From contig JAJRXJ010000315.1 in assembly GCA_024276355.1 (NCBI GenBank), positions 1 to 56,745 of the forward strand: DNA of 56,745 bases. The letters are read 5' to 3'. This document shows, one piece after another, positions 1 through 56,745 of this stretch; positions within the stretch are counted from its first letter, which is position 1; the number at the start of each line of letters is the position of its first letter. A program made the translations under genes and the position numbers. Origin of the DNA: Actinomycetes bacterium. GTDB lineage: Bacteria; Actinomycetota; Acidimicrobiia; Acidimicrobiales; Aldehydirespiratoraceae. The notes below the pieces were generated by a model. The model saw nothing but the letters and a program-made list of their open reading frames with translations, had not been told where the DNA came from and made no database searches.

Positions 1-1381
1 ACCCCGGTGTGTCGCAGAGAAACACGATCGGCAGGCCGTGGGCGTCGCACAATTGCATGAAGCGTGCCGCCTTGTCGGCCGCGTCGGAGTCGATGGCTCC
101 TCCGAGATGGCCGGGATTGTTGGCGATGACACCGACCGGGCGACCCTCGAGCCGCGCCAGCGAGGTGACGATCCCGATTCCGAACCCGGAACGAAGCTCC
201 ATGACAGAGCCGACATCGGACAACAGCTCGATCGCGTCGCGCACCGGGTAGACGCGTTTGCGGTTCTCGGGTACGACGTCGCGGAGGAGTGTCTGGTCGG
301 CACAATCCCAATTGTCGATCGGGCCCTGGAAGTAGGACAGATAGCGCTTCACGGCCGCCACGGCGGCGGCGTCATCGTCGACCAGGATGTCGACGACTCC
401 GTTGGTCGACTGCACGTTCATGGGGCCGATCTCGTCCGGTGAGAATGAGCCCAGCCCACCCCCTTCGATCATCGCCGGACCGGCCATGCCGAGATTGGCA
501 TCGCGGGTGGCGATGATCACGTCGCACACGCCGGCCAGAGCGGCGTTTCCGGCGAAGCAGCGACCCGACACGACGGCAACGGTGGGCACCGTGCCGCTGA
601 GTCTCGCCATCCAGGCAAATGACATCACGTTGAGGCCGGCAACGATCGGGACGTCGGTGTCGCCGGGACGGCCTCCCCCTCCCTCGGCAAAAATGACCAC
701 CGGTAGGTGGAGGCGATCGGCAATGTCGAGCAGGCGATCCTTCTTCTGATGGCCCCGAACGCCCTGGGTTCCGGCCAGTACCGTGTAGTCGTACGACATG
801 ACTGCACACCGACTCCGTTCGTCGGTGAACAAATCACCGTTGACCCGGGCGAGTCCGCCGACGATGCCATCGGCGGGGGTGTTGGCGATCAGGTCTTCGC
901 GGCTGCGTCGGGCGGTCTGGGCGGCATACATGAAGCCGCCGTACTCCTCGAAGCTTCCGGGGTCGACCAGATCGGCGAGGTTTTCGCGGGCGGTTCGACG
1001 GCCCTTGGCATGGACTCTGGCCACAGCCTCCGGACGGGCGCCGTCGAACAGCATGTTTCGCCGCTCGGTCACTTCAGCGAGGTCGGGTCGGATCCCGTGC
1101 GTGCCGATGTCGGTGGCGCGCGAGTCGATGTGATCGGGCGGGCTGTCGGTGAGGGCCTGCCGCTCGATGGACACCAATGTGTCGCCCGGCGCGACCACCG
1201 AGCCCACCTCGACGTGGATCTCGGATACAAGGCCGGTTGCAGGCGCGGCGATGAGATGTTCCATCTTCATCACCTCGACCACGGCCACCGGGTCTCCCTC
1301 TCGAATCGGGTCGCCGACCCCTACGCGGAGATCAACGACCGTGCATGCACTGCCCGCTGATGCTCTTGCGACGTCCGACAT
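1..1381 (-). CDS. Biotin-carboxyl-carrier domain fused N-terminally to an acyl-CoA carboxylase carboxyltransferase (3' end truncated by left window edge)
   Basis: Manual reverse-strand translation from ATG at 1381: MSDVARASAGSACTVVDLRVGVGDPIREGDPVAVVEVMKMEHLIAAPATGLVSEIHVEVGSVVAPGDTLVSIERQ...; biotinylation motif EVMKMEH followed by a carboxyltransferase-like region (RRTARENLADLVDPGSFEEYGGF...GGGGRPGDT). Open to the window edge, hence absent from the ORF track. Confidence 0.85.
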   Translation of the reverse strand, partial: MSDVARASAGSACTVVDLRVGVGDPIREGDPVAVVEVMKMEHLIAAPATGLVSEIHVEVGSVVAPGDTLVSIERQALTDSPPDHIDSRATDIGTHGIRPDLAEVTERRNMLFDGARPEAVARVHAKGRRTARENLADLVDPGSFEEYGGFMYAAQTARRSREDLIANTPADGIVGGLARVNGDLFTDERSRCAVMSYDYTVLAGTQGVRGHQKKDRLLDIADRLHLPVVIFAEGGGGRPGDTDVPIVAGLNVMSFAWMARLSGTVPTVAVVSGRCFAGNAALAGVCDVIIATRDANLGMAGPAMIEGGGLGSFSPDEIGPMNVQSTNGVVDILVDDDAAAVAAVKRYLSYFQGPIDNWDCADQTLLRDVVPENRKRVYPVRDAIELLSDVGSVMELRSGFGIGIVTSLARLEGRPVGVIANNPGHLGGAIDSDAADKAARFMQLCDAHGLPIVFLCDTPG

Positions 1382-1471
1382 GTTTCCTCCGTGGTCGGCC
1401 TACAAGATGGCCGATGTCCACGGGTCATGCCGAATCGAACGTGGGGGGGGGGTTCGGGTCGGGTGCACGAA

Positions 1472-1503
1472 CGGGGATGCCCCGAAGGGGAGGGGCATCC
1501 CCG
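1472..1503. terminator. Perfect 12-bp stem-loop (CGGGGATGCCCC-N8-GGGGCATCCCCG), candidate terminator of the small upstream minus-strand ORF
   Basis: Inverted repeat read directly; lies between the stop of the 1536..1700 ORF and the start of the carboxyltransferase. No clear U-tract. Confidence 0.55.
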
Positions 1504-1535
1504 CCGTGTCTTCCGGGGTGCGATGTTGATTGGAC

Positions 1536-1700
1536 TCAGGCCGCCGCCGGAAGGTCTCTCCCTGGCAATCGAATCACCGCCCAGCGCTCCTGGCCGACCG
1601 GGTGGACCGACGTCGCTCCACCCACGGCGTTCGCCATGGTTATCGCGGCCGGGTGTGAAGTCACCGTGGCCATCACGATTCCGTTGTTGTAAGGCGCCAT
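1536..1700 (-). CDS. Small 54-aa protein (MAPYNNGIVMATVTSHPAAITMANAVGGATSVHPVGQERWAVIRLPGRDLPAAA), unknown function
   Basis: Below the track's length cutoff; preceded by a good SD (GGAGGACAGGTCC-ATG) and followed by a perfect hairpin. Confidence 0.5.
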   Translation of the reverse strand: MAPYNNGIVMATVTSHPAAITMANAVGGATSVHPVGQERWAVIRLPGRDLPAAA

Positions 1701-1969
1701 GGACCTGTCCTCCGTTAGCGTCTGTGGGGCGAGTCGTTCGACTCGCCGTTTGATCCGTACACGTCCCTGATCGGCGAAAGGCTCGTGCTGCTGGATCGAA
1801 AAGGGTCACCGGAACCAGCGATTCGGGACCACTGCCGGATCACCGGGACCGGAGCGGAACCGGTTGGGTCCAAATGTCAGAGCCCGGGTGGGTCGGACGG
1901 CCCGGACCGGTCGCTTTGCGAGCAGGCATCGTGGCATCTACCGTTCGTTGATCCATCGATGGAGGTCCA

Positions 1970-2437
1970 GTGAGCAGAAATCGCCGAGACGCGATTCGGA
2001 TGACCGACAGTGAAGTCGAGCGGTTCATCGACACCCACAAGAGCCTCCAGGTGGGCACCATAGAAAGAGACGGCAGCGTTCACCTGTCGACACTCTGGTT
2101 CGCGGTCGTCGACTCGCGCATCGTGTTCGAGACGTACACCAAGTCGCAGAAGATCAAGAACCTCGAACGCGACAACCGGATCACGGTGCTTCTCGAGGAC
2201 GGCACGGTCTACGAAAAGCTCCGTGGGGTGATGATCAAGGGAACAGCCCGTTTGGTGACAGACCCGGCTGAGGTACATCCGTTGGCGTTGGAGGTGATGA
2301 AGCGAAACCAGCCCGACATCCCCGAGGATCTGTTGAGCAAGGCTGCTGAACACATGGCTTCCAAACGCACGGCGGTGATCGTCGAGCCCACGCGGATCGT
2401 CTCGTGGGATCACACCAAACTCGACGCCTCCTACTGA
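1970..2437 (+). CDS. Pyridoxamine-5'-phosphate-oxidase-like (PPOX/F420-type FMN-binding split-barrel) protein
   Basis: MTDSEVERFIDTHKSLQVGTIERDGSVHLSTLWFAVVDSRIVFETYTKSQKIKNLERDNRITVLLEDG; typical PPOX N-terminal pattern. Confidence 0.8.
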   Translation: MSRNRRDAIRMTDSEVERFIDTHKSLQVGTIERDGSVHLSTLWFAVVDSRIVFETYTKSQKIKNLERDNRITVLLEDGTVYEKLRGVMIKGTARLVTDPAEVHPLALEVMKRNQPDIPEDLLSKAAEHMASKRTAVIVEPTRIVSWDHTKLDASY

Positions 2438-2457
2438 GAGACCCGCGCGGAGCCCGC

Positions 2458-3642
2458 TCAACCCAAGCGGAGCGTCTCGAGGGGTTCGAGCCGGGCGGCC
2501 TTGGTGGACGGATACAGGCCGGCCAAAACCGACACGCCGATTGCCGCGGCCACACCCATGAGCAGAAGTCCCGGGCGAAGGACCACCACCCAGCCGCGCG
2601 ACCTCGACACGAACGCCACCACCAGGGACCCCACCCCTGCACCTGCCATTCCGCCGAACAGGCCCACCACCACCGACTCGAGCATGAACTGTCCGGCAAT
2701 GAGGCCCCGACCGTGGCCCAGCGCCCGTCTGATCCCGATTTCGGATGAGCGCTGAATGACGGAAATCGACATCACGTTGGCGATACCGACCCCTCCGACG
2801 ACAAGAGCCAGGCCACCCATGAGCGCCACGATGGCCTGCAACGTGGTGTCGGCAGCAGCCGCCGATTCGAGCGCATCGGTGGGCACCGAGGTATTCACCT
2901 CCTCGTTTCCGCCGAGGTTGATCGCCACCGGTAGAGCCGCTTCGGTGACCAAGGTCTGGGACGGGTCTGATCGCACGTAGAGGGTGGTGGCCTCCAAGCC
3001 GGTGTCGAAATCCCTGTCGGCGGCTTGGGGGGAGATGACCACAGCGTTGTCGAGAGTGGGTTCGAGCACCACTCGATCCATGACCCCCACCACGCCGTAC
3101 TTGAAACCGCCGACCGAGATCGTGCGTTCGGTGCCGGGAATGTAGGCGAACTCATCGGCCAGTCCGGCACCGATCACCGCAGCCCGTCCGGCGGTCGACA
3201 CATCGAACGAGTTGATCCATCGGCCAGACACGAGGCCGACATCCATTACATCGAGGAAGGCCGAGTCGGCCGCGATCACGGGGATCGGAAATGCCGTGTA
3301 GTAACTGTCGGCCGCGGAGTAGGGGCTGGTGACGACACCAGCGATGTTGATCACCGCGGTCGCACTCTCAACGGTGGAAAGCGACTCGACCCTGACAACG
3401 ACGTCCTCGGGAAAGGTGGGATCCTGGGTGCCGAACGATCCGGCAGCCTCGGCCTTGATCAGGTTGGTACCGAGCTGCGAAAGGGTCTGTTGAAGGTCTC
3501 CCTTGGCCGACTCCGTGAGGCCGACCGCGGCGACGATCGCCGAGACGCCGATGATCGGTCCGAGCATGATCAGCAGGGTTCGTGTGAGCTTTGCGGTGAG
3601 GCCGCTGGACGCCACCCCCAACAAGTCCCGGATGTTGCTCAT
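2458..3642 (-). CDS. MacB/FtsX-like ABC transporter permease
   Basis: [42 protein letters not shown]...GGVGIANVMSISVIQRSSEIGIRRALGHGRGLI; start overlaps the ATPase stop (ATGA). Confidence 0.88.
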   Translation of the reverse strand: MSNIRDLLGVASSGLTAKLTRTLLIMLGPIIGVSAIVAAVGLTESAKGDLQQTLSQLGTNLIKAEAAGSFGTQDPTFPEDVVVRVESLSTVESATAVINIAGVVTSPYSAADSYYTAFPIPVIAADSAFLDVMDVGLVSGRWINSFDVSTAGRAAVIGAGLADEFAYIPGTERTISVGGFKYGVVGVMDRVVLEPTLDNAVVISPQAADRDFDTGLEATTLYVRSDPSQTLVTEAALPVAINLGGNEEVNTSVPTDALESAAAADTTLQAIVALMGGLALVVGGVGIANVMSISVIQRSSEIGIRRALGHGRGLIAGQFMLESVVVGLFGGMAGAGVGSLVVAFVSRSRGWVVVLRPGLLLMGVAAAIGVSVLAGLYPSTKAARLEPLETLRLG

Positions 3643-4403
3643 GACAGCGTGCCCGAGGTGGATGTGGCTGACGGATCGCCGAGCGTTCCGCCGAACGCCG
3701 AGCCGGCATCGCCGCGGCGGACGATTTCGTCGGCCACGATCTTGCCGTCTCGCATGGAGATTCGGCGCCCGGCTGACGCGGCCACCGCGGGGTCGTGGGT
3801 GACGATGGCCACCGCCCGTTCGGGAGAATGAAGGCCGCGAAAGATCTCCATGACGTTGGCGGCGTTGGTGGAATCGAGGGCCCCGGTCGGTTCGTCGGCG
3901 AGGATGAGAGCGGGGTCGGTGACGATGGCTCTGGCAATGGCGACACGCTGCTGTTCCCCGCCGGAGAGTTGTACCGGACGGTGGTCGGCTCGGTCGGCCA
4001 GACCGATCCTTTCCAGGGCGTTCATGGCCAGCCGGCGACGGGCGGAGGACGACAGCCCGCGGTAGAGCAGCGCCGTCTCCACGTTGCGTCGCGCGTCGAG
4101 GTAGGGGATGAGGTGGAACTGCTGGAAAACGAATCCCACCACATCGCCGCGTAGACGGGATCGCTCCGCATCCGTGAGCTCCGAAACCGCGGCGCCGGTG
4201 ACCCACAACTCACCGAGGGAAGGCAGGTCGAGCAAACCCAACAGACCCAGCATGGTGGACTTTCCGGATCCCGAGGGGCCGACGATCGAGACGAACTCTC
4301 CTGACTCGATAGTGAGCGACACCCCATCAAGGGCATGGACCTGGACCTCGTCGCCGTAGATGCGCGACACATTGTCGAGTCGGAGAAGGGGTTCAGCACT
4401 CAT
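3639..4403 (-). CDS. MacB/LolD-like ABC transporter ATP-binding protein
   Basis: Walker [10 protein letters not shown], signature [14 protein letters not shown], Walker [13 protein letters not shown]. Confidence 0.95.
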
Positions 4404-6604
4404 TGTCCGCCGGTGACGTCGACGATCACTACCTCTCCGCCGGTCAATCCGGACACGATTTCCGTGAACGACCCATCCTGCAGCCCCGTGACTATCTCGG
4501 TCGGGGTGACAATCCCGGTCTCAGGATCAACGACCCTCACGATGTCCTTGCCGGTGCCGTCCTGGGACACAGCGGCGCGCGGCACCACCAGGGCATCGAC
4601 ACGTTCGTCGAGAGTCACATCGATGGTCACGTTGGCACCGTCGACAGCGATGAGATCGTCGGACACACTGACGATGCCTTCGTAGGTTTCGCCACCGGAA
4701 CCGTTGACCGTGGCCACGTCATCGAGCTGGGAAATGAATCCGTCCGACTTCTGATTGCCGGCCTCGATGTCGACGGTGACCACCTGCCCGACGGACAGTT
4801 CGGAGCGGTCGGTCGGATTGGCGAACAGCTTGATGGTGAAATCGGGTTCGGTGAGGGTGAGAAGCTCCTGGCCGAGTTGCACGGTCTGGCCCTCGTCGAC
4901 GAACACGGTTCCGACACGCGCCGGCCACGATGCCACGATCATGTCGGAAGGCACGAATATGACGTCGTCGTCGATGGTGGTGATGATCACGTCGACGTGG
5001 GTGCGACCGGCCCTGAGGTTGACCGTGCCGGTCAGCACCTCGTAGTCGCTGCCCATGGTGGCGGTGCCCGAGATCGAGTAGTCGACCGACACGTCGGTGG
5101 ACGGTGCCTCGCTGGCCCTGACGCGAATGGCGACGGATCCGCCTTCCCCGACGGTTCCGCCTCCCTCGAGCGTGAGGGTGGGCTGATCGTCGTCCTCGAT
5201 GATGACGGTCGCCGATACGGAGTTGACGTCGAGGTCGTATTCGTTGTCGGGGTCGTTGCTGTCGATCAGGGTGAGAGTGAGTGACTCGTCGCTCTCGATG
5301 GCTTGGTCCTGGACCGTTGCGATCGAGATCGATGCCTGATCGCTTCCGGCCGGGAAGGTGAACACCGGGGCCGGATCCTGCTCGGCGTAGTCGTCGATTT
5401 CGGTGGCCGAACCGGCCAGCGAGTAGGAGACATCCAGGGCATGATCGATGACCACGTCGGACTTGAGCTTGTAGACGACGTTGGCACCCTCGGTTATCCG
5501 GTCGGCGCCCCGATCGAGGCTCAGCGACAGCAGAGGTACGACGTTGGGGGTGGTGTCGACGATCGTGACCGTCAGGGAGTTGAGAGGGGCCACGTCGTAG
5601 TTGATGCCGGCTCCGATCGGTTGATCCGGTGTGATGGTGATGGTCCAGTCCTCGTCGACCTCATCCACGGTGTCGGTGAAGGTCTCGAACGGCAGAGTGA
5701 GGGTGGTTGCACCGGCGGGCCACACAATCGGAGAGTTCTCGAGGGGATCGTTGCGATAGTCGACATCGATGTTGGGGTCGTCGATCGCCGCTTGGTCGCC
5801 TCCGGTGGCGGTTCCGGTGAAACCGAGGTTGATCTGCATGTCGGCGGGAGGGGCCGGATCGGCGGTGAGCACGATGTCGACGGTGTCGCCCTCATTCAAC
5901 GTGATCTCGGTGTCGCGTACGCCTATTGCCGGTATCGGGGTCGACTGAAACGGAATCAGGATGGCGCCGGTGCCAACCGTGGTGTTTTTCTCGCCGCCGA
6001 CTCTCTCCGGCACCGAGGGACCAATTTTCACGGCCGCGGTGTCCTTGTCGCCCACCGTGTACCCGTTGGACGGGCGCAACGACATCACCACCGTCTCGAC
6101 CGGCTCCGGCGTGGCTCCGCCGTAGCCGTAGTCGATCTGCCATTCGCGGAGCGCTGCCCGGGTGGCCTCGGTGTAGAGCCGATCCACGGTGCCGGGGTCG
6201 TAGCCGTTCTCCTGCAGTATCCGTTCGAGCTGCAGGACATCCGGGCCGTCGGATCCCACATCGAGCGTGCGGTAGAAAGAGAAATCACCGTTGACGGCCA
6301 CCGCCGGACGGCCGTCGAGAGACAACAGAACGTCGCCGGGGTTGACCTGATCGCCGTCGGAAACATCGACCTGGCTGACCCTCCCGTCGAACGGAGAGTT
6401 GACCTTCTGCAACTCCTCACGGCGCAGTTCGCCCGACACTGTGAGGGTGTCGGTGAGGGTTCGATGCCCGATGGTGTCGGTGAGGATCTCCCTGGGAGCG
6501 ACCTGTGGGTCGGACGTGCCGGTGGTCTGCCAAGCAATGACACCTCCGACGAACAGGGCCACCACCACCACGGCTGAGATCATCTGGCGACGGTTGATGG
6601 TCAT
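4400..6604 (-). CDS. HlyD/MacA-like membrane-fusion protein with inserted peptidoglycan-binding domain and about three Calx-beta-like repeats
   Basis: N-terminal TM; lipoyl half SPFDGRVSQVDVSDGDQVNPGDVLLSL; PG-binding VGSDGPDVLQLERILQENGYDPGTVDRLYTEATRAALREWQ; Calx-beta-like GTATxxxDY...ESDESLTLTL repeats; second lipoyl half ARVGTVFVDEGQTVQLGQELLTL. Confidence 0.85.
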   Translation of the reverse strand: MTINRRQMISAVVVVALFVGGVIAWQTTGTSDPQVAPREILTDTIGHRTLTDTLTVSGELRREELQKVNSPFDGRVSQVDVSDGDQVNPGDVLLSLDGRPAVAVNGDFSFYRTLDVGSDGPDVLQLERILQENGYDPGTVDRLYTEATRAALREWQIDYGYGGATPEPVETVVMSLRPSNGYTVGDKDTAAVKIGPSVPERVGGEKNTTVGTGAILIPFQSTPIPAIGVRDTEITLNEGDTVDIVLTADPAPPADMQINLGFTGTATGGDQAAIDDPNIDVDYRNDPLENSPIVWPAGATTLTLPFETFTDTVDEVDEDWTITITPDQPIGAGINYDVAPLNSLTVTIVDTTPNVVPLLSLSLDRGADRITEGANVVYKLKSDVVIDHALDVSYSLAGSATEIDDYAEQDPAPVFTFPAGSDQASISIATVQDQAIESDESLTLTLIDSNDPDNEYDLDVNSVSATVIIEDDDQPTLTLEGGGTVGEGGSVAIRVRASEAPSTDVSVDYSISGTATMGSDYEVLTGTVNLRAGRTHVDVIITTIDDDVIFVPSDMIVASWPARVGTVFVDEGQTVQLGQELLTLTEPDFTIKLFANPTDRSELSVGQVVTVDIEAGNQKSDGFISQLDDVATVNGSGGETYEGIVSVSDDLIAVDGANVTIDVTLDERVDALVVPRAAVSQDGTGKDIVRVVDPETGIVTPTEIVTGLQDGSFTEIVSGLTGGEVVIVDVTGGQ

Positions 6605-7353
6605 GGGGATTCGCTTTCCACTTGTGCGACCGCAATGTCGCGGCATTCCTTCATGTCGTCCGACTCGAGGATCGACTGGCCCTGGGGAGGTGTCAGGTCC
6701 TGGGGGATCTGAAGCAGCCCCCTGGCGTCGGGCTTCAGATCACCGATCTTCCATCCGCGCCCCTTGAGACAGTCGGCCCACTGGACCAACCCCCGGTTGC
6801 GTCCCTCGATCTCGTCGGCCGGGATGTTGTCGCTGGCTGTCTGGAGCTTCTGGAAGGCCCCTTGGATCTGACTCACGGCGGCGCACTCGATCAGGTCGTT
6901 GATGTATTGGGAATCGTTGACGGGATCCTTGGGATCGCCGCCGGCCGTCGGTATTCCGATGAAGGCCGTCCCTTTGTCGGTGAGGCATCCGTTGAAAACC
7001 TTCATGGCCGCGAACAGGCCGTCGACGGGGTCGGAGGTGTCGGCGTTCAGGGGAATCGTGGTCGTGGCCGGTGGCGCGGTTGTCGTCGTGGACCGCGGCG
7101 AGTCGACCGGTGCTGACGCAGAGGCTCCCGAATCGGACTCCGGGGTTGAGGTGGTCGCGACGGTCGTGGTGGTGACCGTTGTGGTCGGATGGGCGAGATT
7201 CTCCGGCTTGATGCTGACCTGCTCAGCGTCGCGGTAGACGACAGCGGCGGTACTTGCTGTGGATGCTCCGCACGCAGCAGCAGCCAACATGATCACCATG
7301 GCGACAGCTGTCATGGCGAATGGTTGGGGCTTCACCGGGAGTCCTAGTGACAC
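6601..7353 (-). CDS. Putative lipoprotein with Thr/Ser-rich linker, first gene of the efflux operon
   Basis: Lipobox-like ...MLAAAACG; TTTVTTTTVATTSTPESD linker; stop overlaps adaptor ATG (ATGA). Confidence 0.7.
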   Translation of the reverse strand: MSLGLPVKPQPFAMTAVAMVIMLAAAACGASTASTAAVVYRDAEQVSIKPENLAHPTTTVTTTTVATTSTPESDSGASASAPVDSPRSTTTTAPPATTTIPLNADTSDPVDGLFAAMKVFNGCLTDKGTAFIGIPTAGGDPKDPVNDSQYINDLIECAAVSQIQGAFQKLQTASDNIPADEIEGRNRGLVQWADCLKGRGWKIGDLKPDARGLLQIPQDLTPPQGQSILESDDMKECRDIAVAQVESESP

Positions 7354-7429
7354 GAGCAGGGCACAGGTCGGCGGCAGGGGCGACCGCTGCCGACTCTAGT
7401 TGAAATCGGGTGGCCATCGACAATCGCGA

Positions 7430-8425
7430 TCATGCCCCCCCGAGGAGACTCCACACCGATCGCTGGGGATACCCGGATCCCGGGGACACGGAGATGCCTT
7501 GATGGGATGAACTGAACGCCGCGGCGGTGGCGATGTCGATCAACCCGGGGGCCAGGCTGAAGTCGGGCCACGGGGCGGCATCACCTCTGGCCATGGCCCC
7601 GAGCCTTTCGATCTGGGCCTTGAACCCCAGCTCGGTGTAGGGGTCGTCGGAATCGGCGATCATCACCGTTTCACCGTTCACCTCGAGCGTGGGTGGGGGA
7701 GCGAGCTCGAGTTGGACCACGGTGTCGTCGCTGGCGACTTCGAGGGAGGTGGAGGGGGAATCGTCACCCCAGGTGATGTCGACGGTGATGTCGCGGTGCA
7801 GAAGATTGTCGGTCCGGAGCTCGAGGCTGGCCCGAACGTCGATCCGTTCGGAATCTGCCGGTAGTTCAGCACAGACCGACACCACTGGCGCCCCGAGGGC
7901 AGCCAGCAGCAGGGGCATGATCCTGCATCCGGGGTCGATGACCGCTCCACCCCCGAATCTGGGGGTTCCGTGATCGCCCCAGTCGGGTCTGGGGCCGTGG
8001 CTCCGAAGCGCGAAGTGGAACGGTGAATCCATTGATGCGATCTCTTGGAGCGCCCGGCGTGTGATCGGAGCGTGCAGGAGGTTGGCGGCGGCCATCGTCG
8101 GTGGGAGAGCGGTGTCGGCGAGGGCATCGAGATCCGGTGTTGATGACCCGGAAGGGGTCTCGACAAGAACCGCCGATACCCGGCCGGCGACCGCCGCGAG
8201 CACTGACGGGGTGTCGGCAGGGGGCACGGCAACCACGACGGCCTCCGACTTGCCCAGTGCCTGCTCAAGCGTGAGTTCCGGTACCTCGGCCTGTGCCGCG
8301 AGCTCGGACGCCTTGCCGAGGTGTCTGCCGACAACTCCCTCCAACTCCACGTGTTCGGCGAGCAAGGCGGCCGCTGCGTGAAATGCGGCGGCACGTCCCG
8401 TACCGATGATCGAGATCGATGTCAT
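7430..8425 (-). CDS. Gfo/Idh/MocA-like NAD(P)-binding oxidoreductase
   Basis: MTSISIIGTGRAAAFHAAAALLAEHVELEGVVGRHLGKASELA Rossmann start. Confidence 0.65.
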   Translation of the reverse strand: MTSISIIGTGRAAAFHAAAALLAEHVELEGVVGRHLGKASELAAQAEVPELTLEQALGKSEAVVVAVPPADTPSVLAAVAGRVSAVLVETPSGSSTPDLDALADTALPPTMAAANLLHAPITRRALQEIASMDSPFHFALRSHGPRPDWGDHGTPRFGGGAVIDPGCRIMPLLLAALGAPVVSVCAELPADSERIDVRASLELRTDNLLHRDITVDITWGDDSPSTSLEVASDDTVVQLELAPPPTLEVNGETVMIADSDDPYTELGFKAQIERLGAMARGDAAPWPDFSLAPGLIDIATAAAFSSSHQGISVSPGSGYPQRSVWSLLGGA

Positions 8426-8501
8426 GGGGCAATCGTGGCACGTCGAACGTCTCAAACCGACGACGGCAAATGAGGGAATATGGCAGGTACGGTTCAGGAC
8501 G

Positions 8502-10766
8502 GTGCGTGGAATAGTCAGACTCCTGCGCCTGGCCGCTGTGATAGCGGGTGGAGCGCTCGCGACTGTGGTGTCGCTGGCCGCGCTCGCACCCAGGGTAGGC
8601 GAGATCTTCACGGCGAATGTTTCCACTTCCGCCGAGGTCAATCTCGATCAGCTGGCACTTCGTTCCATCGTCTACGACGCCAACGGTGACCAGTTCGATG
8701 TTCTCTACGACGTCGAGAACCGTGCACTGGTGAAACTGCCGGACATCAGCCACGAGCTGATCACGTCGGTGGTCACCGTGGAGGATGCCGGTTTCTGGCA
8801 GCACAACGGGGTCGATGCGGCTGCCATCGCGCGGGCACTGGTGCGAAACGTCTCCGCCGGCGGAATCCAGCAGGGCGGGTCGACCATCACACAGCAGCTG
8901 ATCAAGAACGGGGTGGTGGGCAATGCCCGCAACCTCGACCGCAAGGTCCCTGAGGCCGCTCTGGCGATCCGTCTCGAACGTCAGTTGACAAAGCAGGAAA
9001 TCCTCGAGGCCTACCTCAACACGGTGTACTTCGGCGGCGGTACCTACGGGGTGAGAGCGGCGGCGGAGGTCTATTTCGGCGTTGAGCCGAGCGAACTCGA
9101 CTGGGGTCAGTCGGCCTTGCTGGCCAGCCTCATCTCCAATCCGGTGCAATACGACCCGACCAGATTCCCCGACGTGGCCCGCGAGCGGCGTCGTATCGCG
9201 CTGAAGCTGCTGCTGAACGCCGGAGACATCACCCAGGCCCAATTCGACAGATACAACGATTCGGATGTGCCATCCACCAGGAGAGTGGCCGTCCAGTGGC
9301 AGCCCTCCAATTACTTCATCGAGGAGGTGCGCAGTCAGCTTCTGGCCGACAAGCGACTGGGCGATACCAAGGCCGAGCGGGAAGAGGCGGTGTTCGGGGG
9401 TGGGTTGCGCGTGTTCACCACCTACGACCCGGTCGCCCAGGCACAGATCGAAAAGGCAATCGCCGACAACCTGCCCGACGACCCGCGTTTCTTCACGGCG
9501 GCCAGTGCGAGTGTGGAGCCGGGAACCGGGGCGGTCCGGGCCCTGGTCGGTGGACCAGGATTCGATCTGTTCAAGTACGACATTGCCACTCACCCGAATG
9601 GGCGTCCGACCGGTTCCGCCTTCAAGCCGTTCGTCTTGGCGGCCGCGATGGAGAAGGGGTTTGTTCCCGCCGACCAGGTGAGCGGACTCAGCCCGTGCGA
9701 GTTCGACAACCCCGGCGGCGACCCTGATCCATACGAGGCCTCCAACTTCGGTGGCGGCAAGGGTGCGTTCCAGGCGATCTACTCCCAAACTCTCGCATCA
9801 TCCAACTGTGCGTATCTTCGATTGGGTCAGATAGTGGGACTGTCCAATGTTGCCGACACCGCCCGAGCGCTCGGGATAAAGGCCGACATGTCCGAACTGC
9901 CCATGTCCATGCCGCTCGGCCCCCTCGAGATCACCCCACTCGAAATGGCCACGGCCTACGCAACCTTCGCCAACGACGGCGTCCATGTCGATCCGATCTT
10001 CATAACCCGGGTCGAAGATCGTTCCGGGAATGTTCTGTTCGAAAACGTTCCCCACCCCACCCGTGCCATCTCAACCCAGTCGGCGAGGCTGGTGACCAAT
10101 GTGTTGGCCGCCAACGTGAGGGGCGGAACCGGCACCAGGGCCCGGCTCGAATCGCAGCCGGCCGCCGGTAAGACCGGAACCGCACAGGACTTCGGCGACG
10201 CGTGGTTTGTGGGATTCACCCCCCGTCTGGCCACCGCGATCTGGATGGGCAACCCCGACGCCAGGGTGCCGATGCGACGAGTGGCAGGGGTCGGAAATGT
10301 CACCGGAGGTTCAATCCCGGCGCGAATCTGGGGCGCGTTCAACAACGCCTACCACGCGAACCGGCCCGTCATCGAGTTCAACAAGCCCGAGCCGACTCGC
10401 GCCGGAGTGATCCTGCGCACCGACTCCGACAACGTGAAGTACAAGGAGACGGCGAAGAGTCTCTGCGGCGACCCGGAGGCCGAGGTGGACACCGACGGTG
10501 ACGGTGTCGCCGACACTTGCGTCGACCCGCAGTTCGAGTTCGACCCGAACATCGGCATATGCCCGACATTGCTCGAGCCTGTCGATGAGGACGGCGACGG
10601 CAAGACCGATGGCTGTGTTCCGCCCACCACGACCACCACGACAACGACTACGGTCCCGGACGGTACCACTCCAACGACCACCGGCGGCGGTACAACAACA
10701 ACGACGACCACCACGCCACCATCCACCGGCACCACAATCCCCCCGCCGCCCACGACCGTGCCATGA
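8502..10766 (+). CDS. Class A penicillin-binding protein (transglycosylase/transpeptidase) with DxDxDG repeat region and Thr-rich C-terminal tail
   Basis: Transglycosylase EDAGFWQHNGVD and GGSTITQQLIKN; transpeptidase SAFKPF, SSN, KTGTA; tail DTDGDGVADTC...DEDGDGKTDGCVPPTTTTTT. Confidence 0.92.
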   Translation: MRGIVRLLRLAAVIAGGALATVVSLAALAPRVGEIFTANVSTSAEVNLDQLALRSIVYDANGDQFDVLYDVENRALVKLPDISHELITSVVTVEDAGFWQHNGVDAAAIARALVRNVSAGGIQQGGSTITQQLIKNGVVGNARNLDRKVPEAALAIRLERQLTKQEILEAYLNTVYFGGGTYGVRAAAEVYFGVEPSELDWGQSALLASLISNPVQYDPTRFPDVARERRRIALKLLLNAGDITQAQFDRYNDSDVPSTRRVAVQWQPSNYFIEEVRSQLLADKRLGDTKAEREEAVFGGGLRVFTTYDPVAQAQIEKAIADNLPDDPRFFTAASASVEPGTGAVRALVGGPGFDLFKYDIATHPNGRPTGSAFKPFVLAAAMEKGFVPADQVSGLSPCEFDNPGGDPDPYEASNFGGGKGAFQAIYSQTLASSNCAYLRLGQIVGLSNVADTARALGIKADMSELPMSMPLGPLEITPLEMATAYATFANDGVHVDPIFITRVEDRSGNVLFENVPHPTRAISTQSARLVTNVLAANVRGGTGTRARLESQPAAGKTGTAQDFGDAWFVGFTPRLATAIWMGNPDARVPMRRVAGVGNVTGGSIPARIWGAFNNAYHANRPVIEFNKPEPTRAGVILRTDSDNVKYKETAKSLCGDPEAEVDTDGDGVADTCVDPQFEFDPNIGICPTLLEPVDEDGDGKTDGCVPPTTTTTTTTTVPDGTTPTTTGGGTTTTTTTTPPSTGTTIPPPPTTVP

Positions 10767-10805
10767 TCCGACCAGCGACGCCCCTTACCACGTGAGATCC
10801 AAACC

Positions 10806-11516
10806 ATGAGCCTCGAGCGCCTACTCCAGATCCAATCGATCGACGTTGAGATCAAACAGCTTCGTCATCGAAAGAAGACTCTTGAGCAGCGTGATCTACT
10901 GGCCGACGCACACACCGAGCGAGCATCGAAGCAGGAGGCCATCGACGAGGTGGCGGCCCGACGTGTGGAGGCCGCCAGCCGTCAGCGCCGACTGGAGGAC
11001 GAAGCCCAGACCGTCGCCGACAAGGCCGCCGCCGATGAGAAGCGTCTCTACAGCGGTGAGGTTGGGGGAATGAAGGATCTTCAGGCCCTCCAGAACGAGA
11101 TCGCCCATCTGAAGCAGCGTCAGGAATCGATCGAAGACGACGAGCTCGAAGCCATGGAGCAGGCCGAGGCGCTCCGTGCCGAGGTCGAGAAGATGGAGGC
11201 CGCGTGCGCCGATCTCGACCATCGCATCGATGTCCTGTCCCGCGAGATCTCCGAGGCCGAGCACGACATCGACGCCAAGTTGTCGGCACTCGAGGTCCAG
11301 CGTGAAGAGATGGTCCCCGAAGTCTCCCCGTCGATGTTGGCCGAGTACGAACAGCTGCGACCCACGTTCGGATCAGCGACGGTGGTGAGATTCGACGGCA
11401 AGAATTGTGTGGGCTGTCCGTCGATGATGCCCTCGATGGAGGTCGACCGTCTCAAACATGCGGAGTCCGGCACTTTGGAGCACTGCTCCGAGTGCGGTCG
11501 TATGGTCGTCAACTGA
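10806..11516 (+). CDS. Coiled-coil plus C4 zinc-ribbon domain protein (DUF164/CT398-like)
   Basis: Long coiled coil followed by KNCVGCPSMMPSMEV...LEHCSECGRMVV. Confidence 0.85.
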   Translation: MSLERLLQIQSIDVEIKQLRHRKKTLEQRDLLADAHTERASKQEAIDEVAARRVEAASRQRRLEDEAQTVADKAAADEKRLYSGEVGGMKDLQALQNEIAHLKQRQESIEDDELEAMEQAEALRAEVEKMEAACADLDHRIDVLSREISEAEHDIDAKLSALEVQREEMVPEVSPSMLAEYEQLRPTFGSATVVRFDGKNCVGCPSMMPSMEVDRLKHAESGTLEHCSECGRMVVN

Positions 11517-11541
11517 ATCTCGTCGACCCGGCATCGGAGTT

Positions 11542-12036
11542 GTGGAAATGTTCTTCTGGTTCCTGGCGTCCGCGGTGCTGATGGTGTTCTTCGTGTTCGA
11601 CAGCCCCGCGGCCGATTATCGATTTGTGGCCCTTGGCGGTGTGTTGCCGTTGATCGAGGATCTCACCGGCAGGCCCCTCGTTCTCCACACGCTTGTGGGC
11701 CCGGTGGCGTTGATGGCTTTGATCATGCTGGCCACCCGCGGGCGTCGAATCCTCCGGCGTCAACTACTCGGGCTTCCCATCGGCTCCTTCGTGTTCTTGC
11801 TGGTTGCCGGCATTTGGGCTCGAACTTCGTTGTTCTGGTGGCCGATGGCCGGCTTCGACGCGATAGCCACCGGCCCGCTTCCGGAGTTCGATAGGCCGTT
11901 CGTGCTGCTGGTCCTCTTGGAGAGCGTGGGAGTGGCCGGGCTGCTATGGCTGGCCATTCGGGTCCGTCTGGCCGATGAGGGGAACGCTTCGAGACTTCTT
12001 CAAACCGGACGGTTGCCCAGGAACCCCGCTCCATGA
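11542..12036 (+). CDS. Multi-pass membrane protein, unknown function
   Basis: Hydrophobic segments VEMFFWFLASAVLMVFFVF, LVGPVALMALIMLAT, PIGSFVFLLVAGIW. Confidence 0.65.
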   Translation: MEMFFWFLASAVLMVFFVFDSPAADYRFVALGGVLPLIEDLTGRPLVLHTLVGPVALMALIMLATRGRRILRRQLLGLPIGSFVFLLVAGIWARTSLFWWPMAGFDAIATGPLPEFDRPFVLLVLLESVGVAGLLWLAIRVRLADEGNASRLLQTGRLPRNPAP

Positions 12037-12058
12037 GGCCAGCGGCCACCATCGCACC

Positions 12059-12652
12059 ATGCTGACCATCGTCAGGCACGGCCGGACTCTTGCCAATGCG
12101 TCCGGTGAGCTTCTGGGGCGACGCGACCCGCCCCTGGATGATCTCGGCAGGGTCCAGGCTCTCAAGATCGGCGAGGCGCTACACGACGTCGAGAGGATCA
12201 TTTCGAGCCCCTTGACACGATGCATCGAGACGGCCCAGGCCATTCGCGACTGTGGACACAACGATGTGGGGATCGAAGTCGACGAGCGCTTCATCGAGAT
12301 CGATTACGGAACTCTGGAGGGCGCTCTCGTCGGCGACGTCCCGGCCGAGACCTGGGCGCGGTGGCGATCGGACCCGAGTTGGTCCCCAGGCGGGGCCGAA
12401 AGCCTCGACGACGTTTCAATCCGGGTTGCCGATGCCCTTGATTCCCTGCGGGATTCGCGGACGGCCGACCGTTCCGTGGTGATCGTGAGCCACGTGTCGC
12501 CGATCAAGGCGGCGATCGGATGGGCGCTGGGTATGGGGCCCGACATTGCGTGGAGGTGCCACGTCGCCCAGGCGTCGATTCATCGAATCATCATCGAGGG
12601 TGATTTGCCCAGGCTGCTCGAATTCAATCAGACATCACACCTGTCGGGCTGA
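12059..12652 (+). CDS. Histidine phosphatase / phosphoglycerate mutase family protein
   Basis: MLTIVRHGRTLANASGELLGRRDPPLDDLGRVQA; SSPLTRCIETAQAI; VVIVSHVSPIKAAI. Confidence 0.9.
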   Translation: MLTIVRHGRTLANASGELLGRRDPPLDDLGRVQALKIGEALHDVERIISSPLTRCIETAQAIRDCGHNDVGIEVDERFIEIDYGTLEGALVGDVPAETWARWRSDPSWSPGGAESLDDVSIRVADALDSLRDSRTADRSVVIVSHVSPIKAAIGWALGMGPDIAWRCHVAQASIHRIIIEGDLPRLLEFNQTSHLSG

Positions 12653-12658
12653 TGCCGT

Positions 12659-12877
12659 TCAGTCCGATGTTCCAGCCGAGACCGTCTCGACCACTCGCAG
12701 TTCGAGTTCTCCGGATTGGTGGAGCCTCACCTGGAGTCGGTTGTCACGAAGCACTGCGGCCATGCCGGCACGCCGAGATGCGGCCGGCGTCAGGTCACGC
12801 GTTCTGAGCATCTCCTCGGGGGAGATTCTCTTGGAGTTGAGGTCGTACATGGGCCTGTCCTTGTCCTGGTCGACCAC
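12659..12877 (-). CDS. Small protein of unknown function
   Basis: 72-aa ORF (GTG start) in the gap after the phosphatase, convergent orientation; weak evidence. Confidence 0.4.
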   Translation of the reverse strand: MVDQDKDRPMYDLNSKRISPEEMLRTRDLTPAASRRAGMAAVLRDNRLQVRLHQSGELELRVVETVSAGTSD

Positions 12878-13180
12878 GTCTCGATCGTCCGGTTGGGCGG
12901 TCGATGTTCATCCAACGTCGCCTTGGGCACGACTCTGAAGCTGATCCGATCGACCGACCCACGTTCAGAGGGCCACCGGCCCTGAGCCTGCTGTGGCGTG
13001 GTGGTCCGCTTGGATCGGCCGCCGGGGACCGGAGTCACATTCGACTTCCCGAAAGCACCATCCGGAAACGCCGCCGATTGGATTTCCCGAGGTGGGCGTG
13101 GGGGTCGTGTTGCGCCTAGAGTTCCAGTGTGGTTGGGCTTGACGAGGTGTCGATCCCAAGATCTATCGGCGGAGGTTTCC

Positions 13181-13456
13181 ATGGCGAAGAGGGCTCATGA
13201 ACAGTGTCTCGACGAGGCGGAATACGGGGCGATGATGAGAGAGACGCAGGCAAGAATTCTCGATCGTCTCGAGACAGCGAGAGCTGCGTCGCGGATCTCC
13301 CAGCGACGACTGGCGGGGGTCATCGGGGTGAACCGTGAGGCGATGCGCGACCGACTGTCCGGACGCACGCAGGTGAAGGCCCATGAGCTGGCCGCGTTGG
13401 CCGCATTCCTCCAGGTCGACATCAGCGAGTTTTTCGCCATCGGCGCCGACCACTGA
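13181..13456 (+). CDS. XRE-family helix-turn-helix protein
   Basis: AASRISQRRLAGVIGVNREAMRDRLSGRTQVKAHELAALAAFLQVDISEFF; SD GGAGG upstream. Confidence 0.8.
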   Translation: MAKRAHEQCLDEAEYGAMMRETQARILDRLETARAASRISQRRLAGVIGVNREAMRDRLSGRTQVKAHELAALAAFLQVDISEFFAIGADH

Positions 13457-13851
13457 TGAATTCCGGTTGGGTGGTGCCCGACGACGAGGTCGAGGTCCAC
13501 TTCGTCGCATCGGGTGGCCCGGGCGGGCAACATGCCAACAGGTCCAACACCAAGGTCGATGCCGTGTTTCGGCCGGCGGAGTCGGAGACCATGCCGGATC
13601 ACCTTCGTGAACGGGTTCTGGCCAAGCTCGGTCCGGTGGTGAGGGTTGCGGTCGACGATGAGCGGTCCCAGTACCGCAACCGGGTGTTGGCGGTTGAGAG
13701 AATCCGGGAGAAGGTTCGTGTGGCGGGGGTCGTTGAGCGCAAACGACGCCCGACGAAACCCACACGGGGAAGTCAGAGGCGGCGAGTCGACGGGAAGAAG
13801 CGCCGGGGCCAGACCAAGAGACTGCGCCGCAGACCGACCGCCGACGACTGA
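13456..13851 (+). CDS. arfB: Peptidyl-tRNA hydrolase ArfB/YaeJ-like (class I release-factor domain)
   Basis: VHFVASGGPGGQHANRSNTKVDAVFR (GGQ) and basic C-terminal tail; TGATG overlap with upstream XRE gene. Confidence 0.9.
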   Translation: MNSGWVVPDDEVEVHFVASGGPGGQHANRSNTKVDAVFRPAESETMPDHLRERVLAKLGPVVRVAVDDERSQYRNRVLAVERIREKVRVAGVVERKRRPTKPTRGSQRRRVDGKKRRGQTKRLRRRPTADD

Positions 13852-13878
13852 GCTTTCCGCTGGCGAGGGTGGTGGCGA

Positions 13879-14210
<332 letters not shown>

Positions 14211-14225
<15 letters not shown>

Positions 14226-14618
14226 CCCGCCACCGCTGTCAAGTGTGCCGCGTCTGGCCCCGAACCACGCACCGATCACACCGATTGATGCCGCCAACAG
14301 CGCGTTGAAGACGAGCGCACCGATCGAGATGCCCCGGCCATCAGCCAGCCGCCGTGCGATTCCGAAGGTCTGGAGAATCGCGAAGGCGAGGAAGGTGGCG
14401 GCGGCACCGTGGACGAACGCCGTCGACGGTTGCTGTCTTCCGGCCAGTGCGCCACCGAGCAGGTATCCGGTGATTATCAGGAGATACAGGGCCAGGACCC
14501 ACAAGGACGTGTCGGACGAGTCATCGATCGAGGCACGGATGATCGCCGCCGGGCCGGTGAGGAGAAGCGTCATCATCGCGCCGGCGGTGACCACGCTGAG
14601 GTCGAGTTGGGAGATCAT
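14211..14618 (-). CDS. Four-TM-type small membrane protein
   Basis: MISQLDLSVVTAGAMMTLLLTGPAAIIRA...LYLLIITGYLLGGALAGRQQ...HGAAATFLAFAIL...ALLAASIGVIGAWFG. Confidence 0.65.
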
Positions 14619-14696
14619 GGGTATCGATGCTCCGAGACGATGGGGTCGTGGCAGTGATTGGTTGCTGAGGCTAGCGGTGCCGACAAAAGCCGCGAT

Positions 14697-14721
14697 AATT
14701 CCAACAATCATTGTTGGAATT
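14697..14721. promoter_or_regulatory. Perfect 25-bp palindrome AATTCCAACAAT-C-ATTGTTGGAATT, predicted Fur/PerR-type operator
   Basis: 12-bp perfect arms, 1-nt centre; immediately upstream of a TATGGT -10 hexamer and the fur-family GTG start. Confidence 0.85.
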
Positions 14722-14736
14722 GGGTATGGTGTCCGG

Positions 14737-15219
14737 GTGCGCAGCCCGGAGACCTTGGCCCAAAGATTCAGAGAATCCGACCTGAAGGTCACCAGTCAGC
14801 GAGTGGCCGTGTTCGAGGCCCTCGGGACCATGCCCGGTCACCGAACTGCCGAACAGATTCACCGGGCAGTCATTGAGACGGTACCCAACATGTCGCTGCG
14901 CACCGTCTACCAGATCCTTCGTGAGCTGGTCGACCTGGGCGAGCTCCAGATGTTGGAGCTCGGAACCGGCGCCATCCAGTACGACCACAATTTGTCCCCC
15001 CACCATCACCTCGTGTGCAACGAGTGTGGAGCGGTGGTCGACATCCCATCCCATCTGGCCATGGTGAGCCATGAAGCCGTGGCCGATCTCGGAGTCACGG
15101 TTTCGTCGACAGAACTGGTCATGCGAGGCACGTGCCGAGCATGTTGCGACACCGGCCAGGATTCGAACAAGTCAAGATCCCAACAAACCAAGCAACAAAT
15201 AGGAGACCCCCATGCCTGA
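14737..15219 (+). CDS. Fur-family regulator (PerR-like candidate)
   Basis: VTSQRVAVFEALGTMPGHRTAEQIHRAV...MSLRTVYQILRELVDLGEL...HHHLVCNECGAVVDI...CRACC. Confidence 0.92.
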   Translation: MRSPETLAQRFRESDLKVTSQRVAVFEALGTMPGHRTAEQIHRAVIETVPNMSLRTVYQILRELVDLGELQMLELGTGAIQYDHNLSPHHHLVCNECGAVVDIPSHLAMVSHEAVADLGVTVSSTELVMRGTCRACCDTGQDSNKSRSQQTKQQIGDPHA

Positions 15220-15631
15220 ACTGGCTGGTTCACAGACCCTCGAAAACCTCAAGGCCGCGTTCGCAGGCGAGAGCCAGGCCAACCGCCGCTACCTCTACTT
15301 CGCCCAGAAGGCCGACATCGAGGGCTACCCCGACACCGCCGCGCTGTTCCGCTCGGTCGCCGAAGGCGAGACCGGACACGCCCACGGACACCTCGACTAC
15401 ATCGCCGAGGTCGGCGATCCGGCCACCGGTGAGCCGATCGGCGACACCGAGGACAACCTCAAGGCATCGATAGCCGGTGAGACCTACGAATACACCGAGA
15501 TGTACCCGGGCATGGCGAAGACCGCCCGCGAAGAGGGCTTCGACGAAGTCGCCGAGTGGATGGAAACCCTGGCCAAGGCCGAGAAGAGCCACGCCGGCCG
15601 CTTTGGTCTCGGGCTCGAGAACCTGAGCTGA
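15212..15631 (+). CDS. Rubrerythrin-family diiron protein without C-terminal rubredoxin domain
   Basis: [27 protein letters not shown]...[16 protein letters not shown]...AEKSHAGRF. Confidence 0.93.
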
Positions 15632-15642
15632 ACGTCCCGCCT

Positions 15643-15675
15643 TGCCCTGCCGCCCCCACCGCGGGCGGCAGGGCA
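15643..15675 (+). other. Intercistronic 13-bp perfect hairpin (TGCCCTGCCGCCC-N7-GGGCGGCAGGGCA)
   Basis: Direct inverted repeat between rubrerythrin and the Fe-S oxidoreductase gene; no U-tract. Confidence 0.7.
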
Positions 15676-15719
15676 GGCCAGTCGAGTCTGAATCCGGCCG
15701 CCACATACAGGAGATCGAA

Positions 15720-17057
15720 GTGACCACGACCTACGACCCGTTCGACGCGGCCTATTTCGTCGAGTCCGACCTTCGTGAGGAGATGACACGGGTTTTCGAC
15801 CTGTGTCATGGATGCCGGCTCTGTTTCAAGTTCTGCGGGTCATTCCCCACGATGGTCGCGTTCATCGACGAACACGAAGATCAGGACGCCGCCCGACTCA
15901 CCAGCGACCAGCAGGATCAGGTGGTCGATGAGTGTTTCAACTGCAAGCTCTGCTACGTCAACTGCCCCTACACGCCCAACCTCCACGAGTGGAACCTCGA
16001 TTTTCCAAGGTTGATGTTGCGTGCCGAGCAGGTGTTGCATCGCGAACGAAAGCAGCCGTTGCGCCACAAGCTCGCCGACAAGGCCCTGGCCAACACCGAC
16101 CTCGTCGGTCGGGTCAACACCGCGATGGCGCCCGTTGTCAACAAGGCCATCTCCACCCCCGACAGCCGGGTTCGTCGTCTGATCGAGAAGACCGTCGGCA
16201 TCTCTTCTCAGCGTGTGCTGCCACCCTACGCCCGCCAGCGTTTCTCCACATGGTTCAAGAAACACGCGCCGCGTCTCGGTCGCGACCGGCAGGCCACGGC
16301 GGTTCTCTTTCCAACCTGCATCGTCGAATACCAGGACACCGCGGTGGGCCACGACATGGTCAAGGTCTACGAACGCAACGGCATCAGTTGCGATCTGCCT
16401 CCCGGGGAGGTCTGTTGCGGCGCGCCGTATCTTCATCATGGCGACGTCGAGACTTTTCGTGAACACGCGCGCAAGAACATCAAGGTGATTTCCGAGGCCC
16501 TCCACTCCGCCGACAGCGCCGCCGGTTCCGGTGATCCCGACGCGGTGGTGGTGGTTCCCCAGCCAACCTGCGCATACGTTCTCAAGTACGACTACGCCGA
16601 CTACGTGGGCGGTGACGACGCTGAGTTCGTGGCCTCGCGCACCCGCGATGCCGCGGAGTACCTGGTGGAGATTCGCAAAACCGACGGACTCGAGCTCGAC
16701 GAGGAATTCCCGGGCGAGGTACCGACCAGCATCACCTATCACGCTCCCTGCCACCTGAGAGCCCAGAACATGGGCCTCAAGAGTCGCGATCTCATGAAGC
16801 TCACAGGTGCCAAGATCAAGGTTGTCGCCGAATGCTCCGGCATCGACGGAACCTGGGGGCTCAAGGAACGCAACTTCGACATGGCCCGAGGAGTGGCCAA
16901 GAAGATGGCCAAGGCCATCGACTCTGCCGACAGCGAGATCGTGGCCGGCGACTGCAACCTGGCCAATGGTGGCATCGTGCTCGAGACCGGCCGAACACCG
17001 CTACACCCGCTGCAGGTTCTGGCCAGAGCCTACGGAATACCCGAGGAGAGATCGTGA
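15720..17057 (+). CDS. Fe-S oxidoreductase (GlpC/HdrD-like, two 4Fe-4S motifs plus CCG-type domains)
   Basis: [57 protein letters not shown]. Confidence 0.9.
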
Positions 17058-17665
17058 ACACCAAGCTCACCATCGACGACATCGCCGATCAGAGAGAATA
17101 CGAACGCGAACGAGACGACTATCGATCCGGCATCATCGCCCTCAAGAAGCTGCGTCGGGTGTCGGGCGGTCCGATCATCACGTTCGTATTCGAGAATCGC
17201 GACCCGATCCGGTTCCAGATTCAGGAAATGGCCCGGGTGGAGAAGTTGCTCACCGACGAGGCGATCCAAGTCGAGCTCGACACCTACAACCCTCTGATTC
17301 CGGCCGCGGGTGAGCTGTCGGCAACAATGTTCATAGAGATGGTCACCGACGAGGAGCAACGCCACTGGAAGCCGTTGCTCATCGGCGTTCTCGATTGCAT
17401 GTGGCTCCGGATCGGATCCGGTGAAGATGCGCTGATGGTCAAGGCCGAGATCGAGGAGGCCCACGCCGAGATGCTCACCCGGGATGTGCCGCCGTCGGTC
17501 AACTATGTGAGGTTCCGGATCGGCGACGACACGGCGATACGGGCCTTCGAGACCGGCCCGGTGGAGCTCCGGGTCGAGCATCCCAACTACAACGAATCGA
17601 CTGTCCTGTCCGAAGCCACGGTGGCCGAGCTGCTGAGAGACCTGCGGGCAGAGTCGGGGATCTGA
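17054..17665 (+). CDS. DUF3501 family protein
   Basis: KLTIDDIADQREYERERDDYRSGIIALKKLRRVSGGPIITFVFENRDPIRFQIQEMARVEKLLTDEAIQVELDTYNPLIP; GTGA overlap with upstream gene. Family recognised from memory. Confidence 0.8.
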   Translation: MNTKLTIDDIADQREYERERDDYRSGIIALKKLRRVSGGPIITFVFENRDPIRFQIQEMARVEKLLTDEAIQVELDTYNPLIPAAGELSATMFIEMVTDEEQRHWKPLLIGVLDCMWLRIGSGEDALMVKAEIEEAHAEMLTRDVPPSVNYVRFRIGDDTAIRAFETGPVELRVEHPNYNESTVLSEATVAELLRDLRAESGI

Positions 17666-17666
17666 C

Positions 17667-18719
17667 ATGCACTCTCTCAGCGAGTTTGGTGGTTGGCCGG
17701 GCATCCTCGGCCGGCTGGCCGCCGGCAGGGACCTCGACGCCACCGTTACACGAGCAGTGATGGCGTGCATCCTGGCCGGTGAGGCCTCCGATTCGCAGAT
17801 GGCCGCCTTCATCGTCGGGATGCAGATCAAGGGTGCCACCACCGACGAGCTGTCGGGAATGCAGGGATCGATGCTCGAAGTCTCGAGTCCGCTCAATCTC
17901 CCTCCCGACACCATCGACATTGTCGGCATGGGTGGAGGGGCGTCGCGGCGATCCCATGCTCTCAACGTGTCGACGATGGCCGCGTTCGTGGCCGCTGGTG
18001 CCGGCGCAACCGTGTGCAAGCACGGCAATCGGAAGGCTTCCTCCACCTCCGGAAGCTTCGACCTGCTCGAGGCCCTGGGCGTGCCGGTCGACATCGACCC
18101 GACCACGCTGGAGTCACACGTTGCCGAGGTGGGTGTGGGGTTTGCGTTTGCCCGCACCTTCCATCCGTCGATGCGTCATGTAGGGCCGGTTCGAGCCCAG
18201 CTTGGTATACCCACAGTGTTCAATGTGTTGGGTCCGCTCGCTCATCCCGCCCGGCTGACCCGGCAGGTGATCGGGGTCGCTGATTGGAGTCTGGCGCCGA
18301 CCATGGCCGGGGTTCTGATGGCCACCGGATCGGTGCGGGCTCTGGTTGTCCACGGACAGGCCGGCGACCCGGACGATGCCGGTCTCGACGAACTCACCAC
18401 GGCCGGAAAGTCGCGGATGCTGTCGATCGATCATGGGCGAGTGTCCGAGGTGGAGGTCGATGCCACCGAGTTCGGGCTGGCCCTGGTGGCCGAGTCCGAT
18501 CTGGCCGGAGGTGATGCCGCGGCCAACGCCCGCATCGCCCGGTCGGTGCTCGCGGGCGAACGTTCGGCAGCGCGCGACATCGTGGTGCTCAACGCGGCTG
18601 CAGGTCTTGTCGTGGCCGGCTTGGCCCGGGACCTGGGAGAGGGTGTGATTCAGGCGTCGGCGGCGATCGATGACGGTCGGGCCGAGGCCAAACTGTCGGC
18701 GCTGGTCTCGCGGCGCTGA
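17667..18719 (+). CDS. Anthranilate phosphoribosyltransferase-like (TrpD family) with altered GTGGD motif
   Basis: KHGNRKASSTSGSFDLLEALGV, PTVFNVLGPLAHPA, GLDELT; canonical GTGGD replaced by GMGGG. Confidence 0.8.
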   Translation: MHSLSEFGGWPGILGRLAAGRDLDATVTRAVMACILAGEASDSQMAAFIVGMQIKGATTDELSGMQGSMLEVSSPLNLPPDTIDIVGMGGGASRRSHALNVSTMAAFVAAGAGATVCKHGNRKASSTSGSFDLLEALGVPVDIDPTTLESHVAEVGVGFAFARTFHPSMRHVGPVRAQLGIPTVFNVLGPLAHPARLTRQVIGVADWSLAPTMAGVLMATGSVRALVVHGQAGDPDDAGLDELTTAGKSRMLSIDHGRVSEVEVDATEFGLALVAESDLAGGDAAANARIARSVLAGERSAARDIVVLNAAAGLVVAGLARDLGEGVIQASAAIDDGRAEAKLSALVSRR

Positions 18720-20389
18720 CCCCGCCACACCGCGTGTCGGCCGGTGCCCTTGTGGCCGGCCGAGAATTCGCGGACCGGCTCGGCGTATTCCGCGAGCGGG
18801 CCGGTGACACATTCGAGGGTCATCCGGTGGGCGTTGGCGGAGATCCAGTTGACGATGCAGAGCATCTCGTCGGCATCGGATCGGGAAGGAGGCGTATCGG
18901 GTAGGGCGGTCGGGAAGGAAGATTCCCGCGGGGCGGGTGGCAACAAGGGATGATGGAGAAGTCCGTCGATGATCCGCATGTGGACGCCATCCACGGTAAA
19001 GAGGATGTCTCCGGCGCGGCGAATGGCCTCGAACTTTCTTCTGCGGGACAGAGCCAGCGACAGAGCTGATGCCCGGTCCCTCATGTCGGCAGCCTCTTCG
19101 TATCGCTCCTCGGCTGCCAGTGTGGTCATCCGCTCGCCGAGGCGGTCGAGCAGGGAATTGGGATTCTTGACGATGCCATCAATCAGGAAGGCGACCGATT
19201 TCGAGTAGTCGGCTTCGTCGACGGTTCCGGAACACGGGCATGCAGCAACCCTGAGTTGAGCGGCGGTGCACAGGCCGTCTCGTGTCGGTCGGGGAGACGA
19301 CGGGCCTGACGGAATCCTCGCGTTGCACCGACGTATCGGCACGGCGGTGTGGATGGCCTCGACAATGAGCCGGGCCTGTCTCGTCGAAGAGACCGGACCC
19401 AGATGGAGGTCGCCATCGTTGCTCGGCTGTCGAACGATCGAGAGTCGCGGGAACCGCTCGTGGAGCGTGAGCTTCACGTATCGATATCGATTACTGGTTG
19501 TGCCCTGCTTGTTGAATCTGGGAAGGTGGGCATGGATCAGGCGGATTTCGAGCACAGCCGCCTCCAAGCCGTTGGCGCACACCCGGTGTTCGATGGTGGA
19601 GGTCTGGCGCAGCAACTGCGACACCATGCGACGCTGATCCGACGAGAAATAGCTGCGCACACGGGACCTCAGGTTGGAGGCCTTGCCGACGTAGAGAATG
19701 GCGCCACTGCGTCCGCGGAACATGTAGACACCAGGAGCGCGCGGCAGGCCTTCGGTGAGTCCGAGCTTCGAGGCTTCGGGGTTGCCGGCCATGGTCGGAA
19801 GAGAGATGAGATCGTCGAGTCCGGTGGCGCCCATGGCCGCCGCCCGTTCGATGAGCAGGTGGAGCAGATCACCGGTGGCGAGAGCATCGTCGAGAGCCCG
19901 GTGGCTGGGCTGATGATCGAGCCTGAACCGGTCGGCGAGTGTGTGGAGCCTGCAGTTGGGCACCTCCGGTCTGAGCAGCCGCCGGGCCAGCGCCAGCGTG
20001 TCGATCGACCGGTTCGGCAGGCGCTGACGGTCTTGGGCCCGGAGGGTGGCGTTGATGAATGACAGGTCGAACCTGACGTTGTGGCCAACCACCACCGAGT
20101 CTCCGATGAACTCCAGCAATGACGGGGTGACCGACTCGATACGGGGGGCATCGGCCACCATTGATTCGGTTATGCCGGTGATCACGGTTATCCGGGGAGG
20201 AATCGCACAGCCGGGATTGACCATGGTCTGGTATGTGCCCAGGCATTCACCCCCTCGAAGCTTCACGGCTCCGATTTCGGTGATCATGCTGGTTACGGGG
20301 GAGGTGCCGGTGGTTTCGAGATCAAGCACGCAGAATGTGACATCACGAAGCGGAGTGCCCAGGTCGTCGAAACTTCGCTGGCGAGGCAT
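18650..20389 (-). CDS. DEDD (DnaQ-like) exonuclease fused to GIY-YIG (UvrC N-terminal-like) nuclease
   Basis: FCVLDLETTGTSPVTSMITEIGAVK...VVGHNVRFDLSFI; RAPGVYMFRGRSGAILYVGKASNLRSRVRSYF. Confidence 0.88.
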   Translation of the reverse strand: MPRQRSFDDLGTPLRDVTFCVLDLETTGTSPVTSMITEIGAVKLRGGECLGTYQTMVNPGCAIPPRITVITGITESMVADAPRIESVTPSLLEFIGDSVVVGHNVRFDLSFINATLRAQDRQRLPNRSIDTLALARRLLRPEVPNCRLHTLADRFRLDHQPSHRALDDALATGDLLHLLIERAAAMGATGLDDLISLPTMAGNPEASKLGLTEGLPRAPGVYMFRGRSGAILYVGKASNLRSRVRSYFSSDQRRMVSQLLRQTSTIEHRVCANGLEAAVLEIRLIHAHLPRFNKQGTTSNRYRYVKLTLHERFPRLSIVRQPSNDGDLHLGPVSSTRQARLIVEAIHTAVPIRRCNARIPSGPSSPRPTRDGLCTAAQLRVAACPCSGTVDEADYSKSVAFLIDGIVKNPNSLLDRLGERMTTLAAEERYEEAADMRDRASALSLALSRRRKFEAIRRAGDILFTVDGVHMRIIDGLLHHPLLPPAPRESSFPTALPDTPPSRSDADEMLCIVNWISANAHRMTLECVTGPLAEYAEPVREFSAGHKGTGRHAVWRGQRRETSADSLASARPSSIAADA

Positions 20390-20454
20390 CGCGAAATGTT
20401 GGACGAACAAACGTTCGGTGTCAAACCGGATCGTTCACGGCGAGGCGACCGGTG

Positions 20455-22068
20455 TCATCGGGACAGGTTCGGCACCACCGAGGTGAGGTGGTCCGCCAAT
20501 CTCAGTGCAAGGGCCACGATGTTGAAGGTGGGGGTGGCCACGCCGCCGGTGGCGAAAACCGAACTACCCGCCATCCAGAGATTGTCGATGCCGTGGACGC
20601 GACAGTCGGCGTCGACCACGCCCTCGGTGGGATCCGTGGCCATGCGGGTGGTGCACATGTGATGGAAGCCGACGCCCACCGGAAACCCGAGAGGGTCGAA
20701 CTCTTCCGGAGACGACCGGTAGAGCGACAAGAATTCACCGGGGATCATGTGGTCGGCGGCGTCGGCATGGACGCCACCCGGAATGATCTGGAAGCGGCCT
20801 GCACCAGCGGCTCCGACCTGCTCGGCGACCGTGCGAAGCCCCGAGAGGATCGCGGCTCTGTCCTGAGGGGTGTGTCGCCAGTCGAGTCGGGCGCGAGGCA
20901 TCCCGAACGGGTCGGACTCCGATGAGAGGGTGACCCTGCTGTCGGGGTTGAGGCGCTGTTCGGCCAGAACCTGCACGTAGGCCGCGGTGGACGGCCGTTC
21001 TCCGGCGACTGCCGACAGCAGCGCTCCGATCTCGGCCATGGTGTCGCCCCCGGGCTGGTACGGGACACCATCGGGGAGATGCCCGAGAGCGAACTGAACC
21101 TCGAGGCCGGTGGTGTTGGCCGAAGCCACATGTTCGCTCGTGAGGGCGAGAGCGTACTTGACACCGTGTACCGAGCCGGCATGACGACCCCGGGTGATCT
21201 CCACGTCCTCGCCGTGGAAGCCGACCAGATCCTCCAGTGGAGCCTCGAACAGACCGAAACCGGCGTATGACTGGAGATGCTCGGTGAAGTAGCGGCCAAC
21301 CAGGTCGTGGTTGTTGCCGAGGCCGGAGGGGTTGCCGTCGGTCGAAGCGAGCAGCAGTCGAGCGTTCTCGATTCCACCGGACGCAACAACGAATGCCTCG
21401 GATCTTGCCCTGAGTCTCAACCCGCCGAGGGTGCGAATCTCAGCTGATGTCACGTGCCGACCGTCGTCGGCGAGATTGGTCACGTTGGCCCCCAGGATCA
21501 CCCGAAGCCGTGTCGACCTGGCAAGGTCGTCGCGGTAGACCTCGCCGAAGGGCATCGGGAACGCGATCTGAAAAGCGACAGGAGCCACGACCCGGTTCGA
21601 TATCGGCGGCAACTTCATGCCGGATCGCTCCTGCCAGACGGCAGGTGAGAACTCGCTGTCGGTGATCCGGCACCACTCGGCGGCCCGGGCCCAGAACGGC
21701 AGGAGGTCGTCGTGGTCGATGGGCCAGCCCGACACCTCGAGATGGTCGCGACGTTGGAAGTCGACCGGCTGGAGAGGGCGGCAGTAGCCGGCCCAGTGGT
21801 TGGTTGTGCCGCCCAGCCACCGAAGCCTGATCTCGTCGAGATCAACCTCTCCTCCGAGCACGGTCAAAGGCTCCCCGACATTGTCGCCTCGGTAGAGGTC
21901 CTGGGTGGCTGCATCGAAGTCGAGAAAGCCCGACTCGAGAAGGGTGACATTCATGCCGCCTGCGGCGAGTTCCAATGCCAGCGTGATACCCGCAGCTCCA
22001 CCTCCGACAATGCACACGTCGGACTCGATGACGTGGTTGTCGTCAAGGCTGTCGGCACGAATCAGCAT
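20455..22068 (-). CDS. GMC-family FAD-dependent oxidoreductase
   Basis: SDVCIVGGGAAGITLALELAAGGMNVTLLESG...LGGTTNHWAGYCRPL...HHMCTTRMATDPTEGVVDADCRVHGIDNLWMAGSSVFATGG. Confidence 0.88.
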   Translation of the reverse strand: MLIRADSLDDNHVIESDVCIVGGGAAGITLALELAAGGMNVTLLESGFLDFDAATQDLYRGDNVGEPLTVLGGEVDLDEIRLRWLGGTTNHWAGYCRPLQPVDFQRRDHLEVSGWPIDHDDLLPFWARAAEWCRITDSEFSPAVWQERSGMKLPPISNRVVAPVAFQIAFPMPFGEVYRDDLARSTRLRVILGANVTNLADDGRHVTSAEIRTLGGLRLRARSEAFVVASGGIENARLLLASTDGNPSGLGNNHDLVGRYFTEHLQSYAGFGLFEAPLEDLVGFHGEDVEITRGRHAGSVHGVKYALALTSEHVASANTTGLEVQFALGHLPDGVPYQPGGDTMAEIGALLSAVAGERPSTAAYVQVLAEQRLNPDSRVTLSSESDPFGMPRARLDWRHTPQDRAAILSGLRTVAEQVGAAGAGRFQIIPGGVHADAADHMIPGEFLSLYRSSPEEFDPLGFPVGVGFHHMCTTRMATDPTEGVVDADCRVHGIDNLWMAGSSVFATGGVATPTFNIVALALRLADHLTSVVPNLSR

Positions 22069-22547
22069 GCGACGTCCCCGTCGCACACGTAGGCCACGAT
22101 GGCCGCGGCGCGAGCTTCGGATGCGGACAGTACCCATCCGGCCACCGAGACCGTGTCTCCGGCCAGGAATTCGGCGGCCACGGTTGATGCGGCTGCTTGG
22201 ATGGGGTCGGAGGCCGGGTCGGGGAGCAGATCGATCAGGACCTGCGGATCGGCTTCGTCGGGATGTTCGGATAGGTATCGGCGCCCGACCCGGGATATCG
22301 CCGGGTCGAGCTTGGAGATCGCCTGCTTGTCGAGCGAGTCCAGAGCAGCCATCTGATCGGGTGACACCGGTGGGATGGCGTGAACAGCAGGGTCTGACAC
22401 GGTGGTGGCGGCGGGTTCGGGTCGGCCGGCCGGTCGATCGGGCCGAAGCTGCAGCCATGTGGCACCTCCGCCGATGGCGAGGGCCACGACTCCGGCGCCG
22501 ATGCCCATGGCTTGACGTCGTGAGTACTCGTGGTCCGGCTGCGTCAC
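22062..22547 (-). CDS. Putative Tat-exported small subunit (gluconate-2-dehydrogenase subunit 3-like candidate)
   Basis: EYSRRQAMGIGAGVVALAIGGGATW twin-arginine signal; 7-nt overlap with downstream GMC gene. Confidence 0.6.
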   Translation of the reverse strand: MTQPDHEYSRRQAMGIGAGVVALAIGGGATWLQLRPDRPAGRPEPAATTVSDPAVHAIPPVSPDQMAALDSLDKQAISKLDPAISRVGRRYLSEHPDEADPQVLIDLLPDPASDPIQAAASTVAAEFLAGDTVSVAGWVLSASEARAAAIVAYVCDGDVAC

Positions 22548-22591
22548 GGGGCTGAATGGTACTGCCGGGTCCGGTCGGCGACCCCTGGGCG

Positions 22592-22617
22592 GGGGTGTGA
22601 CGAGAGTGTCACACCCC
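22592..22617. promoter_or_regulatory. Perfect inverted repeat GGGGTGTGAC-GAGAGT-GTCACACCCC in a divergent promoter
   Basis: 10-bp perfect arms, 6-nt centre, followed by TAGGGT-N6-ATG. Confidence 0.75.
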
Positions 22618-22634
22618 ATCTCTAGGGTGACCCC

Positions 22635-22889
22635 ATGGTCATCAGCAAACACCTGAGCATCGTTCCCGATCTCCCCCCTACGGATGAAGAGCCCCTCGTC
22701 ATCGATTGCGACGAGTGCTCCGCGCAAGACACCGAGGTGTGCGCGGAGTGTGTCGTCAGCTACATCGTCAGCAAGGAGCCCGGTCGGCCGATCGAGCTGG
22801 AGCGGAGTGAAGCCAACGCCGTCAGGCTCCTTGCCAACGCCGGCCTCGTGCCGGGTTCGAGATTCACCCGCGTGCAGCCGGTCGCCTGA
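22635..22889 (+). CDS. Small Cys-rich (probable zinc-binding) protein
   Basis: IDCDECSAQDTEVCAECVVSYIV (CxxC...CxxC); leaderless-type promoter. Confidence 0.7.
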   Translation: MVISKHLSIVPDLPPTDEEPLVIDCDECSAQDTEVCAECVVSYIVSKEPGRPIELERSEANAVRLLANAGLVPGSRFTRVQPVA

Positions 22890-22918
22890 TTCGTTGGGGA
22901 TCATGCCACGATGTAGCG

Positions 22919-23983
22919 GTGGAAGTGATCCGACACGAACTTGAGGAGATCGGTCTTGGGGCCGGCCTGTGCGCGGTCGGCTTTGCCGGTGCCGACCGAT
23001 TCCCCGACACTCTCCGGGATCTCGAGGGCAGAAAGGCGGCCGGTCTCCACGGAGGGATTCAATTCACTTACCGCAACCCGGCCAGGTCCACCAACCCTTC
23101 GGCAACGATGCCGTCGGCGAGGTCCCTCGTGGTCGGTGCCCTCGACTATTCATCGGCCGTGCCGGCCAAGCCGACACACGCCCCCATGGGCCGGGTGGCG
23201 TCCTACGCGTGGCACGACCACTACCGGTTTCTCCGCGCTGCGCTCGACCGGATGGCCGAACATCTGCGGGCCCGGGGCCACCGCGCCGAGGTATACGCCG
23301 ATCAGAACAATCTTGTCGACCGCGCCGTCGCGCACCGATCGGGAATCGGCTGGTGGGGGAAGAGCTCCAACATTCTCATTCCCGGTACCGGGAGCATGGT
23401 CGTGCTCGGCGCGGTGCTCACCGACGCGGAGATGGCAATGAGCCACGTAGAGCCGGTGCCCGACCAGTGCGGCTCCTGCAATTCGTGCATCACCTCGTGC
23501 CCCACCGATGCCATCGTCTCACCCGGGGTGATCGATGCCCGCAGGTGTCTCGCTTGGCTCCTTCAGCTCGACGGGGATTTCCCCGAGGAGTTCCGGGCGG
23601 CGCTCGGCGATCGCATCTACGGCTGCGACGACTGCCAGGACGCCTGCCCACCAAACCAGATCACGCTTCGCCGCACAGCGGATCGTGACCGAGACTACGG
23701 AGCCGAACCCGGTGCCTGGGTGCCGATCCTCGGCCTACTGAGCCTCGGCGACGCCGAACTGATGTCCCGATACGGCCGGTGGTACATACCCCGTAGAGAC
23801 CCCGACATCATTCGTCGCAACGCATACGTGGTGCTGGGCAACATCGGCGACCGTGACGACCCGGCAACCAGGGCCGCCATACGCGCCGGGATCTCCCACA
23901 AGAGCGAGGTGGTGCGTACCCACGCATCATGGGCGGCAGCCCAACTTGGTCTCGATCGTCTCACTCCAACAGCAACCGCCTAG
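22919..23983 (+). CDS. queG: Epoxyqueuosine reductase QueG
   Basis: GIGWWGKSSNILIPGTGSMVVLGAVLTD; CGSCNSCITSCPTDAIV; YGCDDCQDACPPN. Confidence 0.9.
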   Translation: MEVIRHELEEIGLGAGLCAVGFAGADRFPDTLRDLEGRKAAGLHGGIQFTYRNPARSTNPSATMPSARSLVVGALDYSSAVPAKPTHAPMGRVASYAWHDHYRFLRAALDRMAEHLRARGHRAEVYADQNNLVDRAVAHRSGIGWWGKSSNILIPGTGSMVVLGAVLTDAEMAMSHVEPVPDQCGSCNSCITSCPTDAIVSPGVIDARRCLAWLLQLDGDFPEEFRAALGDRIYGCDDCQDACPPNQITLRRTADRDRDYGAEPGAWVPILGLLSLGDAELMSRYGRWYIPRRDPDIIRRNAYVVLGNIGDRDDPATRAAIRAGISHKSEVVRTHASWAAAQLGLDRLTPTATA

Positions 23984-23995
23984 AGTTCTCTCGCT

Positions 23996-25126
23996 GTGGC
24001 CCGCCATCTGCTTGTCACCAACGACTTCCCGCCCAAGATCGGCGGCATACAGAACTACCTTTGGGAGCTCTGGCGCCGTCTCCCCGCCGACGAGGTGGTG
24101 GTACACACCACCCCATACAAGGGCGCGGCCGAGTTCGACTCGGAGCAGGACTACACCATCATCCGCAGCCGGGAGCCGTGGCTGCTTCCCACCCCGATCC
24201 TGGCCAGACGGGTCGACTCATTGGCCCGTAGCCATGCGGTCGATCTGGTGCTCATCGACCCCGCAGTTCCCGCCGGCCTCATAGGGCCGCATCTGGATCA
24301 TCCCTATGGTGTGATTCTCCATGGTGCGGAAGTCACGATTCCCGGACGAGTACCGGTGAGCCGGCAGCTCCTGTCGAGGGTGCTCGACAAGTCGGTGGGC
24401 GTGATCGCCGCCGGTGGGTACCCGGCCGACGAGGCCGAGCGGGCGGCAGGAAGATCGTTGCCCACAACCATCATTCCCCCCGGTGTCGACGTCGAGCGGT
24501 TCGTGCCTCTCTCGGAGTCCGACCGTGTCGCGGCCCGACGAAGGTTGGGGCTTCCCGAATCCGGGCCGCTGGTGGTGTCGGTGTCGCGACTGGTGCCCCG
24601 CAAGGGCATGGACACGCTGATTCGTGCATCGGTCGAGATCCGCAAACGGCATCCGGAGGTCACCGTCGCCATTGCCGGAAAGGGTCGCGACTCGAAACGT
24701 CTGGCGGCGCTGATAGCCGAGCTCGACGCGCCGGTTCGGCTTCTGGGGAGGGTCGACGACTCCGACATGCCGGCCCTCTACGGGTGCGGTGATGTGTTCA
24801 CCATGTTGTGCCGCACCCGGTGGGGCGGCCTCGAGCAGGAAGGGTTCGGCATTGTGTTCCTGGAGGCGGCCGCGGCCGGAGTTCCCCAGGTGGCCGGCCG
24901 CAGCGGCGGTGCCCACGAGGCCGTGGTCCACGATCAGACCGGGCTGATCGTCGACAATCCGACCGACCCCCTCGAGGCTGCAGACGCGATCAGCAGTCTG
25001 CTCGACCAACCCGACCAGCGAGCGGCAATGTCGCGTGCGGGTCGTGACAGGTCGGTGGCCGAGTTCTCCTACGACGTGCTCACAGCCAGGCTCGCCGAAG
25101 CCATCAAGGAGATGGCGGGCAGGTGA
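23996..25126 (+). CDS. GT4-family glycosyltransferase, PimB-like
   Basis: LVTNDFPPKIGGIQNYLWEL; GVDVERF; VSRLVPRKGMDTLI; GGLEQEGFGIVFLEAAAAGVPQVAGRSGG. Confidence 0.87.
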   Translation: MARHLLVTNDFPPKIGGIQNYLWELWRRLPADEVVVHTTPYKGAAEFDSEQDYTIIRSREPWLLPTPILARRVDSLARSHAVDLVLIDPAVPAGLIGPHLDHPYGVILHGAEVTIPGRVPVSRQLLSRVLDKSVGVIAAGGYPADEAERAAGRSLPTTIIPPGVDVERFVPLSESDRVAARRRLGLPESGPLVVSVSRLVPRKGMDTLIRASVEIRKRHPEVTVAIAGKGRDSKRLAALIAELDAPVRLLGRVDDSDMPALYGCGDVFTMLCRTRWGGLEQEGFGIVFLEAAAAGVPQVAGRSGGAHEAVVHDQTGLIVDNPTDPLEAADAISSLLDQPDQRAAMSRAGRDRSVAEFSYDVLTARLAEAIKEMAGR

Positions 25127-25569
25127 GCCACAACTCCACAAGCCGGCCCGAGGGTCGTGCGATCATCCGAGCGTCGTGGACCTCCACAGTTGTCTTCTCG
25201 ATCACCGCTGTCGCGGCCACCATGAGTCCGGGAATCCTGCGGTGGCCGGCGCTGGTGGTTGCCCTCGGCATGTTTGCCGTCGGCTGCATTGTCTTCCTCT
25301 GGGCGTTCGCCGTCGCGGTCGGTCGCAGCCGAACCGATGCCATTGGCATAGGTGGATTGTTTTTCCTGGCCGGCTCTGCTCCCCGCGGTGTGCAGTTCAC
25401 CCTCATGGGCTCGCTGGCCGTTCAGGTGATGGTGGCGATTGCCACCGCATCGGCACGAATATTCACCACTCTTGCCTTTGGTTCGCTGGCACCGATGATG
25501 GGGTTGGCGATGGCCGGGCTCTGGGGTGCAAAGTTCGGTAGATTCGGACCACGAAGCCCGGCAGAGTGA
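25123..25569 (+). CDS. Membrane protein, unknown function
   Basis: Several hydrophobic helices; GTGA overlap with glycosyltransferase. Confidence 0.65.
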   Translation: MSHNSTSRPEGRAIIRASWTSTVVFSITAVAATMSPGILRWPALVVALGMFAVGCIVFLWAFAVAVGRSRTDAIGIGGLFFLAGSAPRGVQFTLMGSLAVQVMVAIATASARIFTTLAFGSLAPMMGLAMAGLWGAKFGRFGPRSPAE

Positions 25570-25628
25570 CCCCCAAGTCCGGTTCAGTTGTTAGTGTCAC
25601 GTTTCGACACACGAGGAGCGATTCGCAC

Positions 25629-26081
25629 ATGGTCGATCAAGCCACCGAGCGCACCACCATCAACGCCACACCCGATGAATGTTTCGATGTGGCCATCGAT
25701 TTCGAGAAGTATCCCGAGTGGGCGTCCGACATCAAGATGTCACGTGTCCTGTCGCGCGACGATCAGGGCCGGGCGGTCGACGTCGAGTTTCGTGCCGCGG
25801 CCATGGGACGAAGCACGACCTACACGTTGCGATACTTCTATGGGTCCAATCCCCGACGGCTCGCGTGGCGACTACAGGCCGGCGATGTGACCCGTCGACT
25901 CGACGGCGAATACGAGTTTCTCCCCGTCAAGGGCGACCCGGGAAGAACCGACGTCGTCTACCACCTGGCCGTCGATCTCTCCGTACCATTGCCCGGATTC
26001 GTGAAGCGCAGGGCCGAGGCCCGGCTGTTGCGGACCGCGCTCGAGGATTTCACGTGCGCGGTCGAGGGGCGCAAGAAGTGA
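25629..26081 (+). CDS. SRPBCC/polyketide-cyclase (START-like) family protein
   Basis: ERTTINATPDECFDVAIDFEKYPEWASDIKMSRVLSRDDQGRAVDVEF. Confidence 0.85.
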   Translation: MVDQATERTTINATPDECFDVAIDFEKYPEWASDIKMSRVLSRDDQGRAVDVEFRAAAMGRSTTYTLRYFYGSNPRRLAWRLQAGDVTRRLDGEYEFLPVKGDPGRTDVVYHLAVDLSVPLPGFVKRRAEARLLRTALEDFTCAVEGRKK

Positions 26082-26332
26082 CTCAGCCCTCGGGCGATTC
26101 CGATCATTCGACTCCAGATCCGCTTGAGGACGTACGGGAGGCCGCCAGCGAGGTGATCGGATCGTTGAAGCGTCTGATCGAGGCCACCGAGAAGGTCGTG
26201 GCTGATCCGGCATCGTTCGATCAGGTGGTAAGCGGGGGCAAGAGCATCATCGATGCATTCACCAGCGGTTTCGTCGGTGGTCCCGATGAAGCGCCGGAAC
26301 CCCGGGGCCCACTGGGCGACACCCAGGTCTGA
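26078..26332 (+). CDS. Small protein, unknown function
   Basis: GTGA overlap with SRPBCC gene; VTQPSGDSDHSTPDPLEDVREAASEVIGSLKRLIEATEKVVADPASFDQVV. Confidence 0.55.
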   Translation: MTQPSGDSDHSTPDPLEDVREAASEVIGSLKRLIEATEKVVADPASFDQVVSGGKSIIDAFTSGFVGGPDEAPEPRGPLGDTQV

Positions 26333-26420
26333 TTCTCTCCTCCGCGGCCGGGAATCGGCCTCGGGGGTGGTCGGATCGCACCGCTTTAGAAGACCTCCAC
26401 CATGCCGACAGGGTCAAACG

Positions 26421-28319
26421 ATGCGTCTGGTATGCCTGCGTCCATGGCCCAATGGCCCGGAACTGAACCTGAACCCGAGGATCACTCTGATCGTCGGGCT
26501 CTTGCCGTTCGAGAGGGTCGAGTTGGTGTCGACCGTTCACAGCATCGCTCTTGGTGAGGTCCCGGTCTGGGAAGGCCGCCTGGAAGTGGCCGGTACAGAA
26601 ATGAACTTCATCGAGTCGGCTGAGGTGGTGGGATTCCGGGCCGACAATGCTCCGGTGATCACAACCGATGAGATCCCGACGATTGTTGCCGAGTCCCTCG
26701 CCGACTCGGAAACACTCACGGCTGACCCTGACGGTTCGGTCGAGGCCGCGCTGAGGAAGTTGGCCGAGATCGAAGATGAGTTGAGTGGGGCCGAGGTATT
26801 GCGCTCCGAACTCCGGGGCAAGGTGGCGTCCGACGCTGCGAACTTCGATGAGAGCGTGTTCGACGAACTTGCCCGAGCCGACGGGGAACTGAAGCGAGCT
26901 GCTGATCTCGCCGAACGCCCGGATCCATGGACCGGTGTGGCAGACCCGGTGCTGAGGTTGCAGCGGGTCGAGGAGCTGCTGTCCGATGTGGAGGCCAGGT
27001 TGACCACCGTCCCCTCCGGCGACCGGGCGGGCCTGGCCCACGCGACGGCGAGGCTCAAGGTTGCTCTCGGAGATGGCGATCTACCGCTCCCCGACGCTGT
27101 TCGCCTGGCCGAACAGTGGCAGATCCTCGAAGAGCGACGCTCTGATTTGTCCCGTCGCTTCCGTTCGCAGGGGTTCGACCATGATGGTGCCCTGGCCAGA
27201 CTCGAGTCGGCCAGGGCCGCTCTTCGTGCAGCAGAACAGGCCGCTACTCCTCGCCACGTGACCCCCGATGAGGATGCCGAGATCGAAAGGATTCACGAGG
27301 CCTGCCTCGGCCTGCGTGACAAGGCCGGCGGGGGGATCAGGAGAGGTGCAGCCCGCAAACGGCTCGAAGAGACACAGGCGGCCCTTGATGCCCTGCTCGA
27401 GTCGATCGGCTACGCGACCTGGTCGCAGTATCGAATGGGAAACGGCATGGTGAAGGTCACCGATGAGGCCATGCGGGAGTTCGAGTTGGCTCGCGCTGAA
27501 CTCGACGGCACGGAGCTCGAATGGGCCGAGCTGCGAACAATGCTCGAGACGGACCCTGATCTGCTCGACACCGAAGCCGAACTGGCATCGGTTCGCAGTG
27601 AGGCGGTTCGGTTGCTCGGCCACGATCCGGGCGGGTCTGATGTGACAACGCGCGCGGCCAGGCTGATAGCGGCGCTGTCAGGTGCGCTGGTTGACGCCTC
27701 ATCATCCCCGGTGGATGCCGGGGAGGCCGCCGACGAACTGAAGGCGACGCTTTCGGATTGCGGGATCACCGGACATCTGGCGGTGTCATCGAAGCGGGGC
27801 ATTCTGGCGCTGGGGGAGTCCTGGCTGGCGGTCCTGAGATCAGCAACTCCGGCGCGCCTTCATCTGGCCATGTTGCAGAGACGTCTCGAGGCGGAACGGG
27901 ATGCGCTCAAGTCGCTCGGAAACACGTCGCGGGTCGACCGTCTCGACCAGCAGCGTCAGACGGTCATCGACGCGGAGAATCTGGTCGCGCCATCCCTTGA
28001 CGCGATGTGCGGGCTTCTCGAGGCCCGAATCGAACTACATGTCCTGGCCACGACCGAACTGGTGATGGCCGAGGAACACGACGCCAACGTTGACCTCATC
28101 GAGGAGATGACATCCGCCAACAGCCGATCCGCTGCTGAGGACCTGCTCCCGGTGGTTGTCATGGTGGGCGATGACGACCCTGCCCTGCTCGATCCGCTGG
28201 TGGAGTTGTCGCGTCTCCGTCAAATAGTCGTGGTGGGTGACGGCGATGCTCTCGTCGACTGGGCACGATGGATCGGTTCCGAGGGCGCTAGCGTCATCGA
28301 TCGGGGTGTTCTGGTCTGA
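26421..28319 (+). CDS. SMC/Rad50-like coiled-coil protein with degenerate nucleotide-binding motifs (pseudo-ATPase candidate)
   Basis: N-terminus MRLVCLRPWPNGPELNLNPRITLIVGLLPFERVELVSTVHSIALGEVP resembles an SMC N-terminus without GKS/T; coiled coil; C-terminus LLPVVVMVGDDDPALLDPLVELSRLRQIVVVGDGDALVDWA. Confidence 0.65.
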   Translation: MRLVCLRPWPNGPELNLNPRITLIVGLLPFERVELVSTVHSIALGEVPVWEGRLEVAGTEMNFIESAEVVGFRADNAPVITTDEIPTIVAESLADSETLTADPDGSVEAALRKLAEIEDELSGAEVLRSELRGKVASDAANFDESVFDELARADGELKRAADLAERPDPWTGVADPVLRLQRVEELLSDVEARLTTVPSGDRAGLAHATARLKVALGDGDLPLPDAVRLAEQWQILEERRSDLSRRFRSQGFDHDGALARLESARAALRAAEQAATPRHVTPDEDAEIERIHEACLGLRDKAGGGIRRGAARKRLEETQAALDALLESIGYATWSQYRMGNGMVKVTDEAMREFELARAELDGTELEWAELRTMLETDPDLLDTEAELASVRSEAVRLLGHDPGGSDVTTRAARLIAALSGALVDASSSPVDAGEAADELKATLSDCGITGHLAVSSKRGILALGESWLAVLRSATPARLHLAMLQRRLEAERDALKSLGNTSRVDRLDQQRQTVIDAENLVAPSLDAMCGLLEARIELHVLATTELVMAEEHDANVDLIEEMTSANSRSAAEDLLPVVVMVGDDDPALLDPLVELSRLRQIVVVGDGDALVDWARWIGSEGASVIDRGVLV

Positions 28320-28364
28320 ACCCGCGATCCCGCGTCGCTGCTCGGCCGATCACCGTGGGCCAAC

Positions 28365-29327
28365 GTGGGGGAGTCAGCAACCGTGAGATGTGGAATCGAT
28401 ATCGGCGGCACCAAGGTCCTTGGAATAGCCGTCGAGTCCAATCCGCTCGAGCCTGCCGCCGAGACGAAAACTCGCACCGTCTACGACAAGGACGTGCTGA
28501 TCGAGTCGATAATCGGGGTCATTACCGGCCTCGAGCATCAGGCCGGCAAGCCAATGGGGTCGATCGGCATCGGGATAGCGGGCATTGTCGATCGACGGGG
28601 CACTCTGCGATACTCGCCGAACATCCCCGGCGTGGTCGACCTGCCCATCCATGAGATCGTTTCAGAGCGTCTCGGCCGACCGATTCGTATCGAAAACGAT
28701 GCCACCACCGCAGCCTGGGCCGAGCACCTGATCGGTGCCGGGGCGGGAAGCGAGAACATGTTGTTCGTGGGTCTCGGCACCGGTATCGGCACAGGGTTCG
28801 TGCTCGACGGCACCCTGCATCGGGGCTGGAACGGATTCTCGGGCGAGTCGGGACACATGACCATCGACAAGAACGGCCCCGTCCATCTCACCGGTGCCCG
28901 CGGTCCTTGGGAGCTGACGGCGTCCGGATCGGGTCTGGCCAGGCTGGCTTCACGATTCGCCTCCGAAGGGAAACTCGACTCGGTGGTGGAACTGGCCGGA
29001 TCGGTCGATGAGATCGACGCTGAACACATTCAGCAGGCTGTTGAGGCGGGGGCAACAGATGTGTTGGACCTGCTGGATGAGTTCGCCATCGATGTGGGGA
29101 TCGGCCTGGCCAATCTCATCCACCTGCTGGACCCGGAGGTGATCGTCATCGGTGGGGGGCTGGTCGATCTCGGTGATCCACTTCTCGGGGCCATTCGACG
29201 TCGAACCGAGTCATTCGTGCTGGGTGGCCGCCATCGGCCGGCAGTCGACATCAGGGCGGCCAAGCTCGGAAGCCGGGCCGGGGCTATCGGGGCTGCCCTT
29301 CTTGCTCCCGATCCGACTCCGGGCTGA
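28365..29327 (+). CDS. ROK-family sugar kinase (glucokinase-like)
   Basis: CGIDIGGTKVLGIAVE; NDATTAAWAEHLIGAGAGSENMLFVGLGTGIGTGFVLDG; GESGHM. Confidence 0.85.
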   Translation: MGESATVRCGIDIGGTKVLGIAVESNPLEPAAETKTRTVYDKDVLIESIIGVITGLEHQAGKPMGSIGIGIAGIVDRRGTLRYSPNIPGVVDLPIHEIVSERLGRPIRIENDATTAAWAEHLIGAGAGSENMLFVGLGTGIGTGFVLDGTLHRGWNGFSGESGHMTIDKNGPVHLTGARGPWELTASGSGLARLASRFASEGKLDSVVELAGSVDEIDAEHIQQAVEAGATDVLDLLDEFAIDVGIGLANLIHLLDPEVIVIGGGLVDLGDPLLGAIRRRTESFVLGGRHRPAVDIRAAKLGSRAGAIGAALLAPDPTPG

Positions 29328-29374
29328 TCAACAAACCGGGGATCCGTGCAGCTCGGTGGCGATAGCGTGACCGA

Positions 29375-30553
29375 ATGGATTTCCGCCGCATAAACGGGCT
29401 CCCGCCCTACGTGTTCACGATCATCGACTCGTTGAAGGTCGAGGCTCGCCGAGCCGGCCGGGATGTGATCGACCTGGGGTTCGGCAACCCCGACCTGCCG
29501 TCCCCCGAGGTGGCGGTGTCGAAACTGTGTGAGTCGGCGGGCAACCCGCGCAATCACAGGTATTCGTCGAGCCGTGGCATCCCGAAGCTTCGCGAGGCAG
29601 TGGCCGGTCTCTACCAGCGGAGGTTCGGGGTCGACGTGGACCCCGAGACCGAAGTGATCCAGACCATCGGTGCGAAGGAAGGGTTCAGCCACCTGATGTG
29701 GGTGCTGCTGCAAGCCGGCGACGCGGTTCTGGTGCCGGCACCCTCATACCCGATCCATCTGTTTGCGCCACTGTTCGCCGGTGCCAACGTGAGAGAGATG
29801 CCTCTCACCAACAACCAGGACGACTTCTTCGACACGCTCACCGAGCGTTTCGAGTATTCCTGGCCCCGCCCCAGGGTGATCGTGTTGTCGTTCCCCCACA
29901 ACCCGACCACCACCTGTGTCGATCTCGACTTCATGCAGCGCGTCGTGGATTTCGCGCGTGAGCGAGAAGTGTTCTTGGTTCATGATTTCGCCTATGCCGA
30001 ACTGGGCTTCGATGGTTTCCGACCCCCATCGATTCTCGAGGCCGAGGGGGCCAAGGAGGTGGCTGTCGAGCTCTACTCCATGACCAAGAGCTTCTCGATG
30101 GCCGGTTGGCGCATCGCCTACATGGTCGGCAACGCGGAGGTGGTGGCCGCCCTGGCGAAGCTCAAGTCGTATCTCGACTACGGCACCTTCCAGCCGATCC
30201 AGATCGCAGCCACCGTGACCCTGAACGAGGCCGTCGATTATCCGGCCGAGGTTGGTGAGATCTACCAGAGACGCCGCGACACCCTGTGTGATGGCCTGGA
30301 GCGGATCGGATGGCACATCGACCCTCCGATGGGGACCATGTTCGCTTGGGCTCCGATCCCGGAGCAGTACTCCCACATGGGATCGGTGGAGTTCGCGTCG
30401 ATGCTGGTGAGAGAGGCCGATGTGGCCACTTCCCCGGGGGTGGGTTTCGGACCCGGTGGCGAAGGGTTCGTACGGTTCGCCCTCATCGAGAACGAGCAGA
30501 GAATCAATCAGGCGGTGCGCAACCTCCGGGGCACGCTCGACCTGCTCGGCTGA
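29375..30553 (+). CDS. Class I/II aminotransferase (AlaC/YfdZ-like)
   Basis: MDFRRINGLPPYVFTIIDSLKVEARRAGRDVIDLGFGNPDLPSP...SFPHNPTTTCVDLDF...YSMTKSFSMAGWRIAYMVGN. Confidence 0.9.
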   Translation: MDFRRINGLPPYVFTIIDSLKVEARRAGRDVIDLGFGNPDLPSPEVAVSKLCESAGNPRNHRYSSSRGIPKLREAVAGLYQRRFGVDVDPETEVIQTIGAKEGFSHLMWVLLQAGDAVLVPAPSYPIHLFAPLFAGANVREMPLTNNQDDFFDTLTERFEYSWPRPRVIVLSFPHNPTTTCVDLDFMQRVVDFAREREVFLVHDFAYAELGFDGFRPPSILEAEGAKEVAVELYSMTKSFSMAGWRIAYMVGNAEVVAALAKLKSYLDYGTFQPIQIAATVTLNEAVDYPAEVGEIYQRRRDTLCDGLERIGWHIDPPMGTMFAWAPIPEQYSHMGSVEFASMLVREADVATSPGVGFGPGGEGFVRFALIENEQRINQAVRNLRGTLDLLG

Positions 30554-30556
30554 TCA

Positions 30557-32038
30557 TCAAACCGAATGGTCCCAGTCGAGCGACCTCTTCAGGGCCCGGC
30601 TCCAATTGGTGTGGAGCGCGTCGGCTGACTCGCGATCGTCGTTGGGCGTGAACTCGGCGTCGGCATCCCACTTGGATGCCAGCTCGTTGGTGTCCGACCA
30701 GATTCCTTCCGCCAGTCCCGCCAGATAGGCCGCGCCCATTGCGGTGGTCTCCTGGATGCTCGATCTGATCACCGGCACACCGAGCTGGTCGGCCTGGAAC
30801 TGAAGCAGGAAGTCCATGACCGAGGCACCGCCGTCGACACGAAGGTCGGTCACCGAGGTGCCACTGGCTGAACTCATGGCGTCGACCACGTCGCGGCTCT
30901 GGTAGGCGATCGCCTCAACGGTGGCCCGCACGATCTCAGCCCGGCCGGTGCCGCGTGTGATCCCGATGATGGTGCCGCGTGCCCGGGCATCCCACCATGG
31001 GCTCCCGAGCCCGGCAAGAGCGGGTACGAACACGACCCCACCGGTGTCGGGCACGGATTCAGCCAATGGCCCGGTGTCGGATGCCTGTTCGATGATGCCC
31101 AGCCCGTCGCGCAGCCACTGGATGGCTGCGCCGGTCGCGAATATGGCGCCCTCGTACGCGTAGTTGGTGGTGGTTTCGTCCCCGCCGATGGTCCATGCCA
31201 CGGTGGTCAGCAGTCCCTCGACCGGCGGAGGGCAGCTCCGGCCGACGTTCATCAGGACAAACGAACCGGTCCCGTAGGTGTTCTTGGCCTGACCGGGGGA
31301 GAAGCAGGCTTGGCCGAACAACGCTGCCTGCTGGTCGCCGGCGACCCCGCTCACGGGTATCCCGGCCCCGGTGGGAATCTCGGATGTGGTCACGCCGAAA
31401 CGGCCCGACGAGGGTCGGACCTCGGGCAGACATGATCGGGGAACACCGAGCATCTCGCACAGGTCGTCGTCCCATGCGAGTCGGTGGATGTCGAACAACA
31501 ACGTTCGGCTGGCATTGCTGGTGTCGGTGAGGTGGGCCCCGCCGGTGAGATTCCAGATCAACCAGGAGTCGATGGTGCCGAACGCCAGGTGTTGATCAGA
31601 TGTGACACCTCCTTCGTTGAGCAACCATTCGAGCTTCGTGCCGGAGAAGTACGGATCGAGAACCAAGCCGGTTCTGTCCCGGACGAGATCAAGGTGTCCC
31701 CGCTCGGTGAGTTGCTCACATCGGCTGGCCGTGCGGCGGTCCTGCCATACGATCGCCCGATGGAGCGGGCGGCCGGTTCGCTTGTCCCAGACGACGACGG
31801 TTTCGCGTTGGTCGGTGATGCCGATGGCCGCGATCGGTTCGCTGATGGTCGCGGTGATTTCGGCCAACGTGGCCAGCACGGCCTGCCATATTTCGTCGGC
31901 ATCGTGCTCCACCCAGCCTGGTCGGGGGAAGTGTTGGGTGAACTCGCGGTAGGCAAAACCGACGGGTCGGCCGTGTTCGTTCACCGCGAACGACCTGACC
32001 CCGGTCGTGCCGGCATCTATGGCTATGACGATTCCCAT
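30557..32038 (-). CDS. glpK: Glycerol kinase
   Basis: IVIAIDAGTTGVRSFAV; AIVWQDRRTASRCEQL; GVAGDQQAALFGQACFSPGQAKNTYGTGSFVLMN; DGGASVMDFLLQFQAD. Confidence 0.92.
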   Translation of the reverse strand: MGIVIAIDAGTTGVRSFAVNEHGRPVGFAYREFTQHFPRPGWVEHDADEIWQAVLATLAEITATISEPIAAIGITDQRETVVVWDKRTGRPLHRAIVWQDRRTASRCEQLTERGHLDLVRDRTGLVLDPYFSGTKLEWLLNEGGVTSDQHLAFGTIDSWLIWNLTGGAHLTDTSNASRTLLFDIHRLAWDDDLCEMLGVPRSCLPEVRPSSGRFGVTTSEIPTGAGIPVSGVAGDQQAALFGQACFSPGQAKNTYGTGSFVLMNVGRSCPPPVEGLLTTVAWTIGGDETTTNYAYEGAIFATGAAIQWLRDGLGIIEQASDTGPLAESVPDTGGVVFVPALAGLGSPWWDARARGTIIGITRGTGRAEIVRATVEAIAYQSRDVVDAMSSASGTSVTDLRVDGGASVMDFLLQFQADQLGVPVIRSSIQETTAMGAAYLAGLAEGIWSDTNELASKWDADAEFTPNDDRESADALHTNWSRALKRSLDWDHSV

Positions 32039-32120
32039 TGCGGTCCGACAATAACCGGCCAAGCGCCATGTGTCGGCATACGATGACGGCTCCGTTCGAG
32101 ATGGACCATCTGGGGGACCG

Positions 32121-33149
32121 ATGCGTGTTGGAGTACTCACCGGCGGGGGCGACTGCCCCGGGCTGAACGCTGTCATTCGGGCGGTGGTCAGGAGGGCCGA
32201 GCGGGGCTTCGGGGATGAGGTGATCGGCTTCGTCGACGGGTATCGGGGGCTCATCGACGATGAATGGATGCCTCTGGATGTGGGTTCATGTCGGGGGATA
32301 CTTCCAAGAGGCGGAACCATCATCGGTACCTCCAGGATCCAGCCCTACATGTTCGACGACGGCGTGGACCGGGCCCGGGCCACCATGGCACTCCACGACA
32401 TCGACTCCCTGATCGTGATTGGTGGTGAGGGAACGCTGTCGGCGGCCAGCCGCCTCGACTCTGAGGGTTTCAGGGTGGTCGGGGTGCCCAAGACGATCGA
32501 CAACGACATCGGGGGCACCGACATGACCTTCGGTTTCGACACCGCGGTGCAGATCGCCACCGATGCGATCGACCGGCTCCACACCACCGCCGAGTCACAC
32601 GACAGGGTGATCGTGGTGGAGGTCATGGGCCGCCATGTCGGCCACATCGCCACGTGGGCCGGGATTGCGGGCGGGGCCACGGTGATTCTTGTTCCGGAGG
32701 AACCATTCGATATTGCCAAGGTCTGCGACTCGCTCCACCGGCGTCATGCCAAGGGGCGCTACGCGTCGATTGTCGTGGTTGCCGAAGGGGCCCGACCCGC
32801 CGAGGGCACGTTTGAGCTTGCCGAGCCCAGCCTCGACGAATACGGCCACCAGAGACTGGGTGGAATAGCCAACGTGGTGGCATCCGAGATCGAAGCCCGT
32901 ACGGGCTACGAAACGAGGGTCACAATCCTCGGATACGTCCAACGTGGCGGCACCCCGACGGCCTTCGACAGGGTCCTTTCCACCAGGTTCGGTGTGGAGG
33001 CCATGAACGCGGCCCACGAGTCCGACACCGGCAAGATGGTGGCGCTCGACGGTGGCGTGGTCGTCCGCAAGCCCTTCGCCGACTGCATCGCCGATCTCAA
33101 GGTGGTCCCACCGGCCCTGCTGGAGGTCTCCCACACGTTCACCGCCTGA
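32121..33149 (+). CDS. pfkA: 6-phosphofructokinase
   Basis: MRVGVLTGGGDCPGLNAVIRAVV; VIGGEGTLSAA; VPKTIDNDIGGTDMTFGFDTAV. Confidence 0.93.
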   Translation: MRVGVLTGGGDCPGLNAVIRAVVRRAERGFGDEVIGFVDGYRGLIDDEWMPLDVGSCRGILPRGGTIIGTSRIQPYMFDDGVDRARATMALHDIDSLIVIGGEGTLSAASRLDSEGFRVVGVPKTIDNDIGGTDMTFGFDTAVQIATDAIDRLHTTAESHDRVIVVEVMGRHVGHIATWAGIAGGATVILVPEEPFDIAKVCDSLHRRHAKGRYASIVVVAEGARPAEGTFELAEPSLDEYGHQRLGGIANVVASEIEARTGYETRVTILGYVQRGGTPTAFDRVLSTRFGVEAMNAAHESDTGKMVALDGGVVVRKPFADCIADLKVVPPALLEVSHTFTA

Positions 33150-33169
33150 CGGCGGCCCGGTCGTCGGAC

Positions 33170-33859
33170 TTAGGGGGTGGTGGTCGAGTCGGGCTGAAGC
33201 GAGGTGGTCGTGGTGGTGGTCGTGTTGGGGGGTACGAATTCGGGGTCGAAACGGTCGTAGTCCGACCTCGACACGGGTGCGCCCACCTCGGTGTCTCCGT
33301 GGTTGGTCGGGATGGTCACCTGGTCGCCGTTGATGAGGATCTGGACCCGGTTGATGCCGGGCATGGCGGTGGCGGTCCACACCAGCTGGGCGGCCACCTC
33401 GATGAGGTCGCCTTCGTACGGTTGATCGCTGGGCAATCCCTCGGGAGTGAGGTTCACGAGGTTGATGATCGCCATGTCCCCCGAGACCGATGCGTCGAGC
33501 AACTCGAATTCGGTGAGGGTGGTGATGTAGTTCGCGGCTTCCTCGTCGGTGGTGACAGCTCCCTCCCCGAACAGTCGACTGATCACATCGGTGATGGTCG
33601 GGTTCAAGGGGACCTCGCGTTGGACCTCGACAACCGTGGCTCGGGTGGTCTCGGCTTGCCGGGTGAGCAGATAGATGGATGCCAGCGTGGTGATCGGAGC
33701 CTGAATGGTGGTGGTGGTGGTGGTGAAGTCGGGGCGGAGGCTCTCGGGCAACGAGTCTGATGGAATCACCTGGGCAGCATTGTCGCTCGGGATCGAACAC
33801 GCGCCGGCCAACAGGGCAATCACGGCAACCCCGGATGCGAGGCGGAATCGGATGCTCAT
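33170..33859 (-). CDS. GerMN-domain lipoprotein (LpqB-like, lacking the beta-propeller part)
   Basis: Lipobox IALLAGACS; Thr-rich tracts; position after mtrAB-like genes; ATGA overlap with the kinase gene. Confidence 0.75.
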   Translation of the reverse strand: MSIRFRLASGVAVIALLAGACSIPSDNAAQVIPSDSLPESLRPDFTTTTTTIQAPITTLASIYLLTRQAETTRATVVEVQREVPLNPTITDVISRLFGEGAVTTDEEAANYITTLTEFELLDASVSGDMAIINLVNLTPEGLPSDQPYEGDLIEVAAQLVWTATAMPGINRVQILINGDQVTIPTNHGDTEVGAPVSRSDYDRFDPEFVPPNTTTTTTTSLQPDSTTTP

Positions 33860-35262
33860 TCGTTGATCTCCCCAAACGGCAACATCACCACGAAACGTGC
33901 CCCCGGTTTACCGTCTCGGCGGTCTTCGACCCAGATTCGCCCGCCGTGCAGTCCGACGTGTTCGGCGACCAGCGATAGACCGAGCCCGGAGCCGGTGTCC
34001 TGGCCTCGCCGTCCGCCGGCACTCCCGCGTGAGAATCGGTCGAAGATCACGAATCTCTCACGGGCCGGCACGCCGGGGCCGTTGTCCTCGACGGCCAGAA
34101 GGATCGAGTTGTCGACGCGATCGAGGGAGACAGTGATTTCGCCGTCGCCGTACTTGGCAGCGTTGTCGATCAGGTTGGCGAGCACCTGGGCCAGGCGTCG
34201 TTTGTCGGCAACCACGATTGTCGATTGTGCGTCGAGAGAGGTCTGCACCACTGTGTCGGGCCTCGACGAGTGGGATATTGCCTGGCGCACGAATTCAGAG
34301 AAATCGATTTCTTCCGCCTGAAGTGAGGCCGAGCCGACGTCGTATCTGCTGATCTCGAGAAGATCCTCGACGAGGCGGGTGAAACGTTTGACGTCGTCGG
34401 TGAGCAGGTCGAGCGCTGTTCGGCTGCGTTCGTTGAGTTCGTCCCTGTTGTTGTTGAGCACCTCGACGGACGCGTTGAGGGTCATGAGCGGGCTGCGCAG
34501 CTCGTGGCTGACCTCGGATGCAAACCGCGAATCGCGCTGGATACGGTCTTCGAGCGCACCAGCCATCTCGTTGAACGACGCGGTGAGGGAGGCGAGATCG
34601 GCGTCGGCGGGAGGCTCGAGGCGAGTGTCGAGTTCACCCGCGGCGAGCGACTCGGCGGCCGCGCGAACGTCGGCCAAGGGTGTGAGGGTGCGGCGTGACG
34701 CCCACCAACCGACCGAGGCCGCGAGGACGGTCGAGGCCGCGGCGACGCCGGAGACGATGAGCCCCAAGGCACTGAGGGTGGCCTCGATGTCGTCGAGAAA
34801 TATCGCTTCGAAATAGGCAGCGTCGCGGTTGGGCAGGGGAATCCCGGTGATCACGGCGGGGCGACCGTCGAGATCAGTACGTATGGTGCCCGCCTCGGAG
34901 CTCGACACGATCTCCAGCAACGAGGGGGGGACGTTGTCGCTGTTGAACACCTGGGTGTCGGAGGCTGTCCAGTCGTCGCCGAACCGCAGCAGGGGATAGG
35001 CACCCTTGGTGGTGCTCAGAGAATCGATGATGGCGCCGAGGCCCTCAGCGTCGATCTCGGGTGTGAGACGGGCCTGCACCCTCCGGCCATTGGCGGTGAC
35101 CACCCGGAACGCGGTCTGCTCACGCGTCTCAAGAAGATTCTGTCGGGTGAGGGTGAGGGTTGCGAGCGCGATGGTGGCCGAGAGCAGCAGTCCGCCGAAC
35201 GCGAAAAAGAGGGTGAGACGGGCCCTCAGCCCCAAGCGTTCGAAATGGGGGCGCAGCTTCAT
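33856..35262 (-). CDS. mtrB: MtrB-like sensor histidine kinase
   Basis: HAMP-like region; SEVSHELRSPLMTL; LANLIDNAAKYGDGEI; VEDNGPGVP; GSGLGLSLV. Confidence 0.85.
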   Translation of the reverse strand: MKLRPHFERLGLRARLTLFFAFGGLLLSATIALATLTLTRQNLLETREQTAFRVVTANGRRVQARLTPEIDAEGLGAIIDSLSTTKGAYPLLRFGDDWTASDTQVFNSDNVPPSLLEIVSSSEAGTIRTDLDGRPAVITGIPLPNRDAAYFEAIFLDDIEATLSALGLIVSGVAAASTVLAASVGWWASRRTLTPLADVRAAAESLAAGELDTRLEPPADADLASLTASFNEMAGALEDRIQRDSRFASEVSHELRSPLMTLNASVEVLNNNRDELNERSRTALDLLTDDVKRFTRLVEDLLEISRYDVGSASLQAEEIDFSEFVRQAISHSSRPDTVVQTSLDAQSTIVVADKRRLAQVLANLIDNAAKYGDGEITVSLDRVDNSILLAVEDNGPGVPARERFVIFDRFSRGSAGGRRGQDTGSGLGLSLVAEHVGLHGGRIWVEDRRDGKPGARFVVMLPFGEINE

Positions 35263-35280
35263 CGGATCATCGACCTGCGC

Positions 35281-35961
35281 TCAGGCCTGCAACTTGTAGC
35301 CCAATCCTCGCACGGTCACCACATGGCGGGGATTGGCAGCGTCGGACTCGATCTTCGTTCGTAGCCGACGAATATGAACATCGACGAGGCGACCGTCGCC
35401 GAAGTACCCGTAACCCCAGACCTTCTCGAGGAGAACCTCGCGACTGAAGACCCGTCCGGGATTCGATGCCAACTCGACCAGAAGACGGAACTCGGTCTTG
35501 GTGAGGTGGAGCTCGGTTCCGGCAAGACGGACGACACCCTCATCAGGGATTATCTCGAGATCGCCAAAAACCATGTGGCGACTACCGGCGTCGCTGGAAC
35601 GCACGCGACGCAGCAGCGCCCTGATGCGGGCCGACAGCTCCTTGGGAGCGAACGGTTTGGTGAGGTAGTCGTCGGCACCGGCTTCGAGACCGGCCACCAC
35701 ATCGTGGGTGTCGATGCGTGCGGTGACCATGACGATGGGTACATCGCTGACCCTTCGAATGGCCCGGCACACGTCGAACCCGTCGATGCCCGGAAGCATG
35801 ATGTCGATGAGGACGACATCGGCGGGCTCGCGTGTGAACGCGTTGAGTGCGTCCTCTCCGGACGCGGCTTCTTCGACCACCCACCCCTCATCTTCGAGAG
35901 CGAGTTTCACCGAAGTTCGGATTCTCTCATCGTCTTCGACTGTCAGGATTCGTGTACCCAC
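35281..35961 (-). CDS. mtrA: MtrA-like OmpR-family response regulator
   Basis: ILTVEDDERIRTSVKLAL; VVLIDIMLPGIDGFDVCR; LTKPFAPKELSARIRALLRR; REVLLEKVWGYGYFGDGRLVDVHIRRLRTKIE. Confidence 0.88.
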   Translation of the reverse strand: MGTRILTVEDDERIRTSVKLALEDEGWVVEEAASGEDALNAFTREPADVVLIDIMLPGIDGFDVCRAIRRVSDVPIVMVTARIDTHDVVAGLEAGADDYLTKPFAPKELSARIRALLRRVRSSDAGSRHMVFGDLEIIPDEGVVRLAGTELHLTKTEFRLLVELASNPGRVFSREVLLEKVWGYGYFGDGRLVDVHIRRLRTKIESDAANPRHVVTVRGLGYKLQA

Positions 35962-36015
35962 AACTGCGATGCTGCCAGAAATCGGGGCCGATGGGGCGCC
36001 ATCTCCCCAATTGGA

Positions 36016-36807
36016 TCAGGCCGAGTGGGCCCCGGCTTCTTCGAGGAGCTTCGAGAACTGATCGAAAATGGCCGGTGCGGATCCGAAAAAGGCCCCGTCT
36101 GCAACGCTGTCATGATCGAGAACCGCCCCGGCCTCGGACGCAATGAGTGCTCCGGCGGCGGTGTCCCATGGAGCGAGTCCGCGTTCGAAGTATGCGTCGA
36201 CTCGACCGCAGGCGAGGGCGCAAAGATCAAGGGCCGCTCCTCCCATGCGCCTGATGTCGCGCACTGCCGGCAGGATCGTGACCAGCGAACCGGCTTGGGC
36301 CCGGCGACGTTCGCTGTCGTAGGAGAAGCCGGTGGCCACCAGTGCGGTCGACAGATCATCGGCAGCACTCACGGAGATGGTCGCACCGTTTCGTGTGGCA
36401 CCGCCGCCCCGGGTGGCACGAAATCGTTCGTTTCGTACCGGATCGTGGACCAGCCCGGCCACGGTCCGCCCTTCGACATTCGCGGCAACCGATATCGAAT
36501 AACCGGGAATGTCGTAGATGAAGTTGGTGGTGCCGTCGATGGGGTCGATCACCCATGTGACTCCGCTCTCCGAGGGGCGCGATGAGCCCTCCTCCCCGAG
36601 TATCCCGTCGCGGGGGCGATTTCCGAGGATGCTTTCCACGAGCTGGGCCTCGACCCAACGATCGATGTCGGTCACCATGTCGGTGCGGCTGGACTTGGTG
36701 TCTATGGCCAGGGTCGGCTGTGTACCGGAGCGATCCAGTCGATGGGTGACCAGATCAACCGCGGCGTCGGCTATGCCGAGCAACTCGGCCGCCGGTGTGG
36801 GGCTCAC
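36016..36807 (-). CDS. Inositol-monophosphatase family protein
   Basis: GILGEEGSSR; VIDPIDGTTNFIYDIPGYSISVA; WDTAAGALIASEAGAVL. Confidence 0.92.
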   Translation of the reverse strand: MSPTPAAELLGIADAAVDLVTHRLDRSGTQPTLAIDTKSSRTDMVTDIDRWVEAQLVESILGNRPRDGILGEEGSSRPSESGVTWVIDPIDGTTNFIYDIPGYSISVAANVEGRTVAGLVHDPVRNERFRATRGGGATRNGATISVSAADDLSTALVATGFSYDSERRRAQAGSLVTILPAVRDIRRMGGAALDLCALACGRVDAYFERGLAPWDTAAGALIASEAGAVLDHDSVADGAFFGSAPAIFDQFSKLLEEAGAHSA

Positions 36808-37097
36808 TTGCCGGCACCGCGTGCGTGATCACGAGCCTGCTTGGCATTCCATTCGGCCATGGCCCGCAGGGTCAGCACGGCCACGATCGCCACCCCCAGA
36901 GCAGTGCCGACGGCGCTGGCAATGCCGACCGCACCTGCCAGTGTGGTGCATCCATCGTTGCATTGGAGGTCGGTGACGGAATACCCGATGAGCCCGCCGC
37001 AGAGGCCGCCGACCAGAATCGCGGCGACCGCGAGGGCACGGGCCAGCACCGGCGGGATGGCCGAGTCAGCGGGGGACATTTTGGCTTGATCTGACAT
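36804..37097 (-). CDS. Small two-to-three-TM membrane protein
   Basis: MSDQAKMSPADSAIPPVLARALAVAAILVGGLCGGLIGYSVTDLQCNDGC; GTGA overlap with IMPase gene. Confidence 0.65.
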   Translation of the reverse strand: MSDQAKMSPADSAIPPVLARALAVAAILVGGLCGGLIGYSVTDLQCNDGCTTLAGAVGIASAVGTALGVAIVAVLTLRAMAEWNAKQARDHARGAGK

Positions 37098-37162
37098 TGC
37101 CTGAATCCTAGCGACGCGTGGGTGTCCCTCACCGGGCCAATGCGGCTCTAGAGTGCGCAGCC

Positions 37163-37885
37163 GTGCGTGTGTTGGCCGTGTTACCCACATTTCAAGAGTC
37201 GGCGAACATCGAAGAGGTGCTCCGCAAGTCGCTGGAAGCGGTGCCGTCGTTGTGCGTGCTCGTGGTCGACGACAGCAGTCCCGACGGCACCGCCGAGATC
37301 GCTGAGCGTGTGGGCAAAGAGATCGGCAACATCAGTGTCATGAAGCGGCCGGCCAAGTCCGGTCTGGGTTCTGCCTACCGGGACGGCTTCCGTCGTGGTT
37401 TGGCCGAGGGCTTCGACGTCCTCATCGAGATGGATTCCGATCTGTCACACGACCCGGCCGCACTCCCGGATCTGATCGCCGGTATCGAGGCGGGAGCCGA
37501 CCTGGTGATCGGCAGCCGCTACGTGCCCGGTGGGTCCATCCCCGACTGGACATGGCACCGTCGGGCGCTGTCGCGATGGGGAAACCGCTACGCCTCGAAG
37601 GTTCTCGCCATCGATGTCAACGATGCCACCAGTGGGTACCGCGCCTACCGGTCCGAATTGATGGCCAAAGTGGATTTCCATGATGTGAAGGCTGATGGCT
37701 ACGGCTTCCAGATCGAAATGGCCTACCGCGTCCTACGGGCCGGTGGATCGGTCAGCGAGGTACCGATCTCGTTCGTGGATCGAGCCCGTGGCACCTCCAA
37801 GATGTCGAGTCGGATCGTGGTCGAGGCCTTGCTGCTGGTCACCTGGTGGGGAATTCGCGACCGGCTGCTCAAACCGAGGGGCTGA
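37163..37885 (+). CDS. Polyprenol-phosphate mannose synthase (Ppm/DPM-like GT2)
   Basis: VLPTFQESANIEEVL; VVDDSSPDGTAEIA; EMDSDLSHDPAALPDL; IGSRYVPGGSIPDWTWHRRALSRWGN. Confidence 0.9.
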   Translation: MRVLAVLPTFQESANIEEVLRKSLEAVPSLCVLVVDDSSPDGTAEIAERVGKEIGNISVMKRPAKSGLGSAYRDGFRRGLAEGFDVLIEMDSDLSHDPAALPDLIAGIEAGADLVIGSRYVPGGSIPDWTWHRRALSRWGNRYASKVLAIDVNDATSGYRAYRSELMAKVDFHDVKADGYGFQIEMAYRVLRAGGSVSEVPISFVDRARGTSKMSSRIVVEALLLVTWWGIRDRLLKPRG

Positions 37886-37903
37886 CAGCCGAAAGGAATA
37901 GCG

Positions 37904-38653
37904 ATGAACTCCGATCAAGTCGCACTTGTGCCTCCGCGTCGTCTCGGTTCCTTGCTGCGTCAGGCCAGAATCGCCGCGGGCTCCGAACTCGATGAGTTCG
38001 CCACCAGAGGCGACTTCGGAGTGGTCGATCTCGACGACATCGAGCATGGCCGTCGGCCGATAGACGACTCCACTCTGGCCATGCTTCTCTCGCTCTACGG
38101 GATAGAAGACTCCGGGCTGCTGCCTGAGCGGTCGAGACTGGTGATCGATCTCGATGCCGGCCGGATCGCGGTGGATCAGGACGACATGAGCATTGGCACA
38201 TCGGCCGACGCCGACAGGGTGTTGGCTCGTTACCTGGCGCTCGTGTACCGGTTGCGTGACCTTCCTCTGGGAACGCGGCTGCACCTGAGAGACGTTGACC
38301 TCGATGTGTTGTCGACCGCTCTGTCGATCGACTCGATCGATGTCGAGACCCGTCTCGAACGGCTCATGCGCGACAAGTCCGATGTGGGTCGCGACCAGGG
38401 CAGGCTCCGCCGTCGGTTGCTCGTGCCTCTGGCCGGGGTGGTCGTGGCAGCCACCGCTGTCGGCGTTCTGGTGCTGGTGTCACAGAGCACCGACACCGCA
38501 CCTGTGGTTGGCGACACCCCCACCACCGCGGTCTCCACCGACCTCGGGTCCGGGGCGGCTGTGGTCGACAACCCCTCCACCCCAACGGTCTCCACCGATT
38601 TGGGTAGCGGCGCTGCCGTGCAGACGAACCCCGCGGGCGGGTCCGGCGGCTGA
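37904..38653 (+). CDS. Membrane-anchored protein with N-terminal XRE-like domain and one TM segment
   Basis: PPRRLGSLLRQARIAAGSELDEFA... ; LRRRLLVPLAGVVVAATAVGVLVLV; repeated VSTDLGSGAAV in tail. Confidence 0.65.
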   Translation: MNSDQVALVPPRRLGSLLRQARIAAGSELDEFATRGDFGVVDLDDIEHGRRPIDDSTLAMLLSLYGIEDSGLLPERSRLVIDLDAGRIAVDQDDMSIGTSADADRVLARYLALVYRLRDLPLGTRLHLRDVDLDVLSTALSIDSIDVETRLERLMRDKSDVGRDQGRLRRRLLVPLAGVVVAATAVGVLVLVSQSTDTAPVVGDTPTTAVSTDLGSGAAVVDNPSTPTVSTDLGSGAAVQTNPAGGSGG

Positions 38654-38698
38654 TCGGGGCTGCTTCCAAGTTCCGGTCGGCGGTGGCATGCTGTGGCG

Positions 38699-39193
38699 AT
38701 GCGCTATTGGAGTGTTGCCGGGGGCCTGCTGAGCGATGAACGGGGCTTGTTGCTGGTTGCCAACCAGCGGCCTGGCGGCATCGTCGACTGGACCACCCCC
38801 GGCGGAGTGGTCGACGATGGCGAGACATCGTTGGCGGCCCTCCAGCGCGAGGTGGCGGAGGAGACGGGCATGGTCGTCGACTCCTGGAGTTCGCTTTGCT
38901 GGACCGTTGAGGTCGATTTCGTCGACCTCGAGATGCACTTGGATGTGGAGGTCCATTCGGCGGCCTCGTTCAGCGGGGAAATATGCCTCGATGATCCCGA
39001 CCGGATCGTGACCGCCGCGGAGTTCGTGTCGCCGAAGACCGCGGTGGAGCTGCTGGCCGGGAGCCCGATGTGGGTGTCCGAGCCCCTGTGCTCGTGGATC
39101 ACCGAGCCATGGCCCGGGGAGCGCCGCCATTTCGCGTACACGGCCCACGGCATCAGCCCGGCCCGAATGAGGGCTGAACGGGTCTCTCCGTGA
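38699..39193 (+). CDS. NUDIX hydrolase
   Basis: TTPGGVVDDGETSLAALQREVAEETGMVV Nudix box. Confidence 0.9.
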   Translation: MRYWSVAGGLLSDERGLLLVANQRPGGIVDWTTPGGVVDDGETSLAALQREVAEETGMVVDSWSSLCWTVEVDFVDLEMHLDVEVHSAASFSGEICLDDPDRIVTAAEFVSPKTAVELLAGSPMWVSEPLCSWITEPWPGERRHFAYTAHGISPARMRAERVSP

Positions 39194-40467
39194 GCCAGGC
39201 CCTGACCGTGGGGTTGCCGCCCGACGGCACCCTCGGTTTTCTCCACGTCGACATGGATGCCTTTTTTGCTTCGGTGGAGCTGCGGCGGCATCCCGAACTG
39301 AAGGGGAAGCCGGTGGTCGTGGGAGGCACCGGGGACCGGGGGGTCGTCGCGGCAGCAAGCTACGCGGCCCGGTCATATGGCATCCATTCGGCGATGCCAT
39401 CGAGTCGTGCCCGGAGGCTCTGTCCCCACCTGGTTTTCATCAGCGGTGACCACGCACACTACGGCGAGGTGTCGGCGCGGGTCATGGCGATCATGGGCGA
39501 GTTCACTCCGCTCGTGGAGCCGTTGTCGCTCGATGAGGCCTTCCTCGATGTGCGAGGTGCGCTTCACGGCGGTGTTCGACCAAGTGAGATCGCGTCGGAG
39601 ATTCGACGTCTGATCATCGAAAAGGAGGCCCTCACCTGTTCGGTGGGGGTGGCCACGAGCAAGTTCCTCGCCAAGCTGGCAACCGAGAGGGCCAAACCCC
39701 GGGCCACGCCGACCGGCCCGGTGTTCGGCAGCGGCGTGTTCGTGGTCGAACCCGGGACCGAGCTCGACTTTCTGCATCCCATGCCCGTTCGCCGTCTCTG
39801 GGGGGTGGGGCCGGCGACGGGGGAGAAACTGTCCCGAAGGGGAATCGAGACGGTTGGTGACCTCGCCGCGCAACCGGAGTCCCGACTCATTGCCTCGCTC
39901 GGCCGGGCCCAGGGACGCCACCTCCACAGACTGGCCAACGCGGTCGACGAGCGTCCAGTGTCGATCACCCACGGCCTCAAGTCGGTTGGTCACGAGGAGA
40001 CGTTCTCGCGCGACATCGTCGACCCGGAGACCCTGAGAAGGCAGTTGGTGCGAATGAGCGACGCAGTGGCCGCGCGCCTCCGGTCGGGTGGCCAGAGGGG
40101 GCGCACGGTCAGCATCAAGGTCCGGTTCGGGGACTTCACCACGATCACGAGATCGGCAACATCGGAGTTTCCGGTGGATGGGACCGGTCTGATCACATCG
40201 GAGGCGGCCAGGCTGCTCGACGCGATCGATATCTCGCCCGGAGTGCGACTGCTGGGGGTAAGCGTCAGCCAGCTCTCGAGTGGTGAGGCTCGCCAACTCA
40301 GTCTCGACGATCTCGGTCGATCATCCGACGACGCCATCGATCCGGTTGTCGACGAGATCCGGAACCGCTTTGGCGGAGATGCCATCGGTCGGGCCGCGTC
40401 GATGTCCGGTTCCGGTCGATTGTCGAACAAGAAGCTCGGCGAATCGCAGTGGGGGCCATCGCAATGA
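39190..40467 (+). CDS. dinB: DNA polymerase IV (Y-family)
   Basis: FLHVDMDAFFASVELRRHPELKGKPVVVGG; EPLSLDEAFLDV; SVGVATSKFLAKLATERAKP. Confidence 0.93.
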   Translation: MSQALTVGLPPDGTLGFLHVDMDAFFASVELRRHPELKGKPVVVGGTGDRGVVAAASYAARSYGIHSAMPSSRARRLCPHLVFISGDHAHYGEVSARVMAIMGEFTPLVEPLSLDEAFLDVRGALHGGVRPSEIASEIRRLIIEKEALTCSVGVATSKFLAKLATERAKPRATPTGPVFGSGVFVVEPGTELDFLHPMPVRRLWGVGPATGEKLSRRGIETVGDLAAQPESRLIASLGRAQGRHLHRLANAVDERPVSITHGLKSVGHEETFSRDIVDPETLRRQLVRMSDAVAARLRSGGQRGRTVSIKVRFGDFTTITRSATSEFPVDGTGLITSEAARLLDAIDISPGVRLLGVSVSQLSSGEARQLSLDDLGRSSDDAIDPVVDEIRNRFGGDAIGRAASMSGSGRLSNKKLGESQWGPSQ

Positions 40468-40628
40468 GCGGGCCGGCGGGATTCGCGCCACGCGGTCAGC
40501 GCGCGAACATCCGGCGGAAGTGTTCCAGTACGGCAAAGATTCCAGAGTGTGGAAGGTCGCGCGTTGTTAGGCGGTTCCCGGTGTGAGACACTGTGAGAGC
40601 TAGGGAAGCCGGGCGAGAGGAATCAAAG

Positions 40629-41015
40629 GTGCCCCTTTCAGAGGACGAGAAGCGAATCCTCACCGAGATAGAGCAGCATCTCTACGAGTCAGACCCAAAG
40701 CTCGTGAACGAGGTGTCCAAGACCACTGTCTACACGCACGCGTTCCGCAACATGAAGTGGGCCACTCTCGGCTTCATCTCGGGCGTGGTGTTGATGATCG
40801 CACTCCTGCCCGTCAGCTATGTGCTGGCCTTCGGTGGATTCCTCCTGATGCTGGCCAGCGTTCTGATGTTCGAACGCAACGCCCGTCGCCTCGGCAAGGT
40901 GGGGATCGATCAGATGACCCGTTCGGTCAGGGGCGGATCAATCAAGGACGCCATGGGCGGCGCCGGCGCCCGCATGCGGGAGCGGTTCAATCGCCCCGAC
41001 GACCGCACCGACTGA
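40629..41015 (+). CDS. DUF3040 family membrane protein
   Basis: VPLSEDEKRILTEIEQHLYESDPKLV followed by two TM segments. Confidence 0.85.
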   Translation: MPLSEDEKRILTEIEQHLYESDPKLVNEVSKTTVYTHAFRNMKWATLGFISGVVLMIALLPVSYVLAFGGFLLMLASVLMFERNARRLGKVGIDQMTRSVRGGSIKDAMGGAGARMRERFNRPDDRTD

Positions 41016-41058
41016 GTTCGAAACCCGGTCGTGAGCGATTGGGCGGGTCGGCGATGTT

Positions 41059-43401
41059 TCAGCCGACCGCCTTCACCCTGCGGGGGTCGAGGAATCGTGT
41101 CGTGAGCTTGCCCCTGCCCACCAACGATCGGCAGTGGTCGACAATCTGCGCCGAAGACCGGCACGCGTCGTCGGCCACGACGAGCGGCTCGGTGGGGCGT
41201 CCGTAGCGCATCACCGTGACGGCCCGCATGAGCTCGTGGACCCCGTTTATCGGCTGGGGCCATTCGCGGCTGATTCTCCGCTCGTACTCAAGAGGTGTCT
41301 CGTTCGGACGGTGCGGGAGTCCCAGCATCGCCAGCATCGCCGCGGCCTCGTCGAACGCGACCTCCGTGCGGGCCAAAGGACTTCCCGATATTCGACGGTG
41401 CAGCGACGCCCGGCGAACGGTGCGGGCCAGGGGAACGGCCAACACGGCGGCAATCAGGAGAGCGAGGGCCTTCAACGGCCCCGGAATACCGGTGCCGGTG
41501 TCGGATGGTGGTGTGACCGGGCTGGTGGGCTGATCCGTGAGGGTCGGGTCCTTGAGCGCCGACAGATCGCTACCGGATTTGACCCCGGCCCCGGCCCCGG
41601 CCGATGCCTCGGCTCGTTGGGTGGTGGTGGTTGTCGGCAGATCGGTGGAGACCTGACGGTTGGCACCGTCGTTCACACCGAACTGTGCGGCCTGCAGGCC
41701 GGTGATATCGGCGTCCTGGGGGCGGGCCCGGCCGGGGGTGGGGTCGAACGCAACCCAGCCGGCGCCGGCGAAGTAGACCTCGGGCCAGGCATGGGCGTTG
41801 CGGCCGCGCACGATGTATTCGCCTCGCGACTCATCCCAGTCGCCCCAGGTGAAACCGACGGCCACCCGGGCCGGAATCCCCAGTGATCGGGCCATGGCGG
41901 CAAACGTCGATGAGAACTGCTCGCAGTAGCCCCGGCGGCTCACGAACAGGAAGTCCTCCACATCGGCGACGTTTTCGTGGAGGGCCACGTCGAGGTCGTA
42001 GGTGAACAGAGTCGGGTCGAGGAAGTAATTCTGCAGCATCAGAGCGCGCTCGTGGTCGGTGGTGGCTCCGCTGGTGATCCGACGGGCCAACGCCGACACC
42101 GAATCAGGCCAGCACTGGCTGGTGGCGGGTGACTCGTTGGGGCCACAGGAAGGAGGCAGGGCGGTGTTTTCCGCCACGAACTCCGGGTCGAGACCTGCTG
42201 TGGAGTCGGCGGGCAGATCCGACGGCTCGAAGTCGGGTACCGACGACTCGATCGTGTAGGTGAACCCGGCCCTGGCCCTGTCCTGGTCGCCCGCTTTCAC
42301 CACCAGTGCACCTGTGGCCTTTTCGTATTCAAGGCCGATCCCACCGCTGTCGGTGACCGCCGAGACCTCGTAGGCAGCCGGCAGGTAGATGTTGCCGAGC
42401 CGTCGCGTGGTGATGGTCTGGGTGATCGTTCGTCGTCGAATGCTGGGATCGACATCGGATCCCACCGGCCCGCGTATGTCGCTGAACTTCGATGACCGAC
42501 GCCACACGTTTCCGTCGAAGGAATTGAGGGCCATGAGCCGCCAGTAGTCGTTGTCGGCTCTGTTGACAGCCACTGAGAAGATCTCGAAATTGGACTGTTG
42601 CACAAGGGAGGTGGAGATCTCGACCAACGGACTGATGACCGTTCGGGAGTCCGGTCCGCCGGTTATCTGCTTGAAGTCGACGATGGGATCGTCGGCGGCG
42701 CCGGGAAGCGTAGGAGCCACGACGACGCCGACGAGGACGGCCATCACCGCGCTGACGCCACCGAGGCGGATGGTGGTGGCGACACCCCGGCGGGCGCCGT
42801 TGCCAACCCACGATTCCTCGCGGGCCTGACGCTCGGCTCTCATCGTGATGAGAACGGCCGCCGAGGCTCCCGCGAAGACCGCCCCATTCCTGACGCCGTT
42901 GTCGCCGGTGCCCATCAAGGCGCCGAACACGAACACCGACAGCGCCGGTGCCAGTGATTCCAGTGGCGACCGGAGTCGAAAGGCGGCCCAATCGGCGAGG
43001 TGGGCCAGCCACCATCCGACGAATGCCAACACGGCCACGAAACCCGGGGCCACGGGTACGGGAGCAGACTGATCGGTGTAGATCCGCCATGCGTCGCCGA
43101 GGTCGTTTCCGAGCAGATCGAATGTGGCTCGTGAGGGGAGGAAGACACCGGCCGTGTCGGGGTAGAGCACGTTGGTGATCACGAACACCGACGCGACCGC
43201 ACTCACCAGAGTGGAGACCATCAATGTGGCGCCGAGACGCCGCAGCACGATGGCGAGAACATGGGAAATGAGCGTGATGGTGATCACCTTGGCAAGAAAC
43301 GACGAGTCGACGAAGAGTCGCTCAAGGCTGATCATCGCGACGACGGAGAGCGCGGCAAGGGCCAGTTCGGCAGCCGTCTGAGCCATCTGCCTGGGGCTCA
43401 T
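41059..43401 (-). CDS. TgpA/DUF3488-type transmembrane transglutaminase-like protein
   Basis: N-terminal TM bundle; transglutaminase motif SRRGYCEQFSSTFAAMARSLGIPARVAVGF...GRNAHAWPEVYFAGAGWVAFDPTPG. Confidence 0.9.
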   Translation of the reverse strand: MSPRQMAQTAAELALAALSVVAMISLERLFVDSSFLAKVITITLISHVLAIVLRRLGATLMVSTLVSAVASVFVITNVLYPDTAGVFLPSRATFDLLGNDLGDAWRIYTDQSAPVPVAPGFVAVLAFVGWWLAHLADWAAFRLRSPLESLAPALSVFVFGALMGTGDNGVRNGAVFAGASAAVLITMRAERQAREESWVGNGARRGVATTIRLGGVSAVMAVLVGVVVAPTLPGAADDPIVDFKQITGGPDSRTVISPLVEISTSLVQQSNFEIFSVAVNRADNDYWRLMALNSFDGNVWRRSSKFSDIRGPVGSDVDPSIRRRTITQTITTRRLGNIYLPAAYEVSAVTDSGGIGLEYEKATGALVVKAGDQDRARAGFTYTIESSVPDFEPSDLPADSTAGLDPEFVAENTALPPSCGPNESPATSQCWPDSVSALARRITSGATTDHERALMLQNYFLDPTLFTYDLDVALHENVADVEDFLFVSRRGYCEQFSSTFAAMARSLGIPARVAVGFTWGDWDESRGEYIVRGRNAHAWPEVYFAGAGWVAFDPTPGRARPQDADITGLQAAQFGVNDGANRQVSTDLPTTTTTQRAEASAGAGAGVKSGSDLSALKDPTLTDQPTSPVTPPSDTGTGIPGPLKALALLIAAVLAVPLARTVRRASLHRRISGSPLARTEVAFDEAAAMLAMLGLPHRPNETPLEYERRISREWPQPINGVHELMRAVTVMRYGRPTEPLVVADDACRSSAQIVDHCRSLVGRGKLTTRFLDPRRVKAVG

Positions 43402-44561
43402 GCGCTCACCTTGGTGCGACTCCACAGCGAGCTCCACGCCGGGCCGAGCTGGCCGGGGCCGTACAGGTGGGCCCATGCGTGTCCACCGGTTGGAGGTGGT
43501 GCCTGGGAGCCCCATGTGGACGGGTCGACGGTTATGCATGCCGAGGCACTGAGCCGAGCCATCAACCCCGACCTGGTGCCGGGATCGGCCACCACCGAGG
43601 GGCTGGAGCTGATCACGACGACCCTTCCCCCCGTGGCCGGCACGGACTCGTGAATGGCTCGGTCACCGGAGTCGAGACGGGCCAGGAACTCGAGCGCCTC
43701 GAGTATGTGGGCCGGGCCGGTGATGACGTTCGTGGACCGGCCCTCGGTGGTCTGGATCCTCACGGAGTCGCCGGCGTTCAGAACCGAGTTGGTGATCGAC
43801 GCTGCCACCGAGGTCGTGATGTCGAGGACCTCGTCGGTGTCGCCGGGGGGACGAGTGTCGATGACGATGGTGAGGCGACCGTGACGCGGCGGCTGGAACT
43901 GGCGGACGAGAAGCTCGTCGTGTCGGGCCGAGGATGGCCAGTGGACTTTCCGGAGGTCGTCGCCGGGCTGGTACTCGCGAAGCCCGTCGAATTCTGCGTC
44001 GCTTATGCCGAGGGTTTGCCTTTGCTGATCACCCATCATCGGGTCGTGACCGCTGAGGATCCTGATCTCGGGGACCGCCTCGATCGGCGGGTGGACCAGC
44101 AGCGTGGAGATGGTTTCGAACGAATGGCGTCGTCTGGCCAGGCCGGCCGGATCGGTGTCGACGATCTCAACGGGACCGATCCGGACGAGTCCACGACGGG
44201 TTGTGGGCAATCGGTATGACGCGATCGTGGAACGTCCACGGTCGATCGGGGACAGCGACAGCCGCACTCCCCTCGTGCTGCTGATCGAGTCGTGGATCCG
44301 GAGGAGCGGGGATCGGTGGTGGGCCAGGTTTCTGATCTCGAGATCGATCTGGATCGGCCTGCCGGCCTCCACCCGCGAGGAGGACAGGCGCCGTGCGACC
44401 ATCAGATCGGAACGACGGGTGGCCCTCACCCCGACGGCGATGACGACGGCCGAGATGGCCACGACCCCGGCGACGATGAACTCGATCGGGCCGAGAAGGC
44501 GGCCGGACAGGGCGGTGAGAATGCCGCCTCCGAGGAGAAGCCAACCACCTCTCGTGGGCAT
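43398..44561 (-). CDS. DUF58 family protein
   Basis: GLREYQPGDDLRKVHWPSSARHDELLVRQFQ. Confidence 0.9.
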   Translation of the reverse strand: MPTRGGWLLLGGGILTALSGRLLGPIEFIVAGVVAISAVVIAVGVRATRRSDLMVARRLSSSRVEAGRPIQIDLEIRNLAHHRSPLLRIHDSISSTRGVRLSLSPIDRGRSTIASYRLPTTRRGLVRIGPVEIVDTDPAGLARRRHSFETISTLLVHPPIEAVPEIRILSGHDPMMGDQQRQTLGISDAEFDGLREYQPGDDLRKVHWPSSARHDELLVRQFQPPRHGRLTIVIDTRPPGDTDEVLDITTSVAASITNSVLNAGDSVRIQTTEGRSTNVITGPAHILEALEFLARLDSGDRAIHESVPATGGRVVVISSSPSVVADPGTRSGLMARLSASACITVDPSTWGSQAPPPTGGHAWAHLYGPGQLGPAWSSLWSRTKVSA

Positions 44562-44562
44562 T

Positions 44563-45576
44563 TCAGCGGGCTGCCGGACGCGGCACCGGGACGCCGTCGA
44601 GCACTTCGGCGACCACATCGCCGGGTCGCGTGCCCCGCAGGGTGCTCTCCGGGGAGACGATGAGTCGGTGGGGCAGGACGAACGGGGCCATTGCCTTGAC
44701 GTCGTCGGGGATCACGAATCCGCGCCCATGGGAGGCCGCCTGCGCCCGTGAGGCCCTCTGTAGGTCGAGCAGGCCACGAGGTGACAAACCCAACGACAGG
44801 GAGTGGTGACGACGGGTAGCCACGGCGATGTCGAGCAGGTAGTTGGCCAGGGGTTCGGCTACGTGAACCCGGCTGATCGCGAGGGCGATCTGCGACAGGG
44901 CGGTCGACGATGTGACGGCCGACAGCGACTCGACTCCGTCGGACGATCCGGCGTGGGTTGAAAGCATCAACCGTTCGGACTCGCGTTCGGGGTACCCAAC
45001 GGCGATGCGCATCAGGAACCGATCTAGTTGAGCTTCGGGGAGGGGATAGGTGCCCTCGTGCTCGATCGGATTCTGGGTGGCGATCACCATGAACGATGAG
45101 CCGAGGCGATGGGTGACGCCGTCGGCCGTGACCTGCTTTTCGGCCATGGCTTCCAACAGCGCGGACTGGGTCTTGGGTGAGGCCCGGTTGATCTCATCGG
45201 CGAGCAGGATCTCCGCGAAGACCGGTCCGGGCCTGAAGTCGAAGGTGTTGGTGGCTCGGTTCCATACCGACATTCCGGTGACATCGGATGGGAGCAGATC
45301 CGGCGTGAACTGCACACGACCGAACCGGCCGTCGATGCTTCTGGCGAGGGCCTTGGCCAGTGTGGTCTTGCCGACCCCGGGAACATCCTCGATCAGCACA
45401 TGCACCTCGGACACGAGCGCGATCATCAACAGGTGGACGACATCCCGTTTCCCCTGGATGACGGTTTCTATGTTTGCCTGAACAGCTGCGAGGTGGTGGG
45501 CCAGTTCCGCCGCGGCCTGCGCATCGGATTGGTTCCCGGGTCCTTGACTCGGGAGCTGCTCGTCTGTTGTTGTCAC
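44563..45576 (-). CDS. MoxR-family AAA+ ATPase
   Basis: VHVLIEDVPGVGKTTLAKALARSI; LLADEINRASPKTQSALLEAMAEKQVT; ATQNPIEHEGTYPLPEAQLDRF. Confidence 0.95.
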   Translation of the reverse strand: MTTTDEQLPSQGPGNQSDAQAAAELAHHLAAVQANIETVIQGKRDVVHLLMIALVSEVHVLIEDVPGVGKTTLAKALARSIDGRFGRVQFTPDLLPSDVTGMSVWNRATNTFDFRPGPVFAEILLADEINRASPKTQSALLEAMAEKQVTADGVTHRLGSSFMVIATQNPIEHEGTYPLPEAQLDRFLMRIAVGYPERESERLMLSTHAGSSDGVESLSAVTSSTALSQIALAISRVHVAEPLANYLLDIAVATRRHHSLSLGLSPRGLLDLQRASRAQAASHGRGFVIPDDVKAMAPFVLPHRLIVSPESTLRGTRPGDVVAEVLDGVPVPRPAAR

Positions 45577-45698
45577 TTGGCCTCCGGCCGCCGGCGATGC
45601 CCCGAGAATAGGCGCTGAGGGGCCATTAGGCACGCCGCCCCGGAGTGGGGCGTGCCCATCGCTTCCGGGGCGCCGTGTCAGCGCGTAGGTTTCTCTCC

Positions 45699-46568
45699 AT
45701 GACCTGTGCGATCGCCATAGACATCGGGGGTACCAAGATCGAGGTCGGGTTGGTCGACGATTCGGCCACGATTCTCGAGCGCCACCGGGCCGCGTCAACC
45801 GGCGCCGCCGACGGAGAGGAGTTGTTTCAGCGCATGGCCGATCTCGTCGAGACGATCGGGGCGGGGCGCGCCGGTGTCTGCGGTGTGGGAACGGGCGGGC
45901 CGATGAGATCGGCAGGTGAGAAGGTCTCACCGCTCAACATCGAGGTGTGGCGCGATTTCCCGCTGCGAGGAAGGCTGGCATCGCTCACCGGGCTTCCGAC
46001 CTTCGTCGACAACGATGCCAAGGCCCTTGCCCTGGCCGAGGGCTGGCGGGGAGCGGCCCGTGGCGAGTCAGATTTCATGGCCATGGTCGTGTCAACCGGT
46101 GTGGGCGGTGGGATAGTTCTCAACGGGCGGTTGCTCGACGGGGCCGACGGCAACGCCGGTCATATCGGACATGTGGTCGTGGAGCCGGCCGGTACGGAAC
46201 TTCCGCTGCATGTGCGAGGGGTTCTGGAAGCCGAGGCGTCGGGAACCGCCCTGGAGTTCCGCACCGGTCGTCCGGCGGCCGAGGCCGACGATACGGAGAT
46301 CCGGAGGGCGGGAACCCTTGTAGGGCGGGCCGTGGGTTCGGTGGCGAATCTACTCGACCTTCGTCTGGCGGTGGTTGCGGGTTCGGTGGCTCTCGGATTC
46401 GGTGATCCCTTCTTCGTTGCTGCCCAGCGCGAGATCGACCGGGTGGCCAGGCTCGATCACAGTCTCGGCACGCGGATCGTGCCGGCCGGACTGGGGGCCG
46501 ATGGGCCACTGATCGGGGCGGCCGCAGTGGGGTTTCGCGGGCTCGGCATCGATGTGGGGGTCTCCTGA
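45699..46568 (+). CDS. ROK-family sugar kinase (second copy in window)
   Basis: MTCAIAIDIGGTKIEVGLVDDSATILERHRAAS; VDNDAKALALAEGWRGAA; VSTGVGGGIVLNGRLLDGADGNAGHIGHVVV. Confidence 0.88.
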   Translation: MTCAIAIDIGGTKIEVGLVDDSATILERHRAASTGAADGEELFQRMADLVETIGAGRAGVCGVGTGGPMRSAGEKVSPLNIEVWRDFPLRGRLASLTGLPTFVDNDAKALALAEGWRGAARGESDFMAMVVSTGVGGGIVLNGRLLDGADGNAGHIGHVVVEPAGTELPLHVRGVLEAEASGTALEFRTGRPAAEADDTEIRRAGTLVGRAVGSVANLLDLRLAVVAGSVALGFGDPFFVAAQREIDRVARLDHSLGTRIVPAGLGADGPLIGAAAVGFRGLGIDVGVS

Positions 46569-46569
46569 G

Positions 46570-46827
46570 ATGCCGTCGTGGGCGTCGCCGGGGGTGGTGG
46601 CAGCGGTCGCACTCCGGCCGACGCTGTGGGCCACCGCGGTCGTTGAGGCCCGCCGAATGGTGCCGCGCGGCTGGTGGCGTCGGTCGCCATTTCTGCCGGT
46701 ACCCGATCCCGCACTGGTTGCATTCAGAGCCGAGACACAATATGGCGACCCCGCTCATCGTTTCGAGCCAGGTGATGTCGTGGTGTGGCTCCAGTGGTGT
46801 CGGGCGGAGAATCGGCGGCGTCGGTGA
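46570..46827 (+). CDS. Small conserved-looking actinobacterial protein
   Basis: MPSWASPGVVAAVALRPTLWATAVVEARRMVPRGWWRRSPFLPVPDPALVAFRAETQYGD...VVVWLQWCRAENRRRR. Confidence 0.65.
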   Translation: MPSWASPGVVAAVALRPTLWATAVVEARRMVPRGWWRRSPFLPVPDPALVAFRAETQYGDPAHRFEPGDVVVWLQWCRAENRRRR

Positions 46828-47516
46828 GCTTCGCCGCGGCGGGAGCCCCCGAATCATGGACGGTGGTTCACCAGACCGGGTCGGTAGAGGATCTGCACCA
46901 CCTTCCGGATCCGGAGTCCCTCTCCAGAACTGTTCGCGTGCTCGAGCCGACTCGGCCGGCGATCGTGCTCGGCAGTTCGCAATCGGAGTCGATCGTCGAC
47001 CACCCGGCTGCCGCCAGCCACGGATTCGACATCGTGAGACGGCGAAGCGGCGGGGGAGCCGTGCTGGTGATTCCCGGTGAGCAGGTGTGGCTCGACCTCC
47101 TGATACCGGCTGCTGATCCACTCTGGAACGACGACATAGTCAAGGCGGCCGGCTGGGTCGGTGCCGCCTGGGCGGAGGCACTGTCGACCGTGGGGGTTGA
47201 CGGGGCCGCGGTTCACTCCGGTCGACTGGTCACCACTCGTTGGTCGAGTCTTGTGTGCTTCGCCGGCTTGGGCCCGGGTGAGGTGACAGTGGGCGGGATG
47301 AAGGTCATGGGCCTGAGTCAGCGACGCGGTCGTCACTGGACGCGGATCCAGTCGGCGGTTCACCTTCGCTGGCGCCCCGATGCATTGCTCGGCTGTCTCG
47401 ACATGAGTCCGGAGCGGCGTTCCGAGTGCCTTGCCGATGTGATCGACAGCGTTGTGTGCGTGGATGCGAGCCCGCATTCTCTCACCGGCGCGCTGTTGGC
47501 TTCTCTGCCCGACTGA
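46824..47516 (+). CDS. Lipoate-protein ligase A-like (LplA/BirA fold) protein
   Basis: PAIVLGSSQSESIVD; FDIVRRRSGGGAVLVIPGEQVWLDLLIP; VGGMKVMGLSQRRGR; GTGA overlap with preceding ORF. Confidence 0.8.
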   Translation: MSFAAAGAPESWTVVHQTGSVEDLHHLPDPESLSRTVRVLEPTRPAIVLGSSQSESIVDHPAAASHGFDIVRRRSGGGAVLVIPGEQVWLDLLIPAADPLWNDDIVKAAGWVGAAWAEALSTVGVDGAAVHSGRLVTTRWSSLVCFAGLGPGEVTVGGMKVMGLSQRRGRHWTRIQSAVHLRWRPDALLGCLDMSPERRSECLADVIDSVVCVDASPHSLTGALLASLPD

Positions 47517-47630
47517 GCAGCAGCACCGGGCGGGATCTCTCTGGGTGGTCATCGGCGCGCTCGGTGTCACGCGGGGCGAGAAATGTGTCGAACGCTTGTT
47601 CGGTCGCGCAGAAAGTGGAGTTTTCTGTTG

Positions 47631-47720
47631 CCCAAGTGGCTCATTTAGGGTAATAGTGGGGCGACTAGGAGAGAGTAGGGGAGTTCAGGGGAACTCAGGT
47701 GAGAGTCGGAGTCGGCTGGT
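47631..47720 (+). promoter_or_regulatory. Array of nine 10-bp-spaced GG(G) units upstream of mraZ, candidate MraZ-box array
   Basis: GG at 47638, 47648, 47658, 47668, 47678, 47688, 47698, 47708 and 47718: exact 10-bp register. Confidence 0.6.
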
Positions 47721-47762
47721 GAAACAGTCGAAATCGGCAACGAGACGGAAAGGAGGGTGAAG

Positions 47763-48215
47763 ATGGCAAGGTTCGTCGGGGCATACGAGTACACGATAGA
47801 TGGCCAGGGACGGCTCATTCTTCCGCCCTCGTTTCGCTCCAAGCTCGCCGACGGCGCCTACGTGACCGCACTCGACAATTGCCTGGCCATCATCCCCACC
47901 GAGGAGTTCGACGCCATGTCGGACCTGATGGAGGAGAGCGTCGCCGACGGCGAGTTCGACATCGAGGGCTATCGAGAGTTCTTCAGCCAGGCGATGGACG
48001 TCGTTCCCGACGGTCAGGGCCGCATCAAGATCAGGCCACAGCACGCAGAACTGGCCGGGCTCAACCGCAATGTCGTTGTGGCCGGCGTGGGTAAGCGGGT
48101 CGAGATCTGGGACCAGGAGCGATGGCAGGCCAAGAGCGCCGACCGCTCCGAGAAGCTGGCCGAAGGCGTTGGCAAGGGAATCGGGATCGGTCCCGGGACC
48201 AGACGAAACCGCTGA
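47763..48215 (+). CDS. mraZ: Transcriptional regulator MraZ
   Basis: FVGAYEYTIDGQGRLILPPSFRSKLADGAYVT...DGQGRIKIRPQHAELAGL; SD AAGGAGG. Confidence 0.95.
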   Translation: MARFVGAYEYTIDGQGRLILPPSFRSKLADGAYVTALDNCLAIIPTEEFDAMSDLMEESVADGEFDIEGYREFFSQAMDVVPDGQGRIKIRPQHAELAGLNRNVVVAGVGKRVEIWDQERWQAKSADRSEKLAEGVGKGIGIGPGTRRNR

Positions 48216-48312
48216 ACCACACGGCTCGAATCAGCACACGACCACCAAGAAGCAGACCAACCGAAGATTTCGACAAGACGAAAGGACCCAACACCACACG
48301 ACCGACCAGCGA

Positions 48313-48425
48313 TCATCTGCAGTCTTCCGATCATCAAATGGAAGACCCGTACTCCGCCCGCTTGCCATTAGCCCGATCGGGGGAGAAATCCCGACGAGCG
48401 ACGTTGATCGGGAGACTGCAGATGA
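48313..48425 (+). promoter_or_regulatory. Structured rsmH leader: 21-bp helix (48313-48333 with 48405-48425) sequestering SD and AUG, with competing 7-bp hairpin 48322-48346
   Basis: TCATCTGCAGTCTTCCGATCA versus TGATCGGGAGACTGCAGATGA (all paired in RNA, one G.U); GTCTTCC-N11-GGAAGAC alternative. Confidence 0.75.
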
Positions 48426-49450
48426 CCGGTGCCGGGTCCCGCACAGGTGCGATCACAATGCCATCTACAGGCTCCTCCCCGAACAAAGACGACTCCGACT
48501 CCGACACCGACGAGATCGGGTTCGCCCATGTGCCCGTGATGAAACGCGAGGTGATCGAAGTGCTGTCGCAGGTTCCCCCGGGAGTGGTTGTCGACGCGAC
48601 ACTCGGCGGAGCGGGCCACTCGGAGGCCCTCCTCGATGCCAATCCCGAAATCGTGATAGTCGGCCTGGATCGCGACGAAATGGCACTGGCCGCCGCCGGC
48701 AAGAGGCTGGCCAACCACTCCCACAGGGTGAGCCTCCACCATTGCAGATTCGACTCGCTCGGAGAGGTCGTGCGATCGCTCGGACACGAGGAGATCTCCG
48801 GATGTCTGTTCGATCTCGGAGTCAGCTCACCCCAACTCGATCGGGCCGACCGTGGATTCAGCTTTCGAAATGACGGGCCTCTCGACATGCGAATGGATCG
48901 CAGCCAGGGCCCGACAGCCGCCGATGTGGTCAACGGATATGACGAACCCTCCATCGTCGACATCCTCAGACGACACGGTGACGAGCCGCACGCTCGCCGG
49001 ATCGCCCGGGCGATCGTTGCGGCTCGTCCGTTCTCCTCCACCGCCGAGCTGGCCGAGGTCGTGCGTGATGCCGTCCCCGCGCCGGCAAGGCGGCGGGGTG
49101 GGCATCCCGCCCGGCGAACCTTTCAGGCGATTCGTATCGAGGTCAACGATGAACTCTCGATCCTGGCCGACGCGATCGGCCAGGCCATCGACCTGCTCTG
49201 CCCGGAGGGCCGGTGTGCCGTGCTCGCCTATCACTCCGGGGAGGATCGAATCGTGAAGCGCCTGTTCCGCCGGGCAGCCGGTGAGGTCGCACCCCCGCGG
49301 CCCGATCTGCCACCACCTCCGGGCACGGTGGCCGAGGTCGAGTTGCTGTGGCGCGGTGCCCGCAAGCCCTCAGCCGCGGAAATCGAACGCAACCCGCGCG
49401 CCGAGGCGGCCCGATTCCGAGCGGTTTCCAAGTTGAGGAGGGCGGCCTGA
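48422..49450 (+). CDS. rsmH: 16S rRNA (cytosine-N4)-methyltransferase RsmH (MraW)
   Basis: FAHVPVMKREVIEVLSQVPPGVVVDATLGGAGHSEALL; CLFDLGVSSPQLDRADRGFSFRNDGPLDMRMD; LAYHSGEDRIVKRLFRR. Confidence 0.93.
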   Translation: MTGAGSRTGAITMPSTGSSPNKDDSDSDTDEIGFAHVPVMKREVIEVLSQVPPGVVVDATLGGAGHSEALLDANPEIVIVGLDRDEMALAAAGKRLANHSHRVSLHHCRFDSLGEVVRSLGHEEISGCLFDLGVSSPQLDRADRGFSFRNDGPLDMRMDRSQGPTAADVVNGYDEPSIVDILRRHGDEPHARRIARAIVAARPFSSTAELAEVVRDAVPAPARRRGGHPARRTFQAIRIEVNDELSILADAIGQAIDLLCPEGRCAVLAYHSGEDRIVKRLFRRAAGEVAPPRPDLPPPPGTVAEVELLWRGARKPSAAEIERNPRAEAARFRAVSKLRRAA

Positions 49451-49863
49451 TGGCGGCGGTGACACCGGCATCGAGGCCTCGTCCGGCAGCAAGGCCGCAG
49501 GAGCGCAGGGCCAACCTCAGGGTCGTACGAACCAACGAGCGGGTCAGGGCTGTCGGAGCGGTCGGCACGTTCATCGGGGTGATCCTGATGACCACTCTTC
49601 TCCTTCTGGCCGGGCTCCACGCCGTGCTGGTGCAGACGCAGGCCAAGCTCGACTCGCTCGACACCGAGATCTCGGGACTCGAGGTACAGAGGAACGAGGT
49701 GCTCGCCGAGCTGGCCTGGCATGACTCTCCGGAGGGATTGGCGGAATCCGCGGCCGCAGCCGGTCTGGTACACGCGACAGATCTGAAGATTCTCGCGCCG
49801 GTGGCCGAGGGTTCGCTGCTTCCTCCAGCCGGGCTCGACCCGTTTGGTGGGGTCGACGGGTGA
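49450..49863 (+). CDS. ftsL: FtsL-like cell-division protein
   Basis: Single TM plus short coiled coil, located between rsmH and ftsI; TGATG overlap with rsmH. Confidence 0.7.
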   Translation: MAAVTPASRPRPAARPQERRANLRVVRTNERVRAVGAVGTFIGVILMTTLLLLAGLHAVLVQTQAKLDSLDTEISGLEVQRNEVLAELAWHDSPEGLAESAAAAGLVHATDLKILAPVAEGSLLPPAGLDPFGGVDG

Positions 49864-51677
49864 CTTCGGGACGCCGTCGCTCGAACAAGAAGAAAGTGGC
49901 TGCCGTACGCCCTCAGGTCGGCTCCGGCAGGGTCGCCACGGTGGCGGTCTTGGCCGGCATCATCCTGGGCGGCTTCATGTGGCGGCTGGTGGATCTGCAG
50001 CTCACCCCCGACCCGGAGCTGGCGTCGGGGATCGGCACCCGCACAGTGGAGAGACCAATACCCGCTCCCCGCGGTGAGATTCTCGACCGCCACGGTCGTC
50101 CGATGGCGCTGTCGCTGCCATCCCCGACCATCATCGCCAACCCGCGGATGGTTCCGGCCGAGATGGTTCCCGAGATCGTGGATGCACTCAGCGAGTTGTT
50201 GTCGACCGACCCGGACGTACTCACAAGGCGGTTGAGTGGTGATGGCTACTTCGCATACCTCGAGCGTCAGGTCGATCCCAGTGTGGGAGAGGCGGTTGAG
50301 GCACTGAATCTTCCGGGCATCTCCACAATCGAGGAACCTCGCCGTGAGCACCCCAACGGTGACTGTTCGGGCATCGACGTGGTCGGGAGAGTCGACCCGG
50401 ATCACCGGGGAAGCACCGGACTCGAGCTGAAGTACGACGATCTGCTCACCGGATCGGACGGCAAGGTGGTCCTCCAGTCGAGTGCCAACGGGCGCAGCAC
50501 CATTCCCGGCGGCCGCCAGGTCGTTGAGCCGGCCCGGCCCGGTTCCAGTCTCGAGTTGACCATCGATCGCAACATCCAGTTCAAGTCGGAGAACCTGATA
50601 GAGCAGGCCGTCGAGGAGACCGGAGGATCACTGGGAATCGTGATCGTGACGATTCCGAGCACGGGCGAGATCGTGGCCATGGCCAGTGCCCGGCGCAGCG
50701 ACACCACCGGCCTTGTCGATTGCACCACCACCAACCTGGGTGTGATCTGGTCGTACGAACCCGGATCGGTCATGAAACCGATGACCGTTTCGAGCCTGCT
50801 GGAGAACCACCCCGACGCGGCGAACGAGCGTATCGAGGTTCCGTATTCGATAGTGAGAGACGACGGCGCCGGCGGCAAGACGTTCACCGATCACAGGTAT
50901 CGCGAGACCGAGATGATGTCCCTCACCGACATAATCTCGCGATCATCCAACGTGGGGGCCATCCTTACCGGCGAAAAGGTCGGGGCGTCCGATCTCCATG
51001 GCACGCTTGTCGACATGGGATTCGGATCAAAGACCGCGCTCGACTTCAAGGGTGAGGCCAGCGGGATTCTCAACCGGCTCGACATCGACTCTCTCGCACT
51101 GTCGAACGTCTCGATGGGTCAGGGCGTCGCCGTCACCCCGCTGCAGCTCATCACCGCCTACAACACCATCGCGAACGGGGGTATCCAACCGGCGCCCGTC
51201 CTGGTGAAGGACGATGTTGGGAAGATCCCGGGTCGACGCGTTCTTGCACAGGCCACCGCCGAAAAGGTTTATGCGATGTTGCGACAAGTGGTGATCGACG
51301 GAACCGGCACCGCTGCGGCTCTCCCGGGTTTCGACGTGGCCGGGAAGACCGGAACCGCCTGGCAACCCTGCTCGCCCGGATTGGGATACGACTGCGAAGG
51401 TGGCGGCAGGCACTACACCGCCACGTTCGTGGGCATGATCGGTGACGATTCCGGTCCGCAGCTTTCGGCCATCGTGGTCGTCGATGATCCCCAAGAGGAG
51501 TTGGGCTCCTACTACGGCGGTTCCGTGGCCGCACCGGTGTTCAAGAAGGTGATGGCCTACGCGACCGGCCAACTGAGAATCGCTCCGTTGGGCGACCCCG
51601 GGTCTCCAACCGAGCGATTGCGCTCCCTTCCGGCATCCGAACCGATCCTGCCCACCCCGACCGAGGCCAACTCGTGA
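49860..51677 (+). CDS. ftsI: Peptidoglycan transpeptidase FtsI/PbpB
   Basis: RGEILDRHGRPMALS; YEPGSVMKPMTVSSLL; SSNVG; VAGKTGTAWQP. Confidence 0.93.
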   Translation: MTSGRRRSNKKKVAAVRPQVGSGRVATVAVLAGIILGGFMWRLVDLQLTPDPELASGIGTRTVERPIPAPRGEILDRHGRPMALSLPSPTIIANPRMVPAEMVPEIVDALSELLSTDPDVLTRRLSGDGYFAYLERQVDPSVGEAVEALNLPGISTIEEPRREHPNGDCSGIDVVGRVDPDHRGSTGLELKYDDLLTGSDGKVVLQSSANGRSTIPGGRQVVEPARPGSSLELTIDRNIQFKSENLIEQAVEETGGSLGIVIVTIPSTGEIVAMASARRSDTTGLVDCTTTNLGVIWSYEPGSVMKPMTVSSLLENHPDAANERIEVPYSIVRDDGAGGKTFTDHRYRETEMMSLTDIISRSSNVGAILTGEKVGASDLHGTLVDMGFGSKTALDFKGEASGILNRLDIDSLALSNVSMGQGVAVTPLQLITAYNTIANGGIQPAPVLVKDDVGKIPGRRVLAQATAEKVYAMLRQVVIDGTGTAAALPGFDVAGKTGTAWQPCSPGLGYDCEGGGRHYTATFVGMIGDDSGPQLSAIVVVDDPQEELGSYYGGSVAAPVFKKVMAYATGQLRIAPLGDPGSPTERLRSLPASEPILPTPTEANS

Positions 51678-53083
51678 CGTGCAGCATCCAGGTGGTGGCC
51701 CGCGAGCTCGGATCCATGGTTGTTGCCACGACCGGCCCACTGGAACGCGTCGCCGATGTTGAGCACGATTCGCGACGCGTCGGACCAGGGAGCCTCTTCG
51801 CATGCATCCCCGGGAAGAACACCGACGGCCATGATCACGCCACGGCGGCGATCGAGGCCGGCGCGGTGGCCCTTCTGACGGAGCGCAGTCTTGATCTCGG
51901 GGTGGCGGAGATTGAAGTCGAATCGGTGAGGCGGGCGGTGGGGCCGGCGGCGTCATTGGTCCACGGTCATCCGAGCCGCAGGATGGACGTGGTCGGCATT
52001 ACCGGTACCAACGGAAAGACCACCACGCTGAGGCTTCTCGCCGGGGTGCTGAGGCGCCTCGGTGGATCGGTCCACGAGATCGGCACGCTCACCGGTGCCC
52101 GAACCACTCCGGAGGCCCCGGAGCTGCAAAGAGAGCTTGCGCTTGCGCTGGCCGGCGGCGATTCGACGGTGGCGATGGAGGTCTCTTCCCATGCTCTCGA
52201 CCTTCATCGTGTCGACGGCACCCGCTTCCGGGTCGCAGCGTTCACGAACCTGGGCATGGACCACCTTGATCATCACGGAACCCTCGAGGCCTACTTCGAG
52301 GCCAAGGCCAAGTTGTTCACCCCCGAGTTGGCCGATGTCGCCGTGATCGACGCAACATCCCAGGCCGGTGAGGAGCTGGCCGGCCGATGCCGGATACCCG
52401 CCACCGTCATCGGCCGGGACGCCATCGAGATCATCGACTCCGGTCCGGCGGCCACCACATTCGCATGGCGGGATTCGGTCGTGCAGCTGCCTTTGGGAGG
52501 CGCGTTCAACGTTTCCAATGCGGTGCTTGCCGCCGAGATCGCGGTGGCTCTGGGACATGGGAAGTCGGCCGTGGCCGGGGCGTTGTCGGCCAGTCGATCG
52601 GTACCGGGGAGATTCGAGCGAATCGATCAGGGTCAGGACTTCACCGTGATAGTCGATTACGCCCATACGCCGGATGGCCTGGCCGCGGTGCTCGAGACGG
52701 CCAGGAACGTCACTGATGGAAAGCTGGTGGTTGTGTTCGGCGCCGGTGGCGACCGTGATGCCGGCAAGCGTCCGCGCATGGGAGAGGTGGCCAGAAGGTG
52801 GGCCGACAGGGTCGTGGTCACCAGCGACAACCCGAGAGGTGAGAATCCTCTCGACATCGCCGAGGCGATTGTCTCAGGCATGGAACATCCTCCCGAGCTT
52901 GTCGAACTCGACAGACGAACCGCTATCCGTCACGCCCTGGCCGGTGCCCGGCCCGGAGACCTGGTCCTGATCGCAGGGAAGGGCCACGAAACCACCCAGA
53001 CAATCGGTGACCAGATCATCGAGTTCGATGATCGCCAGGTGGTGCGCGAAGAACTCGAGCGGCGCGAAGGCAGGAACTCATGA
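51674..53083 (+). CDS. murE: UDP-MurNAc-tripeptide ligase MurE
   Basis: VVGITGTNGKTTTLRLL; FTNLGMDHLDHHGT; TSDNPRGENP (DNPR, meso-DAP type). Confidence 0.95.
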   Translation: MTCSIQVVARELGSMVVATTGPLERVADVEHDSRRVGPGSLFACIPGKNTDGHDHATAAIEAGAVALLTERSLDLGVAEIEVESVRRAVGPAASLVHGHPSRRMDVVGITGTNGKTTTLRLLAGVLRRLGGSVHEIGTLTGARTTPEAPELQRELALALAGGDSTVAMEVSSHALDLHRVDGTRFRVAAFTNLGMDHLDHHGTLEAYFEAKAKLFTPELADVAVIDATSQAGEELAGRCRIPATVIGRDAIEIIDSGPAATTFAWRDSVVQLPLGGAFNVSNAVLAAEIAVALGHGKSAVAGALSASRSVPGRFERIDQGQDFTVIVDYAHTPDGLAAVLETARNVTDGKLVVVFGAGGDRDAGKRPRMGEVARRWADRVVVTSDNPRGENPLDIAEAIVSGMEHPPELVELDRRTAIRHALAGARPGDLVLIAGKGHETTQTIGDQIIEFDDRQVVREELERREGRNS

Positions 53084-54111
53084 CCCGTTTGCTGACGGCC
53101 GCTGCACTGTCGATGTTGGTGTCGTTGTTCGGCACCAAGGCTCTCATCGTGTGGCTCACGCGGCTACATGTCGGACAGCCGATCCGGGACGACGGTCCCC
53201 AGGGGCACCAGGTCAAGGCCGGCACTCCCACGATGGGAGGAGTGGCGATCGTGGCCGGAGCGGTCGTTGGATACATCGTGTCAGACGTGTTCGGCGGCAT
53301 ATACACCCGCAGTGGAATCTTCGTGATGTTGGCCATCGTGGGTGGCGGCGCGGTCGGGTTGATGGACGACTGGATCAAGGTGGTGGCTGCGAGAAACCTG
53401 GGCCTCAACAAGCGAGCGAAGATGCTGGGCCTGCTGGTGGTGGCCGTCGGATTCGCCACCCTGATGAGTCAGTACACATCGGTCCACACCACGATTTCGT
53501 TCACCCGTTTCGACAATCCCGGGTGGGAAATCGGCCACGTTCTCTGGATCATCTGGGCCGTCCTGTTGCTGGTGGGCACCGCCAATGCCGTCAACCTCAC
53601 CGATGGCCTCGACGGCCTTGCCGCGGGCGCGTCATCCTTTGCGTTCGCGGCGTTCACCTTCATCGGGTTCTGGCAGTTCCGCCACCAGGATGTCTACATG
53701 ATCAGCCATGCGCTCGATCTCGCGGTGGTGTCGGCCGCGATGATCGGGGGCATCATCGGGTTTCTCTGGTGGAACGCTGCTCCGGCCCAGATCTTCATGG
53801 GCGACACCGGGTCACTGGCAATCGGCACGGGTTTGGCCGCCCTGGCTCTGGCCACCGGAACCCAGCTCCTCCTGCCGATAATCGCCGGGCTGTTCGTGAT
53901 CGAGACTCTCTCAGTGATCATCCAGGTCCTGTGGTTCAAGAAGTTCCATCGGAGAGTGTTCAAGATGGCGCCGGTGCACCATCACTTCGAGCTGGCCGGA
54001 TGGCCGGAAACGACCGTGATCGTTCGTCTCTGGATCATGTCGGGTCTGTGCACCGCCGTCGGACTCGGCCTGTTCTACGCCGATGCCATCAGCGCCGGGT
54101 TCACAGCATGA
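53080..54111 (+). CDS. mraY: Phospho-MurNAc-pentapeptide transferase MraY
   Basis: DGPQGHQVKAGTPTMGGVAIVAG; NAVNLTDGLDGLAAG; FMGDTGSLAIGT; MAPVHHHFELAGWPET. Confidence 0.96.
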   Translation: MTRLLTAAALSMLVSLFGTKALIVWLTRLHVGQPIRDDGPQGHQVKAGTPTMGGVAIVAGAVVGYIVSDVFGGIYTRSGIFVMLAIVGGGAVGLMDDWIKVVAARNLGLNKRAKMLGLLVVAVGFATLMSQYTSVHTTISFTRFDNPGWEIGHVLWIIWAVLLLVGTANAVNLTDGLDGLAAGASSFAFAAFTFIGFWQFRHQDVYMISHALDLAVVSAAMIGGIIGFLWWNAAPAQIFMGDTGSLAIGTGLAALALATGTQLLLPIIAGLFVIETLSVIIQVLWFKKFHRRVFKMAPVHHHFELAGWPETTVIVRLWIMSGLCTAVGLGLFYADAISAGFTA

Positions 54112-55499
54112 ACACCACCTCATCTCCATCGGGTTCCGCCCCGAGCCGGAGGTGGTTGCTGGTCGGCATGGGCGTCACCAACCGGGCGGTCGCCGGCGCG
54201 CTGTTGCGCCGGGGCGGCTCGGTGGCGGTGGTCGACGAGAACCCCGACGACGATCTCCGCGATGCCTGCTCCAAGCTTGGTCTCGAACTTGTCGAATCGC
54301 CATCGACGGATCAGTTGGCCGACATGATCTCGAGAACCGATTCGGTCGTTCCCGCGCCGGGTCTTCCCGAGTCGCATGCCGCGTTCGCTCTGGCCGACGA
54401 GGCTCACAAGCCGGTGGTGAGCGAGCTGGATCTCGCCGCCGATTGGGATGATCGTCCGGTGATCGCGATCACCGGGACCAACGGCAAGACCACGGTGGTC
54501 GAGTTGGTGCTCGACTGTCTGGGCCGATCCGGGATCAAGGCTGTTGGTGCGGGGAACACCGAGATTCCCATGGTCAGTGCGATCGATGACCGGTCCGTGG
54601 AGGTATTCGTGGTCGAGGCCTCGTCGTTTCGTCTGGCCCGCACCGCCAGATTCCGGCCATCGGTGGCCACTTGGCTCAACTTCGCGCCCGACCACCTCGA
54701 CATCCATTCGAGCCTTGATGCCTACGAAGCGTCGAAGGCCAAGATATGGGCGAGGTGTTCGCAATCGACCACCGCCGTGGCCAACGCCGACGATCCGGCG
54801 GTGATGGCGCATGTGCCGGCGATGGGTGACCTGGTCACCTTCGGTTCCGGAGACGCCGATTGGAGAGTCGACGAAGACGGAGCTCTGCGTGGCCCCGACG
54901 GACCCGTACTTCGACAGGAAGAGCTTTGGCGTTCCCTTCCCCACGATGTCATCGATGCCCTCGCGGCGGCGGCCACAGCCACTGCCGCGGGTGCAACGCG
55001 TGAGGCCGTGGCCGGGGCCCTCCGGTCGTTCCCTGGTTTGGCTCACCGTGTTCAGGAAGTGGCGACCATCGACGGGTCGGTCTTCTACGACGACTCCAAG
55101 GCCACGACCCCCCACGCCACGGTGTCCGCCCTGCGGGGCTTCGACTCGGTGGTGTTGATCGCCGGGGGGCGCAACAAGGAGATCGATCTTTCCACCATGG
55201 TCTCGGCCGTGGATCATGTGGCGGCCGTCGTGGCCATTGGAGAATCCGCCGATGAGGTCACCCGAGCCTTCGAGTCTCATCGCCACGTCGAGACCGCGTC
55301 CAACATGGACGACGCCGTGGCCAGGGCCGCTCGGCTGGCGCGAGGGGGGCTACCGGTGCTGCTCTCGCCCGGCTGCGCATCGTTCGACTGGTACGTCAAC
55401 TACGGGGAACGAGGCCGCGACTTTGCCAGAGCCGTGGTCGACCATTCGAAATCGGCCCGTACCGGATCACCGACCACACCGGGAGGAGACATCGAGTGA
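54108..55499 (+). CDS. murD: UDP-MurNAc-L-Ala:D-Glu ligase MurD
   Basis: VIAITGTNGKTTVVELV; NFAPDHLDIHSSLDAYEASKAKI; DDSKATTPHATVSALR; LIAGGRNKEID. Confidence 0.94.
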   Translation: MNTTSSPSGSAPSRRWLLVGMGVTNRAVAGALLRRGGSVAVVDENPDDDLRDACSKLGLELVESPSTDQLADMISRTDSVVPAPGLPESHAAFALADEAHKPVVSELDLAADWDDRPVIAITGTNGKTTVVELVLDCLGRSGIKAVGAGNTEIPMVSAIDDRSVEVFVVEASSFRLARTARFRPSVATWLNFAPDHLDIHSSLDAYEASKAKIWARCSQSTTAVANADDPAVMAHVPAMGDLVTFGSGDADWRVDEDGALRGPDGPVLRQEELWRSLPHDVIDALAAAATATAAGATREAVAGALRSFPGLAHRVQEVATIDGSVFYDDSKATTPHATVSALRGFDSVVLIAGGRNKEIDLSTMVSAVDHVAAVVAIGESADEVTRAFESHRHVETASNMDDAVARAARLARGGLPVLLSPGCASFDWYVNYGERGRDFARAVVDHSKSARTGSPTTPGGDIE

Positions 55500-56698
55500 C
55501 CGCCACCCAACGGCGTCCAACGCGCCGCAGTCAGAAGTCGGCCTCGCGTGGCAACCATCCCACGGCGAGAGTCGCTCCGGACGGGCGCGGCCCGCGCCGC
55601 CCCATTGGTCGTCGAACCCCGCTTTTCCTGGCGTTGTTCATGGCGACGACCATGCTGGTGGTGCTCGGGGCGATCATGGTGTTGTCGGCTTCCGCGGCCA
55701 CCAGCATCGCCGACACCAATAGTGCGTGGAGCCTGTTCCGACGTCAGCTGGTCTGGACCGGGCTGGGCGCCGTGGCAATGCTCTTCACAATGCGGATCGA
55801 CTACCACGTGTGGAGGCGTGTTGCCCGGCCGGCGATGATGCTCGGGTTGCTGACGCTGGTGTCGATTCTCGCCCCCGGAGTGGGGATCACGGTGAACGGT
55901 GCCACCAGATGGATCGGCGTCGGCTCACTCACCTTCCAACCGTCGGAATTCGTCAAGCTCACGTTGATCCTTTTCATCGCTGATCTGCTGGCCAGGCCCA
56001 CACGGTCGATGGCCGACAGCAGATCAACCATGCGGCCGGTGCTGTTCGTGACCGGCGCGGTTGTCGCCCTGCTGATGCTCCAACCACACCTTGGGGCCAG
56101 CCTCATCCTCCTGGCCATCGCATCGTCGATGCTGTTCCTGGCCGGCGCTCCGATACTCAAGATGTTCGGCCTTGGTTCGGTCACGGCAGTATTCGGAGCT
56201 CTGGTGATCGCCACCTCCCCGTGGCGCCGCGACCGGCTTCTGGCATTCCTTCATCCGAAGGCCGATCCGAACGGTGCGGGATACCAACCCCTTCAGTCAC
56301 TTCACGCGATCACATCCGGTGGTTTCCTCGGGGTGGGTCTGGGTCAGAGTCGGGCAAAATGGGGGTTCCTTCCCTATGCACACACCGACTTCATATTCGC
56401 GATTCTCGCCGAGGAGCTGGGTCTTCTCGGCGCCACCTTCGTCATCGCCATGTTCACGGTGATCGGCGTGGCCGGATTCATGACCGCCCTGCGGGCCCCG
56501 GACCGATTCGGAATGCTCCTGGCGGTGGGGCTCACCACATGGGTGGTGGCCCAGGCGGTTCTCAACATCGGCGCGGTGATGGCCGTGCTGCCGGTCACCG
56601 GTGTGACCCTGCCGTTCATGTCGTTCGGAGGCTCGTCCGTGGTGATGACCATGGCTGCCATGGGATTGCTCCTCAACGTTGCCAGGCAAAGCCGTTGA
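55496..56698 (+). CDS. ftsW: SEDS glycosyltransferase FtsW
   Basis: TRWIGVGSLTFQPSEFVKLTLILFIADLL; QPHLGASLILLAIA; YQPLQSLHAITSGGFLGVGLGQSRAKWGFLPYAHTDFIFAILAEELG. Confidence 0.95.
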   Translation: MTATQRRPTRRSQKSASRGNHPTARVAPDGRGPRRPIGRRTPLFLALFMATTMLVVLGAIMVLSASAATSIADTNSAWSLFRRQLVWTGLGAVAMLFTMRIDYHVWRRVARPAMMLGLLTLVSILAPGVGITVNGATRWIGVGSLTFQPSEFVKLTLILFIADLLARPTRSMADSRSTMRPVLFVTGAVVALLMLQPHLGASLILLAIASSMLFLAGAPILKMFGLGSVTAVFGALVIATSPWRRDRLLAFLHPKADPNGAGYQPLQSLHAITSGGFLGVGLGQSRAKWGFLPYAHTDFIFAILAEELGLLGATFVIAMFTVIGVAGFMTALRAPDRFGMLLAVGLTTWVVAQAVLNIGAVMAVLPVTGVTLPFMSFGGSSVVMTMAAMGLLLNVARQSR

Positions 56699-56745
56699 GC
56701 CCCGAGCCATCGACCACCGATGAGGGTGCATGGGTCGTCATCGCG
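56695..56745 (+). CDS. murG: Probable MurG N-terminus (TTG start, truncated by right window edge)
   Basis: TTGA overlap with ftsW stop; LSPEPSTTDEGAWVVIA... and canonical dcw order; only 17 codons visible. Confidence 0.5.
   Translation, partial: MSPEPSTTDEGAWVVIA

Follow-up and report, generated by a model that had tools for sequence, protein, structure and literature searches.

Long array of 10-bp GG repeats upstream of mraZ in an uncultured actinobacterial lineage: a probable MraZ operator overlaid with a LexA box

Few bacterial regulators are as widespread as MraZ, and the manner in which its ring-shaped oligomer reads DNA repeats is only now being resolved. The Escherichia coli operator is situated upstream of mraZ and reportedly consists of TGGG-type repeats with a 10-bp period, a description said to be that of Eraso et al. 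in 2014. The region upstream of mraZ in E. coli K-12 carries four boxes in a single phase (CAGTGGGAAA, TTGTGGGGCA, AAGTGGGAAT and AAGGGG), which we take to be the known MraZ site. The pattern GAACN4GTTC, which differs from the LexA consensus of this species, gave no LexA box in this region.

The MraZ site of Mollicutes, (AAAGTGKN3)3, has the same form as the consensus repeat found here in other lineages, AAGTGGNNNA (PMC5282649). In Mycoplasma genitalium MraZ represses its own operon, and mraW is up by 3.0 log2 in an mraZ mutant (PMC8475190). An excess of MraZ in Dietzia results in elongated, multiseptate cells (PMC9602371). In vitro, LexA binds a site in the mraZ promoter of gut Firmicutes, linking the SOS response to division; the accessible part of that account does not discuss an MraZ array (PMC3998124).

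The window described here, a 56,745-nt stretch of DNA, contains nine GG units at 10-bp steps directly upstream of mraZ. This array has the gene, the strand and the 10-bp phase in common with the E. coli operator, which is made of four near-canonical units, whereas the window has nine that mostly retain GG only. It resembles the Mollicutes site in its direct repeats, its period, its position at the dcw promoter and, presumably, its autoregulatory role, but the Mollicutes site has three repeats with a well-kept core (PMC5282649). Upstream of mraZ there is a LexA box, as in gut Firmicutes, although those belong to another phylum and their site was characterized in vitro, while the box in the window is known from sequence alone (PMC3998124). 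The operator type is thus already known, and the nine-unit, mostly GG-only form with a LexA box appears to be a variant of it.

The gene downstream of the array is mraZ (47763..48215, plus strand; PF02381, E 4e-24). Its product matched solved MraZ structures; MraZ entries in the PDB include 1n0e, 9qlr, 9qlg and 9sx6. It is followed on the same strand by rsmH, also called mraW (48422..49450, start not settled; PF01795, E 3e-98), the second gene of the dcw cluster. Further downstream, ftsI, murE, mraY and murD were recognized by eye from the translations of the open reading frames, so that the array precedes a dcw cluster whose first gene is mraZ, with PF02381 and PF01795 in order. A ribosome-binding site, AGGAGGG, is found at 47751..47757 on the plus strand. 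The Rfam search gave nothing at the gathering score in the region, and a single chance-level match within mraZ.

The GG dinucleotides are located at 47638, 47648, 47658, 47668, 47678, 47688, 47698, 47708 and 47718, with zero slips of register, and 43 bp separate the last one from the mraZ ATG at 47763. Both the exact 10-bp steps and the end of the array about 40 bp before the gene had been given correctly by the original prediction. All nine units are direct repeats on the coding strand of mraZ, three or more such repeats being taken as the mark of an MraZ operator. The array is intergenic and 10 bp is not a multiple of three, and coding constraint was rejected on these grounds as the source of the period. 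The original prediction had further placed the units along one face of the DNA. This is only approximately so: a 10.0-bp step on DNA having 10.5 bp per turn drifts by 17° per unit, and by 137° across the array, and the units are therefore not strictly on one face of relaxed B-DNA. They either trace a gentle helix round the DNA or require it to be bent or overtwisted.

A periodicity of this kind might in principle arise by chance in a G-rich intergenic region, and the genome does contain about a dozen further GG runs of at least six units, mostly in G-rich tracts. GG periodicity alone is consequently not unique, and the count by itself is weak evidence. The mraZ array is nevertheless the longest in the genome; the second-longest run in the window has four units. 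The comparison with shuffled sequence, which had been proposed as a check, gave nine units in none of 20,000 dinucleotide shuffles of the 246-bp intergenic region (maximum eight, reached once), and in 150 shuffles of the whole window the longest run did not exceed six. The significance of the array comes from its position and its conservation, and it is the conservation at mraZ across phyla, described below, that refutes chance, leaving it a very low probability.

Predicted promoter elements on the plus strand overlap the first part of the array. A putative -35 element, TTGCCC (47628..47633), corresponds to a TTGnnn that family loci keep some 10 bp ahead of the first GG and to TTGACN in sister lineages. 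After a 17-bp spacer it is followed by a putative -10 element, TAATAG (47651..47656), which aligns with TANNGT in relatives. A strict scan for the sigma-70 consensus found no promoter, these two elements included, so that the promoter is one that we infer. Transcription is predicted to start near 47663. In this layout units 1-3 (47634..47663, plus strand) would fall within the promoter, units 1 and 2 in the spacer and unit 3 at the -10 element. The degenerate boxes of units 4-9 (47664..47723, plus strand) would occupy the first 60 bases of the leader.

The position of units 4-9 in the predicted leader, together with their GGAG-like words, raises the question of a function in RNA, in which the units would control mraZ translation by serving as decoy ribosome-binding sites or by forming a structured leader. 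The leader of the window folds somewhat better than its shuffles (z = -2.5), but relatives have no shared fold (z = -0.5 to -1.5), and a conserved leader RNA fold was rejected on these grounds. Moreover, the exact 10-bp phasing and the location of units 1-3 upstream of the predicted start fit a function in DNA, not RNA. An action in RNA is accordingly considered very unlikely.

The units are of unequal quality. A profile of the canonical MraZ box, derived from other lineages, recognizes units 1 and 3 as canonical GTGG boxes, with scores of 10.4 and 10.1 bits that exceed the 99.9th percentile. The scores of units 2 and 4-9 lie close to background, little being kept in these units except GG. The top score in the region belongs to an additional canonical box, AAGTGGAG (box 0; 47613..47620, plus strand), 21 bp upstream of unit 1, whose AGTGGAG is identical in all four congeners compared. 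The GTGG (TGGG-type) core is present in units 1 and 3 and in box 0 only. The original prediction, which described most cores as AGGGG- or GTGGG-like, was in error on this point, since the units other than 1 and 3 read AGG, CGG or CTGG. It also overlooked this degeneracy, the LexA box, the box at 47613 and the division of the array between promoter (units 1-3) and leader (units 4-9). By its sequence, the operator would consist of two strong boxes and many weak ones. Because the GTGG core is missing from seven of the nine units, whose scores are close to background, it may be doubted that MraZ binds all nine.

The comparison covered the upstream regions of 151 mraZ genes. They were drawn from the genus, family, order and phylum to which the window belongs and from named genomes, Firmicutes and Atribacterota among them. 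GG runs of at least five units with a period of 10 bp were found in 102 of these regions, compared to 0-10 regions for each of the other periods between 6 and 15. The mean longest GG run is 5.16 units at period 10 and 2.1-2.5 at every other period in that range, and a CC control gave mean runs of 1.9-2.2. Period-10 GG arrays precede nearly all surveyed mraZ genes, across phyla. In other lineages they usually have 3-5 copies, confirming that nine units exceed the usual number. Runs of 8-10 units were observed at 14 of the 25 family loci that have a LexA-like box, loci which are related and not independent samples, and at none of the 126 others (25 from the family but lacking the box, 30 at the order level, 37 named outgroups, 29 from a phylum sample, four found by the LexA pattern, and E. 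coli). Past a five-box core, the in-phase extension averages 2.12 units at the LexA-box loci against 0.14 in shuffles, and 0.09 against 0.17 at the others.

A comparison of four congeners showed every pair to share the GG of units 1-8, with no indel, whereas identity at the other eight phase positions is only 39-72% for units 1-3 and 37-77% for units 4-8. Invariant GG and fixed spacing between drifting flanks are the mark of selection on both. The repeats and their period are therefore conserved in close relatives, the absence of which had been named as grounds for abandoning an MraZ operator. Together with the gene identity and the survey, this bears out that interpretation: layout and conservation argue that the window array is an MraZ operator.

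The operator might be confined to the core, that is to units 1-5 and chiefly to the GTGG units 1 and 3, the downstream GG being functionless relics of box duplication or a weak G-rich leader. The near-background scores of units 2 and 4-9 would agree with this, as would the 3-5 boxes with which all sister lineages work and the 5-6 units found at some LexA-box loci. However, such relics would hardly show the invariance of GG observed in units 4-8 of the congeners. Furthermore, 80-85% of the LexA-box loci retain in-phase GG at units 6-8, and most out-of-phase positions are far lower, except those that merely lengthen the same G-tract. A core-only operator is thus judged unlikely.

A G-quadruplex has been proposed for the mraZ promoter of Staphylococcus aureus (PMC11796246), and the window array, which has four tracts of at least three G, might likewise act as one, in DNA or RNA. 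Yet the array contains no quadruplex motif with loops of 1-7 nt, or even with loops of up to 12, and canonical motifs are rare elsewhere (2 of 79 family loci, 4 of 68 others). The conserved trait, GG at an exact 10-bp phase, is not needed by a quadruplex. This possibility was rejected as highly improbable.

The palindromic LexA box, CGAACGCTTGTTCG (47589..47602), is an exact match to CGAACN4GTTCG and is situated 49 bp upstream of the GG of unit 1. The pattern occurs 24 times in the genome and its reversed control not at all. Copies are found at lexA (two), uvrA, a DnaE-type polymerase with a PHP domain and topoisomerase IV, so that lexA and DNA-repair genes of this genome have the palindrome in common. 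The box ends about 25 bp upstream of the predicted -35 element, its center being about 32 bp upstream. It does not cover the promoter, and simple steric repression by LexA is thus not assured.

Among the family loci with an array, 25 of 48 have a LexA box. The distance from the box to the array is 48 or 49 bp in 20 of the 25, and 50, 60, 61 or 70 bp in the other five. In four loci (L009, L053, L054 and L056) the distance of 60, 61 or 70 bp exceeds the usual one by roughly one or two helical turns, a hint that the helical phase between the box and the array may matter. A class-wide pattern search found the LexA motif upstream of mraZ in three further families. Two of these have the 48-49 bp spacing (f118 and f24; loci L244 and L253/L254), and the third has a weaker array (L243). 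On a tree of MraZ and RsmH the LexA label changes about four times and the long-array label about ten times, giving three independent pairs only (sign test, p = 0.5). Few independent events underlie the apparent association of the LexA box with a long array.

The locus is probably best described as a long, graded operator for MraZ autorepression, on which SOS control of the dcw operon is superimposed. A single MraZ subunit or dimer would contact the GG of each 10-bp unit. Binding would be nucleated on the promoter by box 0 and the two strong GTGG boxes, units 1 and 3, and the weak, GG-only units 4-9 in the leader would extend the complex through what we infer to be cooperative contacts made within MraZ rings and from one ring to another. 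Once filled, the array would block RNA polymerase, producing a graded and finally tight repression of the mraZ-rsmH-ftsI-mur genes. The LexA box upstream of the -35 element would add control by DNA damage: when LexA leaves, mraZ would rise, MraZ would shut down its own operon, and, hypothetically, division might pause. In Corynebacterium glutamicum, ciprofloxacin lowers mraZ mRNA (PMC5055667), and the direction of the SOS effect may therefore differ. The arrangement suggests that this uncultured group ties cell division tightly both to itself and to DNA damage.

A bolder version of this mechanism, in which MraZ coats or wraps 80-100 bp as a multi-ring or wrapped complex held by GG-only contacts, and in which LexA and the long array together make MraZ an SOS-induced division brake in this clade, is regarded as rather doubtful. 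Operators of 5, 8, 9 and 10 boxes occur naturally within a single family and form a series in which box number can be related to affinity, cooperativity and repression, and which can show whether GG alone suffices for contact. The LexA box at a fixed distance makes a direct link from DNA damage to division testable in this phylum, for which the literature searched contained no description of a link of the LexA-mraZ type.

The window has a second LexA box (20404-20417), at the start of a Cho-like nuclease gene on the minus strand (18653-20410). Its product has RNase_T and GIY-YIG domains and a UVR motif, and the gene is an expected SOS repair target. Further copies of the palindrome are found at the starts of DUF222 genes, some with HNH (L188, L189, L197, L198 and L200), which suggests that this actinobacterial repeat family may be under SOS control.

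Between mraZ and rsmH (48312-48430) there is a conserved structured element having a long outer stem and two inner hairpins. The hairpins surround an almost invariant core, TACTCCGCCCGCTT, which was located in 44 of 121 loci. The element had no match in Rfam, and the Rfam mraW model, RF01746, had none in this genome. Compensating changes on both sides were found in 18 of 37 predicted pairs (17 sequences), and the element is possibly a divergent or new leader RNA of the mraW type.
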